A stretch of 64,000 nt of DNA, taken from NCBI GenBank assembly GCA_963971535.1, contig OZ020593.1:14544904-14608903 (forward strand), read 5' to 3'. This document shows positions 1 to 64,000 of the stretch, piece by piece. Numbering within the stretch: position 1 is the first letter of the stretch; each line of letters opens with the position of its first letter. The notes beneath the pieces are model-generated. The model had not been told where the DNA came from, did no database searches, and was given only the letters and a program-made list of their open reading frames with translations. Both the position numbers and the translations under genes were made by a program. The DNA comes from Notolepis coatsorum (Eukaryota; Chordata; Actinopteri; Aulopiformes; Paralepididae).

Positions 1-244
1 CCGGTGACACCAGACATTTTACAAAATGACGCTCAATATCTGTAGATCGCTCGCTTTGATATTTAACATTATGCGGCTACATTGATCCGCTGTGTTTGTC
101 CGTCTACATCTGTTTTTAATACATTTACAATCACTAGTATCCATTTGTTGTAGAGACAGAGTTGACGCTATGTTCTACGGTAATACCTTCCGTCACTGTT
201 CATTGACTTGACGGATCAATGTAGTGCATTGATCACATACTATG

Positions 245-636
245 CAAACATACTGTTGCTGGTCTGGACTGGTCCTCTGAGCTCCTCTCCAGTCAAACAT
301 ACTGTTGCTGGTCTGGACTGGTCCTCTGAGCTCCTCTCCAGTCAAACATACTGCTGCTGGTCTGGACTGGTCCTCTGAGCTCCTCTCCAGTCAAACATAC
401 TGTTGCTGGTCTGGACTGGTCCTCTGAGCTCCTCTCCAGTCAAACATACTGCTGCTGGTCTGGACTGGTCCTCTGAGCTCCTCTCCAGTCAAACATACTG
501 CTGCTGGTCTGGACTGGTCCTCTGAGCTCCTCTCCAGTCAAACATACTGTTGCTGGTCTGGACTGGTCCTCTGAGCTCCTCTCCAGTCAAACATACTGCT
601 GCTGGTCTGGACTGGTCCTCTGAGCTCCTCTCCAGT
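245..636. repeat. 49-bp minisatellite, 8 complete copies
   Basis: Eight head-to-tail copies of a 49-bp unit beginning CAAACATACTG and ending CTCCTCTCCAGT, with no length variation. The copies differ mainly at one T/C site (TGTTGCTGG or TGCTGCTGG), read in order as T,T,C,T,C,C,T,C. A predicted minus-strand 62-residue ORF across it is only the repeat read through. The 244 bases to its left hold no gene or repeat that I recognise. Confidence 0.95.
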
Positions 637-686
637 GAAGCTTTCTCTGCTGCAGGTTTAATCCAAAATATTTCCAAATCCTCCGC

Positions 687-1711
687 TAGGGGTGGACGGT
701 ATAAACGGTATACGGTATAAACGGTATGAATTTGCTCTACGGTATGGATTTTGCCTATACCGTGTAACCGGTAGTGCAGCTCTAAAATAGCAATGACGTC
801 ATGTAACCACAGCGCGACTATTTCACTCGCATTTGCCCCTAAAAATAGATAGAATTAGTCATAGATAATAGATATGTGCGAACTGGAAAAAGTTATTTAG
901 GAGGCTTCGCGCAGTGGGCGTGCCAGCCCCTCCCGCACGCATGTAAACACGGGTCTACTAGTACAGTCTAGTGGGACGGGACGTCTCCCTGAGCTAACGT
1001 TAGCTTAGCTGCCGTTACAAAATGACCCAGTCAACTATTCACTTTTAGTTTAATACATGATGAGGCATTGTCTAACCGAACGGTATCTAGTCGGCCAGCT
1101 ACCGATAGCTCCTGACATCAACAAACGCTCCCATCAAGTCTAGTAGAGAGTAGACGTGTATGATAGCTCCGTTAGCCGTTAGCTCACGTTAACACAAGTT
1201 AGTTCACCGTTCAAAACGAAATGTCCCATTGAACTAAATAATTCACTGAGGCGTTGTATTAACGTTATATATCCGGCTAGCAGTAGCTACAGATAGCTCC
1301 TGATATCAATGTCTTATAACACTGATTCGATGCGTATTCGAGCTGAGGGCTTGTGAATGTGATTTAACGTTATACCAATACTAGGGCCCAGCTGCAGCGC
1401 CGGTGAATCCTGGCCGTAGCTCGAGGCTACTCGAGTATAGGTCCAGCTGCAGCTCCGGAGAATCCTGGCCGTAGCTAGAGGCTACTAATGTACACACAGA
1501 CAGTGGAGCTTGTTGCGTGGTGGCGATGTCTCGCAGATAATACAAGTACAAGTCTAATTATATAATATATATATTTTATATAAAAAAAAAAAAATTATAT
1601 AAAATAAAAAAAAAATTTAATCAAAAACGATGATACCGTGATATATACCGTTACCGTCTATGCTTCAAATTATACCGTGATATAAATTTTAGACCATACC
1701 GTCCACCCCTA
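687..1711. mobile_element. hAT-type non-autonomous element (TACGGTAT family)
   Basis: Terminal inverted repeats TAGGGGTGGACGGTATA and its complement bound a 1025-bp element. It is flanked by an exact 8-bp target duplication, TCCTCCGC (679-686 and 1712-1719), the length typical of hAT transposons. The subterminal parts are rich in the word ATACCGT/ACGGTAT. The interior has repeated GCTAACGTTAGC-like words and an A/T-rich stretch at 1555-1620. No transposase reading frame is seen, so it is a MITE-like passenger. Confidence 0.9.
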
Positions 1712-1775
1712 TCCTCCGCTATCGTTGTGTAACATGTTGTGTCTCGAGTCTAGAGCTTCCTTCTCTCCAAGTTAA

Positions 1776-2238
1776 TTTTTTTTGTATCCACTTTTTTCTC
1801 CCTTTTCCATTTTTCTCCCATCCCAATTACCCGCTGTGGAAATTCTCCCCTCCCCTGTCTTGAACGTTGCTCGCATATGCCCCCCACTGGCCGGTTGTAG
1901 GGAGGATAGAAGCCTTGCATCACGTGTCCCCTCCGATACATGTGGAGGCAGCCTGTCACATCTTTTCACCTGCCAGCGCGGACTCTCATTGGCGAGGTGT
2001 AACGTGTGGGAGGCTCACACTGCTCCCGCCATTTCCTGTGTCTGCTGTGCAGGCGTCCCCAACCGACCTGTAGCAGTCACTGTCCACAACGTCCAGATTA
2101 CCACCAATCGACTTCCACCCGCCAATTGAGTTAGTATGACGACTGGCCCAAGCCGGAGGCAACGCAGACAGCCGGAGTCGAACCCGGTGTCTCTTGCGTT
2201 GGTGACGAGCGCAATGTCCGCTGCGCCACCCAGCGAAA
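1776..2238 (-). mobile_element. tRNA-derived SINE (family A), near full length
   Basis: On the minus strand this starts with a tRNA-like head near 2235-2170. It has a box A-like GTGGCGCAGCGG and a box B-like GGGTTCGACTCC in reversed order on the + strand, and runs about 450 bp to an A-rich tail (T run at 1778-1785 on +). Related copies lie at 7640-8600, 16565-16955 and 57815-58655. The tRNA-like head means a Pol III-type retroelement, not a tRNA gene. I do not assign a Repbase name. Confidence 0.8.
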
Positions 2239-2475
2239 GTAGCTGCTGGCCACTCGGGTTATAATCTTGTCTGATTTACATGCTTGATAACACGTTTAGT
2301 ATTTACAAAATAATAAATACTATATAAAGCAACACCGTTATAATAACTTAAAAGAAAATAATAATTTAAAACAATGAATAAAGTGTGCATGAAATAATAG
2401 GGGAAAGAAAACGTTAGGAACTTGTTTCATTCACCCACACAAGGGCTCAGGACTCACCCCCGCCCCCTCTCTCTC

Positions 2476-2663
<188 letters not shown>

Positions 2664-2675
2664 CCTCACACACTT

Positions 2676-2745
2676 TGAGTCAGAAACAAACATAGTATCA
2701 ATATGAGTGTCAATAATACGCCTGTCCCGAGTGAAGTCAAGTACA
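2676..2745. repeat. Dispersed repeat fragment, second copy at 11383-11435
   Basis: The text TTTGAGTCAGAAACAAACAT followed by AGTATCAAT, then AATACGCCTG and GAGTGAAGTC, recurs almost unchanged at about 11383-11435, also just after a CT-rich stretch. It is a dispersed repeat of unknown class, possibly the left flank of an older element. Confidence 0.6.
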
Positions 2746-2794
2746 TTTCTTTTTTAATGTTTATGAATCTAGAGGAGAGAGCGCGAGGCGGGGG

Positions 2795-2906
2795 TAGGGA
2801 TGCCCCCCGGACCCCGGTTTTAAACGGGAACCGGTACTATATTAGAAAATACCGGAGTATTTATAAGCTCCGACGTCCTCGGTACTGCTATCGATACTCT
2901 AGAGAA

Positions 2907-2939
<33 letters not shown>

Positions 2940-4015
2940 TAAAAGTTGCGAACGATCTCTCCTCTCTCTGTCTCTGCACGAGAAGCGAGTCGCAGCGAGT
3001 CATTATTACACACACTCCTCGCGAGTCGCGCTACACATACATACGGGTACTCCTTAATGAAAGCGCTGTCAATAGTATGCAGCTGCAGCACGTCAGACCG
3101 CAGCGCTTACAAGCCCCGCACATACAAGCCCCGCACACCTGATGTGCTGCAGCTGGAAGCATCTCAGCGCTGTCTCCGTGCTGACGCGCGCTGCACACAG
3201 ACACAGACAGCTCTGCATGGACTGAGTCGTGATGGCGGATAGAGCGAAGCGTTCACAAGTGCAACAAAACATTTGCCAGTAAGGGTGGCAATACGAGCAA
3301 TCTATCAACATTTGTTTGCAAAACACTATTAGTTTGCAGAAATGCGCCGTATTCGACTGCCTTGCGCGCAGTGGTCCATCTGCATCCACGTCCACTGCAG
3401 CCGGTAAGCCAAGATACGGAGTTTCCTAGGCTAATAACGAATTATTACAAATATGCTAATAAACAAAATAATTGTTTAGCTACAAATACTACAATCTAAA
3501 AACTTTTTATAGATCGTCAAGCTGAGGTCAGCCACCAATGTGTCCCAGTGAGCCCACCACACATCCTCCCTCTACCTCCACCACCCAAAGTCCTTTCTCC
3601 CTAGCAGCTAGAGGAAAGATGACAGAGGATAGGGTGAACGAGTGTCACAGGGCTGTGACAAAGTTTGTTGTCAAAGGCCTGCACCCGTTCTCTACAGTGG
3701 AGTCCAAGGACTTTAGGTAACAACTAATCATTCAGTGTATATCGTTTTTTTTGTATACATAGTTGTCTAACTTGTCTGTTGTTGTTATAAGTTATTATTG
3801 AAGCAGCTATTCCCACCACTCCACACAAATTTACAATAATTCAATCATTTCTAATCTTTACTGTAGGGAGATGACCAATGCTCTCAACTGCAAATATAAA
3901 AATCATAAAAAAATTATCAAAAAGAACCGATAAGAGTATCGATAAAGTACCGAACCGTTAAGCAGTATCGATAGGAGTAGTAGTATCGATAAAATCCTAA
4001 CGATACCCATCCCTA
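2795..4015. mobile_element. hAT element with decayed transposase, inserted in a minisatellite unit
   Basis: Termini TAGGGATGCC and GATACCCATCCCTA bound a 1221-bp element. The 8-bp duplication GGCGGGGG (2787-2794 and 4016-4023) is itself part of the GAGCGAGGCGGGGG minisatellite that continues on the right, so the element landed inside that array. The ends carry GGTACT/TATCGAT words. The middle holds transposase remnants (see 3538-3720) and a (ATT)n tract at 2908-2940. Confidence 0.9.
3538..3720 (+). pseudogene. hAT transposase fragment (exon remnant)
   Basis: A 60-residue frame contains the stretch VTKFVVKGLHPFSTVESKDF, which resembles the segment after the BED finger in hAT/ZBED-like transposases, where a V.KFI..L.PF..V.....F pattern is usual. 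It ends at TTTAGGTAA, a plausible splice donor as well as a stop. An upstream piece starting ATGGCGGATAGAGCG at 3231 looks like an earlier transposase exon but has stops. The catalytic domain is absent, so the element cannot be autonomous. Confidence 0.6.
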
Positions 4016-4805
4016 GGCGGGGGTGAATCTGGAGGAGAGGGAGTGAGGCGGGGGGTGAATCTGGAGGAGAGAGAGCGAGTCAGGGGTGAATCTGGAGGAG
4101 AGAGAGCGAGGCGGGACGTGAATCTGGAGGAGAGAGAGCGAGGCGGGACGTGAATCTGGAGGAGAGAGAGCGAGGCGGAACGTGAATCTGGAGGAGAGAG
4201 AGCGAGGCGGGGGTGAATCTGGAGGAGAGAGAGTGAGGCGGGGGTGAATCTGGAGGAGAGAGAGTGAGGCGGGGGTGAATCTGGAGGAGAGAGAGGGAGG
4301 CGGGGGTGAATCTGGAGGAGAGAGAGCGAGGCGGGATGTGAATCTGGAGGAGAGAGAGCGAGGCGGGATGTGAATCTGGAGGAGAGAGAGCGAGGCGGGA
4401 TGTGAATCTGGAGGAGAGAGAGCGAGGCGGAACGTGAATCTGGAGGAGAGAGAGCGAGGCGGGATGTGAATCTGGAGGAGAGAGAGTGAGGCGGGGGTGA
4501 ATCTGGAGGAGAGAGAGTGAGGCGGGATGTGAATTTAGAGGAGAGAGAGCGAGGCGGGGGGTGAATCTGGAGGAGAGAGAGCGAGGCGGGGGTGAATCTG
4601 GAGGAGAGAGCGAGGCGGGATGTGAATCTGGAGGAGAGAGAGCGAGTCAGGGGTGAATCTGGAGGAGAGAGAGCGAGTCAGGGGTGAATCTGGAGGAGAG
4701 AGCGAGGCGGGGGTGAATCTGGAGGAGAGAGAGTGAGGCGGGGGTGAATCTGGAGGAGAGAGAGCGAGGCGGGGGTGAATCTGGAGGAGAGAGATTGAGG
4801 CGGGG
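4016..4805. repeat. About 31-bp G/A-rich minisatellite (about 25 copies)
   Basis: Imperfect repeats of GTGAATCTGGAGGAGAGAGA followed by GCGAGGCGGG. Variants include GGGGGTG, GGACGTG, GGATGTG and GTCAGGGGTG joints, and a few units are shortened by two bases. One unit (2762-2794) lies to the left of the hAT element at 2795-4015, so the array predates that insertion. The strand is strongly purine-biased. Confidence 0.95.
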
Positions 4806-5029
4806 CGAGAGGAAGCATGTTCTGTTCCATTAAAGCCACCGTGTGATTCAGAGCCTCTTTCCCACTTTCTCTAAACACCACAGGTCTGCCTTTGATCTCT
4901 GGCTTCTTCCTTTTCTTCTTCTTTCAGCAGCAGGTTTCCACATTTACCTGCTAGACTCTTTTTCTACAGCGCTCAGCATCGCTTAGATGTCCTGCATGAT
5001 CCAGTCTGGATATCTGTTCCAATCCATCT

Positions 5030-5240
5030 TCTATTTTTATATTCATACATTAATTGTATTGTTTACACTGTTTACCTTTTCCTCATATTTTTATATTCCG
5101 ATACAATTGTATTGCCTATATTTCTATATATAATGCCTAATACAGTATATGTCTCTTTTACTATTACCCTGCCCATGCTCCCATGACGCCCGCATTTCCC
5201 CAAGGGGATCATTAAAGGAACATTAGATTAGATTAGATTC
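5030..5240 (+). mobile_element. LINE-type 3' end, CCCCAAGGGGATCATTAAAG tail
   Basis: An AT-rich stretch ends in TTTCCCCAAGGGGATCATTA and a GATTA-type short tandem tail (5224-5238). The same 3' signature occurs at 44160-44400 and 52735-52985 (both reversed) and at 62550-62612. This is the pattern of a 5'-truncated non-LTR retrotransposon tail; the family was not determined. Confidence 0.6.
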
Positions 5241-5389
5241 AAATGTATCGTCGTTATACAGCAGTACAGTACGACAGCCAATCTGAGCAATGCATCATCG
5301 GAACTGAGCACTAAAGCTTTGCAGTGTGAACGAGGCCTTTGAGTCACGTTCTCTGTTTGCCCAGGGCAGGTCCCTGGATGCTCTCCTTC

Positions 5390-5580
5390 AGGAACGCCCC
5401 GCTTCACACTCCACACAGTTCACGGTTCCATTCACACACCCGAGAGCCGCCCAGCGCAACCACAGTCCGACACCGGCGTTGGCCACTGTGCAACTCCACC
5501 GGAGCGGTTGGCGGTTAAGCGCCTTGCTCAAGGGCACTCTAGCGGTTGGTATTGAGGGACGGGAGAGAGTTATTCATTAA
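5390..5580. repeat. SINE/LINE-like fragment with GCCTTGCTCAAGGGCAC
   Basis: The word GCGCCTTGCTCAAGGGCAC near 5518-5536 is shared in reverse sense with the SINE at 19865-20150 (GTGCCCTTGAGCAAGGCAC), which points to a dispersed retroelement fragment. The rest of 5241-5745 is moderately GC-rich and holds no gene or promoter I can defend. Confidence 0.4.
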
Positions 5581-5753
5581 TTTCCCAGCCCAAGGAGGAT
5601 GTGGGTGGGTGACACGATTTGTCGGATATGATTGGTCGTCTGAAAAGGAGCGACGGTGACGACACCGACGCCTTTCGGAAATAGTTCCGAGGTTTTCACC
5701 TAGAAACGCCCGGAGCGCTCTGAAGTGCAGTGCTTTTCCTCTAGACGTCTGCA

Positions 5754-6739
5754 TAGGCCTGCCGCGATAAGCAATAAATCGATTAATTGCCGCGATAATT
5801 AAAATGAATGCAATGATTTTGACGGGCGCGATTAATTGCTATTTGCGCGTTTGTTTTAATGAGGCGGACCCAGTGCCCCTTGTCAGTCACTGTCCGTGTT
5901 GGGAGGCGGGCCGCTGGCTTTCTATTCTACTAGCATTAACGTTACTCATACAAACAGAGTAAACACAGTTTTCAATCAATCAATCAATAACAACATTAAC
6001 GAGACCCTCGTTGTGTCTATTCTGCTAACGCTAACGTTACCTCTCATTGTGTCTATTCTACAAGCGTTAACGTTAGCTGTAACGTTACCAGTCGCGTCTA
6101 TTTGCTAACGTTAGCATTAGGTAATAACCGGTTTAAAATGGATGGTGATTACCTCACGTTGTGTCTATTCTACTAGCATTAACGTTACTCATACAAACAA
6201 TCAATAGCGAGTTATATTGATCACGCTATGTACGATAGCCATGCTAAAACGCTAGCACAACATTAGCACCTAACCTAACAACAAGCCTTAACAAGTCAGC
6301 GATCTTTTTGCGAGACTAAACTCTCCGCTCGGTGGCAAATTGTGTTGATGTCGGTTTTGTTTAATCAATAAATGAGGCAGAATACACAGTGACTGTATCC
6401 TTTGTTTATTGCACTTGTGCCTGCTGCAAACATAATGCTTATGAAATCCTAGAGACGCGTCTCTATTCTGACCAATCAGTGGTCTGCAGTGTTTCACGTG
6501 ACTTTTCTGGTACCCAAAGTACCTGATAATCGCAACAATACTTCCGGTCCGGTCGGTGGGCTTCAAAATAAAAGTCTAAAACACCGGAAAAGACGGAGCG
6601 GTGGGCTTCAAAATAAAAGTTTTGGGAAATAAATTTCTCCAAAAAAAAAATTCTCTAACCGGTCGCAATAATATCGCTTATCGCGATATTTTCGGGGGCA
6701 ATTAATCGCCCAGCAAAATGTGTTATCGTGGCAGGCCTA
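5754..6739. mobile_element. hAT-type MITE (CGCGATAA family)
   Basis: Termini TAGGCCTGCCGCGATAA and TTATCGTGGCAGGCCTA with an exact 8-bp duplication CGTCTGCA (5746-5753 and 6740-6747). Subterminal regions repeat CGCGATA and AATTAATCG. The interior has three tandem-like copies of TCTATTCTACTAGC(G/A)TTAACG and an inner direct repeat GTGGGCTTCAAAATAAAAGT (6557-6620). No transposase frame is visible. Confidence 0.92.
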
Positions 6740-6834
6740 CGTCTGCATGATGCCGCACACGCACACACCTCGTTGAGAACAATTGAAAAAAGACGCCGGC
6801 ACCCAGAAAAAAAAACCTGCTGCTATATGGACAC

Positions 6835-6905
6835 TAGGGCTGACCTTCGAGGCTTTTTTGGCAATCGAAGCTTCGGGGCCGAGCTTCAATTTTAATTCGA
6901 AGCTT

Positions 6906-6940
<35 letters not shown>

Positions 6941-7497
6941 TATATTATTTATAACTTTTTTTTTATCTCATGTTGTGGGACTTGTACAGCACTTTGGTAA
7001 ACTTTGTTGTTTTTAAATGTGCTCTATAAATAAAGTGGATTGGATTAATTAATTAATTAAGTAGCCCCTTTCGTGACTGTGACGCAGCCAACAAGGTTTC
7101 ACTCGGCTGCGCTGCCTGGGTGCAGTGGGGCTGCTCTCACAGCCAACGACATGACATTACATAATTATGTTGCAACCTTTGTCTATCAAGCAAACAATTA
7201 TATTATATTTAATTTATAATTATATCAGACAATGCACCTACAAAAGCAGATGATTACAATTAAATTAGCCAACTTGGTAACACATTAGTCATAGCAGCAT
7301 AGGCATAGCCTTATTAATGTTTTGTGTGGCGTCGCCGTCGTGTACAACTCCAAGGGATATTCCCTTGGAGATGCATTTTGGAGGCAAAAAAAATAATATA
7401 TATATATATATATATATATTTTTTTGTACACTTTTTTTTTTTTATGTTTGAAGCTCATGCCATCGAACGAAGCTTCGAAGTATTTAAGACAGCCTTA
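6835..7497. mobile_element. hAT-type MITE (TTCGAAGC family)
   Basis: Termini TAGGGCTGACCTTCGA and AGACAGCCTTA with the exact 8-bp duplication ATGGACAC (6827-6834 and 7498-7505). Subterminal TTCGAAGCTTCG words are inverted between the ends. A second member with its own duplication lies at 55024-55567. It contains a long A run (6907-6936) and an (AT)n stretch (7396-7419). Confidence 0.92.
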
Positions 7498-7639
7498 ATG
7501 GACACAACCCCCGACTCTGGAGTCGACGGTATGCACGTTTCCCATAAAGTTGGCGTGTTCCTTTTGAACAGAACAGCCTAGCTTGTTTTGCGTAATCTCT
7601 TTGAGCCTTTATCCCACCAAGGTTCTTTGTAGCTTGTGG

Positions 7640-8600
7640 TGCAGCAACTAAATCATGCAGCAGGTTTGCAATTTTTTGCCTATCTTTTTCTCCCATCCCC
7701 CGATTTAGTCGTTATGGCAATTCCCTACCTGATCGTTGCACGCATTGCCCTACTGTCGGTCTGGGGAGGGTGTAGACTACCACATGCTGCCCTACTGTCA
7801 GTCTGGGGAGGGTGTAGACTACCACATGCTGCCCTACTGTCGGTCTGGGGAGGGTGTAGACTACCACATGCTGCCCTACTGTCAGTCTGGGGAGGGTGTA
7901 GACTACCACATGCTGCCCTACTGTCGGTCTGGGGAGGGTGTAGACTACCACATGCTGCCCCACTGTCAGTCTGGGGAGGGTGTAGACTACCACATGCTGC
8001 CCTACTGTCGGTCTGGGGAGGGTGTAGACTACCACATGCTGCCCTACTGTCGGTCTGGGGAGGGTGTAGACTACCACATACTGCCCTACTGTTGGTCTGG
8101 GGAGGGTGTAGACTACCACATGCTGCCCTACTGTCGGTCTGGGGAGGGTGTAGACTACCACATGCTGCCCTACTGTCGGTCTGGGGAGGGTGTAGAGTAG
8201 ACTACCACATACACATACTGCCCTACTGTTGGTCTGGGAAGGGTGTAGACTACCACATACACATACTGCCCTACTGTCTGTCTGGAGGGTGTAGACTACC
8301 ACATGCTGCCCTACTGTTGGTCTGGGGAGGGTGTAGACTACCACATGCTGCCCTACTGTTGGTCTGGGGAGGGTGTAGACTACCACATGCTGCCCTACTG
8401 TCCATCTGGGGAGGGTGTGTAGACTTATCACATGCCTCCTCCGATACATGTGGAGTCGCCAGCCGCTTCTTTTCACCCGACGGCGAGGAGTTTCACTGGG
8501 GGAACGTATCGCGCGTGGAGGTTCACGCTATCGCCCCCAGATCCCCTCCCTGCTGAACAAGCGGTAGGAGTCGCTGTTTACCAGGACTCAAACCCACACC
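7640..8600 (-). mobile_element. SINE (family A) with internally expanded 42-bp minisatellite
   Basis: The left flank (TTTTTCTCCCATCCCCCGAT at 7684 onward) and right flank (CTCCTCCGATACATGTGGAG at 8435 onward, then TTTTCACC and GGAGTCGCTGTTTACC) line up with successive parts of the family-A SINE seen at 1776-2238. Between them lies an array of about sixteen 42-bp units (about 7745-8425). The unit, CTACTGTCGGTCTGGGGAGG plus GTGTAGACTACCACATG, resembles the SINE's own internal CCACTGGCCGGTTGTAGGGA plus GGATAGAAGCCTTGCATCAC segment. The tRNA-like head is lost or degenerate at the right end. Confidence 0.75.
7745..8425. repeat. 42-bp minisatellite inside the SINE
   Basis: Tandem 42-bp units separated by CACATGCTGCCCTACTGT. 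Variants include CGGTC/CAGTC/TGGTC and two longer units with CACATACACATACTG (8206-8275). Because 42 is a multiple of three, every frame stays open, giving 150 to 306-residue predicted proteins on both strands. These have no start context or non-repeat domain and are not genes. Confidence 0.95.
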
Positions 8601-9074
8601 GCATGAATATTAAAGGCAACCAACTTGTGTTCAGCTTTTCTCTGATCGGCCACGACCCCACGCCGCTAGCCCGCCCCCTTTTGCCGCGAGCGCGGCAGGA
8701 ACCTTCAAGTTCCCTGGTGCAAAATAAATCTGGTAGTTCGTTTATGACGTTAATTAATAATAAACACTGTTAGGACTCTTAATAATAAACACTGTTAGGT
8801 AGGGCTGGGCGATATGGCCTAAATATGATATCACGATATTTTCTGACCTTTCGGCGATACACGATACGCATCACGATGTTTTTTTTTTTTTCCCCAAACA
8901 ATTCATTATGAGGCTTACCAAGACAGTATTTGAGTTTGCAAGCTAACATTAAAGACAAAATAAAATACCCATGCATTTAGCATTTTTATATTATATATTA
9001 GATTTAGATTATTGGATTATTAGATTATATATTGCATATATTTAGCAATGAGATATTATATGATTTAGATATGA

Positions 9075-9225
9075 AATATGATGAATTGAAAATGGGGGAC
9101 CCTGATGTAAACAAGACGAAAGTCTTTCGCTGGTCTGCATCCCCTTAACAATTGTATGTATTGAGCTGTACTGTACCCATTCTGCAATATGTTAATAAAG
9201 TTTTAAATCAATCAATCAATCAATA
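9075..9225 (+). mobile_element. LINE 3' end with (CAAT)n tail
   Basis: The segment from ATGAATTGAAAATGGGGGAC through GATGTAAACAAGACGAAAGT, GTATTGAGCTGTACTGTACC and TTAATAAAGTTTTAAA ends in (CAAT)n. The same 3' end recurs at 9275-9432 (diverged), 13340-13490, 13500-13640 (reversed), 23850-24020 (reversed) and inside both arms of the palindrome at 29200-31592. The tandem tetranucleotide tail after an AATAAA-like signal is typical of a non-LTR element. Confidence 0.75.
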
Positions 9226-9274
9226 GGATTTTAGCATTTTTATGAAACTACTGTATATTTGTATGTCTCTAAAT

Positions 9275-9432
9275 GTTTTGATGAATTGAAAATGGAGGAC
9301 CCTTATGTAAAAAAGCCGAAAGTCTTTTTCTGGTCTTCATCCTCCAGTCAGTCCACTGTTGTTGTATTGAGCTGTACTGTATTGTACCCATTCTGCAATC
9401 GTTAATAACGTTCATTCATTCAATCATTCAGC
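9275..9432 (+). mobile_element. LINE 3' end, diverged copy with (TTCA)n tail
   Basis: Starts ATGAATTGAAAATGGAGGAC, with AAAAAAGCCGAAAGTC where other copies have AACAAGACGAAAGTC. It ends GTTAATAACGTTCATTCATT. It lies in direct orientation only about 50 bp after the first copy, inside the same hAT element. Confidence 0.7.
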
Positions 9433-10384
9433 CGGCAACAGAATAATTTTGATTGACAGTCGAGTCTGCCAATTACGTCACACCGCTTGTACCCGCCCTG
9501 CTGTTCTTAGCACCAATCGGCAAGCAGCGCTATTCTTTTTTTACTTCCTGAATGCCCTCCTTGATTTTAACGAGAGCTCAGCTCAACGACAACAACAACA
9601 GCTCACCGCAGCCGACGAGTGATTACTAGCGCACCGCAGCATGACAACGAGGCATAATGATTTTACTGCAACACATGTTATAATAAAAGCCTTTCAATAC
9701 ATCCGTCTGATTGAAAACTTTATTAACAGACCGCAGAATGGGCACGCACAACTCGGCACGGACTGAGATATGAACAGTAACGCTTGCTATCTATGTCGTC
9801 ATCGGACGTTGCTATGTTTGGGTAAATACGCTGATGTGATATAACGTGTAACTATATAATGTTGATGCCACAAAACGAATGCCTTTGTTAATCATAACAA
9901 GTACTAACTTTGATGCAGTAGTGTGTGTGTGGGAGCGGCGTTGTTCAAAAGTTTGAACGGGGTGGACCAGATTGACGCAACACAATCCTCTTGGGCAAAA
10001 CATCACGATATCCACGATACGTTAAAAAAGTGTATCGTTAATGAACTGTACCCGATATTTATATAATATCGTCATATCGCCCAGCCCTACTGTTAGGACT
10101 ATCTGACTCTTAATAATAAACACTGTTAGGACTATCTGACTCTTACTAATAAACACTGTTAGGACTATCTCGATTCACGCGTCACTACTGTAACTAGAAA
10201 GTTTAACTGTACATTGTAACGTTATATGTTATTTCGCGTTTTTAACGTCAGTCACTGTACATCAGTGTGGAGGCTAGTAGTTCATTTATGACGTATTGCT
10301 GGCTCTCATATTTGCGAATACAACAGCGTTCACCCTGATGTAAACAAAACAAGTCATTGCGACCGCCAACGGAAGACGGCCGCT

Positions 10385-10505
10385 GCCGCAGGCGGTGCAA
10401 CTCTCTGCCGCGCGGCAGCGCGGTCACGTGGCCGTGTGGCCAGAGTCTCTGCGGTGGTAGGCGAGTGCTTAGACCACTACGCTACCCAGCTGCCATACAC
10501 CGTGC
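10385..10505 (-). mobile_element. tRNA-like SINE head (weak)
   Basis: On the minus strand GGGTAGCGTAGTGGTCTAAG is a good box A-like start, followed by CACTCGCCTACCACCGCAGA. No convincing box B follows, since the expected GGTTCGA core is replaced by GGCCACACGGCCACG. It may be a decayed SINE head; no intact tRNA cloverleaf is claimed. Confidence 0.4.
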
Positions 10506-12390
10506 GATCTTAAGCACTACCTCGCCCGAGTGCTTTCACGTAACTTGTTTGAACAGCATGTCATCTTAGAGAAGGGAAATGAGTGTGTGTCTGTTATCTT
10601 CCCTCTATTATAACCATGTCAATCCCCTGCATTGGAATGCAGCCATGTTCTCCCTAAGTGCTGCGCTGGCTGTGTTCTAATGGCTCCTTTTACTTAACAC
10701 TAAAACACTGGAGCTGCCCACGATGGTTACAGAACTGTGTAAACACCGCCGACACCGTACCTACAGACGAGTACAGGGCGGCTGCAGCCTCTTGTCATCC
10801 TTACACTGAAAGTGTCGATCACGTGGTTTCACGGGTGGCTGTGGCACGGAAGAAGCGTGGTTGATATCCAGGGCAGGGCTAAACAAGGGTATAGGCGAGC
10901 AGCGCCACTATGACGACGTGCAGGCGCCACCATGTGTTACCCTCTTTACACCATGCGTTACCCTCAGGTTACCAAACAAATCAATGCTATTGGCTCTATC
11001 TGAAAGAAGAGTGAAGGCTAGCTCCTGTACATATTATTATTAAGATTTATTATGCATTTAAAGGTTCTGTAAGTGGTATTTCTTTGTTGAAATATGTGTT
11101 AACTCTACACTCTGACAGGCAGGCATCACTGATATAGAGTGTTTGATTAGTAACATAGGTCTCCCTCTGCTCTGCAGTAAACAGAAAATACATTTTCTGG
11201 TATCCTGTTCCAAATGTATCCAATCAGGAGAGAGATTTCTACTTATTTCAAAAAAAATTGCCAAGCCAAATTAGCTTACTGCACTGGTAAATTATTTTTC
11301 TTGTTTCAATGACACATTTTCTTAAAACTAGTTTTTATTACTTATTTTTGTCAGACCATTTTTGCAGTGTGGAGGTCTCTCTCTTTGAGTCGGAAACAAA
11401 CATAGTATCAATAATACACCTGAGTGAAGTCTAGTAATAAAATAAAAAAAATAATAATAATAAAAAATATGTACGCTAATCTTGCAAACTTAAAAAATAG
11501 TGGCGTTAAAAGAATTGTGCGTTAATAACGGGTAAACTTTGACAGCCTTAGTTTTGTGTTATTCCTTTGTGTAGTCAAACCACTTGTGGATGGGATGTGG
11601 TTTGATAACGGTGAGATGACCGTGCCTCTGAGTGGCCGTGGGTGAGAGAGGAAAGAACCGCATGCCGGTGTCTTTATATTATTGAGCCATTAGTTTCCAT
11701 TGGTCATAAAATATTCACTTTGCGGCTCCCAACACAACGCAAGCTATTTATGGATCATGGTAATACTCACTGTTCATCCTTTTTTAGAGTCGCTGTTATC
11801 AATTCTTCAAACGCCCCTTTGATGTAAGGGGAGCCTTGGTGACTTAACGAGGCGCTGGGGGGACGCCAGCCACTTCCTGGTTCCCCAGTCAGCAGGGTGC
11901 GCGATGCGGCAGTCGCCAGTGTGCGCAAACATCGCACTGACCTGAATGTGTCTGACCTGGTTATTTAGACTGGAAGAACTGCCTCTCTCACTCTCACTCT
12001 CACTCTCTCATACACACACTTGAGAACTGTAATCTCACTCTTACTATTGAGACTTATTGGAAACAGAGGTCTTAAGCGAGTTAAGAGAGACTGTAAGAAC
12101 TGAATCTCTTTTTCTTTCTGTCTTGCTCTCTCTCACTCATACACACTTGAGAATGTAATCTCGCTTTCTATTAATAAGGCTTCTTTTCGGAAACTGGTCT
12201 TCAGAGATATTTTTAAGATTTCCTTTTATTTTCTCAGTCGATCATTTGTTGCTGCTGTGTTTAGTACTGCAGCTTCACTAAAGACAGTAGTGATGATGAA
12301 CTTGTAATATATATCAGCAGACATTCTCCATCGCCCAATAAAGCACAATGAAAAAAGGTGAAAGTAACCTACTTTTACTGCATGCTAAAG
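10506..12390. other. No gene seen; dispersed repeat pieces only
   Basis: This stretch holds short reading frames without recognisable domains. A segment at about 11095-11185 (ACACTCTGACAGGCAGGCAT, then TAACATAGGTCTCCCTCTGC) is a diverged match to 54905-54990, so it is a dispersed repeat. CT-rich tracts occur at 11980-12020 and 12105-12140. I see no splice-site-bounded conserved peptide. Confidence 0.6.
11265..11372 (-). mobile_element. DNA-transposon-like MITE fragment (ACACTGCAAAAATGG end)
   Basis: Read on the minus strand, the end ACACTGCAAAAATGGTCTGA followed by AAGTAATAAAAACTAGTTTT and AGAAAATGTGTCATTGAAAC resembles a common teleost MITE terminus beginning ACACTGCAAAAA. Only one end is visible and no target duplication was found. 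Confidence 0.4.
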
Positions 12391-12767
12391 CAGGGTGTCC
12401 GCGGGACCTTAAAAAGTCTTAAAAAGTCTTAAATTCAACTATCAACTATTAAGGCCTTAATTTGTCTTAAAATGTCTTAAATCCGACTTTCGGAGGTCTT
12501 AAAAACATGCCATGTCATCTTATGTTTCATTGTGAAATCTGGGGGGAAACTATTATTAACGGGAGATAAAGTCAGGCTTTTTTTTCTCTTTCACGCAAAC
12601 GGTACGCAGTGGGGCGGAACCAATTTATGGTCCTTAATGTGTGTCGCCGTCGGGAGCTATTTCAGAACACCGGAGCATAGGTAACACGTTATTCAAGCCG
12701 TAGCGATAACGCTGACGTTTAGTTTAGTTTAATTGATTTGTATTTATTTGCACTCGTTAATTTAACA

Positions 12768-13217
12768 TGGGAAAGTGCAAATTTAATGAGAACTGGCTCG
12801 AAAACCCTCTGTTTGCAGTTGCACCGTGGTTGGTCCCAGTGAAAGTACGAGGCCCGCTGCAAACTCTGCAAAAAGGATTTTAAACTGGGAACGATGGGAA
12901 TAAAAAATAAAATAAAATAAAAATAAAAATAAAAAAACACATGCACAGCGCTAAGCATGTTACATCTGCAAAAACCCGCCTGCAGACAACTTCAATATCA
13001 AATTTATTTTCGACGCCGTCCACATCAACTGCTCAGGGACAGGTAGGTCTACCACCAATTACATCTGCACCTGTCCGGGTAACGTTCGGCTCCACGCCAA
13101 CCCTTGAAGCTGAGGTACTGTGGGTTCTAAATACGGTCGCAAAGCATCAGTCCTACAATGGAAATGAGGGACTAGGAGAGGTGTTTCAAGCGATGTTCCC
13201 TGACTCTGTTAGGATCT
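12768..13217 (+). pseudogene. hAT transposase N-terminus with BED-type zinc finger remnant
   Basis: From the ATG at 12768 the frame reads MGKCKFNENWLENPLFA. A shifted frame then gives ARCKLCKKDFKLGTMGI, a CxxC-type BED-finger half. Another shift gives HAKSQKH-like AHMHSAKHVTSAK. After a spacer, the frame ending at 13225 reads AEVLWVLNTVAKHQSYNG and VFQAMFPDSVRIYA, as in the region after the finger of hAT transposases. At least two frameshifts and loss of the catalytic and dimerisation parts make it a pseudogene. Confidence 0.7.
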
Positions 13218-13490
13218 ATGCGTAACAGTACTGTATATTTGCATATCATGTATGTCACAAATGTAACGGTAATATATACCTGTATGTCATGTATATCCCT
13301 ATGCCATAAATGTCATGTATGTTGTGTATGTCATAAATGTCACTATGAATTGAAAATGGGGGACCCTGATGTAAACAAGACAAACGTCTTTCTCTGGTCT
13401 GCATCCCCTTATTATTGTGTGTATTGAGCTGTACTGTATTGTACCCATTCTGAAATCTGTTAAATAAAGTATTCATTCAACCAAACCACA
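13218..13490 (+). mobile_element. LINE 3' end, tail-to-tail partner
   Basis: Contains GTAACAGTACTGTATATTTG, several TGTATGTCA words, then the shared ATGAATTGAAAATGGGGGAC to AATAAAGTATTCATTCA tail. It faces the reversed copy starting at 13500, making a large inverted repeat with a spacer of roughly 20 bp. Confidence 0.75.
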
Positions 13491-13499
13491 AAAACAAAA

Positions 13500-14262
13500 C
13501 AACTGGATGAATGAAAACTTTATTTAACAGATTGCAGAATGTGTACAATACAGTACAGCTCAATACACACAATAATAAGGGGATGCAGACCAGAGAAAGA
13601 CGTTTGTCTTGTTTACATCAGGGTCCCCCATTTTCAATTCATATTGACATACACAACATAGAATAGATAGAATAGAAATACTTTTATTATCCCGTGGGAA
13701 ATTTGACACTGCAAATCGCTCAACATTTAAACATTTAGACAGGACAGGTCACGAATTAGAATAATAACACAAATCAATCAAGTTGCCTAGGATAAGAGTA
13801 GAGTAAAATAGAATAAAAATGAAATAAAATATACAGAAATAAATACAGTAAAAACATACATGACATCATGACATACAGGTATATACTGTAGTACTGTTAC
13901 ATTTGTGACATACGATATGCAAATAATATACAGTACTGTTACCCAGAGATCATAACAGAAAATATTATATATATATGATGGGGATGAGACTGTACATTAG
14001 GAGGAGGGGGGGGGGGTTGGACATTTACGGTGGCCAGTTTCGAATTGCAGCCTCCCGTAGGTGCTCTTTAAGAGCGGTTTTGAATGTGGGCAGGGGTAAA
14101 GTGGGTTTTAGGAGTGAGGTTAAGCAGTAGTCTGACCAGTTTGTTTTGTGATGTTTGTAATCTTGTTTTTAGTGCCTTTGAGGTGCTTTGGTACCATGAG
14201 GTGCAGGCATAGTCGTAGTACCCTTGAATGAGTGTACTGAGAGTACCCATGATTTTTGCCAT
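13500..14262 (-). mobile_element. LINE 3' part with reverse-transcriptase C-terminus, interrupted
   Basis: Minus-strand frame 14068-14262 includes YYDYACTSWYQSTSKALKTR and LQTSQNKLVRLLLNLTPKTH. This matches the usual end of jockey/L2-clade fish LINE polymerases (a DYACTSWY...KLQ.SQNK..R..LNL.P.TH pattern). Continuing in another frame gives FKTALKEHLREAAIRNW, so an internal deletion has joined distant parts. The 3' UTR and tail run to 13500 (GGATGAATGAAAACTTTATT). A foreign repeat at 13660-13857 interrupts the 3' UTR. Confidence 0.75.
13660..13857. mobile_element. Retroelement fragment nested in LINE (copy at 40378-40560)
   Basis: AGAATAGAAATACTTTTATT, then ATCCCGTGGGAAATTTGACA and CTGCAAATCGCTCAACATT, run through AATAGAATAAAAATGAAATA. 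The same text recurs with few changes at 40378-40560. The ATACTTTTATTATCCCG start is the reversed tail of a fish LINE. It interrupts the right arm of the surrounding inverted LINE pair, so it inserted later. Confidence 0.65.
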
Positions 14263-14427
14263 TTTGTTATCGTGAAATTGGTATTAAATTTAATTCTGAG
14301 TGGCATTAAAAAGTCTTAAAAAGCCTTAAATCTGACTGGGCTAAACCTGCAGATACCCTGTAAAGAAAGCGCATGGTTTGGGCCTACTGCACTGGCCATG
14401 GTTGTAAACGGGTCGACGTGTTTGGTT

Positions 14428-14972
14428 TAGTGTTGATGTCAAGGTTAGCCGGTTACGTCTCCATGGCTGTTTTGTGGGCTGTTTCGGGACAAACTAACAA
14501 AATGGTATGCATGCTTTTGAGCTTATTGATTGATGATCAATAAGGACATAAGCGCTGCGCGTGGTGTTTGTGTTTGGAAGCGAGAGTGTCCTTTTCACAA
14601 TCTCTGTGAACAAGAGTTTCAAGCGTTTCAGTTAGTTAGACAAGTGTTGCTACTAATGATGAGTAAATTACAGTCGTCATGCAGGCGCGCTGTATTTTTG
14701 TAGTTGCCTAACGTTGCGCATTAGCAAGCGTTGTTAACTCATGGATTATCGCTGTGTGTAGCCTTGTACGGAAGTTGTCTGGTAGCGTTGGATAGATTTA
14801 TATTGTCGTGTTGAGAGAGAGCGAGGGAGAGGGAGAGATAATTAGAATGTGAAATGGGCAGTTTGTGTGCACGGCAGTAAAAGAGAGGGGGGGAAAACAC
14901 GGCTATCTGGTTTTCATCCGGTTAATGACAGCGGATAGCCGGCTATCAAATTAACCGCTATGCACATCCCTA
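14428..14972. mobile_element. hAT-type MITE, diverged left terminus
   Basis: Exact 8-bp duplication GTTTGGTT (14420-14427 and 14973-14980). The right end is TTAACCGCTATGCACATCCCTA and the left end TAGTGTTGATGTCAAGGTTA, which is related but diverged. AGCCGG/CCGGCTAT words lie near both ends. No coding potential. Confidence 0.75.
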
Positions 14973-15240
14973 GTTTGGTTACAATGAGCCCATCTCCATT
15001 GGGATAATATCTTGAGGTGAGAGGTCAAGCCCAGTATCTTTTGGATTCCTCAAGATCTCTAGTTTCATATGAAACCACCATGTGATATCTCAGCGCTAGC
15101 TTAAAAAACGGAGCCTGCTAGAGGCCATAAAAGATTACTAATTTTAACGGTGGGGATATCTGTAACATACCGCAGATATCTACTCCAAAGCATACGTGTC
15201 GATGCTCGTGCAGGACTCGGTGGTAGCGGCGCGCCCCACC

Positions 15241-16250
15241 CAGCGTTTCCGTTAGCCGGTAATTACCGGTATTTGGCCGGCAAAATCTGTTGAAGTCCGA
15301 CAAATTTAATCTCTCCGGTCATAGTGTCCGGTGAAAATAGTTCCCTCTGGGCACAGTTTGATTATTTGAATTGTATTTGGATGGGCTGGAGTTGGGTGGC
15401 CTATGCGATGAACGAAACAATCATTGCGTTTGTTGTCGTTGCTTCGCCAAGCAGCCGGTCTGGTAATGACGACGCTGTGTCAGTGAGAGCTTGCTGCTGG
15501 ATTTGCGGAAGGCATGCAGCTGCAGACCCACAGAACCCACCAGCTTTGCTGGCACAGTGCGGTCCCCAGACCTGGAAAGCTGCTCTGCGGGTCTGCAGCT
15601 GGATGCTTCTTGCAAACTAACTGCAGGCGGCTGGCCGGCTCGCGCTGATATTGTTGGACCGGCTGCTTGGTGGAGCAACGATGAAACGAATGTAATGAAT
15701 CGTTCGTCGCATGGGCTATTTAATTTTGGCCTGTTTTGGTACGGTTCGGGTGGTCAAGTTGTGCTTGGAGGGAGTTGTTTTCACCGGACATTATGACCAG
15801 CACCAAGTCGTTGGGAGGTGGAGATATATACATCACGCAAACCCACGATAATGTTGCCGTCTCTCTGCCAAATTTCTCAGTTCTTCGCTTGATATAATTA
15901 ATACAAATGTCCAATATAACGGAATTAGTTAGCTCATAAAAATGTGATTATAACAGACTGCTGTTTATTAAGGTCGGGCAGACTGCCCACCGACACCTCA
16001 AGTCGGCAGCAGCACGCAGTCTCGAGGGACTTATTTTATTTGGAATATATTAATGACTGTATATACGCAAAAGTAGCATAGTTTTAAGTTAAAATATTAT
16101 AAATGCCTTGATGATGTCATTCTTTATATAGGCCTATCAATTGTTTTTAAGCTCAATATAAACTCTGACCGGAATTTATCCCATTTGTCCGGTAGATTGA
16201 AATCTACCGGACACTCGGACCTGCAAAAAAAAATTCTAACGGAAACCCTC
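15241..16250. mobile_element. hAT-type element with CAGSGTTTCCGTTAG ends
   Basis: Left CAGCGTTTCCGTTAGCCGG and right TTCTAACGGAAACCCTC are inverted over about 13 bp. TACCGG/CCGGTAG words sit near both ends. The flanking 8-mers (GCCCCACC and ATGTCCTC) do not match, so no target duplication is visible. The interior frames (to 101 residues) show no known domain. Confidence 0.65.
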
Positions 16251-16564
16251 ATGTCCTCTTATTGGTTGGTAGCCTCATGGCTTCCTAGTTGTCAGGTAGC
16301 CTAGCTTTCACTAGTGATTATAATTTATTACACAGGGATTGGATAACGCTGCACTCCAGACACTTGTCTAATGCTGTACGAGCCACCTTGAGATATTTGA
16401 TGGAAATTTGTATGCCCTTTGGAACTCAAAATGGAGACTAAATGAGAGCAACGCGTCATGCGGTACGATAATCTATTCATAGGTTTTTTTTAAAGATTTT
16501 TATTCTTCTTATTATCTTTTCTTTCATGATTGTGGGAAGACTAAATCAATTGAAATTGAAACTC

Positions 16565-16955
16565 ACAGCTCCGGGGTTGTCACCAGCCTGGCTGGCCGCT
16601 CACACTAATACAATTGGCTGTATTAGAGGGTGGGTCCGGGTCGTTGTAAACAGCGACTCCTACAGTTCGGTCGGGGCGCCTACTCAGCGCGGATAGGACC
16701 TGAGGGGGATAGTGTGATCCTCCCACACGCTACGCCCTCTCAGGGAGGATCCGCGCTGCCAGGTGAAAAGAAGCGGTTGATTGGCTGGACGTGTGTCGGA
16801 GGAAGCACGTGATAGCCTCCACTCTCCCAGATGATCTGACTGTGGGGGGTAAGTGCACAGCGACCAGGAAGGGATTGGGAATTGGCATACGACTAACATT
16901 GGGATGGGAGAAAATCTGAGGAAAATGAAAAAAAAAAAAAAAAAAAAAAAAAATT
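16565..16955 (+). mobile_element. SINE (family A), head-truncated, poly(A) at 3' end
   Basis: Body text CACTAATACAATTGGCTGTA, AGAGGGTGGGTCCGGGTCGT, GTAAACAGCGACTCCTACAG and GGTGAAAAGAAGCGG follows the same order as the minus-strand copies at 1776-2238 and 57815-58655. It ends in an A run (16928-16953). The tRNA-like head is missing or badly decayed. Confidence 0.75.
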
Positions 16956-17089
16956 GAAACTCAGGCCAGCCCTAATGGACCCCCCGTTATATTAGCATTG
17001 TCTTGGAGAAACCCTAGAGGTGGCAGCGGTAGCCTCAATTGAGTTTCCACCAACATGAAAATAAATAAATAAGTAACCTTCGTACCGTC

Positions 17090-17330
17090 TTTTACTACCA
17101 TGCACTTTGCTACTAAATAATCTTCCTTGCCTATACTACTACTACTACCTACTATGCTAATATGTCTACTATGCACTCAAGACTCTAGCACCCAAGTTTC
17201 AACACTGTTTGGCAAACAATCTTACTGACCCTTAGCTGCCAGAATTGTATCCTTCCTGCTGACTTGTTGTACATAACTTGTAAGTCGCTTTCGTTAAAAG
17301 CGTCAGCAATATGACTAAATGTAAATGGCG
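17090..17330 (+). mobile_element. L2-type LINE 3' end
   Basis: Ends ACTTGTAAGTCGCTTTCGTT, AAAAGCGTCAGCAATATGAC, TAAATGTAAATG. This is the common fish L2-like 3' signature, also at 20155-20360 and 42600-43030, and reversed at 31740-31815. The preceding TTCCTGCTGACTTGTTGTAC is shared with those copies. Confidence 0.65.
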
Positions 17331-17341
17331 GTGAGTATATA

Positions 17342-17617
17342 ATAGGGGTGTAACGGACGGTACACGTATCCGTACTGAAGAGTTTCAGTGTTGGATCTTT
17401 GGTTCAGTACGCGGTGTGTACCGAACAAATGCAACGGTATGTTAACCACCAACGGAACGCACATGCAGAACTTTTGTGTGTGTGCAGAATTGTATTCAAA
17501 ACTCCCAAGTTCACCCATTCCCAAAATATAACTTGCGCAAAGGGCCGGATGTTCGTTCAGCCCATGCAGAAGAGTGAGAGATTACCTGTAATTTAGCATA
17601 GCCTCTTAGTGTGGCGA

Positions 17618-17664
<47 letters not shown>

Positions 17665-18273
17665 CTCTCTCTCTGTGCGTGAGGAGGATTGGTGCTAGAT
17701 TGAGAAGGATGTCTCTCGGAGATCAAATTAATGATAGTTTGTGGCATATAGAACGGACATTCATATACACAGCAACGCACCTCCAAACAAGGTGTGATAA
17801 ACATGAATTGATATATTTTCCTTGGCATGAAACAGGAAATAGTATTTACCATTAGTGACCTGCATGACACTTCTTTCTCTATTCAATAACATTTTACCAT
17901 GAGGGATAATTTACAATAAAGTGTTCAAAAAGAAAAGTAGGCTACTTACATTATTGACGCTAGAACTCCCAAAATAGCGTTGGCATCAAAAAGAAGGCAG
18001 GCCAGCTGTAGTTTACATAGCTTGCATAAAACGGTCTCGAGGTTCCACAAGTGAATCAAAACTTTTTTTAACAAGTCGATTATTAATTTGAATAAGATAG
18101 AATATTCATTGATAGCCCTACTTAACAGTTACTGCATCACCACTGAGTGGAACATGGAAAGCCAAATAAATAAACGTAATCTTTCCCCCACTGTACGGAA
18201 ACCCCGTACCAAACCGTGATTTCAAAACCGAGGTACGTACCGAACCGTGGTTTTTGTGTACCGTTACACCCCA
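17342..18273. mobile_element. hAT-type MITE (ACCGTACC/GGTACG family)
   Basis: Ends ATAGGGGTGTAACGGACGGT and GTACCGTTACACCCCA with the 8-bp duplication AGTATATA (17334-17341 and 18274-18281; the outermost base of the termini differs). Subterminal GGTACACG and ACCGAACC words are shared with a solo right end inside the element at 23176-24714. It contains a (CA)n-(CT)n microsatellite at 17620-17674. Confidence 0.85.
17620..17674. repeat. (CA)n(CT)n microsatellite
   Basis: About 21 CA units followed by about 7 CT units, inside the hAT element at 17342-18273. Confidence 0.95.
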
Positions 18274-18289
18274 AGTATATAATGAAAGA

Positions 18290-18905
18290 AACAATTTTTT
18301 TTAAACTGAACTCTTCCTTTAATTCATGTGCCTAGTGAACAACAGAACTACACCAACAAAGACTGTTGATTTCACCATTAATTGTCTGGTGTTTTATTAT
18401 CGGTGAATGTTATGCGCTCGTAAACCCACCTGATTATCTGATGCAGGAAACTCTCTCTCTCTGAAGGTTATCTTGATTTGACGGAGCATTACGCATTTTA
18501 ACTGTGGCCTTTCAGATGATCACTATGCAAAGCGACTATGGTTATCAAACTTTGTTACGTCGGTAATTTTTTTATTGGAGGGGGCTGACGACGACTCCAT
18601 TTTGTCTTGTTTTGGTTCCGATTCGCTACGCAACTCTCTTGGTTTCCGTTATTGGCCGTGCGTGGGAGTAACCCAGATCAGGGGCGGATGGCCCCCACAG
18701 GTCCTCTTGGACTCCGTGAAGCGGAGAGGAGAGAAGCCTATCTCACGCCAAGTATACGCTCTTTACTCAAGATCAGCCCCCTGGACGCTGCGCACTGCTG
18801 CCCTCCCCTCTCAGTCTCTCCCAGCTGTGACTACTGGGGCCGTCATGTGGGAGTTTCTCAAGCTCCTCCTTACCTCTGTCCTCTGCTTTTTCATTCAATC
18901 AATCA
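18290..18905. other. No gene recognised
   Basis: Two overlapping 112-residue + strand frames (18575-18945) have no recognisable domain and run into the minisatellite that follows. The text GGATGGCCCCCACAGGTCCT might be a retroelement piece, but I could not place it. Confidence 0.5.
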
Positions 18906-18910
18906 ATATT

Positions 18911-19193
18911 TAACCCTTTCACTACCACACTACTGTGAAGGTTAGCGTTTCACTACCACACTACAGAAGGTTAACCCTTTCACTACCACACTACAGAAGG
19001 TTAACCCTTTCACTACCACACTACAGAAGGTTAGCGTTTCACTACCACACTACAGCAGGTTAACCCTTTCACTACCACACTACATAAGGTTAACCCTTTC
19101 ACTACCACACTACAGAAGGTTAACCATTTCACTACCACACTACAGAAGGTTAACGATTCACTACCACACTACAGAAGGTTAATGTTTCACAGA
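18911..19193. repeat. About 30-bp TTAACCCTTTCACTACCACA minisatellite
   Basis: About nine units of TTAACCCTTTCACTACCACA plus CTACAGAAGG, some with TTAGCGTTTC in place of TTAACCCTTTC. The same unit occurs at 28245-28415, 33690-33840 and, reversed, 61270-61775. The TTAA plus CCCTTTCACTRCCA core resembles the terminus of a piggyBac-type element. Confidence 0.9.
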
Positions 19194-19552
19194 TATTTAG
19201 TTCACGCTGTGATTTAAAAAAAAAGAAAGGAAAAAGAAAAAGGCGCGATGAACTTTCACCGCCAGCTAGATGCCTGATTTACGGATCACAGCGGAGAGCA
19301 CCGTGTTCCCGGAACCCGTGTTTAGTGACGCCTCCTGAGCCGCTCCACCATGTAGTTCTGGGACCCTCATGCAGAACCTCCCTGTTTACCATGGAAACTG
19401 TTTTGGAACCCGTGAGGTGGGTCTGCCGGCTGGAGAAGGACCAGTGGCGTGCGTCTCCTGTGGCTCACGTTCAACTCAATCACATAATTAATATTATAAA
19501 TATTAAATAAATATTAAATATTATTTAATGAAGGACTTCCCAACAGAAGAAG

Positions 19553-19767
19553 GGGTGTAACGATGCAACCTTACAGCGATTCGATTATGATTATTCAGGC
19601 AACAATTCAATGCATTATGAAATCTTTAATTTGACCACGATTCGATAAATTTTCGAAAACTTTTCGATACATTTTCCATCAGTTAATTCCCCAAAAATTA
19701 GAATACACAAATGTGGCTGGGGGAACTGATTCACTCAGCATGAATGGACTATAGGTCAATAAAATCA

Positions 19768-19800
<33 letters not shown>

Positions 19801-19855
19801 GATGCATAGATTAGAATTGATGCATTTTGATTAATCGATGCATCGTTACACCCCT
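19553..19855. mobile_element. hAT-type MITE (ATGCATCGAT family), 303 bp
   Basis: Ends GGGTGTAACGATGCAA and GATGCATCGTTACACCCCT with the duplication AGAAGAAG (19545-19552 and 19856-19863). A second, better preserved member in opposite orientation is at 26338-26693. It has a long A run (19769-19798). Confidence 0.88.
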
Positions 19856-19864
19856 AGAAGAAGG

Positions 19865-20155
19865 GGTTTTAAACCGGCTGCTATTTATAACTACTATTGC
19901 CCTCACTGTCCGTGGCCCCGGGGCGAAAGGTCGCTGGTTCGATCCCCCCGCCACTGACGGGAAGGTGTATTCCAGCTGTGAGCTGGTGACTGAAGGATGG
20001 CTGGTATTACATCTACGGTACCCAGCATCCTGCCTAAGTGCCCTTGAGCAAGGCACTGAACCCCAAAACTGCTCCATGACCATGGGGTGCTGCACTGTGG
20101 GTGACCCTGTGCTCTTGACCTCTGATGAAATACACTCAATATCTGAAAAAAAAAA
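19865..20155 (+). mobile_element. SINE (family C), A-rich 3' end
   Basis: Contains GGTCGCTGGTTCGATCCCCC (box B-like) near 19929, followed by GAGCTGGTGACTGAAGGATG, GTGCCCTTGAGCAAGGCACT and GGTGCTGCACTGTGGGTGAC, then an A run at 20147-20159. The upstream box A region is weak. The AAGTGCCCTTGAGCAAGGCA segment is a frequent core in fish tRNA-derived repeats. Confidence 0.6.
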
Positions 20156-20159
20156 AAAA

Positions 20160-20360
20160 TGGAAAACACTAACCTCTTCTTACTTGTCCTATACTACCAT
20201 GCACTCCTCCTATACTAATATGTCTAAGCACTCAAAACTGCAGCACCCAAGTTTCAGCACTGTTTGATGAACATTGTAACTCAGCTGAAAGAGTTGTACC
20301 TTTCCTGCTGACTCGTCGTACAGAACTTGTAAGTCGCTTTGGATAAAAGCTTCCGCTAAA
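20160..20360 (+). mobile_element. L2-type LINE 3' end
   Basis: ACCATGCACTCCTCCTATAC, AGCACCCAAGTTTCAGCACT, TTGTACCTTTCCTGCTGACT and ACTTGTAAGTCGCTTTGGAT are shared in order with 17090-17330 and 42850-43020. It lacks any coding part. Confidence 0.65.
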
Positions 20361-20374
20361 TTACAAAACGAAGG

Positions 20375-20600
20375 ACGGAAATATACACACGAGTACAGTA
20401 CAACGAAAAGAAGTTGGGCAATAGTAATATACAATGTACAGGTGATTAAACTGGGTATAAAATATATAAGTTGGTACTACTGAGTAATGGTGCTAATCAG
20501 ATGTATGTACAGAGTTGTCAGTATTAATATGTACAGTGATACAGGTATAAAGACACTATGGTAGTAAGTTATACTGGCCAGCAGCATAACCTACTAGGTA
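20375..20600 (-). mobile_element. LINE 3' UTR-like fragment (copies at 49610-49930 and 36390-36530)
   Basis: GCAATAGTAATATACAATGT followed by ACAGGTGATTAAACTGGGTA, TAAAATATATAA, and TACAGTGATACAGGTATAAA recurs almost identically at 49718-49850. The stretch is therefore interspersed repeat, probably a reversed LINE 3' UTR. Confidence 0.6.
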
Positions 20601-22367
20601 AGGGATATATGGCAAAACACAAATTTCAATGGCCTTGTCTAGGCCTAACAAAAATAATGGTTTGGTTCCGGTTGCCGACCGACCCTGCCGATTAGGTGCG
20701 ACCCAATTTATTTTACGAGTTAAAAAAGAAATTGTAAAAAAATGTACAATAAAATTTCATAAAAATCTTAGTCAAACCTTTACAGAGTACATGCATCCGT
20801 GTTGTCGTGAACATTTTAATTAAATAAAGAAATTCCCTATCCATAGTCTCCGTGGGAAGAGATAAAATAAAAAATAAAATAAAATACTCATGGCCTTAAC
20901 TGACAACCAACAGGAACCAAACACTGATGCCCTACATTGACAGTAAAGAAATCCTCTTAATCATCCTCTTCCTCACATGACCCACCTGACTTTATGGAGC
21001 AGCATTCCAACTGACCAGAACTAGGCAGATTCAGTCAGGCTTCAACGAGTCCCCTGTCTGACTCTGCTATAGTCCAAAGTTTACCTTTTTTTTCTTTTCT
21101 AAATTAACCCATGAAGACCTCTAGATGGGACAAAATGAGAGAGAGCGAGAGCTGGAAATGGTAGAGAGACGGGGCCAGGGAAAGGGAGGGAGAGAGGGAG
21201 GGAGAGGGAGGGAGGGAGAGAGGGAGGGAGAGAGAGAGAGAGAGAGAGAGACTAAGGTGGCAGCTTTCTCATAATTGATAAGGCGGCACAGCAGTCTGAG
21301 AGCACCGAGGTCAGATGCCCTCTGCAGCGTACAAGGCTACCGCTGCTAATGAGCATATGCTGTCCTGACTGCTAGCGTTCTCTCCCGCATATTACGGAAT
21401 GCATAACAGATGGAATTGCCCTATTAGATGACATGCGTTCCACCGCACTGCATTTAAATTGGGCTTCTCTGGACTTTAGACTTGCATAAATGAGTCATTC
21501 TAGTTCAGGCTCAGGCTGGTCGAGATGGAAAGAAATTCAAATTGAGATTATTCTTATTTAATAAAATGTTGTATACATTTTTCGCTGATATATAATAGTC
21601 ACAGGATCTTTAGATTCAACTTGTTGTTTTTTTACCGACAGAGTGATAATGAAAAGGAGAGCTGGCGCTTGAAGTGATCTCGTACACGCTCCTTGTTGTG
21701 GCCTTTTCGGAGCACAGACGGCATGGTCTTCTTTACCCATAGGAAGTGGCATTCAGAGAGACACACTGCTCGTAGACGGATGGCTGTGTGTGTGTCTGTG
21801 TGTGTGTGTGCGTGTGTGTGCACGCACTCGCAGTTGTCAAGGTGAAACTCTGCGTGTTGCTGCCAGCCTGCAAATATAACACGTTTCCATCGAGAGCAGA
21901 AGGGGCACACACACAAATATTGCCGGCTAAACGCTCCTGGTGACATTTACAGGAGTAATCTAGCCGCTCCGGGCTCCGCGGGACCAAATAGATTTCATCA
22001 CCTTGACCTTGGGAAGAAAAGGAGGTCATGGCCAATTGAAACAATAATGAATTGCGGGGGGTCTCTGCCGTCGGTCCCGCGGGGTGTTGCGGTCCTCCGA
22101 TTGCCTTGTGTGGCTTGACGACGACCTTGCCCTTTGAGACGTAGCCTCTGTGTATTCTCTGCGTATCGACACGTGGGTGTAACTTTCTCTCTCTTAGGCA
22201 CGTTTTCCCAGTCGGCTGTTTTCCGGACATAAGAAATCCTCTCTTAGTCATCATTATTGATAAAACGAGGGTGTTTCACCACAGATCTATTCCCCCACTT
22301 ATATAGGCGTCTTGAATGAGGAATGAGTTGAGGGGCACAGGCGGTAAACGGAATCTCGTACTGTTAG
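20600..22367. other. No gene; purine tract and apparently unique sequence
   Basis: A GA-rich tract of about 120 bp lies at 21131-21251. From about 21255 to 22300 I find none of the repeat families seen elsewhere. The 173-residue minus-strand frame at 21733-22254 has no domain and includes a (TG)n tract at 21785-21815, so it is not called. A 64-residue frame at 20629-20823 has unusual but unrecognised sequence. Confidence 0.5.
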
Positions 22368-22375
22368 GTCAATAC

Positions 22376-22719
22376 TAGGGATGGGCAAAACTCACAGAAT
22401 TGCTATTCGATAGGTCACTGGGAACTATTTGAATACTAATCTAAATTATATTGTTGTAACATCACCGGCCTCCCTTTCTACATCTTTCTTTTCTGTTCTC
22501 CCCACCGCTATGCTACCTGGCTAGCTAGCGAGCTGTACCCAACATGCCGTTCAGCGGTGTAACAGTTAATGGGGTCCCCTCTCAATACACTACACAGTTT
22601 AGTTGCCTGTAAAAACAAGAGAAAATATATTTTTGGAGACAAAAACAATATTTCCATAAACTATTCAATTTCTTTTCATAATTGAACGATTATTCCAAAA
22701 TCCACGATGCCCATCCCTA
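22376..22719. mobile_element. hAT-type MITE (TATTCGA family)
   Basis: Ends TAGGGATGGGCAAAACTC and CACGATGCCCATCCCTA, flanked by GTCAATAC (22368-22375) and GTCGATAC (22720-22727), an 8-bp duplication with one mismatch. A related element is at 58759-59224 in opposite orientation; both share GTCACTGGGAACTATT-type text. Confidence 0.8.
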
Positions 22720-23175
22720 GTCGATACATGAACACGTTCATCGGTCCCAGATCAGATGCAGTGCTGCGCAGGTTTCACTGCCTCGTCACGTCTGTGTCGT
22801 TCTCCAGGGGAGCCCTGACATCCTCGCCGCCCCCCCCCCCCCCCCCCCCCCCCGGAGGTTCGAGAGCCTTTTAACAAGCGGAGAGAAAATCGGAACGCCT
22901 GGGAGCCGAGCCCGTCTAAAGAAATAATGTGGGGATTCTTCTTCGTCAGAGTAGTAATTACAATAGTCGTCTCGAAGGGAATCGAAATGAAGACGCACCG
23001 GGTCCAATTTGTGTGCGAGAACATTGGAAATCCTGCGTTGTGTCGTATTACAGTTAGTGCTGCCAGTGTGCTTGGTAAGCATTTCTCTCATAGATGAGAT
23101 CTCATTTCAAACCTTTATTTCAGCTCGTAAGGTTACCCTCATTTCCAGCGACGACGAGCTTACATACATACAGGC

Positions 23176-23848
23176 CAGGGTTCGAAATTAACGGGGGCTT
23201 GGGGCATAATGCCCTTGAAAATGGACAAAATGCCCTCGAAACTCAGTTAAGGGGGGCACTTAATGCCCCCGACAGTTTACTAATTATATATATTTATCCG
23301 GTAATGGATCGTCTGTGTAGCGTACGGTTCAGATGACGCGCAAATAAAAAAAATCATTTGGCGGAGCCCGGGGAGCCGGTGTTCTGCACTGGCTGCAGGC
23401 AGCAGCAGCCCGTTGCTAGTCAGTTTGTGTAAAAATGGCACGCACAATATAAATCAATCTTCATTACGACTTTAAAAACATAGCCATTAACATTACATAG
23501 GCCTACACACATCTTGCCATATCGTTAGCAGTTTGTAAACACAACGCACGTTTTAACTATTGTAGCCCGACGCAGCCCGCAAGCTACTACTGTACAGTCA
23601 ATGAAATGTTACCGTAGCTACTAGCTAGCATAGGAGGAAATGGGGGTCGGAGAGGCGGGGTGTTTAAACTTTAAAGACAATGATAGGCGTTTATTCAACA
23701 TCCAAGAAGGCTAACATACAACTGTGTTTTACTAACTCCTGCTTGTTGATGTCCTAACGTGACCGGAGCTGAAGATGCCACACGCTAAAATGTCCGTGGG
23801 GACCCGGCGCCAACCCATAGATAGTTCCAACTCACCGAATTACGCAAT

Positions 23849-23884
<36 letters not shown>

Positions 23885-24714
23885 AAGTTTATTAACAGAT
23901 TGCAGAATGGGTACAGTACAGTACAGCTCAATACATACAATTGTTAAGGGGATGCAGACCAGAGAAAGACTTTCGTCTTGTTTACATCAGGGTCCCCCAT
24001 TTTCAATTCATCATAACATAATGACATACATGACATACAGATAGACAGTACTGCTACATCTATACATTTATGACATATCAGATTTGTAAATACAGTACTG
24101 TTTGTGATACAAAAAGAGTCCAGAAAAAGAGTGTATATACATTTGGCGTAGAAACTGTACATTGGATCCACCACAGTTGCACTCAATATTTAAATAATGT
24201 TAGTCTAAATAAATGTAGACAGAAACATAATAATTTCAAGCAGAAAACGAATCTTTCCATTAAGAACTGACAATCAGGGAATTTAAACATGGTTGACATT
24301 GTTTTTGTGTGTTTATATTAATTAAAGAAAGGAAAGTCTAGTGCTGGCTGAGCATATTGTTTGTTTGCACTAAGTTAATTAATACTTTGACAAATGTAGC
24401 CTATATTTTTCAGTCAGTTCGGTCTTTGTGTGCCAAACATTATTTAAGGCTGTAAACACTGTGAACCTTTTATTTTATTTTTAATAAATGAGAAGCATGT
24501 TTAGATTTGAGTGTAATAAAAATGTACGTATATCGAACTGAAAACCGTGACCCCAAAATCGTGATACGAACCAAACCGTCCATTTTGTGAACCGTCCCAC
24601 CCCTACCGTTTATCATAAAAATTCAGTGCCCCCGAAATACAAAAAAAAGCCCCCGAAAATCAATTAAGGGGGGCAAAAAAAGCCCTTGAAAAAAAATGTT
24701 AATTTCTAACCCTG
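23176..24714. mobile_element. hAT element with CAGGGTTCGAAATTAAC ends, 1.5 kb
   Basis: Perfect-looking inverted ends CAGGGTTCGAAATTAAC and GTTAATTTCTAACCCTG with the exact duplication ATACAGGC (23168-23175 and 24715-24722). Subterminal TGCCCCCGA/AAGGGGGGCA words are repeated at both sides. A reversed LINE 3' end is nested at 23850-24105 and a solo right terminus of the 17342 family at about 24530-24605. The element interrupts the LINE pseudogene at 24715-25640. Confidence 0.9.
23850..24105 (-). mobile_element. LINE 3' end, reversed, (TTGA)n tail
   Basis: Begins (ATTG)n at 23848-23882, then AAAGTTTATTAACAGATTGC, GGTACAGTACAGTACAGCTC, and GGGTCCCCCATTTTCAATTC, followed by TGACATACATGACATACAG repeats. 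This is the complement of the tail at 9075-9225. Confidence 0.75.
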
Positions 24715-24722
24715 ATACAGGC

Positions 24723-25640
24723 ACAATACATAAGAATAAACTATAAAAGAAATCGGCTAAGACGGTTACAAGTCGACACGTGGTCGGAGATCGTACTTTT
24801 ATATGCAGCAAGAGAAGGAAGGGCTTTCAGAGTCATCCAGGTGTTGGAAGTGTCAAAGGAAAAAGCAGTTCTTTCCTAGTTCAGAGCAAACTGGAGGAAC
24901 CCTGAGAAGTCACTTGAACGTGTAGAATAGGTTCCAAGATTCCATTCCAACAGTGTTGTGATGTAAGAGGGAAGTTTACAAATAAGGGCTTTAAAAATAA
25001 ACAAATACCAAAGATAGTTATGCCTTTCAACTAGGGATGGGTACCGAATTCGGTACTTTTGAGGTACCGAACCGAAACCCGTCGGTACTACAGAGTATCG
25101 ATTCAAGTGAGATACATTTATTTTTATTTTTATTTTTTTTAACTTTTTTTTTTATTTTTATTTTTGTTAACTTTTTTATTTTCATGTCAACGTTCACACG
25201 CACAATATCTGCTTACCTAGGATTTGACTTGATTCAACAACAAAGCAGTCGGAGCAATGGCAAGCCGAAAACTGTCGGAATTGTAGTTATTTGAAGTTTG
25301 GATTTTTTTTTACGACTGAGGTAGGTAAATTAAATTTCTTGAGACTAAAGTACCGAAAAAAGGTACCGTTGGGTACCGGTATCGATTCACAGGTACCGGT
25401 ACCGTATCGGTTCAAATGTGAAAGGTACCCATCCCTACTTTCAACCAGAGAAGGCCAGCCAACCTTTTCATAAAGGCCACAGTGATGGATATCATATCTG
25501 TCGCCAGTAATCAATCTGAGGGCAGAATGATGGACGGAGTCCAGTGGTTTGGTTTAAGAGTTGAAGCCGCAGCCTATAAATCACATCACCACAGTCCAAA
25601 ATGTATAAGAAAACGGCTTTAACAATATAATCTTCAACAA
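24723..25640 (-). pseudogene. LINE reverse-transcriptase C-terminus, broken by a hAT insertion
   Basis: On the minus strand, starting near 25640, the text reads as DCGDVIYR, then SFCPQIDYW/SALRFITGDRYDIHHCGLYE-like and KVGWPSLVE. It resumes after the hAT element with LWYLFIFKALICKLPSYITT and LLEWNLGTYSTRSSDF. This is the conserved C-terminal part of fish jockey/Rex/L2-type LINE polymerases. It is split by the hAT element at 25032-25437 and by that at 23176-24714. A second copy is at 60370-60765. Confidence 0.75.
25032..25437. mobile_element. hAT-type MITE (GGTACCG family)
   Basis: Ends TAGGGATGGGTACCGAATTC and AAGGTACCCATCCCTA with the exact duplication CTTTCAAC (25024-25031 and 25438-25445). 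GGTACCG/CGGTACC words recur at both ends. A full copy in opposite orientation is at 40986-41345 and a fragment at 56283-56351. It disrupts a LINE pseudogene, so it is younger. Confidence 0.93.
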
Positions 25641-26094
25641 TATTATCTTGTTCAATAACAAGATCATCTCTAGAACCTTATGGTGGTCATATTTTCTTTT
25701 CCCCTAAGCAACTCCATTTCACATCAAAAGAATATCACGATGGTTTCAAAAGAAAATCCATCCAACTATCTTAAAGAGATCCATCTCATATTATCACGGT
25801 ACCTCTGTGACATACTGTAATGTCCAAAAACCCTGACCAAATGCATTAGTGTGCATTGTCTCATAATATGGTCTTTGATCTCTGTAAGGATAGCTTCAAT
25901 TGATTTGTCCATAAATGTATTCTTGTAATCGCCTATTCAGCAGACTGCAACCACATTGCAAAATGAATGGCGATGTTATCTCTCTACAGCCTGACCTGCT
26001 CTTGTGTGGAGGGTGATTTTCATCCTTTTAAGTAAAATGGATGATGTGCTGCTTGTAGGGCTGGCTATACAGAATATGAAGTTAAATGGTCAAT

Positions 26095-26322
26095 TAATTT
26101 ATATATATTTTATCCAAAGTGCTTTACAACCTATGCCTCACACATTCACTCACACACTCGCACACCGATGGCGGAGGCGACCATGCAAGGTGCCGACCTG
26201 CTCATCGGGAGCAGTTAGGCGTTCGGTGTCGACGCGCTGCCAGGAGGAGCGAGAATCAAACCAGGAACCTTATGATCACCAGATAACCGCTCTACCTCCT
26301 GAGCCACTGTTGTCCACAATAT
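26095..26322 (-). mobile_element. tRNA-derived SINE (family B)
   Basis: On the minus strand: GTGGCTCAGGAGGTAGAGCG (box A), GGTTCCTGGTTTGATTCTCG (box B), then CTCCCGATGAGCAGGTCGGC and ACCTTGCATGGTCGCC and a TGTGTGAGTGAATGTGTGAG motif. The tail has AGCACTTTGGATAAAA. Copies are at 32490-32660, 35885-36060 (+), 36880-37135 (+), 52480-52720 and 61788-61862. Confidence 0.85.
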
Positions 26323-26337
26323 GGCCCGGCTTATTAC

Positions 26338-26693
26338 TAGGGGTGTAACGATGCATCGATTCATCGAAATGCATCGATTCTAATGTGTTCTATTCGATGC
26401 ATCGATTTGAATATGTTAGAATCGATATTAATCAAAATAAAAAAATAAAAGATTTTTTTTTTTTTTTTGTGTATTGTTTTTATTGACCTATAGTCCATTC
26501 ATGCTGAGTGAATCAGTTCCCCCAGCCACATTTGTGTATACATTTTTTTTGGTGAATTAACTGATAGAAAATGTATAGAAAATTAATCTAATCGAATCGT
26601 GGTCAAATGAAGAGATTTCATGATGCATTGAATCGTTGCCTGAAGAATCGTAATCGAATCGAATCGTTGTGAGGTTGAATCGTTACACTCCTA
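26338..26693. mobile_element. hAT-type MITE (ATGCATCGAT family)
   Basis: Ends TAGGGGTGTAACGATGCATC and TGAATCGTTACACTCCTA with the exact duplication CTTATTAC (26330-26337 and 26694-26701). It inserted 8 bp beyond the head of the SINE at 26095-26322. Interior text matches 19553-19855 reversed (TTCATGCTGAGTGAATCAGT and CCCCCAGCCACATTTGTGTA). Confidence 0.93.
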
Positions 26694-26744
26694 CTTATTA
26701 CATATTATAAAACATATAGGCTACCAACTCCGCTGAGAATTGGC

Positions 26745-26875
26745 TCATGTTTTTCACGCCATCGATCGGTTTTCGCAATCGGCGACTAGAAAGCATTATC
26801 GGAATTCCCCAATCTCATATTTATACTGAATATCAGCCGATACCGATCGCTGGCCGATCGATCGGGGCATCCCTA
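26745..26875. mobile_element. hAT-type terminal fragment (GATCGG words)
   Basis: Ends CCGATCGATCGGGGCATCCCTA and contains ATCGGTTTTCGCAATCGGCG. The right terminus is of the TAGGGATGC class, but no matching left end or target duplication is seen, so it is truncated. Another pair of orphan ends lies at about 27086 (TAGGGCTGGGCAATTAATCG) and 27279 (GGTATCGGAACATCTCTA). Confidence 0.5.
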
Positions 26876-27279
26876 GTTAAAGACAGTAGAGGCTGATTAC
26901 TTTTATCTAAACATGGTGATTTAGTGTTCTGTTAATTCATAGTTAAAGACGGTAGAGGGCGAGGCTGAGTGATATATCACATTGTGATTTGAATTGATTT
27001 CAAAACCGACTTATATGGTTTTTCAGTGCAAGGGTTCAATTGTATTACAAGAAAAAGACGGAAAGCATGTCATTCATATCACATAGGGCTGGGCAATTAA
27101 TCGAGTTTCAATTTGAATAAAAATGATGTTTTCCCACGTTCATGAAAACAACATGGTTGAATAAATACCATTACTTTCTAGTTATTACCAAAAAACAGTA
27201 TATATAAAACAGTAGCTGTAAAAAAAAAATTATAAAAAAAAAAATGTTATGAATCGGATGGTATCGGAACATCTCTAGC

Positions 27280-28240
27280 CACAACACAAAGTTTAAATAA
27301 CTTTAAATGATCATTATTTTTTTAGAACATCCATTGCTTTCCAAGAGTAGCATGTCTTTTTTTCCCTCCTACACTAGTCGTTTCCAGTTAATGAAAGACG
27401 AAGTCGCCACAGCCGTTTGTCCCCCTTAAACATTTTCAACCACAACTATTAGCCTCGCCTTTAATGAAGTCATTAAAAAACATGACATGCATCACGTTTC
27501 ATTTACCCGCCTACCATTTCAGCAATCCTTCGCCATTTCACACATCATGCAAAGATATTCATGAGCGCCCCAAAGTCCTCGTGCTGTAATAATAATAATA
27601 ACAGTGGGTGTCGCCGTGGCAGCGGTCACGCTTGTCACGGTAATAGCCGACTAAATGTAAGAAACTCACTGAATGGACTCAAAAGAATGTGTGTAGGCTC
27701 TTCTTTGTGCACGTGAATGTACTCACGAAGGAGTTAGTTTCGACTCTCCCTCTCTCTCTCTGTTTGTGTCCCGGGCCGGTCAGTTTGTGGGCGGGGAGCA
27801 GCAAGAGGGGAGGATGCTGTAAAAAGGCACTTTGTGTTTGTAACCCAGATTGGATTACTTACCCTCGTTTCACCGCGGACAGAGGGGGGAAACAATCACG
27901 GTTTTGTGTTCTACAGTCACATAAGACCATTGAGCCCGACGGACACTGGTGAGAACCAAAACTGGAAGGAGGGAGAAACCGGAGGAGCAGGTTCCTCTAA
28001 AGCCCTCTGTGCCCCCCACCCCCCCCCACCAGGCGCAGATCCCCCGGCAGTGTCGTCTTTCTGCTCGGTTCCACCGCCGATTCACCGCTTTCCTGTTCTC
28101 TCTCTGCGTTCAGCGATTCAGCCAACGCTCCGGTCGGTGTATTTTTTTGTTTGTTTTTGTCGCGACCGGTGGCTCTACGACTCACTCGACGGTGGTGCGG
28201 GGGGGGGGGGTATTACAAAGTCTTACATTCACATTGCTCA
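27280..28240. other. Apparently unique sequence with a GC-rich part; no gene called
   Basis: From about 27360 to 27640 the sequence shows no repeat family seen elsewhere. From 27760 to 28215 it is GC-rich with GTGGGCGGGGAGC (an Sp1-like box) and a C/G run near 28198-28210. The overlapping frames (up to 173 residues at 27834-28355) have no domain and end in the minisatellite. A promoter or first exon is possible but unproven. Confidence 0.4.
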
Positions 28241-28244
28241 ATTG

Positions 28245-28415
28245 AACCCTTTCACTGCCACACTACCATTCACTGTGACAATACAGAAGGTTAACCCTTT
28301 CACTGCCACGCGGCAAAGGGTTAGCCCTTTCACAACCAACACTAGAGAAGGTTAACCTTTCACTACCACACTACAGACCGTTAACCTTCTGTATTGTGGT
28401 AGTGAAAGGGTTAAA
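28245..28415. repeat. TTAACCCTTTCACTGCCACA repeat cluster, both orientations
   Basis: Units in + sense (GGTTAACCCTTTCACTGCCA) are followed by one in - sense (GTGGTAGTGAAAGGGTTAA at 28396-28414). The cluster is therefore bounded by inverted TTAA-type ends, unlike the head-to-tail arrays at 18911 and 61270. Confidence 0.85.
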
Positions 28416-28796
28416 ATGTCTTACATCTCAGTCCCGACTGTCCGGAGATAAAATAATATTACATTTATGAAATGTTTTTGTATTCAAGTCATTGTTTCTC
28501 GCGGGGCTACCGGGAGCTCGGTGCGTCTGTCTGGCGAGAGCTTGTATGGCGTAACTTATAGCTTACTTGAAATGTAATTACGACTTTCTCTCGTTGATCA
28601 GATCTTTTGATTATTTTGTTTTTAAAAGCTTGCCCCTATCCTAATAAAATGTATGAGTTAGTGTATCTTTATATGAAATATAGCAATATTTTTTGCTTTC
28701 TAAAATATTGCTAAACTTTGGAGAACTTTTTGGCCCCTTTGGATAACTAGATTACTGATAACTCTGGATAACTAGCGTGAAATGGTTGGTGTCTAT

Positions 28797-29052
28797 TAGG
28801 GATGCACCGATCCGACTTTCAGTCCCGATACCGATACCTGGGTTTGGGTATCGGCCAATACCGATCCGATACCCATTGTCCAATTTTTTTTACATTATAA
28901 TATATTTTGTTTTTAAGAATTGTAAAGGATCACAAGGGTGTTTTTTATTATATATAAAATAAAATCCGATATATATATATTTTATCGATACCCGATCCAG
29001 CTATTTTACTGATATCGGCGGCTGATAACGATATCGGATCGGTGCATCCCTA
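28797..29052. mobile_element. hAT-type MITE (CCGATACC family), 256 bp
   Basis: Ends TAGGGATGCACCGATCCGA and ATCGGATCGGTGCATCCCTA with the exact duplication GTGTCTAT (28789-28796 and 29053-29060). Subterminal CCGATAC/GTATCGG words. Related in style to the inner element at 46692-47042. Confidence 0.95.
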
Positions 29053-29199
29053 GTGTCTATAGATACACCAGCCATTGTTTCTCTCAACAATAGCTTGAAT
29101 CTCACACCTAGAGAGACAATGTCCCCAAACCCACCCTATCCCCACCCCTCTCTGTCCACAAGAGAGCTGGATTCCCTTCTCCACACCAGTGTCTCCTAA

Positions 29200-31592
29200 G
29201 GCTATGGTTAGACTAGTGTATTCCTGGCGTTTTTTATACGTTTTTGACGACGTTTCATGTCCTATCTACACAGAAATGCGTTTTTTGGCGTTTTTTTGTG
29301 GATACGGCTGAAACGCAAAATTGTGTTTGCGTTTGGAGATACGCAAAAAAAACGAGTCGACAACAGCGTGTAGTCAGCACGGAGCAGTTGTTGCGAAAAC
29401 GCCCATGCGCAGTAGATACCATCTGCGTGCCCTTCCGGTGACAACAGTGTGTGTGTTTGGGACAGAGCTCCGTGTCCCAAATAGCTTCAGCTACCATGTG
29501 TTGTCAAGTTATTGTTATAAGGACCCCAGTCCAAGCTACAACAGTCTGCATTCCCTTAACAATTGTTTGTATTGAGCCGTATTGTATTGTACCCATATGC
29601 AATATGTTAAATAAAGTTTACATCCATTCATTCTGCTAGCATTACCGATTGCATGAGCAGCTGGCTAACGTGAGCTATCAGGATTCAGACCCTGTTAGCT
29701 CAGAGTTCCTCTTTCAACTTAACAAGCATTAAACAAAATGGCCCAGTCATCTATTCACCTTTGTTTAATACACACAGCGTTGTCTCTAATGTTATCTAAC
29801 TACTGATAGCTCGCGATATCATCAGTTTCGTGCTGGCTAAGTAGCGTGAGCTAACGTTAGCTTCTAGCCACAATGCTATATTGTTATAATGGCATACTCC
29901 ATTGACGTTAGCATGCAGCTAACAATGCTACCGATCGTTTTTTAGACTAAACTATCCGCTCTTGGTGGTCACTTGTGTTGATGTTAGTTTTGTTTCATCA
30001 ACAAATGACAGGCAGAACACACAGTGAATGTATCCGTTTTGTTTATTGCACTTTTATTAGGCTTTGCTGAAAAAAGAATTGCTGCATTGAGTGAGCAAGC
30101 AAGATGGTGGCGCGGCATAGGCGCCTGCCTTATTGACATTTTCTTTGCTGGAGCTTCCACCAGGAAGTGTATTGGCACATTCGTTCTGATTGGTTGAAAT
30201 TGCCTTCATGTTTGCCACCTACTGCCACCTACTGCTTTGGCAGTGTACTACATCAGTGTGCTCGGCTGACAAAAACGAAAAAAAAACGAAAGTGTGACTC
30301 AGGCGCACGACGTCGCGGCGATACGCATAAGAAAACAATACGAAGATGATACGAAAGGTGTAACCTCTGCCTAACTGGCCAGGATGAGAGCACTCCTCTC
30401 GGCTAAAGCTGAGGTTACACCTTTCGTATCATCTTCGTATTGTTTTCTTATACGTATCGCCGCGTATCGCCGCGACGTCATGCACCTCGAGTCACACTTT
30501 CGTTTTTTTTCGTTTTTGTCAGCCAAGCACACTGATGTAGTACACTGCCAAAGCAGTAGGTGGCAGTAGGTGGCAAACATGAAGGCAATTTCAACCAATC
30601 AGAACGAATGTGCCAATACACTTCCTGGTGGAAGCTCCAGCAAAAGAAAATGTCAATAAGGCAGGCGCCTATGCCGCGCCACCATCTTGCTTTACTCAAT
30701 GCAGCAATAATTTTTCAGCAAAGCCTAATAAAAGTGCAATAAACAAAACGGATACATTCACTGTGTGTTCTGCCTGTCATTTGTTGATGAAACAAAACTA
30801 ACATCAACACAAGTGACCACCAAGAGCGGATAGTTTAGGCTAAAAAACGATCGGTAGCATTGTAGCATTGTTAGCTGCATGCTAACGTCAATGGAGTATG
30901 CCATTATAACAATATAGCATTGTGGCTAGAAGCTAACGTTAGCTCACGCTACTTAGCCAGCATCAAAACTGATGATATCGCGAGCTATCAGTAGTTAGAT
31001 AACATTAGAGACAACGCTGTGTGTATTAAACAAAGGTGAATAGATGACTGGGCCATTTTGTTTAATGCTTCTTAAGTTGAAAGAGGAACTCTGAGCTAAC
31101 AGGGTCTGAATCCTGATAGCTCACGTTAGCCAGCTGCTCATGCAATCGGTAATGCTAGCAGAATGAATGGATGTAAACTTTATTTAACATATTGCATATG
31201 GGTACAATACAATACGGCTCAATACAAACAATTGTTAAGGGAATGCAGACTGTTGTAGCTTGGACTGGGGTCCTTATAACAATAACTTGACAACACATGG
31301 TAGCTGAAGCTATTTGGGACACGGAGCTCTGTCCCAAACACACACACTGTACACAGGAAGGGCACGCAGATGGTATCTACTGCGCATGGGCGTTTTCGCA
31401 ACAACTGCTCCGTGCTGACTACACGCTGATGTCGAAGCGTTTTTTTTGCGTATCTCCAAACGCAAACACAATTTTGCGTTTCAGCCGTATCCTCAAAAAA
31501 ACGCCAAAAAACGCATTTCTGTGTAGATAGGACATGAAACGTCGTCAAAAACGTATAAAAAAAGCCAGGAATACACTAGTCTAACCATAGCC
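29200..31592. mobile_element. 2.4-kb palindromic foldback element, PIF/Harbinger-like
   Basis: The left arm (29200-30367) is repeated as its reverse complement in the right arm (30411-31592) with few differences, around a unique centre of about 43 bp. The outer ends are GGCTATGGTTAGACTAGTGT and its complement, flanked by TAA on both sides (29197-29199 and 31593-31595), as expected for a 3-bp Harbinger-type target duplication. Each arm carries the LINE-tail text TTAACAATTGTTTGTATTGA. The mirrored small ORFs have no domain, so transposition in trans is inferred. Confidence 0.85.
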
Positions 31593-31739
31593 TAAGCTTA
31601 TTTAATCTACATGAATCTTGTTTGTTTAAGGGTTTCACTATTAAACCTATATTGATCATGAAGTTCCGTCTATGACACAAATTGATGAGTCCGTTCCACC
31701 ACATGCGAAAACTGTGGGAGGAGTTTCTGTCCAAAAAGT

Positions 31740-32115
31740 ATTTGACTATTTACATTTAGTCATTTAGCTGACGCTTGTATCCAGAGCAACTTACAAGTTC
31801 TGTACAACAAGTCAGCAGGAAGGGTACAACTCGGGCCAAATTTCCCTCGGGATGATGAAAGTATTTCTATTCTAACTCTGGCGGCTAAGAGTAGTAAGAT
31901 TGTTCATCGAACTTGGGTTATATATTAGCGTAGTATTTAGTAGAATAGGCAAGGTATATTCCTTAGTAGGAGAGTGCATACTAGTAAACAACAGTATGTT
32001 TTTCTTTCTTTTTTGTTCACTTCATGTATTGGTTGTAGTGTGTTAGTCGATGCCGGAAGATTGGGCAGGTTCCAGCTGTCCTGACTGTGGTGGGAAGTTC
32101 GTTCCACCATTGTGG
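31740..32115 (-). mobile_element. L2-type LINE 3' end, reversed
   Basis: TTTACATTTAGTCATTTAGC, TGACGCTTGTATCCAGAGCA, ACTTACAAGTTCTGTACAAC and AAGTCAGCAGGAAGGGTACA are the complement of the tail at 17090-17330. It continues with a diverged GTGCATACTAGTAAAC stretch. The 31596-31739 gap holds nothing recognised. Confidence 0.6.
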
Positions 32116-32254
32116 AGTGAGGAGCTGACTATTTTGCGCTTTGCTTTTTTTGGTACATTTTAAAAGTTAAATGCATCAATCTGGTGCACTTTGAGAGCAA
32201 AATAAAGAGGCTAGATCTATGATGAACTTTGTGCTCAAAACACAAAATCAACTA

Positions 32255-32455
32255 GACTAGTGCTTCCCAATCCTCTCCTCGAAGCACCCCAGCCGTTCAA
32301 TGAATTTGTTAAATTCCACCACCAGCACACCTGATTCAACTTAACTAGCCCTTTATTAGTTGAATCAAGGTGTGCTGGTGGTGGAATTTAACAAATACAT
32401 GGAACGGCTGGGGTGTCTCGAGGAGAGATTTGGGAACCACTGGACTAGAGCAGAC
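32255..32455. mobile_element. Short foldback MITE, about 195 bp
   Basis: Left arm AGTGCTTCCCAATCCTCTCC through AAATTCCACCACCAGCACAC is mirrored by GTGTGCTGGTGGTGGAATTT through GGGAACCACT. The centre is short (TTAACTAGCCCTTTATTAG). The ACTAGTGCTTCCCA...TGGGAACCACTGGACTAG ends resemble hAT-type MITEs that start CAGTGGTTCCC. The arms span roughly 85 bp each. Confidence 0.8.
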
Positions 32456-32489
32456 GTTTGAGCCATCAAAGAAATGAAGCAAAAGTGGT

Positions 32490-32660
32490 TACCTGTGTTC
32501 ACTCACACATAGACGGCGGAGGCGACCATGCAAGGTGCCAACCTGCTCATCAGGAGCAGTTAGGGGTTAAGTGTCTTTGCTCAAGGACACTTTGACACGC
32601 TGCCCGGGAGGAATGCGGGAATCGAACCGGGGAACATTCCGATTACCGGAAGACCCCACA
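32490..32660 (-). mobile_element. tRNA-derived SINE (family B)
   Basis: Minus-strand order as at 26095: box B-like GGTTCGATTCCCGCATTCCT near 32627-32608, TGTCCTTGAGCAAAGACACT, and GAGCAGGTTGGCACCTTGCA. The box A part is cut short at about 32655. Tail near CACACATAGACGGCGGAGGC. Confidence 0.75.
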
Positions 32661-33029
32661 CTCTCTTCGAGAAACGAGGGGGCCTTTTCCAAACACGTGG
32701 CGGTATGCCAACGGCGAACATAGATCAAGATGAAATTGGGCAATGTGACAGGCGTCTTTGAGTGCTACAGAATCTATTTTAAAAAACGAGGAATGGTATG
32801 TACAGGGAAACTTGTGTTGAAAAATATTTTTCCAAAAGAAAATGTACTGGATAAATAAACGAGTGATTCGATTTTCAGGGCCTAAACGCATTACGTTAGC
32901 TATGAGCTAATCATCGCGGCATATGAACGCCGTTCCGTGGCGATCTTCCATCTGTTTCCGCCCCACGCTGATCTTCCAGCTGAGATGCTCGCGGCAGAGG
33001 CAACAACTGAACTTTAGATGTGTTTTTCC

Positions 33030-33166
<137 letters not shown>

Positions 33167-33366
33167 NNNNNNNNNNNNNNNNNNNNNNNNNNNNNNNNNN
33201 NNNNNNNNNNNNNNNNNNNNNNNNNNNNNNNNNNNNNNNNNNNNNNNNNNNNNNNNNNNNNNNNNNNNNNNNNNNNNNNNNNNNNNNNNNNNNNNNNNNN
33301 NNNNNNNNNNNNNNNNNNNNNNNNNNNNNNNNNNNNNNNNNNNNNNNNNNNNNNNNNNNNNNNNNN
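33167..33366. other. Assembly gap, exactly 200 N
   Basis: Two hundred consecutive N. The round number suggests a placeholder of unknown real size. The left flank is CT repeat, and the right flank has CTGCCTGCTGCCACGG followed by C-runs at 33431-33451 and 33508-33538, which are hard to sequence. Confidence 0.99.
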
Positions 33367-33505
33367 CTGCCTGCTGCCACGGTGGAGAGAGAGAGGGGCG
33401 TACGAGGCTGACAGCCCCTTGCTTGGGCAGCCCCCCCCCCCCCCCCCCCCCACACCGCCAGTGCTCCTCTGAGACCACTTTGGCATGAATGAAAGCTGCT
33501 CTGGG

Positions 33506-33540
<35 letters not shown>

Positions 33541-33689
33541 ATTCTGTATAGGTATTTATGTAATAAGGAGGGTCTCTCTCTCTCTCTACTAGGGACGGGC
33601 GCGAGTGATGTTTTCCCAGATAGAGCACTCGCTTGAATTACCCGGAGTGGCGCTCGAGCAGTTGTTTAGGGAAATCTATTTTTAGAACG

Positions 33690-33840
33690 CATCGTAACCC
33701 TTTCACTACCACACACTACAGACGGTTAGTGTGGTAGTGACAGGGTTAACCCTTTGGTAGTGTGGTAGTGAAAGGGTTAACCTGTTATTCTTGCAGTGAA
33801 AGGGTTAACCCTTTGGTAGTGTCGTAGTGAACGGGTTAAA
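33690..33840. repeat. TTAACCCTTTCACTACCACA repeat cluster, both orientations
   Basis: Starts AACCCTTTCACTACCACACA on +, followed by several reversed units (GTGGTAGTGAAAGGGTTAA and TAACCCTTTGGTAGTGT). As at 28245, + and - units meet at shared TTAA. Confidence 0.85.
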
Positions 33841-33876
33841 TAGCACGGCAGCAGCAATAACGTTATTGCGCTGAGT

Positions 33877-33990
33877 CACACACACACACACACGCACGCA
33901 CTCACACACACACGCACGCACACACACGCACGCACACACACACACACTTTCAGACACACGCACACACTCACACACACTCTCAGACACACT
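33877..33990. repeat. CA-rich interrupted microsatellite
   Basis: Runs of CACACA broken by CGCACGCACT and CTTTCAGACACACG. A 60-residue Val/Cys/Arg frame is a read-through. Confidence 0.9.
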
Positions 33991-34321
33991 AGTATCACGC
34001 TACAGATTTCTCGCTCGCTGACATATAAACGCACTGCAATATGCCCGTTGCTTACAGCGTGTCGTCAGTCAAAAAGGTTGGTTACCGTTTGTAATAATGA
34101 CATTACCTCCACTCTCTGTCTGCAGCAGGTCTCTCCTCTCATCGAACGGAATGTCTGGTATCAATAGTCTCTGAGCGCTACGCAAGTGGGAGACATGTTG
34201 TTGGCACGATTTGGAAATGCACAAACATGAGCCTCTGTTTTTATCTTTTAGATAACGCTAAGCTGTATGGCGCATTAGCCAGAGTTAATAACAGTACGTC
34301 TTGTTCCAGGCTCAATCTGAT

Positions 34322-34515
34322 AACCATTTAAGGTGGTCCATCGCATCTATTTGACTAATTCCAAACAGATTCCTGTAATAGATGACCCCGGCAAATATGA
34401 CTCATATGTTTTGGTCTTGTCCTCGCCTACACAGCTTTTGGACGACTATTTTCAAACACCTCGCTGAGGTTTTTCGACGTGGACGTTTACTCCCAGTGCA
34501 GAAATGGCCATCTTT
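34322..34515 (+). pseudogene. L1/Tx1-type LINE polymerase C-terminal fragment
   Basis: One frame reads HLRWSIASI, a stop, LIPNRF, two stops, then MTPANMTHMFWSCPRLHSFW and TTIFKHLAEVF. The H.FW.C..L..FW pattern is typical of the C-terminal region of L1/Tx1 clade ORF2 proteins, and the upstream RWS.ASI.L.PNR also fits. The three in-frame stops show it is dead. Confidence 0.7.
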
Positions 34516-34636
34516 GGACATGGACTGCCAAGGTGTTAAAAATGCTAAATCTAATAATTTCTGATTTCAATGTATGACCCATCATTTGAACGCTTACATT
34601 ACATACTTTAATAATCTGTAGAAATAATTATTTTAA

Positions 34637-34791
<155 letters not shown>

Positions 34792-34979
34792 ATCTATCTT
34801 ATATAGTGCTTTTCCAGGTGCTCAAAGACGCTAAATGACAGAGGGAGACTTGTGCCACAAACTGCTGGGCTCGGTCACATATAGATACATATTTGTCTTA
34901 ATATACCAAATGGTTCTTCTATATACCTACTTGCAATGGATTTACTATGCTGAGCTACACCAACTTCCTAGCGGGGCAC

Positions 34980-35361
34980 CGCCCCAAACGCACCCCCACA
35001 CCACCCCAAACGCACCCCCACACCACCCCAAACGCACCCCCACACCACCCCAAACGCACCCCCACACCACCCCAAACGCACCCCCACACCACCCCAAACC
35101 CACCCCCACACCACCCCAAACCCACCCCCACACCACCCCAAACGCACCCCCACACCACCCCAAACGCACCCCCACACCACCCCAAACCCACCCCCACACC
35201 ACCCCAAACGCACCCCCACACCACCCCAAACGCACCCCCACACCACCCCAAACGCACCCCCACACCACCCCAAACCCACCCCCACACCACCCCAAACCCA
35301 CCCCCACACCACCCCAAACGCACCCCCACACCACCCCAAACCCACCCCCACACCACCCCAA
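34980..35361. repeat. 22-bp C-rich minisatellite, about 17 copies
   Basis: Unit CACCCCCACACCACCCCAAA plus CG or CC, very regular. Sites vary only between AAACGC and AAACCC. Since 22 is not a multiple of three, three units make a 66-bp cycle that stays open in several frames, giving 127 to 209-residue predicted His/Pro/Thr or Gly/Val/Trp proteins. None is a gene. Confidence 0.97.
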
Positions 35362-35539
35362 AAGGTGTAACATCGCAGGCAACGTGTTTGACCCTGGCCT
35401 TGAATCCTTGTAGGGCCACAGTCCTACTGGCCCTGTTACCTTCCACGGTCCTCACTTCCTTCCTCTTTCTGAAGTGCAATGGACCGATGCCATGGGTGAA
35501 GTGTGCGTGGGTGGTGCGTGGGCGGTGGGTGGGGGGTCT

Positions 35540-35665
35540 GCTATTACTGTTCCTGGGCGGTGGCCCGAAAGGTTAGAGAAGCTGGCTCGTGACCCGAGAC
35601 GTCTCTGGTTCCAATCCTCGGGCCCCGGCCAGGGGAAATCTGGGCAGGGAGAGCGAATGAATAAC
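35540..35665 (+). mobile_element. tRNA-like SINE head
   Basis: GGCGGTGGCCCGAAAGGTTA (box A-like) is followed about 40 bp later by CTCTGGTTCCAATCCTCGGG (box B-like). The downstream body CCAGGGGAAATCTGGGCAGG is not seen elsewhere in the window. The family is unknown. Confidence 0.5.
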
Positions 35666-35884
35666 ATTCAGTCGGTCGTCCTTCATCACCGGCTCGTCTG
35701 CCGCAGAGCGAGGTGCCCTTTGAGGAGCCCGGCTGCTCCAGTGCTCCGGCACAGCGGCTCGCAAATAGACGACTGCGGTTGTGTTGCGCAGCGTCAGGTG
35801 CGAGTGTAGGTAACTAACGCCGGTCACCGTGTGACGCGGGGCGTGGCTGGAAAAGAGCATGTGTGCTTCGTCGCTCGCTCGGCA

Positions 35885-36060
35885 AACCTTACAAGGAGAA
35901 ACGGGGTCATCGGAACTTGGTTCCCGGTTCGATTCCGGCAGCGTGTCGAAGTGTCCCTGAGCAAGGCGCTTATCCCCTCCCTAACCGCTCCCGATGAGCA
36001 GGTTGGCACCTCGCATGGTCGCCGTCCATTGCATTGCAGTCCATTTACCAAATAGATGAT
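35885..36060 (+). mobile_element. tRNA-derived SINE (family B), + strand
   Basis: TTCCCGGTTCGATTCCGGCA (box B) at about 35921, GTCCCTGAGCAAGGCGCTTA, CCGCTCCCGATGAGCAGGTT, and GCACCTCGCATGGTCGCC. The box A part at 35885-35910 is degenerate. Confidence 0.75.
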
Positions 36061-36739
36061 TATTAATTCAAACAAACTATATTCGCTCTCTGCAGTTCAT
36101 ATAATGGAAATGGCTTTGTTTTGGCCAGCTGTTCCACGTTTAGCTTTTAATTGTTGTCATTTAAAACAGAAGTACAAGTAGACTACTAGTACTAGTAAGT
36201 AGTAACTCATACTAGTAACTTAGGTACAGTACAGTCGGTATTAAGATTTAAAAGGTGTAGCCTAGGTGTTATTTGATATTGTTGCCCACATTAATAAGTT
36301 ATCTATGCTAAACACCGGAGAGGGACTATTATTTTGTCTTTCATTTTAAACTTTGCCAATTAAGAGCAAATTCTTATTCGATATTAGATTCACATTCATC
36401 GTCATCATGCACTAGCAGCACAAGTAAGTACAGTACAACAGAAATCAGTCTGGCATCCAACCAGAGGGCAAATGTGACAGTAAAGTGCAATAGTAATTTT
36501 CAGCGACAGTATTTTCAGTGACACTGTGGTAAAATGACGTCTTGACAGGGGGAAGGATTGGAGCTAAAAGGTTTCGGAACAAGCCTAATAGACAGATAGC
36601 ACCACCAAGGACAAACGTCACACAATTACAGCCCAGTAAAGACGTGATAAACTAGCACAGAACAGCCCAGGGACAGAGACGGATGCGTGGTTGTTTTAGT
36701 GTCGTGGGTGATGTGGTGACAGGTGCCTGCCGTGTAAAC

Positions 36740-37270
36740 TGCCCTGCAGAAGCTCACCACAGCCACTACTACGCACAACAGTGACCCTGCGTAAAAAAAG
36801 CCTTTAATGTTCCAGCCACATGTGTGTTGGTGGTAGTGCACTGATTGAACATGAGGTAATATTTATGCGTTAAAAAAACGACGACCACAGATTTGATCCA
36901 AGGGGCGACAATCCGGAGGTTCCAGGTTCCGATTCCCGCTCCTCCCGGGCGGCGTGTCTGAAGTGTCCTTGAGCAAGAAGACACTTGACCCCTAATTGCT
37001 ACAGATGAGCAGGTCGGCACCTTGCATTGGGCGCCTCCGCTGTCTGTGTGTGAATGTGTGAGCGAATGGGTAAAATGTGAGAAACAAAAACCGTTTCAGT
37101 TTGGAATAAAAGCTGCTATATAAATGCAGTCCATTTTGTAGCCACTGTAATTCTTATTATACCCCTTTTCTCTCTAACAGAGCGAGATCGAACTCTTTTG
37201 TTTGTTTTGTCTTTTTGTCACAAGATAAAAGGGATATATTGAGAAGTAAAATTTCACGTACAACTCGGTT
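36740..37270. repeat. Dispersed repeat pair with 48890-49060, split by a SINE
   Basis: CCTGCAGAAGCTCACCACAG (about 36743) and GTAGCCACTGTAATTCTTAT (about 37138) flank the SINE at 36880-37135. The corresponding words CCTGCAGAAGCTAACCACAG and GTAGTTACTGCAATTCTTTA occur close together at 48904 and 48987. The SINE therefore entered an older dispersed repeat here. Confidence 0.6.
36880..37135 (+). mobile_element. tRNA-derived SINE (family B), + strand
   Basis: Box B-like GGTTCCGATTCCCGCTCCTC, then TGTCCTTGAGCAAGAAGACA, GCTACAGATGAGCAGGTCGG, CACCTTGCATTGGGCGCC, TGTGTGTGAATGTGTGAGCG and tail AAAGCTGCTATATAAATGCA. Confidence 0.8.
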
Positions 37271-37509
37271 TAGCTTCTGCAGCGCAGTACGTCAGTGTGC
37301 ATAGATCTCACTGTGCTCCATACCTTTCATCTGCACCAATTCAATCTTTTTAATAAGTCTCTCCAGGACGTCCTAAACGTCGCTCCGAGGCTCGTTCTCA
37401 ACCCCCCCCCCCCTCCATCTCTCGCACGATTCTTAAAAAACTTTCTCCTCCTCATCATCTCCTCTCCGTGTTATTCCTCTTGAACCTTTTTGTCCATTAG
37501 TGTGATCTC

Positions 37510-37700
37510 GCTGATAACCCAATGAGGAGCGGAGGCGGAGGAAGTGACTTCCTGGCCGCGGAGAGAGAGAGAGAGAGGGCTGTCAGGGCTGTCGGCCGCG
37601 GTGTCTCGGTGCGTTTAGAGAGCGGAGCCGCTCGCTACGGTCTCTCACTTCACACGCGCACTGTGGCCTGAGGTGTTGACCAGTCGCCCCCGCGAGCAAA
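37510..37700 (+). promoter_or_regulatory. Candidate ERBIN promoter or 5' UTR exon region
   Basis: A GC- and CpG-rich island stands out from its AT-rich surroundings. It has a CCAAT box (37519-37523) and, 17 bp on, GGAAGTGACTTCC (37540-37552), a near palindrome with two ETS-type GGAA cores. GCCGCGGAGAGAG and CGGAGCCGCTCGCTACGG follow. It lies about 5.9 kb upstream of the first ERBIN coding exon on the same strand, a plausible place for a TATA-less housekeeping promoter. No transcript evidence is available, and it could belong to another gene. Confidence 0.4.
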
Positions 37701-38940
37701 TAAACAGAGGAAACCCCTGAGTGTATAAACGGGTCGAACCGCTAAAGCACTCGCTTAGCCTCGTCAAATACGCTTAGCTTTATATTACCGGTAGTCAAGA
37801 GAGATCGACCTTGTTTACCCTTCATGTGAGAAACGCCAGAACTGTATTTGGGGAGCTGTTTTTTTTAGGCTAAATGAGAGCCTTTCGGCAGCCGTGAAGG
37901 ACACCTCTGATAATTCCCTGTTAGCTCCTTCCACCCCACGTTGTTTAACCCTTCACTGACTGGGTCTCTCTCTGTGCCTGTGGTGAACGCTTTTTTATGG
38001 CGAGTGTAATTCTATAGTCGTGTAACTTCTAACCCAAGACACAGACGCACGCACCCAGCTCCTGACATATTATTGACATAAGGAGTGCAGGGAAGCAGCA
38101 AAATACATGTGCACTAAAGAAATCCATTAGCTGTCATTTCCTGCAACTTAAAAACATTATTTCAATAAAATAGCAAACACAAGTTATTTATTTAAGTACA
38201 GTGCATATTAGGTAAATATGCACTGTAGTTTAGTTTAACGTTGAACACGAAAACACACACATGCATGCACACAGTGAAACCGAGAAATCACGCATTAGAC
38301 AATGATGCATCTAATTATAAAGACATTCATCACCATGGTGTGTGTGTGTGTGTCAGGATTGAGAATGCCCTACCTTGAATCTCAAATAATTTGCATCGGC
38401 TATACGATTTGTTCCTTCTTTCTTGAGTAGCATGTATTTATTTTTAAGAACATGCTACTAAAATGGTAGCACTGTAGTAGTAGCCTCCAGCACGCGCACG
38501 CACACAAGCACACACATGCGCACACACACTACCCTACAGCAGTAGTCTGCGCGCTGACATGTCAAGGTCCAGGCTGTGACAATGAGCATGCTCAGTCCCA
38601 GCCTCCGGCCCGACGTGCAGAGTCAGGGAATCAGACAGTCGGTGTTCTGCGCCTGGCTCGCAGATTAAGACGGGGGGGGGGGGGGCAGGACGCAGGACGC
38701 AGGAGTCACATTCTCTCCACGCTCCACGCAGAAACAAAGCCTCCGTTGACCAGAGAACATTCCATAGTCGCACACTGACTGTACTCGGTGGAAGCCTCCC
38801 TCCATGCCGACCCGCGTCCCGGACCCTGTCCGTCAGACTGACACACGGTCCCCGCGGCCCGTTCCAAAATACACCAGGAGCTACTTAAAAGGAGAGAGGA
38901 ACTGATTCAAACCCCCCACCCCCCTCACACACACGCACAC

Positions 38941-38980
<40 letters not shown>

Positions 38981-39410
38981 AGAGATACAAAAACAATAGT
39001 GTTTTCAGGCCAACTCCTCTTTATTCAGAATGAAAGGAGAACATGTGTTCAGCTGCTGTTGTTGTTATTGTTGTTATATCCCAGGGTTGACTTTGAGTGT
39101 CTGTGATATAAATAGTGAAGGACAAGGTTGTCTGAAGGATGACTCATTGACAATGCAGCGTGCAGTGCACGCTCATCCTCCGCTTCATCACAGTCGGGCT
39201 ACCCACCCAGCGTATTGAAATGCTAACTAACTAGCTATGCCCGGCTAATGATGCGTTTGGTCCCTTTCCAAAAGCCACAGCTCTTGTTTATAAATTTTTT
39301 TTTAAAAATGTATAACTCTGGTCTCACAAGAAGTCTTTAATTTGTCCTGCAGCGACACACACATGTAAGATAGGCGACGCACAGGAACACACACACACCG
39401 ATGAAATGTA
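37700..39410. other. No gene recognised; microsatellites only
   Basis: Holds short CA/GT tracts (38337-38354, 38482-38530, 38935-38978) and a G run (38672-38685). Frames up to 79 residues show no domain. If the region at 37510 is the ERBIN promoter, this would be the first intron. Confidence 0.5.
38931..38978. repeat. (CA)n microsatellite
   Basis: CACACACGCACACACACGCA leading into about 16 uninterrupted CA units and AGAGAGAG. Confidence 0.95.
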
Positions 39411-39724
39411 ATGCCTCTCTCTGCGCTTGACCCATACCGTCGTCCTTCCCCCTCAAGGTCAGCCGGGAACAGACGTGGGTTGCGGGCGGCATGGGGCCAC
39501 GCCCCGGGGACAGATCCAAGCGCTCCTGTCCGTCTTCGTCAGGGACCAATAGTGCTCCATCTCTTCTTTTGGGGGGGGGGACATGCAAACCACACAGAAA
39601 GGCCCGGGACATACCCCACCTGGGTACCTGGCACTAGTGGCAACCCGGTCCCCGAGCGGGGAACCGAACCCAGGACCGTCTTGCTGTGAGGCGACACTGT
39701 TAACCACTGCACCACCGTGCCTCC
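39410..39724 (-). mobile_element. tRNA-derived SINE (family D-like)
   Basis: On the minus strand GGCACGGTGGTGCAGTGGTT (box A) with AACAGTGTCGCCTCACAGCA, then GGTCCTGGGTTCGGTTCCCC (box B), followed by a body and a run CCCCCCCCCC. The CACGGTGGTGCAGTGGTTA head is a very frequent fish SINE start. Confidence 0.8.
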
Positions 39725-39784
39725 ATCCAGCCGTTTGTACCTAGACGGAGGAGCGGAAGGTTGAAAGATGGTACGTCAGGCCTT

Positions 39785-40110
39785 CTGTGGCCACGTTCAC
39801 ACTGCAGACAAAAGTGGCCCGAATCTGATTTCTTTTGCTCATACGTGACTCTGATCTGCAACAGTGTGAACAAACACAAATCACATGGAATCTGATGTTT
39901 TCAATTCTGATTTGGGTAATTCTTTCATAATGCGGTCCTCCTAAGTCTGATATTTTTGCGACCTCAAGTCTGAACAGTCATGTGACTTCCATGTGACCTT
40001 TACCCCGCTAGCCGGTTAGAGGGATAATAACACCCCAAAAAGGGGCCCTGTGTGCATCATCTACCCTTTTCTACTGTGGGACCCGGGTCCCAGTGAATGG
40101 GGAAACGCAT
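39785..40110. mobile_element. Harbinger-like MITE piece (GTTCACACTGCAG end)
   Basis: Begins GGCCACGTTCACACTGCAGA, with AAGTGGCCCGAATCTGATTT, AACAGTGTGAACAAACACAA and ATCACATGGAATCTGATGTT. The same vocabulary, reversed, occurs at 45586-46067 (GGCCCAAATCAGA, CCCATGTGATTCGCGCTGC). The right end is not defined. Confidence 0.5.
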
Positions 40111-40377
40111 CCTCAGTTCAGTATATAAGCCAAACGACAATGTCATCTATATGCAAATGTGGAGGCTCGTTGCCACAGCGATGACGGGGACAAAATAATA
40201 GGGAAGTGTGAGTGAGCTATGTTTGTTTGGAAAGGTCTGTGGTCCAGAGACTGAAGAGCCATTGTCCGTGTCCTGATGATGCCCGCTGAAAAGCTCCCGC
40301 GCTGCACACGGTGACTCACGCCCCCCCCCCCCCCTTCAAGAGACGCTACAGATTTATTTCAAATGAGGTTTTTAATA

Positions 40378-40830
40378 GAATAGAATAGAAGAGATACTTT
40401 TATTATCCCGAGGGAGATTTGACACTGCAAATCGCTCAACATTAAACATAATGGGTCACGAATAAGAATAACAAAACAAATCAAATTGCCTAAGATAAGA
40501 GTAGAATAAAATAGAATAAAAATGGAATAAAATATACAGTAAATAAATACAGTAAAAATATACTGAGGTCTACATTAGGTGTAGTATTGCACAGTGCTGC
40601 TGTTTCAAAAGTAAGAGTCCAGGAAGATGGTAACTGTCACTCTGTGCTCAGTGATGCAGTGAGGCACAGTGATGCGTTGTACAGTCTGATGGCTGTCGGA
40701 ACGACACTCTGGACATTAGATCGTCACAACGATAGCCATAGCCAGCTGTTGATGTGAAGCTGATGTGCTGATCGTAGGAAGGAAACATGGACGTGTGATT
40801 GTGTACGTTAAGTGTAAGTTAGACATGGCT
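40378..40830 (-). mobile_element. Retroelement 3' part (copy of 13660-13857, longer)
   Basis: AGATACTTTTATTATCCCGA plus GGGAGATTTGACACTGCAAA, then AATAGAATAAAAATGGAATA, then GTCTGATGGCTGTCGGAACG, which are familiar LINE 3'-UTR words in fish. The first 180 bp match 13660-13857. Confidence 0.6.
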
Positions 40831-40985
40831 GCGTTCATCCGGAACCCACGTTTCAGTCATGCTCAGTTTGTTATAATAAACAAGCGGTGATGATATCTGT
40901 GTGGATACAAGACCCAGGCCAACCAACATCATTCCTTTATTCACCCTCTAAAGCCCACATAGACAAAGGTTCGCCTGGACACGGT

Positions 40986-41345
40986 TAGGGATGGGTACCG
41001 TTCACATTTGAACCGATACGGTACCGGTACCTGTGAATCGATACCGGTACCCAACTGTACCTTTTTTCGGTACTTTAGTCTAAAAAAATGTAATCTACCT
41101 ACCTCAGTCGTAAAAAAAAAAAAATCCAAACTTCAAATAACCACACTTTCTACCGTTTTCGGCTTGCCATTGCCCCGACTGCTTTGTTGTTGAATCAAGT
41201 CAAATCCTAGGTAAGCGTACATTGTGCGTGTGAACGTTGACACTTATTATTTTTTTAAACAGTATCTCACGTGAATCGATACTCTGCAGTACCGACGTGT
41301 TTCGGTAAGTACCTTCAAAAGTACCGAATTCGGTACCCATCCCTG
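40986..41345. mobile_element. hAT-type MITE (GGTACCG family), inverted relative to 25032
   Basis: Ends TAGGGATGGGTACCGTTCAC and ATTCGGTACCCATCCCTG. It is flanked by GACACGGT (40978-40985) and GACACAGT (41346-41353), an 8-bp duplication with one mismatch. The interior text TTCGGCTTGCCATTGCCCCG is the complement of that in 25032-25437. Confidence 0.85.
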
Positions 41346-41353
41346 GACACAGT

Positions 41354-41930
41354 GTTATACATTTGCCAATTCTGAGCTTATTCTTTTAGTCAGTATCAGA
41401 CCTTTTATGAATCAGGGGAACCTACCCTTTATTTCTGGTGCAGTATAAAGTCCCCACCGGCATTATACCCTTTGTGTGAGCATAACGTAAAAGAAATATA
41501 TATAAGAAAACACCCTGGTAAACTTGTGTTTTAGTTTACCAGGGAATTATAGTTTCTTTTCAACATGGAAAGTTATATTTAGGTGTTCTGAACCTCCATG
41601 TGAAATTTGATGCAAACACACCTTTTTATCAGTGAGTGAGCTTTATTTGGATATTTATTTGGATATTTATTTGTATATTGCAGAGTGTCGGGTGGGCTTT
41701 AGAGGGTTTAAACCCCCTGGGGAAATGCAAGTGTCATGGCAGCGTGGGCGGTACAGGTAGGATAGGCATGGTAGTAATAATAATAGAACATAGAACAAAG
41801 TGCAAGTAGTAATGATAATAGTGATAACAGTATTAGTAGTGAACAGTAGTGAGTGGCAAGATTTAGTCAGACATTATACATGGTCCAAACCGTAGTGACG
41901 TCCAAATCATCAAATAGCTGTCAGGTTGCC
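41354..41930. other. No gene; repeat-derived AT-rich sequence
   Basis: Near 41700 the text CCCCCTGGGGAAATGCAAGTGTCATGG recalls the reversed CCCCAAGGGGATC LINE tail. The rest has no feature I can support. Confidence 0.4.
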
Positions 41931-41931
41931 T

Positions 41932-42335
41932 CTGCTGTCAGGTTGCCTCCACTGTCGGGTTGCCTCCGCTGTCGGGTTGCCTCTGCTGTCAGGTTGCCTC
42001 TGCTGTCAGGTTGCCTCCGCTGTCAGGTTGCCTCCGCTGTCAGGTTGCCTCTGCTGTCAGGTTGCCTCCGCTGTCAGGTTGCCTCTGCTGTCAGGTTGCC
42101 TCCACTGTCGGGTTGCCTCTGCTGTCAGGTTGCCTCTGCTGTCAGGTTGCCTCTGCTGTCAGGTTGCCTCCGCTGTCAGGTTGCCTCTGCTGTCAGGTTG
42201 CCTCCGCTGTCAGGTTGTCAGGTTGCCTCCGCTGTCAGGTTGCCTCCGCTGTCAGGTTGCCTCCGCTGTCAGGTTGCCTCTGCTGTCAGGTTGCCTCTGC
42301 TGTCAGGTTGCCTCCGCTGTCAGGTTGCCTCTGAC
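41932..42335. repeat. 17-bp minisatellite, about 24 copies
   Basis: Unit GGTTGCCTCYGCTGTCA, with C/T variation at one site, a few CCACTGTCG units at the left, and one truncated unit (GGTTGTCA at about 42214-42221). The 17-bp unit shifts frame each copy, so the 51-bp cycle gives three open + strand frames of 124 to 185 residues, all artefacts. Confidence 0.96.
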
Positions 42336-42599
42336 ATCCGTCGTGACACAGACACTTCAGCCTTTATTGCTCTTAAGTCAACAGTAGGCATGTATCCAAG
42401 GTACCTATAAAAGAAGGAAGGGTCACCACCTCACTGTGTACCACGTGAACTCACATGGCCAAGTGTGAAAACCTTCAGTTGGGCGGCCGACATTGAGCTG
42501 AATGGGATCAGCCGTCTCCTCGGTAATGATGTCATTTAAACAGGTTATTACCTCAGATGTCAGAATCATCGGCAATGTGTTGCCTTGTTAACAAGCTAA

Positions 42600-43030
42600 C
42601 GTTTGATATATTGATTGAGGCTCTTAACTACACACCCTCAAGACCCCTACGCTCTGCATCTTCTGGCCGCCTCAGACCCACTCCTCCTATCCGAGCTCCG
42701 GGAGGGTCATCAAGGAGAAGTCGCCTATTCTCAGTCCTTGCCCCACAATGGTGGAATGAACTACCCACCCCAGTTAGGACAGCCGAAACACGTCCAATCT
42801 TTCGCCGTCGACTAAAGACTCACTTCTTCAACCATTATCTGAAAAAAAAAAAAAACTAACCCTAACTAACCTTACTGTCATGCACTTGTCCTAATAAACT
42901 AACCTACACTGTAACACGCAACACTTTGATGAACATTGTTACTCAGCTGATAGAGTTGTGCCCTTCCTGATGACTCGTCGTACAGAACTTGTAAGTCGCT
43001 TTGGATAAAAAATTTAAATGTAAATGATTG
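42600..43030 (+). mobile_element. L2-type LINE polymerase C-terminus and 3' end
   Basis: A + strand frame (42557-42859) includes RLFSVLAPQWWNELPTPVRT and FRRRLKTHFFNHYL, the usual end of fish L2/jockey ORF2 (FSV.AP..WN.LP...R....F.RRLKTHLF). It is followed by an A run, then ACTTGTAAGTCGCTTTGGAT and AAATGTAAATG, the common 3' end. It is 5'-truncated. Confidence 0.8.
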
Positions 43031-43309
43031 ATAATAATAATAATAATAATTCGTTTTATTTGTATAGCGCTTCTCAGGAACCCGAAGTTGCTGAAATTGA
43101 TGTATATTTCCTCAGATAGCTGGTATATTTTAAATATAGGCTTTAATAGAACTGGCACCAAGCAGAGCATATAGCATGCTGGTATTCTGAAGTGATGACC
43201 CTTCCTCCTTTTATAGCACCCTTGCATGTATCAAGGAGGTGACTCTGGACCTTTTAAGCACTTTGTTACCCCCCCCACCCACCCACACAGACACACACAC
43301 CTTGAAGTT

Positions 43310-43560
43310 CAACACAGGAGTTGCATATTGACCGTGTGCTTGACCTCTTGTCACCAGTGCCTGTGGACATCCATTCCGTATTGACCTCATCTGTCCTCTT
43401 CTCTTAGTGCCCGAGGACGTCCATATTGACCCGTGTCGTTGACCTCTCGCCTCCAGGGCCTGAGGACGTCCATATTGACCCGTGTGTCTCTGTCCTCTTC
43501 CTCTCTCAGTGCCTGAGGACGTCCATATTGACCCGTGTCTCTGTCCTCTTCCTCTCTCAG
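43310..43560 (+). repeat. Tandem repeat of the ERBIN 3' splice site and start context
   Basis: Units of about 49-53 bp each contain a pyrimidine tract, AG, then TGCCTGAGGACGTCCATATT plus GACCCGTGTCTCTGTCCTC. Acceptor-like AGs end at 43357, 43407, 43456, 43509 and 43560. After the first four, the exon-like text reads TGCCTGTGGACAT, TGCCCGAGGACGT, GGCCTGAGGACGT and TGCCTGAGGACGT. After the last it reads TGCCTGAGGATGT, which contains the ERBIN start codon. The array therefore copies the intron/exon junction. Confidence 0.85.
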
Positions 43561-43569
43561 TGCCTGAGG

Positions 43570-43758
43570 ATGTCCAGCAAGCGGAGCCTGTTTGTGCGGC
43601 TGGTGCCGTGCCGCTGCCTGCGGGGGGAGGAGGAGACGGTGACGTCACTGGACTACTCCCACTGCAGCCTGGAGACGGTGCCCAAGGAGATCTTCAGCTT
43701 CGAGAAGACCCTGGAGGAGCTCTACCTCGACGCCAATCAGATCGAGGAGCTGCCCAAG
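43570..43758 (+). CDS. erbin: ERBIN coding exon 1 (start codon exon), residues 1-63
   Basis: This exon starts the orthologue of human ERBIN, a LAP-family scaffold that sits at the basolateral membrane and junctions and binds ERBB2 through a C-terminal PDZ domain. It begins [20 protein letters not shown], nearly the human sequence. Cys14 and Cys16, reported palmitoylation sites in ERBIN, are kept. LRR1 (residues 25-47) and the start of LRR2 ([16 protein letters not shown]) follow. The acceptor AG is at 43559-43560, the donor GTGAGA at 43759, phase 0. It is closer to ERBIN than to LRRC7, which has a different leader (KIIG, FRGEEE). The start is fixed by homology; a longer in-frame reading into the upstream repeat is not supported. 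Confidence 0.95.
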
Positions 43759-43787
43759 GTGAGAGGCACAGTGACCCGTCTGTAGGC

Positions 43788-44149
43788 TAGGGTTGGGCAC
43801 CGAAAACCGGTTCTAATTAGGAACCGGTTCCTAACTTCCGGTTCTGGAACCGGAAGTAACATACGTGCATTTCGAATCTAAAAAAAAAAAAAAAAAAATT
43901 ACTTTGTTAATTAATACCCTAGTTACAGTACAGCAACCAAATTAAACTGTATCAAGTAAACTGAAAATGTGAATAGTATGATTTTTTTTTTAAATTTTCA
44001 AAAAAAATATAACTCCTGCGAAATAAGCTGTGACCTGTTTTGACCTGCACCTCAAATAATCGGAATCGAGAATCGTTCAGAACAGGAATCGATATGGAGA
44101 ATCGGAATCGGAACCGGAATCGTTCAAATCCAAACGATGCCCAACCCTA
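43788..44149. mobile_element. hAT-type MITE (GGAACCGG family) in ERBIN intron
   Basis: Ends TAGGGTTGGGCACCGAAAAC and CGATGCCCAACCCTA with the exact duplication CTGTAGGC (43780-43787 and 44150-44157). It starts only 29 bp past the donor of coding exon 1. Subterminal GGAACCGG/CCGGTTC words. Confidence 0.95.
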
Positions 44150-44159
44150 CTGTAGGCAG

Positions 44160-44400
44160 AAGAGAAGATGAGATATTCCTAATTCAGGCGTCATAGCAGC
44201 ATGGAGGGGGGTACAGGTATGGGCAGGGTAATAGTAGAAGACATAAATACAGGCAATACAAATTATAGTACAGTAGAAAGTAAAAATAGGCAGTGTAAAC
44301 AATATGATGAACTCTGAATATACGCATGTGAGCAAGTAGGCAGTGTGATCAAAGGTGCAGATGAGGGTCTCCGTTATATTATACATTAGGGGGAAGCACC
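44160..44400 (-). mobile_element. LINE 3' end, reversed
   Basis: GGCGTCATAGCAGCATGGAG, GGGGTACAGGTATGGGCAGG and GTAATAGTAGAAGACATAAA match 52770-52850 and are the complement of a tail that ends TTCCCCAAGGGGATC. The tail itself was probably lost when the hAT element inserted next to it. Confidence 0.6.
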
Positions 44401-44479
44401 GATACTGGTGTTGGCGTCAGAGAATGTCTAGGTCTGTCCTCTTAATAGTCCTAGAATTTGTCAACGAATCATTTAGTTG

Positions 44480-44665
44480 ATCTTACCTGCGGGGTATTAA
44501 AAAGTATTAAATTCATAATTCTCAATTTAACGCCTTACAAGGTATTAAAAAGTCTTACATTTCATTTGCACAGGTATTAATTATTTTTATATATATTAAT
44601 TCATTATTAAAAAGTCTTAAATTGAACTTGTTGAACCCCTTTTTTATCAACAAATCTGTAACGTT
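44480..44665. mobile_element. hAT terminal fragment (TTAAAAAGTCTTAAA words)
   Basis: CCTGCGGGGTATTAAAAAGT, TATTAAAAAGTCTTACATTT and TTAAAAAGTCTTAAATTGAA match the subterminal words of the hAT element at 12391-14360. Another piece is at 54555-54640 (GTATTAAAAAGGCCTTGAAA). No complete termini. Confidence 0.55.
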
Positions 44666-45085
44666 TTCCACATGAGATAATGTAAAAGGGCCGTTTTGGG
44701 GTTCTCCGTTCATTTCTTTTTTTTTCTTAATTTTTTTGTCACACACAAAGATGTTAGATCTCTCGAATAGTGAGAAATGATAACCGACACAGACCCTCAT
44801 CTGCACCTTTGCCACACTGTTTATCTTTCTCACATTTCTATATATTCAGAGTTAATTATATTTTCTACACCGGCGTTTATTTATTTTCCATATTTTTATT
44901 TTCAGATCTAATCTTATTGCCTAATATTATTATGTCTGGGACGAAAAGTCTTCTCTGGTTAATTTTCTATCTAAAAAAAGCCCTTATTCATAGATGGACG
45001 TTGCACAACACAAGGCTTCTTGATACCACTGGCTTTTGCCCCAGTATGCCAGTCAGCCCCAGTATGCCAAGTCAGCTCATCTGTC

Positions 45086-45090
<5 letters not shown>

Positions 45091-45116
<26 letters not shown>

Positions 45117-45118
45117 CT

Positions 45119-45152
<34 letters not shown>

Positions 45153-45232
45153 CTCTGTGTGTGTGTGTGTCTCTCTGTGTGTGTGTGTGTGTCTCTGTGT
45201 GTGTGTGTGTGTGTCTCTGTGTGTGTGTGTGT

Positions 45233-45304
<72 letters not shown>

Positions 45305-45305
45305 A
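45091..45305. repeat. (GT)n microsatellite with CTCT interruptions
   Basis: About 210 bp of GT broken by TCTCTGTG at quasi-regular spacing of roughly 20-30 bp. Long Cys/Val and His/Thr frames on both strands are artefacts. Confidence 0.97.
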
Positions 45306-45585
45306 CACAACAGTCCACTGCACCAGCAGAGGAGCCTCCTCCTGAGTGATGTATCTGAAAGCCCAGACAATCGGCACATTCAGATAAGCAGCATAATTAA
45401 ATCCCCCAGTTCATTAGGATGACGTTACAGTTGGTCTCTCTCTCTCTCTCTCCTCATGTTCCCTCTGTAATGTAATTTCGTCCTACTATTCTGGCTCTGA
45501 TCACGGAAACCCCTCTGATGGAAGAGGGTACTGCTGAATGATGAAGCCTGCCCCCCCCCCCCCCCCCCCCTCCCTCTGAAGTTGG

Positions 45586-46067
45586 GCCTCGTTCACACTG
45601 CAATCTTCAGTGCTTAATTCTCATTTATTGCTCAGATCAGTTTTTTTTGTGGCTGTTCACATTATCACATTTATTATTATTATTTATATGTACATTATAT
45701 ATATTTTTTTATGTGGCCGATTCCAGTGCAATTCCTGCACGCACAGATGAACAATAACGACAATGGACGTAAACGTGGAGGACACTGAAGTCACAGTTTA
45801 TGGTTTAATTTATAAGTTGATGTGCAGCGGAGGACAACTAATGAAAACACATCTAGAAGAGTGACGTAAAAGTCACATTAAAGCCTCATGAATCGGACCT
45901 GTATCTGATTTAGGAGGACCACATATCATCACGCAAGCGGCCCAAATCAGAATAAATGAAAATATCAGACTCCCATGTGATTCGCGCTGCTCTCACACTG
46001 TCGTGACAAAAACAGATCTGAGTCACATTATGATGAGATCAGATTTGGGCCACATTAGTCTGCAGTC
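45586..46067. mobile_element. Harbinger-like MITE in ERBIN intron
   Basis: Left GGGCCTCGTTCACACTGCAA and right TGGGCCACATTAGTCTGCAG are inverted in style, with ATCAGATTTGGGCCACATTA near the right. CCCATGTGATTCGCGCTGCT and CTCACACTGTCGTGAC lie inside. No clean 3-bp duplication could be fixed by eye. Confidence 0.55.
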
Positions 46068-46239
46068 TGAAGAACTCTTGAGTAAGAGTTCTCAGCAGTT
46101 CGGTCAATCTTGATCTTTTGTGACGAATGAACGGCGGACAAACTCGATTTCCTTGACGTTGAATGAAATCTCTCTCTTATCTCTTCTCTCTCTTCTCTCT
46201 CCCTCTCTCTCTCCCCCTCTTCTCTCTCTCTCTCCTCAG

Positions 46240-46357
46240 CAACTGTTCAACTGTCAGCTGCTCCAGCGGCTGAGCATGCCGGATAATGACCTGACGGTGT
46301 TACCGGCAGCCATCGCCAACCTCGTCAATCTGCGGGAGCTTGACGTCAGCAAGAACA
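46240..46357 (+). CDS. erbin: ERBIN coding exon 2, residues 64-102 plus split codon 103
   Basis: Encodes [20 protein letters not shown] through LRELDVSKN: the end of LRR2, all of LRR3 (71-93) and the start of LRR4. The acceptor is TCCTCAG at 46233-46239, preceded by an unusually long CT-rich tract from about 46169. The donor is AACAGTAAGC, and one base of the Ser103 codon is at 46357. In the human protein this position is Gly. The asparagine ladder (N in DND and SKN) and leucines of the LRR consensus are intact. Confidence 0.95.
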
Positions 46358-46666
46358 GTAAGCACTGAAGCACCTCCTCTCCTCTCCTCTCCTCTTGATC
46401 GTTGTTCACAAACCGCTCGGCGAGACCGGATTACACGGGTGCCGCCTCGCCCGTTCTGATTGGATGGATTACACACGGGTGCCGCGCCCATTCTGATTGG
46501 ATTTGATCCGTGTTTATCTCCAACACGACACGCGTACAAATCACAGTGAACACAAGATATGTCAAATGTAAACAAATGAGTCTGTGGACATCCACTTTGG
46601 AAGCACTCTGGGCTGCAGTTGTTGTGTGGAAGCCAAGGTGCTGTACAAATCAAGTTTATTGTTGTT

Positions 46667-46770
46667 TAGGGCTGCAACTAACGATTATTTTTAGGGATGT
46701 CCGATATTATCGGCCGATATCGGCATTAAAATGTGATATCGGAAAATATCTGTATCTGTTTAAAAAAAAA

Positions 46771-46801
<31 letters not shown>

Positions 46802-47620
46802 GATTTCTATAATCTTTATTTACCCAGGCAAGCAAGTAAGAACAAATTCTGATTTTATTTATTGTCAAAAGTATGCATAATGTTGTGTTAATTCCACAAC
46901 AAGAGATATGTAATGTTAATTACCTGAAATTATTCCGTTTTTTGGGGGGGGGGGAACCTTGTATATATCGGTATCGGAAATTAAGAGTTGGACAATATCG
47001 GTATATCGGTATCGGTAAAAAAGCCAATATCGAGCATCCCTAATTATTTTGGTAGTCGACTAATCTGTCTTATTTTTTCGATTAGTCGACTAATCTAACG
47101 ATTATTTCTGTCACACCCTCCATCTCTGCTTCCTGTGGGCGCGGCTCCTTTTCCGAGCTCTTAGCAGACTTCTTAGCTTAACATAACAGACCGACAGTAA
47201 GTTTGGGGGAACTAATGGGATAACTGGGGTTGCAACAAAAGTACAAAACACAATGAAATAAAATAATAATAATAATAAATAATATATCCTTCTTAGCAGA
47301 CTTCTTAGCTTAACAGCCCAGGGAACTAATGGGATAACTGGGGAATGGATGTTGTTTGCTCCTGACAAGAGTCTCAAAGTCTGGGGTGATGGTAGACAAA
47401 GCAACTCTGAGGTCATGCTCAATGTCCAATCTGTTCCTCTGCTTTGTCTTCAGCTGGACCAGAGCTTAAGCCACTTTCACAAAGATAGGTAGTGCAAAAA
47501 AGAAATTATAAAAAAAATTATTTTATTTATTATTATTTTTTAATACGACGCATCAATTCGGCGTTGACGAGTTTTTATGATCGACGTCGTCGATTATGTC
47601 GACTAATCGTTGCAGCCCTA
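46667..47620. mobile_element. hAT-type MITE (AGTCGACTAAT family), outer element of a nest
   Basis: Ends TAGGGCTGCAACTAACGATT and CTAATCGTTGCAGCCCTA with the exact duplication TTGTTGTT (46659-46666 and 47621-47628). GTCGACTAATC words lie near both ends. It carries an inner element at 46692-47042. Internal direct repeats include GCAGACTTCTTAGCTTAACA and ACTAATGGGATAACTGGGG (twice each). It lies in the long ERBIN intron. Confidence 0.93.
46692..47042. mobile_element. hAT-type MITE (ATATCGG family), nested
   Basis: Ends TAGGGATGTCCGATATTATC and CAATATCGAGCATCCCTA with the exact duplication ATTATTTT (46684-46691 and 47043-47050). It inserted 25 bp inside the left terminus of the outer hAT element, so it is the younger of the two. 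It has an (AT)n tract at 46771-46792. Confidence 0.95.
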
Positions 47621-47784
47621 TTGTTGTTATTATTATCCATAGAAAAATAAAGAAGGATGAGTTGGAGAGGCAGAAGGAAGCACAGCTTCTCTAGTCCCGC
47701 CCCTTTCTTATAATATCTTAACATTTCAAATAAAACTCTTACTACCGAAGAGAGAGAAAAAATTTACGTATAAAACGAGGTTAA

Positions 47785-48711
47785 CTCATTGGACGCCAGT
47801 CACGATGATAGTCGGGTTAACTCGCCGACGCTTGAGCGCCAATCACTACGATAGTCGGGTTTTAATCGTTATTTATTTTATTAGTGATATCCATTCATTT
47901 TCATCCATCCAACCTGATGTTATTGTTGGGAATGGGTCTGAGCTCGCAAAAGGGCAAATACCGCCGCCTATCGTCTCCCGGATGGTATTGCACATCATTG
48001 GATTGGATTGGCTGGGGATGTGCATAAAAAAAAACTCCGCTCCAGGTTTTCCTTCTCGGGCATGCAGTATCGTTATAACAGATGGACTGGGGACACTCGG
48101 AGCAGCGTGGATTATGTGTTTTGGACTATAACGTTGGATCAATAAACGCGATCAATATTTGGAATGGCGATCAGGAATTGGATTAATCTTTTTGCAGAAC
48201 ATCAGATGTGAGGTAAGGAATCTATGTTACCAGTCTTGGGTTAATCAGATGTTCCTTTCACCGCCATCGGAGCGTGTGTGTTCGTGCCGTTGGCGCTGAG
48301 CCAGGCATGGATAAGCGATTTTTCTGCCCGCTTCTGTATTGTGCATAAGGACACATATAATATCGATAATCTAGCGTTTATTTGAAAACTATTCATAAAT
48401 CAGCCGAAAAATTACAATGTGTTTTGTGTATTCCACTAAAGGGCTATTATCGCGTCTTTCTCTGGAATTACTAGAAATCACAAACTATACTCATATTCAA
48501 AACGGTATAAAACGGAAATGTACAGATGAAAAAACAATCCGTTTCGTACATGTTGACTGCAAGCAAGTCATTGATAAGCGACGGGTGTATTAGACCCATA
48601 GCCATAATTTAAGATATATTTTAAGCACTCTCAAATATCCCCGTCCTCCCATTGATTAAAGCGTTGGCGTACTAGGCCTAATTTCCCGGAAGGGGCGTGG
48701 CGGTCAATGAG
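47785..48711. mobile_element. piggyBac-like non-autonomous element flanked by TTAA
   Basis: Inside the TTAA sites at 47781-47784 and 48712-48715 the ends read CTCATTGGACGCCA and TGGCGGTCAATGAG, inverted over about 13 bp. TTAA duplication with a CNNNTTGNNNGCCA-like end is the piggyBac/Looper style. The left end has a repeated ACGATAGTCGGGTT motif. No transposase frame; the 108-residue frame at 47805-48131 has no domain. Confidence 0.75.
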
Positions 48712-48715
48712 TTAA

Positions 48716-49605
48716 AAAACTACTTTTATTTTTCTTTATTTTTTTTTAAGAAGAAGAAATCAAAACATTCCCTGAGAGGAACTATAATGGAATTTTAAGA
48801 AGCCTTTCACATTTTTAAAGAGAATTCAAAGCCATCCACAATTGCACCAGTGTAGACACAACCCACTTCCCATAATATGTCCTTGTGAAGCCCTTCTATA
48901 CTGCCCTGCAGAAGCTAACCACAGTAACTAGCGGTGACACTGAGAGAAATGGCTTTAAGGTTCTTTGACTATCCAGACTAGTGTTTTGTAGTTACTGCAA
49001 TTCTTTATACCCTTTTTCTCTAAAAACAGAGCCAGATTAAACTCCGCAGGGCAGTATGAAAGAGTTTAGATGCTGTTTGGAAGATACTATATCAGCATTA
49101 CTAACGTAAAAGAAAACTCCTTTTTTTTGGACGAACGGAAATAACTCTCCAATTTGCAAAGAATCCGATGGGCTTCTTTCATAATGGCTGTAGCATCCCA
49201 TCATACTCAAATAGACTCAGGAGGGAAGAACAGGCCATTTCCTTAACAGCATGCCGTTGAGAAATTGCCCCTGACGGGCCGGCGGTGCGCTGGGCTGTGA
49301 ACTTCCTCTGTGGGATTGGGCTCGCCGTCCTTTAACGCCGTCTTCACCATTACGGACAATTAGTGACAATAGCTCTACAATAGAGCGGCCCGGATTAGAT
49401 CATGTTAAAGTGGCCGAGCGGCAATAGTTGCGTAATCGACCTCAGTCTCCTGTTTTTTTTTTGGATTGCTTCAAGCGAGAAGAAACCTCAAGAGTCGAAC
49501 GCCACAGCGTGTCTCCGACACGACACGTCTTACAACAGAGCGTTTTATAGCCTTGATAATAGAACCACGGAAGTCGAGGCCTGCAGTGGGTAAGACTGTA
49601 ACACA
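48716..49605. other. ERBIN intron; dispersed repeat then apparently unique sequence
   Basis: 48890-49060 matches the dispersed repeat at 36740-37270. From about 49140 to 49560 no repeat seen elsewhere in the window is found. Text such as GACAATTAGTGACAATAGCT and CTACAATAGAGCGGCCCGGA looks unlike the surrounding repeats, and the segment could be a conserved non-coding element. Confidence 0.4.
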
Positions 49606-49609
49606 GTGA

Positions 49610-49970
49610 TTAGATTCGGTTAGATTAAAATGTATCGTCATCATTACACAGCACAAGTACAGTAAAGCGAAAATACGTTTGGCGTCCAGCCAGAGTGCAA
49701 ATGTAACCGTAAAGTGCGACAGTAATATACAATGTACAGGTGATTAAACTGGGTATAAAATATATAAATTAGTACTAGTGCTAATCAGATGTATGTATAG
49801 AATTGTAGTATTAATATGTACAGTGATACAGGTATAAAGACATTATGGTAGTAAGTCATACTGCCCAGCAGTGTAACTAGTAAGAGTAGGTAAGGGATAT
49901 GTACAGATAGTATCTAGAGATATGTAAAATGTTTTGTGCAGGTATGTACAGACAGGTATATATATATATA
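49610..49970 (-). mobile_element. LINE 3' UTR-like fragment
   Basis: Starts with GATTAGATTCGGTTAGATTA and AAATGTATCGTCATCATTAC, then TACAATGTACAGGTGATTAA and ACTGGGTATAAAATATATAA, all shared with 20375-20600. It ends in an (AT)n tract at 49959-49972. Confidence 0.65.
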
Positions 49971-49984
49971 TATCGCTGTGGGTG

Positions 49985-50762
49985 AGAGTCCTACAGGCAG
50001 CTCCACCTGCACACTAACAGAGGAGCTGTTCTCACAGGCAGCTCCACCTGCTGCACACTAACAGAGGAGCTGTTCTCACAGGCAGCTCCACCTGCTGCAC
50101 ACTAACAGAGGAGCTGTTCTCACAGGCAGCTCCACCTGCTGCACACTAACAGAGGAGCTGTTCTCACAGGCAGCTCCACCTGCACACTAACAGAGGAGCT
50201 GTTCTCACAGGCAGCTCCACCTGCTGCACACTAACAGAGGAGCTGTTCTCACAGGCAGCTCCACCTGCACACTAACAGAGGAGCTGTTCTCACAGGCAGC
50301 TCCACCTGCACACTAACAGAGGAGCTGTTCTCACAGGCAGCTCCACCTGCTGCACACTAACATAAGAGCTGTTCTCACAGGCAGCTCCACCTGCACACTA
50401 ACAGAGGAGCTGTTCTCACAGGCAGCTCCACCTGCTGCACACTAACAGAGGAGCTGTTCTCACAGGTAGCTCCACCTGCACACTAACAGAGGAGCTGTTC
50501 TCACAGGTAGCTCCACCTGCACACTAACAGAGGAGCTGTTCTCACAGGTAGCTCCACCTGCACACTAACAGAGGAGCTGTTCTCACAGGTAGCTCCACCT
50601 GCACACTAACAGAGGAGCTGTTCTCACAGGCAGCTCCACCTGCACACTAACAGAGGAGCTGTTCTCACAGGCAGCTCCACCTGCTGCACACTAACAGAGG
50701 AGCTGTTCTCACAGGCAGCTCCACCTGCTGCACACTAACAGAGGAGCTGTTCTCACAGATAG
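49985..50762. repeat. 42/45-bp minisatellite, about 18 copies; resumes at 52006-52075
   Basis: Unit GAGGAGCTGTTCTCACAGGC plus AGCTCCACCTGC(TGC)ACACTAACA, where an optional extra TGC makes 42- or 45-bp units. CAGGC/CAGGT variants cluster at 50460-50620. After the T-rich array two more units appear at 52006-52075, so the two arrays interrupt one another. Confidence 0.95.
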
Positions 50763-51990
50763 CTTTTAGTTAGTTCATTTATTTATTTATTTTTTTCGTT
50801 TTAGTTTTTTTTTTTTGTGTTTTTGTTTTAGTTTTTTTTTTTTTTTTAGTTTTAGTTCGTCCTTTTTTTGCTTTTTTTGTGTTTTCGTTTTAGTTCGTTT
50901 GTTTTTTTGCGTTTTTGTTTTAGTACATTCGTTTTTTTGCATTTTTTTTGTGTTTTTGTTTTAGTTCGTTTGTTTTTTTGCATTTTTGTTTTAGTTCGTT
51001 CGTTATTTTGCGTTTTCGTTTTAGTTCGTTCGTTATTTTGCGTTTTTGTTTTAGTTCGTTCGTTTTTTGCGTTTTTGTTTTAGTTTGTTAGTTTTTTTGC
51101 GTTTTAGTTCGTTCGTTTTTTTTGCGTTTTTTTTTTTTTTTTGTGTTTTAGTTCGTAAATTTTTTTGTGTTCGTTTTTTTACGTTTTAGTTCGTTTGTTA
51201 TTTTTTGTTTTAGTTCGTTCGTTATTTTGCGTTTTCGTTTTAGTTTGTTCGTTATTTTGCGTTTTCGTTTTAGTTCGTTCGTTTTTTTGCGTTTGTTTTA
51301 GTTCGTTCTTTTTTTTGCTTTTTTGTGTTTTCGTTTTAGTTCGTTTGTTTTTTTGCGTTTTTGTTTTAGTTCGTTCGTTTTTTTGCATTTTTTTTTGTGT
51401 TTTTATTTTAGTTCGTTTGTTTTTTTGCATTTTTGTTTTAGTTCGTTCGTTATTTTGCGTTTTCGTTTTAGTTCGTTCGTTATTTTGCGTTTTTGTTTTA
51501 GTTCGTTCGTTTTTTGCGTTTTTGTTTTAGTTCGTTAGTTTTTTTGCGTTTTTGTTCGTTCGTTTTTTTTTGCGTTTTTTTTTTTTGCGTTTTAGTTCGT
51601 AAATTTTTTTGTGTTCGTTTTTTTGCGTTTTAGTTCGTTCGTTATTTTTTGTTTTAGTTCGTTCGTTATTTTGCGTTTTCGTTTTAGTTCGTTCGTTATT
51701 TTGCGTTTTTGTTTTAGTTCGTTCGTTTTTTGCGTTTTTGTTTTAGTTCGTTAGTTTTTTTGCATTTTAGTTCGTTCGTTTTTTTTTGCGTTTTTTTTTT
51801 TGCGTTTTAGTTCGTAAATTTTTTTGTGCGTTTTTTTGCGTTTTTGTTTTAGTTCGTTCGTTATTTTTTGTTTTAGTTCGTTCGTTATTTTGCGTTTCCG
51901 TTTTAGTTTGTTTGTTATTTTGCGTTTTCGTTTTAGTTAGTTCGTTTTTTTGCGTTTGTTTTAGTTCGTTCGTTTTTTTCTCATATAGAG
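50763..51990. repeat. T-rich GTTTTAGTTCGTTCG array with higher-order repeats
   Basis: Degenerate units of about 20-30 bp built from GTTTTAGTTCGTTCGTTATT and TTGCG(T)n. A longer block repeats: 50868-51083 and 51323-51538 are almost the same (offset about 455 bp), and the marker TTAGTTCGTAAATTTTTTTG recurs at about 51150, 51592 and 51805. The Phe/Val/Leu-rich frames of 60-121 residues mimic membrane proteins but only reflect the repeat. Confidence 0.93.
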
Positions 51991-52079
51991 AGTGAGAGAG
52001 ACAGACAGAGGAGCTGTTCTCACAGGCAGCTCCACCTGCACACTAACAGAGGAGCTGTTCTCACAGGGAGCTCCACAAT

Positions 52080-52480
52080 TGGATCCAATTGTATAAAAAT
52101 AGCTACAGCGGGGTGCTCTCGGCTAAGAGGGTATTTATAACGATAGCGGGGCGTCCTCTCTCTCTTCCTTCGGCGTTCGTCAAAGCGTTTCATTTAGCGG
52201 TGCGATCATAGGCCCGCACGCACACACAACACCGTTCACTTTGACGCAGAGTGAAGCGACTGAGGCGGAGTGCTTTCTTCCTGCATGGGGGGAAACTCCA
52301 CTCCTTTTGTGGCAGATCTCGCCTCTCGCCGTCCCCGCTGTTCCGCTGATCAGAGTCCGCCGTCGGTGCGGCTGAGCGCTTGGCGGGCGCCGTTTACCGT
52401 TCAAACGCTGCGCTGCGTGTTGAGGCCCATTCACGTTGGCAGCCCAGAGGAAGAGAGGGGAACGTTTTTCATGGTAAAAT
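52080..52480. other. ERBIN intron, GC-rich, no feature recognised
   Basis: Locally GC-rich (TCTCGCCTCTCGCCGTCCCC, TGCGGCTGAGCGCTTGGCGG) but without promoter elements I would call. The small frames have no domain. Confidence 0.4.
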
Positions 52481-52720
52481 GGTAAATGGCTGCATTTATA
52501 AAGCAGCTTTTATCCAACGCGTTTTACAGTTTGTTGCTCACATTCTACCCATGCACTCAGAGGCACTCGGAGGCGACCATGCAAGGTGCTGCCAACCTGC
52601 TCATCGGGAGCAATTAGGGGTTAAGTGTCTTGCTCAAGGACACGCTGACCGGGAATCGAACCGGGAACCTCTGGATTACCAGACGACTGCTCTACCTCCC
52701 GAGCCACTGTCGCCCCACTG
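52480..52720 (-). mobile_element. tRNA-derived SINE (family B), near full length
   Basis: On the minus strand: GACAGTGGCTCGGGAGGTAG (box A), GGTTCCCGGTTCGATTCCCG (box B), TGTCCTTGAGCAAGACACTT, CTCCCGATGAGCAGGTTGGC, and CACCTTGCATGGTCGCC. The tail TAAAACGCGTTGGATAAAAG is near 52520. Confidence 0.88.
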
Positions 52721-52734
52721 TCATTGTTTAAGAT

Positions 52735-52985
52735 AAGATGTTCCTTTATTGATCCCTTTGGGGAAATGTGGGCGTCATAGCAGCATGGGGGAGGGGGGAG
52801 GGGGGGTACAGGTATGGGCAGGGAAATAGTACAAGACATAAACATAGGCAATACAATGTTATCTGAATATAAAAATATGAGAAATAAACTGTGTAAACAA
52901 AGGTGTAGATGAGGGTCCGTATGCCATATCGGTTATATTATACGTTACAATAAATATCGGCAATAAAGAATTTGAATCTGAATGT
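52735..52985 (-). mobile_element. LINE 3' end, reversed, (AGATA)-type tail
   Basis: Starts AGATAAGATGTTCCTTTATT and GATCCCTTTGGGGAAATGTG, then GGCGTCATAGCAGCATGGGG and GGGTACAGGTATGGGCAGGG. This is the complement of the 5030-5240 type tail and joins the SINE at 52480-52720. Confidence 0.7.
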
Positions 52986-53159
52986 ATACTATGAGTAAGA
53001 GTGTGGCGGGGTTCTTTCTCGAACTCCTCAAAACTCCCACAAACAATGGCGTAGTCGGAAAAATTATCTTGGTGTTTTATTTAATTTAATAATTGAAACT
53101 GTAAACAGAGAGGCCTATTGGGATGCTAGATCCTAATGTGAAACACTGATTTACCTTAT

Positions 53160-53282
53160 CTACCTCTATCTTTTTTATGCTCGCTTATGCCTGTATTTTT
53201 TACTGTTGTGAAGCACTTTGAACTGCAACTTCTGTATGAAAAGTGCTATACAAATAAAGTTATTATTATTATTATTATTATT
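53160..53282 (+). mobile_element. Retroelement 3' end with (ATT)n tail
   Basis: TGTTGTGAAGCACTTTGAAC, TGCAACTTCTGTATGAAAAG and TGCTATACAAATAAAGTTAT, then (TATTAT)n. The AGTGCTATACAAATAAAG tail is a frequent LINE/SINE end in fish. Reversed or partial forms occur at 34800 and 43055-43075. Confidence 0.65.
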
Positions 53283-53619
53283 TGCCGGCCTCCCGCTGTG
53301 CCGAGGTGACATTATTTCACAAACAGTGACATAAGCGAAATAACACAACAAAATACACTATACTACCTAGTACTACAATATCAAATGAGTTCCACAATAA
53401 CTCATGATAAACAGACAAACAACACGCTTCACTTAGAGGTTACCTACCTTCACTGTAACTGAGCAGGTGAAGACCGACTCATAATAATAATAAACGGAAC
53501 AAACAAAACACTTACGGAGCTTCACTAGGTTACCTTCACTGTAACTGAGCAGGTGAAGACCGACTTCCTTGGGCCAAAGCAGCCCTCATTTACCTGGTAG
53601 CCTCACATCAGGCTTCACA

Positions 53620-53757
53620 TGGGTGCCACACATCATTCATTAACAACCTACACACAGGTGCCACACATCATTCATTAACAACCTACACACAGGTGCCACA
53701 CATCATTCATTAACAACCTACACAGGTGCCACACATCATTCATTAACAATTTCCTAC
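53620..53757. repeat. About 33-36-bp minisatellite, 4 copies
   Basis: Unit AGGTGCCACACATCATTCAT plus TAACAACCTACACAC, with small length changes. To its left, 53440-53560 contains a separate direct repeat of CTTCACTGTAACTGAGCAGG plus TGAAGACCGAC. Confidence 0.9.
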
Positions 53758-53889
53758 ACACTATATATAAATGAACTCATTAACCTAAACCAATCAAACG
53801 GCAACACCAATCAAACCCACAGCCATAATAACCTAATAAATATACCGGTATGTATGAATGATAAGCTGCTCCGTCACAAAGAGTAAAAG

Positions 53890-54056
53890 TAAACAGTATA
53901 CCCAAAGTGCAGTATACACAAGGTACAGTATACACAAGGTGCAGTATACACAAGGTACAGTATACACAAGGTACAGTATACACAAGGTGCAGTATACACA
54001 AGGTGCAGTATACACAAGGTGCAGTATACACAAGGTGCAGTATACACAAGGTACCC
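53890..54056. repeat. 16-bp minisatellite, about 10 copies
   Basis: Unit ACAAGGTRCAGTATAC, with R varying. The 48-bp cycle (three units) stays open on both strands and yields apparent 86-93-residue peptides, which are not genes. Confidence 0.95.
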
Positions 54057-55015
54057 TAACTGGCATGATATACGTCATACGTTGCCGGTTTTGGTGGTTG
54101 AGAGTCAGACACACTTAGTAGTCAGACATTCCTAACAATTTAAAGGAGGAACTTTAGGAGATTTCTATTTCTATAAAGGAATCTTTTTGGAACCTCTGTT
54201 CTTGTTTCTGTTTCCACTGTATTTGAAGAACCACAGAGGTTGGGAAAGCTAGAGAAATGTCAACGCTGACGCCATTCTGCATGAAACATGAAACACTGTC
54301 AATATGGTTCCAATGAACTGTCACTGCTTTTCATTGCTAAGAGCTACAGCCGTCTTTTGAAGAGTTGAAAATGAATTAAAAGAATCTCATAGCCCGGCTG
54401 TTGCGAGATGAAATAATAATAAATATATGAAATATCTTTGTATTCAAGTGGTTTTGCGGGGCTACCAGGAGCTTGGTGTGTCTGGCGAGAGGTTGTTTGG
54501 AACGCGAGATAATAAAAAGAAAGTGTTGTTTTTTTTGTTTTCTTCCTAGTGTGGTCGTGAAATTGGTATTCAACTTTACTGTAAGTGGTATTAAAAAGGC
54601 CTTGAAAAGTCTTACATTTAACTTGTTGAAACCGGCAGTTGAACGCTGGGAGAAGAGCCACGGGTTAAACTACTGTTTGTTGATATCCTGTTCATGCAGT
54701 ACATCATCTCCTGCTAATGTGTCAGCGTGAGGGCGGCAGATTAAATCAAACAAGCGTTGAGAAGTAGGTGGCTGGTGTTTTCATGAACCACGCGTCCCGT
54801 GTTTACACTACAGTCAAAGCAGCTTCTTCACAAAGCACTCTGCGTCAAGTGTTGTGGACACAAAACAAAGTGGGTGGACATGAACCTTTTGTAATGCATC
54901 AAATAATACCTCTACATTCTGACAGCCATCACTGATAAGAGAGTGTCTGGTCAGTAACGTGGGCCTCCCGTCCCTCCTGCACTGCAGAACCAACTGCTCA
55001 ATATAAGGTACTGGC
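54057..55015. other. ERBIN intron; repeat pieces, no gene
   Basis: 54410-54660 shares TATTCAAGT(G/C), TTGCGGGGCTACCAGGAGCT with 28465-28520 (TCGCGGGGCTACCGGGAGCT), so it is a dispersed repeat. 54555-54640 has TTAAAAAG words of the 12391 hAT family. 54905-54990 matches 11095-11185. Confidence 0.5.
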
Positions 55016-55023
55016 CTGGCATC

Positions 55024-55567
55024 TAGGGCTGACCTTCAAATATTTTTTTTGGCATTCGAAGCTTCGGGCCCGAGATTCGATTTTTATTCAAAGCTTTTTT
55101 TTTTATGTTGTGGGACTTGTACAGCACTTTGTTCAACTTTGTCAGTGCTAGTGTAAACCTTTTTAAATCTTAGTCTAGACAAACGAAACACTTTGCTTTC
55201 ATGAAATATTGTAAGCCGTCATTTGAGGCTTTATAAAAGCAGCACAATGAACACAAATCTGTCAGTGCCGAGTCTGACCTCATCTTAAATAACAAACAGC
55301 ATTCCTTGTTTTTTTGTGATCAAATCATTTTTATTTTCAAACATGAAACAGCACAATTCACAACATAATAACAATAATAATACATAAAAAGACACCAAAA
55401 ACATCGACTCAACATAACAATGACTAACAGCATTGCTTGTTGTAGTTAACAAATAGAGGCAGAGTTGATTTTTTTTTTTTTTTATATATTCAAATTTTAT
55501 TTTCCCATTTGAATCCCATGTCCATCGAACGAAGCTTCGACGCTTCGAAGTATTTAAGACAGCCCTA
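55024..55567. mobile_element. hAT-type MITE (TTCGAAGC family)
   Basis: Ends TAGGGCTGACCTTCAAAT and TTAAGACAGCCCTA with the exact duplication CTGGCATC (55016-55023 and 55568-55575). Subterminal TTCGAAGCTTCG words are shared with 6835-7497, in the same orientation. Confidence 0.93.
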
Positions 55568-55575
55568 CTGGCATC

Positions 55576-56282
55576 TAGTTATTTCCTCTATGAAAGGCAC
55601 AGTCATCAAACCATATCCCACCAAGGGGTTTGACTACATGAAGGAAGAACACAAAACCTGAAAAGGTGCTGTAAACCGAAACTAATCCTGCATACAGCAC
55701 CTTTTTATAATGTGTCTCCTCAAGCGCTAGTCTGTGGTTGGATAGAGAGGAAAGGTGCAGATCCACACGGAGTATTGGCTGGCTGGATGGCTGGATGGCT
55801 GCAAGCAATCCACTTGTGTTCAACTTCCACAAAGCCTCCCGAGACAGCTGGCCCTTTCCCCTTCCATCTTTATTTAGTGATAACTTGTCCTGCCCAGGCA
55901 CCTTACAAATCAACTGGCAATCCACTACCCAGTACCGATTCATGCTAGATCAATCGGTGACAAATGTTGCTACCTTGAGAGCATGGTTTATAAAAAGAAA
56001 AATAATAATAATAATGATTAAAAAGAATAAATAAAAAAATATATATGAAAAAGGAACTAAAGGGGAAATGTACATGTTTAGTATAAGAGTGTAATATTCT
56101 GAACTTACAACTAGGTGCAGTCATACAAGACGGCAACAAGAATGAAAAATACTTGAGTGTCTTCAGTGAAAAACGCGTTACAACAATAAATAACAATGTT
56201 TAAATAAATAATGTTCAAATCGAGAAGTTTAAAAAGAAAAATTACAACTGAAATTACATTTTTGTTATTATACATAGAGTGA
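55576..56282. other. ERBIN intron, no feature recognised
   Basis: Overlapping frames on both strands between 55575 and 56034 (up to 122 residues) have no domain, splice context or conserved motif. GGCTGGCTGGATGGCTGGAT at 55779 is a short direct repeat. Confidence 0.4.
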
Positions 56283-56351
56283 AGGTACCATTGGGTAGCA
56301 GTACCGAATTCCAGGTACTGGTACCGGTTCAAATGTGTACCCAACCCTACT
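56283..56351. mobile_element. hAT terminal fragment (GGTACCG family)
   Basis: GCAGTACCGAATTCCAGGTA and CTGGTACCGGTTCAAATGTG then TACCCAACCCTA. A terminal piece related to 25032-25437, without its other end. Confidence 0.6.
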
Positions 56352-56604
56352 CCCTGTGTTTGGGTGGGTTTCCTCTGGGTACTCCGGTGTCCTCCACACC
56401 ATAAAAAGACTTGCACACTGTATCCTCCTGCCATCGCCCTTGACCAGCGTACTGGCATCGCAGCTGAGCGGGTCCCCGGGCGCCGCGCTGTGTGGCTGCC
56501 CACTGCTCCCGAAATAGTTAGGGAGGGTCAAACGCAGAGGGCACATCTCACAGAGGGGGGAAAAAGTATAAGAACAGAAGTGGTACAAACTTGAGAGTTC
56601 ACAC

Positions 56605-57165
56605 GCTAAACCTGTTCAGATAAGAACCATATAGTTCTAAACCTGTTCAGATAAGAACCATATACTCCTAAACCTGTTCAGATGAGGACCATATAGTCCT
56701 AAACCTGTTCAGATAAGAACCATATAGTCCTAAACCTGTTCAGATAAGAACCATATAGTTCTAAACCTGTTCAGATAAGAACCATATAGTTCTAAACCTG
56801 TTCAGATAAGAACCATATAGTTCTAAACCTGTTCAGATAAGAACCATATAGTTCTAAACCTGTTCAGATAAGAACCATATAGTCCTAAACCTGTTCAGAT
56901 GAGGACCATATAGTCCTAAACCTGTTCAGATAAGAACCATATAGTCCTAAACCTGTTCAGATAAGAACCATATAGTCCTAAACCTGTTCAGATAAGAACC
57001 ATATAGTCCTAAACCTGTTCAGATGAGGACCATATAGTCCTAAACCTGTTCAGATGAGAACCATATAGTCCTAAACCTGTTCCAGATGAGGACCATATAG
57101 TCCTAAACCTGTTCAGATAAGAACCATAATAGTCCTAAACCTGTTCAGATGAGGACCATATCAAT
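56605..57165. repeat. 31-bp minisatellite, about 18 copies
   Basis: Unit TCCTAAACCTGTTCAGATAA plus GAACCATATAG, with AGATGAGGACC variants that seem to occur in a loosely periodic order. One-base insertions occur in units near 57085 and 57130. Confidence 0.96.
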
Positions 57166-57612
57166 GGCTGAAGCAAAACCTCCTATCTGAACTGTTTTCT
57201 TGCAGAATGCAATTTTTTAAGGATACCCAATACAGTACACTGTTTTTGGACTACATATATTATGTGTTAACAATACAGACCAGGTATTAGTGCCTCGCAA
57301 AGGGCAGATAGGAGGTTTTTCCCCCACTTTTCCTGGATAATTTTGCAGATGGGAGGTTTCCTCTTCGGCCATCGATATAGTCATCAAAAAGGAAGGAACT
57401 GGAGACGTGGATCATCTTTAGAACATATTTAATAGGGTGCAAAAGAATGTGTAACGTTTCAACACAAGCGTGTTTTCTTCAGAGTGATCCCGATTTTTTA
57501 TATTTTTCTAAAGATCCGTGTATCTTCCTTTTTAAATAAGAATGGTGTTTTGTTATTTCTGTATCTTAAAACAACTGAGTCCCCTTTTCTTTTGTACTGT
57601 CTGAATCTCTAG

Positions 57613-57691
57613 GTATCCAGGAGTTTCCAGAAAATATCAAGAACTGCAAAGTCTTAGCGATCGTAGAAGCCAGTGTGAATCCCATATCAAA
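57613..57691 (+). CDS. erbin: ERBIN coding exon 3, residues 103-128 plus split codon 129
   Basis: Completes Ser103 (A|GT) and reads [20 protein letters not shown] then VNPIS, almost identical to human ERBIN, covering the rest of LRR4 and most of LRR5. The acceptor is TCTCTAG at 57606-57612, the donor AAGTGAGT, phase 2. It follows an 11.3-kb intron that is largely repeats. Confidence 0.95.
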
Positions 57692-57814
57692 GTGAGTACA
57701 AACCAGCATCACATCAGCTGCTTTTTAACCTCTTTAAGATAACTGCAAGCGTGCACCGATATCTGTATCTATATCTTTAACTTCCAGTATGCACTGAGAT
57801 TTGTATCTATCTAT

Positions 57815-58655
57815 CTTTTTTTTTGTATCCACTTTTTCTCATTTTTCAATTTTTCTCCCCTGTCTCGAACGTTGCTAGACCATGCCTCCCACTGGTCGGC
57901 TGCAGTGAGGACGAAGCCTTGCATCACGTGTCCCCTCCGGTACACGAGGAGGCAGCCGTCGCATCTTTTCACCTGAACAGCGCGATCTCTCAGTGGCGAG
58001 GAGTAACGCGTGGGAGGCTCACGCTGCCCCCGATACTTCCTGATTCTGCTGTACAGGCGGCCTGAATACTTTCGACAACAAATGTTTGTTTTCTGATTGG
58101 CCATGCGCGTTTCTGGTCATGTGACATGTGCGCCAATCGTGGGACCGCAAGTTTCTACACTGGTTAAGCTTAGGCGCTCTTTCGAAGTTGGTTAAGGTTA
58201 GAGTTTGTCTTAGAGCATGGCGATAGAACGCCTGCCCTTCTTTCGACGGTTAAGCTTAGGCACTCTTACGAAGTTGGTTAAGGTTAGAGTTTGTCTTAGA
58301 GCATGGCGATAGAACGCCAGGTAGTTTGCAGGCTGTTAGACTCGAAAATAGGCGCAGCACTTGCTGTCCCACGATTGGCGCACATGTCGCATGACCTGGC
58401 CAATCAGAGCGCAAAACTCGAACACGGAAACAAACATTTGTTGTCGAAAGTGTACAGGCGCACCAACCGACCTGTAGGAGTCGCTGTCCACAACGTCCGA
58501 TCCCCACCCACCAGCTTTCCCACCCTCTAACACTGCCAATTGTGTTAGTATGAACGACCAGCCAAGCTGGTAGCAACGCCGAGAGCTGGGCTCGAACCCA
58601 GCATCTCCTGCGTTGGTGGCGAGCGCCTTGCCCACTGCGCCACTTAGCCGCCCCA
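57815..58655 (-). mobile_element. SINE (family A), split by a long-TIR element
   Basis: Right part (58460-58655): on the minus strand GGCGGCTAAGTGGCGCAGTG (box A), GATGCTGGGTTCGAGCCCAG (box B), and a body. Left part (57815-58059): the rest of the body and the A tail (T run 57820-57827 on +). The two parts are continuous in the SINE at 1776-2238, so the 391-bp piece between them is an insertion. Confidence 0.88.
58060..58450. mobile_element. Long-TIR element with 10-bp duplication, MULE-like, inside the SINE
   Basis: Flanked by TGTACAGGCG on both sides (58050-58059 and 58451-58460). Long inverted arms start CTTTCGACAACAAATGTTTG (58069) and include CTGATTGGCCA and GTGCGCCAATCGTGGGAC, mirrored at the right for roughly 85-105 bp. 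A 9-bp piece before the left arm has no mirror. The centre has a tandem duplication of GTTAAGCTTAGGC through GATAGAACGCC (58162-58235 and 58249-58318). Long TIRs with a 9-10-bp duplication suggest a Mutator-like element; no transposase is present. Confidence 0.75.
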
Positions 58656-58758
58656 CTGATCTATCTTTAACTTCAAGTATGCACTGATGAGCAGGGTGGA
58701 ACCACAGCAATGGCATGGAATCTAAACAAACTTTTTAATCTTTCCAATATATGTCAAT

Positions 58759-59224
58759 TAGGGATGGAGTTTGATTTTCGAATATTCAAAATAGTCGTTA
58801 ATTTATAATAAAAAAAAAAGATTTAATAGTTTATGTGAATATAATACAAAAATGATATGTTCCCTTGTTTTTACCAGCAACTACACTGTGTAGTGTATTG
58901 AGAGGGGACCCTATTAACTGTTACACAACTGAACATTGTCTCATGTGCGCTGTTAAGTAAAAATAAAACCATACGTTTAACGTGGAAGCTCCAACATTGC
59001 AAGCATCAACAATGTAACTATCGGAATTAATGCTTTTGTTCCTGTAAATAACGTTAGCCTGCTGCGACTCGCAAATATCTAGCTGTTAGCAACGATAGCA
59101 GCCAGCTAGCTCGCTCGCTTGATTATCTCAAGTTCGCTATTAAGTAAAAACTAAATCATATGTTAATGTGGCAGGGGGTTAGTATTTGAATAGTTCCCAG
59201 TGACTATCGACGGACTAATCCCTT
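58759..59224. mobile_element. hAT-type MITE (same family as 22376), diverged
   Basis: Left end TAGGGATGGAGTTTGATTTT, right end ATCGACGGACTAATCCCTT. It is flanked by ATGTCAAT (58751-58758) and ACGTCAAT (59225-59232), one mismatch. Shares CACTACACAGTGTAGTGTAT-type and GTTCCCAGTGACTAT text with 22376-22719 in opposite orientation. Confidence 0.75.
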
Positions 59225-59356
59225 ACGTCAATACCGTGCCATTGCAGTGGCTCTACCAGTCTACCTTGTTCTACCTCGCTGGCGATGGTTTCACTTCCTG
59301 TGTGCGGTGACTGTGAGTGATGTGCTTCCTGCTTCCTGTGTGTTTTGTTCATCCAG

Positions 59357-59446
59357 GCTCCCAGACGGCTTCACGCAGCTCCTCAGCTTGACTCAGCTCT
59401 ACCTGAACGACGCCTTCCTGGAGTTTCTCCCAGCCAGTTTCGGCAG
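59357..59446 (+). CDS. erbin: ERBIN coding exon 4, residues 129-158 plus split codon 159
   Basis: Completes Lys129 (AA|G) and reads [20 protein letters not shown] then LEFLPASFG, the end of LRR5 and most of LRR6. The acceptor is CATCCAG at 59350-59356, the donor CAGGTCAGA, phase 2 (AG of an Arg codon). Human ERBIN continues with a LTKLQILELRENQ-type LRR, which must lie beyond the window. Confidence 0.95.
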
Positions 59447-59474
59447 GTCAGACAGCCTCATGGGAATTGCAGTA

Positions 59475-60365
59475 TTACTTTTTATTTTTTATTTATTTAA
59501 TCTTTATTCAACCGGGCAGGTCCCCTCCAAAGAGTAACAGGGAAATGGGACAAATGTTTATTTATCTTTTTATTAAAATAAAATAGAAGAGAGACGGAAG
59601 GTTAAAAAATCACAGAGGTACGGGAAATAGTTAAAACACACATCAAACAAACAACCAAATGAAATGACATAGATGATACAGTACATGATACATACTAGGG
59701 ATGGGCATTTTTAAGAAAAATCCAGATCGATTGATCGCATGCTATACTCGAGTGATTGTGTATTACTCGAAAAGGGGAAAAAAACTTAAAAAAATACTAA
59801 ATTACAAATAAATTAGAATATATATATATATATATTTTTTTTTACTTTTGTTCATTCACGTATATGTTTAAGGAAACCAACAAACAGTTATAATCTTACA
59901 CATACATGTGAAACAAATATGTAAAAATATATATATATATTTTTTTCATAAAGATTATTAATAATTTAAGATCGGTTTTTCTCATAGCTACGAGTAATCG
60001 ATTACTCACGCCCATCCCTAATACATACATGAAGCAGAACAGTCACATTACAGTTAAAAGGCTGGGTGACAGTTGCAGGTGTGTAATGTATAGAGAGGAG
60101 ACGGGGAATCAACATGTGCAACAGTCTGTTGCAGTTTCTGCTTAAACACACAAAATGACGGAAGTGATGAAAGTTTTGGAGAGAGTTCCAGTCATTTGCT
60201 GCAGTAAAACGAAAGGAATTCTGGCCAAAGACAGTGCGGGCCGTGGGGGATTGATAAAGCGATGCGATCGCTGGACCTCACGTGGTAGTTGTTATGGGAA
60301 AGGAGCTGGAGAGGTATCGAGGTGTCTTTCCTAGAAGAGTCTTGTAAACAAGTAGAAGCCAACTC
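59475..60365 (-). mobile_element. LINE 3' UTR-like repeat split by a hAT element
   Basis: TTTATTTAATCTTTATTCAA and CCGGGCAGGTCCCC is a reversed LINE tail. The text runs to the hAT element at 59696-60020 and continues with CAACAGTCTGTTGCAGTTTC and GAAAGGAATTCTGGCCAAAG. The family was not determined. Confidence 0.5.
59696..60020. mobile_element. hAT-type MITE (GAGTAATCGATTACTC family)
   Basis: Ends TAGGGATGGGCATTTTTAAG and ACTCACGCCCATCCCTA with the exact duplication ATACATAC (59688-59695 and 60021-60028). The right subterminal region has a perfect palindrome GAGTAATCGATTACTC. Located in the intron after ERBIN exon 4. Confidence 0.93.
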
Positions 60366-60369
60366 GTAA

Positions 60370-60765
60370 GATACCGAGGTTACCCTCATTTACAGCTGTG
60401 ATGACGAGCTTATCAGCAATTTCATACATATAGGCAATAAATAAATAAGAATAAACAATAGAAATCAGCTAAGACAGTTAGAAATGATACTTGCAGCAAG
60501 AGAAGGAAGAACCTTCAGCTTCAGAGTCAGTCGGAGGACATTCCAGCTGTTGGAAGCAGTTTTTCCTCCAGTAGTTCAGAGCAAACTGGAGTAACCCTAA
60601 TTTGTCATTTGAACGTGTAGAATAGGTTCCAAGATTACATTCCAACCGTGTTGTGATGTAAGAGGGGAGTTGACCAATAAGGGCTTAAAAAATAAACAAA
60701 TACCAATTATAGTTACGCCTTTTAGTTTCAACCAGAGAAGGCCATCCAACCTTTGCATAAAATCG
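60370..60765 (-). pseudogene. LINE reverse-transcriptase C-terminal fragment
   Basis: Nucleotide text matches 24723-25031 and 25446-25475 (GAACGTGTAGAATAGGTTCC, TTGTGATGTAAGAGGGGAGT, TTTCAACCAGAGAAGGCCAT). On the minus strand this encodes the same LINE polymerase end with stops. It lacks the hAT insertions seen in the first copy and so serves as their empty-site comparison. Confidence 0.7.
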
Positions 60766-61269
60766 ATCTACAAAAATAAAGATGGCGGCGAAGGTGAACG
60801 CACTGTCGCCCGTCAGGATGGGTATCGACAAGAAAACAAATGGACATTATTTTGTTGATTTAATTAAATAAATTGACAGGATTTGCATAACAGAATCAAT
60901 GCTGTGCTCGCGGGAGAACATGTGTTAGAAACACTTATCTCTAATGGGGACCGTGGAGGGAAGACGCCCTTGGCATGTACGCCGCTGAAGCTAATCTTCT
61001 TCATTCTCTTTAAAGCCACTCTGTGCTTTTGAGTGCCGTTCAGTGACTGAAACGGTTCAGTTGTGTAATCAATAAGGTCGTAAACCCTGACCTTAAACTC
61101 TGGGTTTAGCATTTTCCCCTGGCGGCGCGGGTTAAGTTGATGGTGAAGTGGGACGTGTTCAGTCTGATGTGTGAGAAGCCCTGGACTGCATTCATATATA
61201 ACTCTTTTATCCACATTCACCCGTTCACTTTCAAAAAGATATGTCACACATTCACACACAGGCGGTGTT
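60766..61269. other. ERBIN intron, no feature recognised
   Basis: A 131-residue minus-strand frame (60864-61259) has no domain or splice-bounded conservation. CGTTCAGTGACTGAAACGGT is a small palindrome at 61029. Confidence 0.4.
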
Positions 61270-61775
61270 AGTGAAAGGTTAACCTTCTGTAGTGTGGTAG
61301 TGAAAGGGTTAACCTTCTGTAGTGTGGTAGTGAAAGCATTAACCCTTTGTGTGGTAGTGAAATGTTAACCTTCTGTAGTGTGGTAGTGAAAGGCTTAATC
61401 GTCTGTAGTGTGGTAGTGAAAGGTTAACCTTCTGTAGTGTGGTAGTGAAAGGGTTAACCTTCTGTAGTGTGGTAGTGAAAGGTTAACCTTCTGTAGTGTG
61501 GTAGTGAAAGGTTAACCTTCTGTAGTGTGGTAGTGAAAGGGTTAACCTTCTGTAGTGTAAAAGCGTTAACGATTTGTAGTGTGGTAGTGAAAGGGTTAAC
61601 ACTTGGTAGTGTGGTAGTGAAAGGTTAACCTTCTGTAGTGTGGTAGTGAAATGGTTAACCTTCTGTAGTGTGGTAGTGAAAGGGTTAACCTTCTGTAGTA
61701 TGGTAGTGAAATGGTTAACGTTCTGTAGTGTGGTAGTGTAACGCTTAACCTGTAGTGTGGTAGTGAAAGGGTTAA
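61270..61775. repeat. TTAACCCTTTCACTACCACA minisatellite, reversed, about 17 units
   Basis: Units GTGTGGTAGTGAAAGGGTTA plus ACCTTCTGTA, mostly 29-30 bp, the complement of the array at 18911-19193. Several units lost one G (AAAGGTTAACC), and some read GCTTAATCG or GCGTTAACG, again matching variants seen at 18911. Confidence 0.94.
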
Positions 61776-61787
61776 GGGGTTTAGTGT

Positions 61788-61862
61788 CTTGCGGAATCGA
61801 ACCGGGAACCTTCCCGATTACCGGCCGTACCGCTCTACCTCCTGAGCCGCTGTCGCCCTGCG
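61788..61862 (-). mobile_element. SINE (family B) head, truncated
   Basis: On the minus strand GGCGACAGCGGCTCAGGAGG, TAGAGCGGTACGGCCGGTAA, and GGTTCCCGGTTCGATTCCGC. It is cut at TGTCTTGCGG and joins the TTAA minisatellite directly, so the array grew into it or the SINE was broken by it. Confidence 0.75.
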
Positions 61863-62084
61863 TGTTATACTATGAAATTGAAATCTCAGCATCGCATTTA
61901 CGGCCCCCTTCATCACTGGATGAAAGCGGGGGCTTGTCCCCCCCCTCCCTGTGGGAAAGGTCTGCAAATCAAGAGCCACTTGATGTGTGAAAACAGTGTG
62001 ACCAGCGTCTCGTCTCCACAGAGGAGTCTATCAGACTGTGAGTCATCTGTCGTGCTTAATGTCCTTTCACTGTACGTACATTTA

Positions 62085-62505
62085 CATTTAGTCATTTAGC
62101 TGACGCTTTTATCCATTAGGCTGCACTTAATGATCTTAAACTTGTATTGAATGCACATACAACTAAGTTCATGTTGTTTTATAGAGATAGATTTACATTT
62201 AGTCGGGGAGCTCCAGTAGCTCACCACGTACCGCGAGTGCTATTTCAGAGCCGTGGACAACCGTGCTCGTCACGGATCTGGGGCTGAGCGAGTTCGAATC
62301 CCGGACTGCAGCCGTGCCTTTCCCAGAGTGTCTTCCCCCCCATCTGAACCCTTTCAGCCTGCTTCTGTCGGTCGAACTTGACCAAGTATAAATGCAATAA
62401 ACGTATAAAAGAGCCAGGGAAATGGCCAAAGTTAAAAAAAAAAAATAAAAGATTTACATTTAGTCATTTAGCTGACGCTTTTATCCAAAGCGATTTTACA
62501 AGTTT
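62085..62505 (-). mobile_element. L2-type LINE 3' end pieces, one split by a SINE
   Basis: TTTACATTTAGTCATTTAGC with TGACGCTTTTATCCA appears at about 62089-62116 and again at 62452-62490. The second copy begins with the target duplication of the SINE at 62205-62449. Confidence 0.65.
62205..62449 (+). mobile_element. Full-length tRNA-derived SINE with 16-bp target duplication
   Basis: Flanked by exact copies of AGATTTACATTTAGTC (62189-62204 and 62450-62465). The head GGGGAGCTCCAGTAGCTCAC (box A-like) and GCGAGTTCGAATCCCGGACT (box B) are followed by a body and an A-rich end (62432-62449). A duplication of this length is normal for LINE-driven retroposition. It entered an L2 3' end. Confidence 0.9.
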
Positions 62506-62549
62506 GTAACGGCAGCTTTCATTTTTCCACTGTACAAGGATCCAATATT

Positions 62550-62615
62550 GATTATATTATTCCCTGAATTTCCCCAAGGGGATCAATAAAGGAATATCTT
62601 ATCTTATTGAGACAG
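62550..62615 (+). mobile_element. LINE tail, CCCCAAGGGGATCAATAAAG type
   Basis: AATTTCCCCAAGGGGATCAA then TAAAGGAATATCTTATCTTA. A short 3' remnant of the same group as 5030-5240. Confidence 0.65.
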
Positions 62616-62829
62616 AATATTAATACCTTGGTAATTTGATCGATGACAAATTCACATTAAAAATATCATATATAGACGATCAATGATTGTTTTAGTTTTT
62701 TTGTATAGAAATGGAACTAACTTTCCCATGCGGTGTAGGAAAAGGATTGTCGAAGCTGTTTTCCTCTCTGTTATGCATTATATGCTGATGTGATTTATAG
62801 GCCTCTGCCTCTATTCCTAAACCCTTGGA

Positions 62830-63440
62830 TGCTGTTAATCAGAATTAGAATCAGAAAGGTCTTTATTTGCCAAGTAGTTTTCACATACAAGGAATCTGCT
62901 TTGGTCGTTCTCGGTGCGACAAACAAATTAGCGGACAAACATTAACAGACAGATAATACAATAAAGAGGTGGAGTAAGATAAAATGAAATATGAACTGGT
63001 AAGTTGAGCACAATATAATATAATTATAAAATAAAATGGCCAGGGCTGTACAACTGTAAATAAAGAGGTTGAATAATATTAAATGGGATATAAACTAAAT
63101 TAAATATAGCACAATAGAATATAGTACAATAAAATAGGAATAGGCCAGGGCTGTGCAATTGGGCAGTTATGTGCAAAGAGTATGAGTCAGTGAAGTATGA
63201 ACAGGTATGTTTGGTTGTTTATGCAAGTATTTAGTCAAGTAGGGGTGTGTTAATGTACAGTAACACAGTGGGGGGGGGGGGGGGGGGCAGTGAGGGTCCC
63301 GAGCCTTGTTGATGAGGCTCAGTCACTGCAGAGGGGAAGAAACTGTTCTTGTGGCGTGAGGTTTTTGGCCCTGATGGACCGCAGCCTCCTGCCAGAGACC
63401 ATCAGGAATCATTCTGCTCTCGGCTCCATTACTGGTGATG
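62830..63440 (-). mobile_element. LINE 3' UTR-like repeat
   Basis: AATCAGAATTAGAATCAGAA, AGGTCTTTATTTGCCAAGTA, GTTTTCACATACAAGGAATC and TGCTTTGGTCGTTCTCGGTG, then GAGTATGAGTCAGTGAAGTA and GGGGAAGAAACTGTTCTTGT, CTGATGGACCGCAGCCTCCT. This is a reversed retroelement UTR often seen in fish. It contains a G run at 63270-63287. Confidence 0.65.
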
Positions 63441-63585
63441 TCTGTAGCATCATCATGGCGTCCTGTATGAAAGGGTCGCATGGTCGTCCCCGTCTGAGAG
63501 ATGTGATAGTGATGTCTGTAGCATCATCATGGCTTCCTGTATGAAAGGGTCGCATGGTCGTCTCCGTCTGAGAGATATGATAGAC
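63436..63585. repeat. About 77-bp direct duplication
   Basis: GATGTCTGTAGCATCATCAT plus GGCGTCCTGTATGAAAGGGT, CGCATGGTCGTCCCCGTCTG, AGAGATGTGATAGT is repeated once with a few changes, to AGAGATATGATAGA. Confidence 0.9.
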
Positions 63586-63654
63586 ATGTGTGTTTATCTA
63601 CAGTTTGTTTATCTTACTTATTGGGAAGCTGCCATCTTATTTTACATCCATGCT

Positions 63655-64000
63655 ATGTAGGTCTGGCCTCTGGACCACATGGCCATCTGTAGCTCTGTCC
63701 TCTGGACCACATGGCCGTCTGTCCTCTGGACCACATGGGGTCTGTCCTCTGGACCACATGGGGTCTGTAGCTCTGTCCTCTGGACCACATGGGGTCTGTA
63801 GCTCTGTCCTCTGGACCACATGGCCGTCTGTAGCTCTGTCCTCTGGACCACATGGCCGTCTGTAGCTCTGTCCTCTGGACCACATGCCGTCTGTAGCTCT
63901 GTCCTCTGGATCACATGGCCGTCTGTAGCTCTGTCCTCTGGACCACATGGCCGTCTGTAGCTCTGTCCTCTGGACCACATGGCCGTCTGTAGCTCTGTCC
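63655..64000. repeat. 32-bp minisatellite running off the window
   Basis: Unit CCTCTGGACCACATGGCCGT plus CTGTAGCTCTGT, with shorter 21-bp versions (GTCTGTCCTCTGGACCACAT) near 63715-63765. The right end is open. The 76-113-residue frames are artefacts. Confidence 0.95.

Follow-up and report, generated by a model that had tools for sequence, protein, structure and literature searches.

An inverted pair of PIF/Harbinger-like nonautonomous DNA transposons as the probable source of a 2.4-kb palindrome in Notolepis coatsorum

Introduction

The locus analysed here raises the question of how a palindrome of 2.4 kb, with an element-like end and a TAA triplet at each of its borders, came into being: as a single transposable element with giant TIRs, as an inverted duplication of one inserted element, as two separate insertions of related elements, or as an error of assembly. 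It was studied in a window of 64,000 nucleotides, the whole stretch of DNA that was analysed, and all positions given below refer to this window.

Results

Architecture of the palindrome

The imperfect palindrome occupies positions 29200-31592 (2393 bp), with its arms in mirror orientation (Table 1), and is far beyond chance. All 2393 bp match their own other strand in BLASTN (95.5% identity over 2424 columns), and in the list of the 25 longest inverted repeats found in the 64 kb, the first two by length are parts of this structure. Global, end-to-end alignment of the left arm with the reverse complement of the right arm gave 1147 columns with identical bases and 18 with mismatches; a further 28 columns are gaps, which fall into nine indel events. 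The coordinates, the ends and the outer TAA triplets given in a preliminary description were confirmed, and the arms, which it had put at about 1.17 and 1.18 kb with few differences, were measured as 1172 and 1186 bp with the 18 mismatches just mentioned. Its 43-bp centre is likewise correct when the arms are made to stop at the innermost matching pair (30367/30411), whereas 35 bp (30372-30406), consisting of TAA, 29 bp and TAA, lie between the element ends proposed here.

Outside the arms, matches in mirror register number 8 of 30 in the outer flanks and 5 of 14 in the spacer, i.e. the flanking DNA is not mirrored. With both flanks and spacer unmirrored, each arm would end where the element ends, outside as well as inside, as two separate insertions predict. 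BLASTN at E 0.1 found no other copy of the 29-bp spacer in the window.

The arms are closely related, with 18 mismatches among 1165 aligned bases (1.5% divergence, 98.5% similarity) in addition to the nine indels. The longest run free of any difference event between them measures 280 bp, more than a uniform spread of the differences would lead one to expect (P=0.018), a weak hint of gene conversion. Of the recent origin or conversion read earlier from the high arm identity, the divergence shows close relatedness and gives a weak sign of conversion. The mismatches comprise 5 transitions and 13 transversions; this imbalance was considered as an oddity and dropped, since it is not significantly different from that of 10 further repeat pairs in the window (82:90; Fisher P=0.14, binomial P=0.07), these being the pairs that remained after hand removal of tandem arrays and overlapping pairs.

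Table 1. Positions of the palindrome arms, their borders and contents, and of related or neighbouring repeats in the 64-kb window.
Feature	Position	Strand	Basis or remark
Left arm (proposed element)	29200..30371	+	1172 bp, ends GGCTATGGTTAGACTAG... and ...GGTGTAACCTCTGCC
Right arm (proposed element)	30407..31592	-	1186 bp; same family as left arm, opposite orientation
TAA, putative outer target-site copy, left element	29197..29199	+	sequence
TAA, putative inner target-site copy, left element	30372..30374	+	sequence
TAA, putative inner target-site copy, right element	30404..30406	+	sequence
TAA, putative outer target-site copy, right element	31593..31595	+	sequence
29-bp spacer	30375..30403	.	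read as host DNA separating two insertions
Core of LINE-like 3' tail segment, left arm	29544..29633	+	AATAAA, short ATTC repeats
Same LINE-like tail core, right arm	31161..31250	-	sequence similarity
Tail-like places elsewhere	9133-9203, 9362-9425, 13397-13479, 13504-13590 (-), 23870-23959 (-)		sequence similarity
Segment related to 6300-6416 (84%), left arm	29932..30053	+	arm offset 733-854
Counterpart of that segment, right arm	30732..30853	-	
Minisatellite arrays of ~30-bp units	18910-19182, 28278-28388, 33727-33839, 61265-61775		

Element ends and TAA triplets

The plus strand carries TAA at all four arm ends, of which only the outer two had been recorded previously. Given the frequency of TAA in the window (0.0216), two inner TAAs at fixed positions are expected by chance at about 5e-4; the inner boundaries were, however, set after viewing the sequence, 4 bp past the innermost matching pair on each side, and because this choice left a few bases of freedom the true chance of the inner TAAs is a few times higher than 5e-4. 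Each pair of triplets is interpreted as a probable target-site duplication.

In the left arm, the outer and the inner end agree at 10 of 14 positions (GGCTATGGTTAGAC at the outer end against GGCAGAGGTTACAC read from the inner end), a match that was equalled in a proportion of 0.0005 of 20,000 random window pairs, 14 being the best of five lengths tried (0.032 for 8, 0.0047 for 12, 0.0027 for 16 and 0.0062 for 20 bases). At length 20 the ends agree at 11 of 20 positions, and a gapped similarity extends to about 45 bp, with local scores of 21 for the left and 26 for the right element, obtained without a shuffle control. The outer ends of the palindrome are identical inverted 17-mers beside TAA. 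The inner ends are not alike: the inner end of the right element (AGCTGAGG, starting AGCT) is without the initial GGC of that of the left element (GGCAGAGG, starting GGCA). Judged by these borders, a single arm looks like a small DNA transposon in its anatomy, one of the four ends being imperfect.

Contents of the arms and coding capacity

Arm offset 345-434 recurs, wholly or in part, at five other places in the window with 82-86% identity, in agreement with the preliminary report of LINE-tail sequence within the arms; some of these places carry longer AATC or ATTC runs. The segment looks like a LINE 3' tail, as judged from AATAAA and the ATTC/AATC repeats rather than from a database match, and since it is common to both arms, its presence in the family predates the separation of the two copies. 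The same type of tail is found twice, tail to tail, in a smaller palindrome of the window (13318-13483 / 13504-13669), which has 166-nt arms of 92% identity 20 bp apart. Besides the segment related to 6300-6416, arm offset 534-573 is 90% similar to window positions 1017-1057. The region 5950-6420 was considered as a colinear relative that would include the tail segment and was rejected: a significant alignment was obtained only around 6300-6436, and the upstream part scored 27, whereas the best of 300 shuffled sequences reached 33.

Twenty-six stop-to-stop ORFs of at least 45 amino acids overlap positions 29150-31650, some of them in the flanks, and 10 of the 26 were scanned against Pfam. None of these ten had a match above the curated cut-off, and no Pfam match to a DDE transposase or Myb-like gene was obtained among them. 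The idea of coding arms was rejected; one ORF gave PF25011 with E=0.021 and 14.9 bits, the cut-off being 27, which was taken as a chance match. No Rfam family reached its gathering score anywhere in the window. The elements appear to be non-coding and, if so, must have been moved by proteins from elsewhere. BLASTN revealed no further single arm and no further copy of the whole palindrome within the 64 kb. Exact patterns, four searched against viral and one against prokaryotic contigs, gave no match, although such DNA says little in this respect.

Other repeats in the window

The repeat content of the window gives the impression of teleost DNA. Downstream of the palindrome lies what may be a separate MITE, an inverted repeat of 81 nt with 35 bp between its arms (32252-32332 / 32368-32448; 89% identity). 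An assembly gap, a run of N at 33167-33366 about 1.6 kb from the palindrome, directly follows a long TC repeat (33034-33166). Closely similar tandem units of ~30 bp, such as TTAACCCTTTCACTACCACACTACAGAAGG, form separate minisatellite arrays in both orientations. T-rich tandem repeats, with TTTTTTTGCGTTTTTGTTTTAGTTCGTTCG as an example of their units, fill about 1.2 kb at positions 50778-51979; the AT skew of 50001-52000 is -0.54.

Discussion

Origin of the palindrome

The palindrome is best explained, with a probability of roughly two in three, as two ordinary nonautonomous DNA transposons of PIF/Harbinger-like type that were inserted separately and lie in inverted orientation. Two copies of one cut-and-paste family, about 1.17 kb long and apparently non-coding, with short imperfect GGC... 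ends and a TAA target duplication, would have entered TAA sites separated by 29 bp, one copy in each orientation, moved in both cases by a transposase presumably supplied elsewhere; the palindrome would be a by-product. Because each arm has its own TAA pair and similar ends, each looks like a complete element and the palindrome like two elements, so that a single element with giant TIRs is unneeded. The chance figures behind this reading rest on a boundary and a length picked after the data had been seen. The earlier proposal of an inverted dimer of a composite element comes near to it, and its tail segment is real.

Such a single element would be a fold-back unit with TIRs of about 1.18 kb and a loop of 35-43 bp, transposed whole and with the outer TAA duplicated once, the inner TAAs being either relics of the event that formed the dimer or a matter of chance. 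The identical inverted 17-mers at the outer ends beside TAA, set against the differing inner ends, speak for it, as does the existence of long-TIR elements in fish, for example a hAT-derived MITE of cod with TIRs of about 600 bp (PMC12368964). By itself, however, a fold-back unit leaves the inner TAAs and the resemblance of inner to outer ends unexplained, and if the inner TAAs are relics, an earlier dimer is still needed, formed just as two insertions would form it; we regard this origin as unlikely. Still less probable is an inverted duplication of one inserted element at the locus, by template switching or repair of a hairpin-capped break. It would fit the 98.5% similarity of the arms and the long run of 280 bp without differences (P=0.018), but must have stopped at both element ends. 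A duplication that carried the TAAs of the first copy predicts TTA on the plus strand beside the right arm, where TAA is found, and the flanks show no mirrored sequence; we consider this origin very improbable. An assembly error, in which a single arm was entered a second time in reverse or two haplotypes were fused, is hardly credible. The 200-bp run of N nearby (33167-33366) does show that the assembly is not gap-free; against this, the arms are separated by 27 difference events, 18 mismatch sites and nine indels, so the second arm is no simple echo of the first, and the joins coincide with TAA and with element ends.

The reading as two separate insertions is compatible with a later move as a unit, since all four triplets are TAA and inner and outer pairs are therefore not separable by sequence. 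Its outer ends might now allow the pair to be mobilised together, as a unit of 2.4 kb. A compound unit in the full sense, in which joint use of the outer ends would have turned two insertions into a spreading 2.4-kb fold-back element with 1.18-kb arms that makes long hairpin RNA when transcribed, is a distinctly doubtful proposition. The accessible part of PMC10288884 lends no support to local re-insertion.

Hairpin potential and significance

The minimum energy predicted for RNA of the 2393-nt strand is -2194 kcal/mol, compared with -754 kcal/mol for a control of nearly equal length composed of two direct left arms. The predicted fold follows from the palindromic sequence, and the energy only restates the palindrome; any read-through RNA would, according to this model, fold into a long hairpin. 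Kilobase palindromes should readily form cruciforms, suffer deletion and give rise to hairpin RNA, and the locus offers a clear case in which close inverted insertions of one transposon family possibly made one. Should the two elements also move together, the pair would illustrate the birth of fold-back elements; failing that, the locus belongs to ordinary repeat biology.

Comparison with known elements

In PIF/Harbinger elements the target duplication has the general form TWA, and GGC-type ends are typical. The TAA triplets and GGC ends of the arms suggest this superfamily. The likeness to nonautonomous, Tourist-like members extends to a 3-bp TAA on either side of each arm, probably a duplication, to the GGC-type ends, to the lack of any coding capacity found and to presumed movement by outside proteins; the arms differ in their length of ~1.17 kb, in the LINE-like tail segment and in the two-copy palindrome. 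In PMC9179366, Harbinger elements are given 3-bp target duplications and TIRs usually of 25-50 bp, compared with which the arm ends are short and imperfect. According to PMC2836001, the target duplication of mPing, a PIF/Harbinger MITE, is usually TAA, and the extended target preference of PIF/Harbinger in vertebrates covers 15 bp. Because no transposase was found among the ORFs scanned, the ends are short and the window holds no other copies, the family is called PIF/Harbinger-like, membership being unproven.

Clustered or tandem MITE insertions share with this locus the close proximity of related elements, of which there are just two copies here, 29 bp apart. According to PMC13155455, inverted repeats whose perfect arms are thousands of bases long occur almost only in bacteria; that count covered perfect arms with spacers of at most 8 bp, a definition outside which the present palindrome falls. 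Among the literature matches listed, no title or abstract opening names an element of this build, a statement about those matches and not about print as a whole. The structure is of an ordinary kind and of low novelty.

Galileo and Foldback are fold-back elements with long inverted arms around a short centre. The palindrome resembles them and the cod element gadMor-hAT-1784 in this arrangement, since most of its length is taken up by its very long inverted arms. The cod element is of MITE type, its ~600-bp TIRs occurring in tandem clusters, and cod breakpoints contain inverted repeats in tandem arrangement (both from PMC12368964). The arms studied here contain no tandem array, as opposed to the cod element with its units of 167-169 bp (PMC12368964), and, unlike in fold-back and long-TIR elements, each arm is bounded by separate element ends and by a TAA pair of its own.
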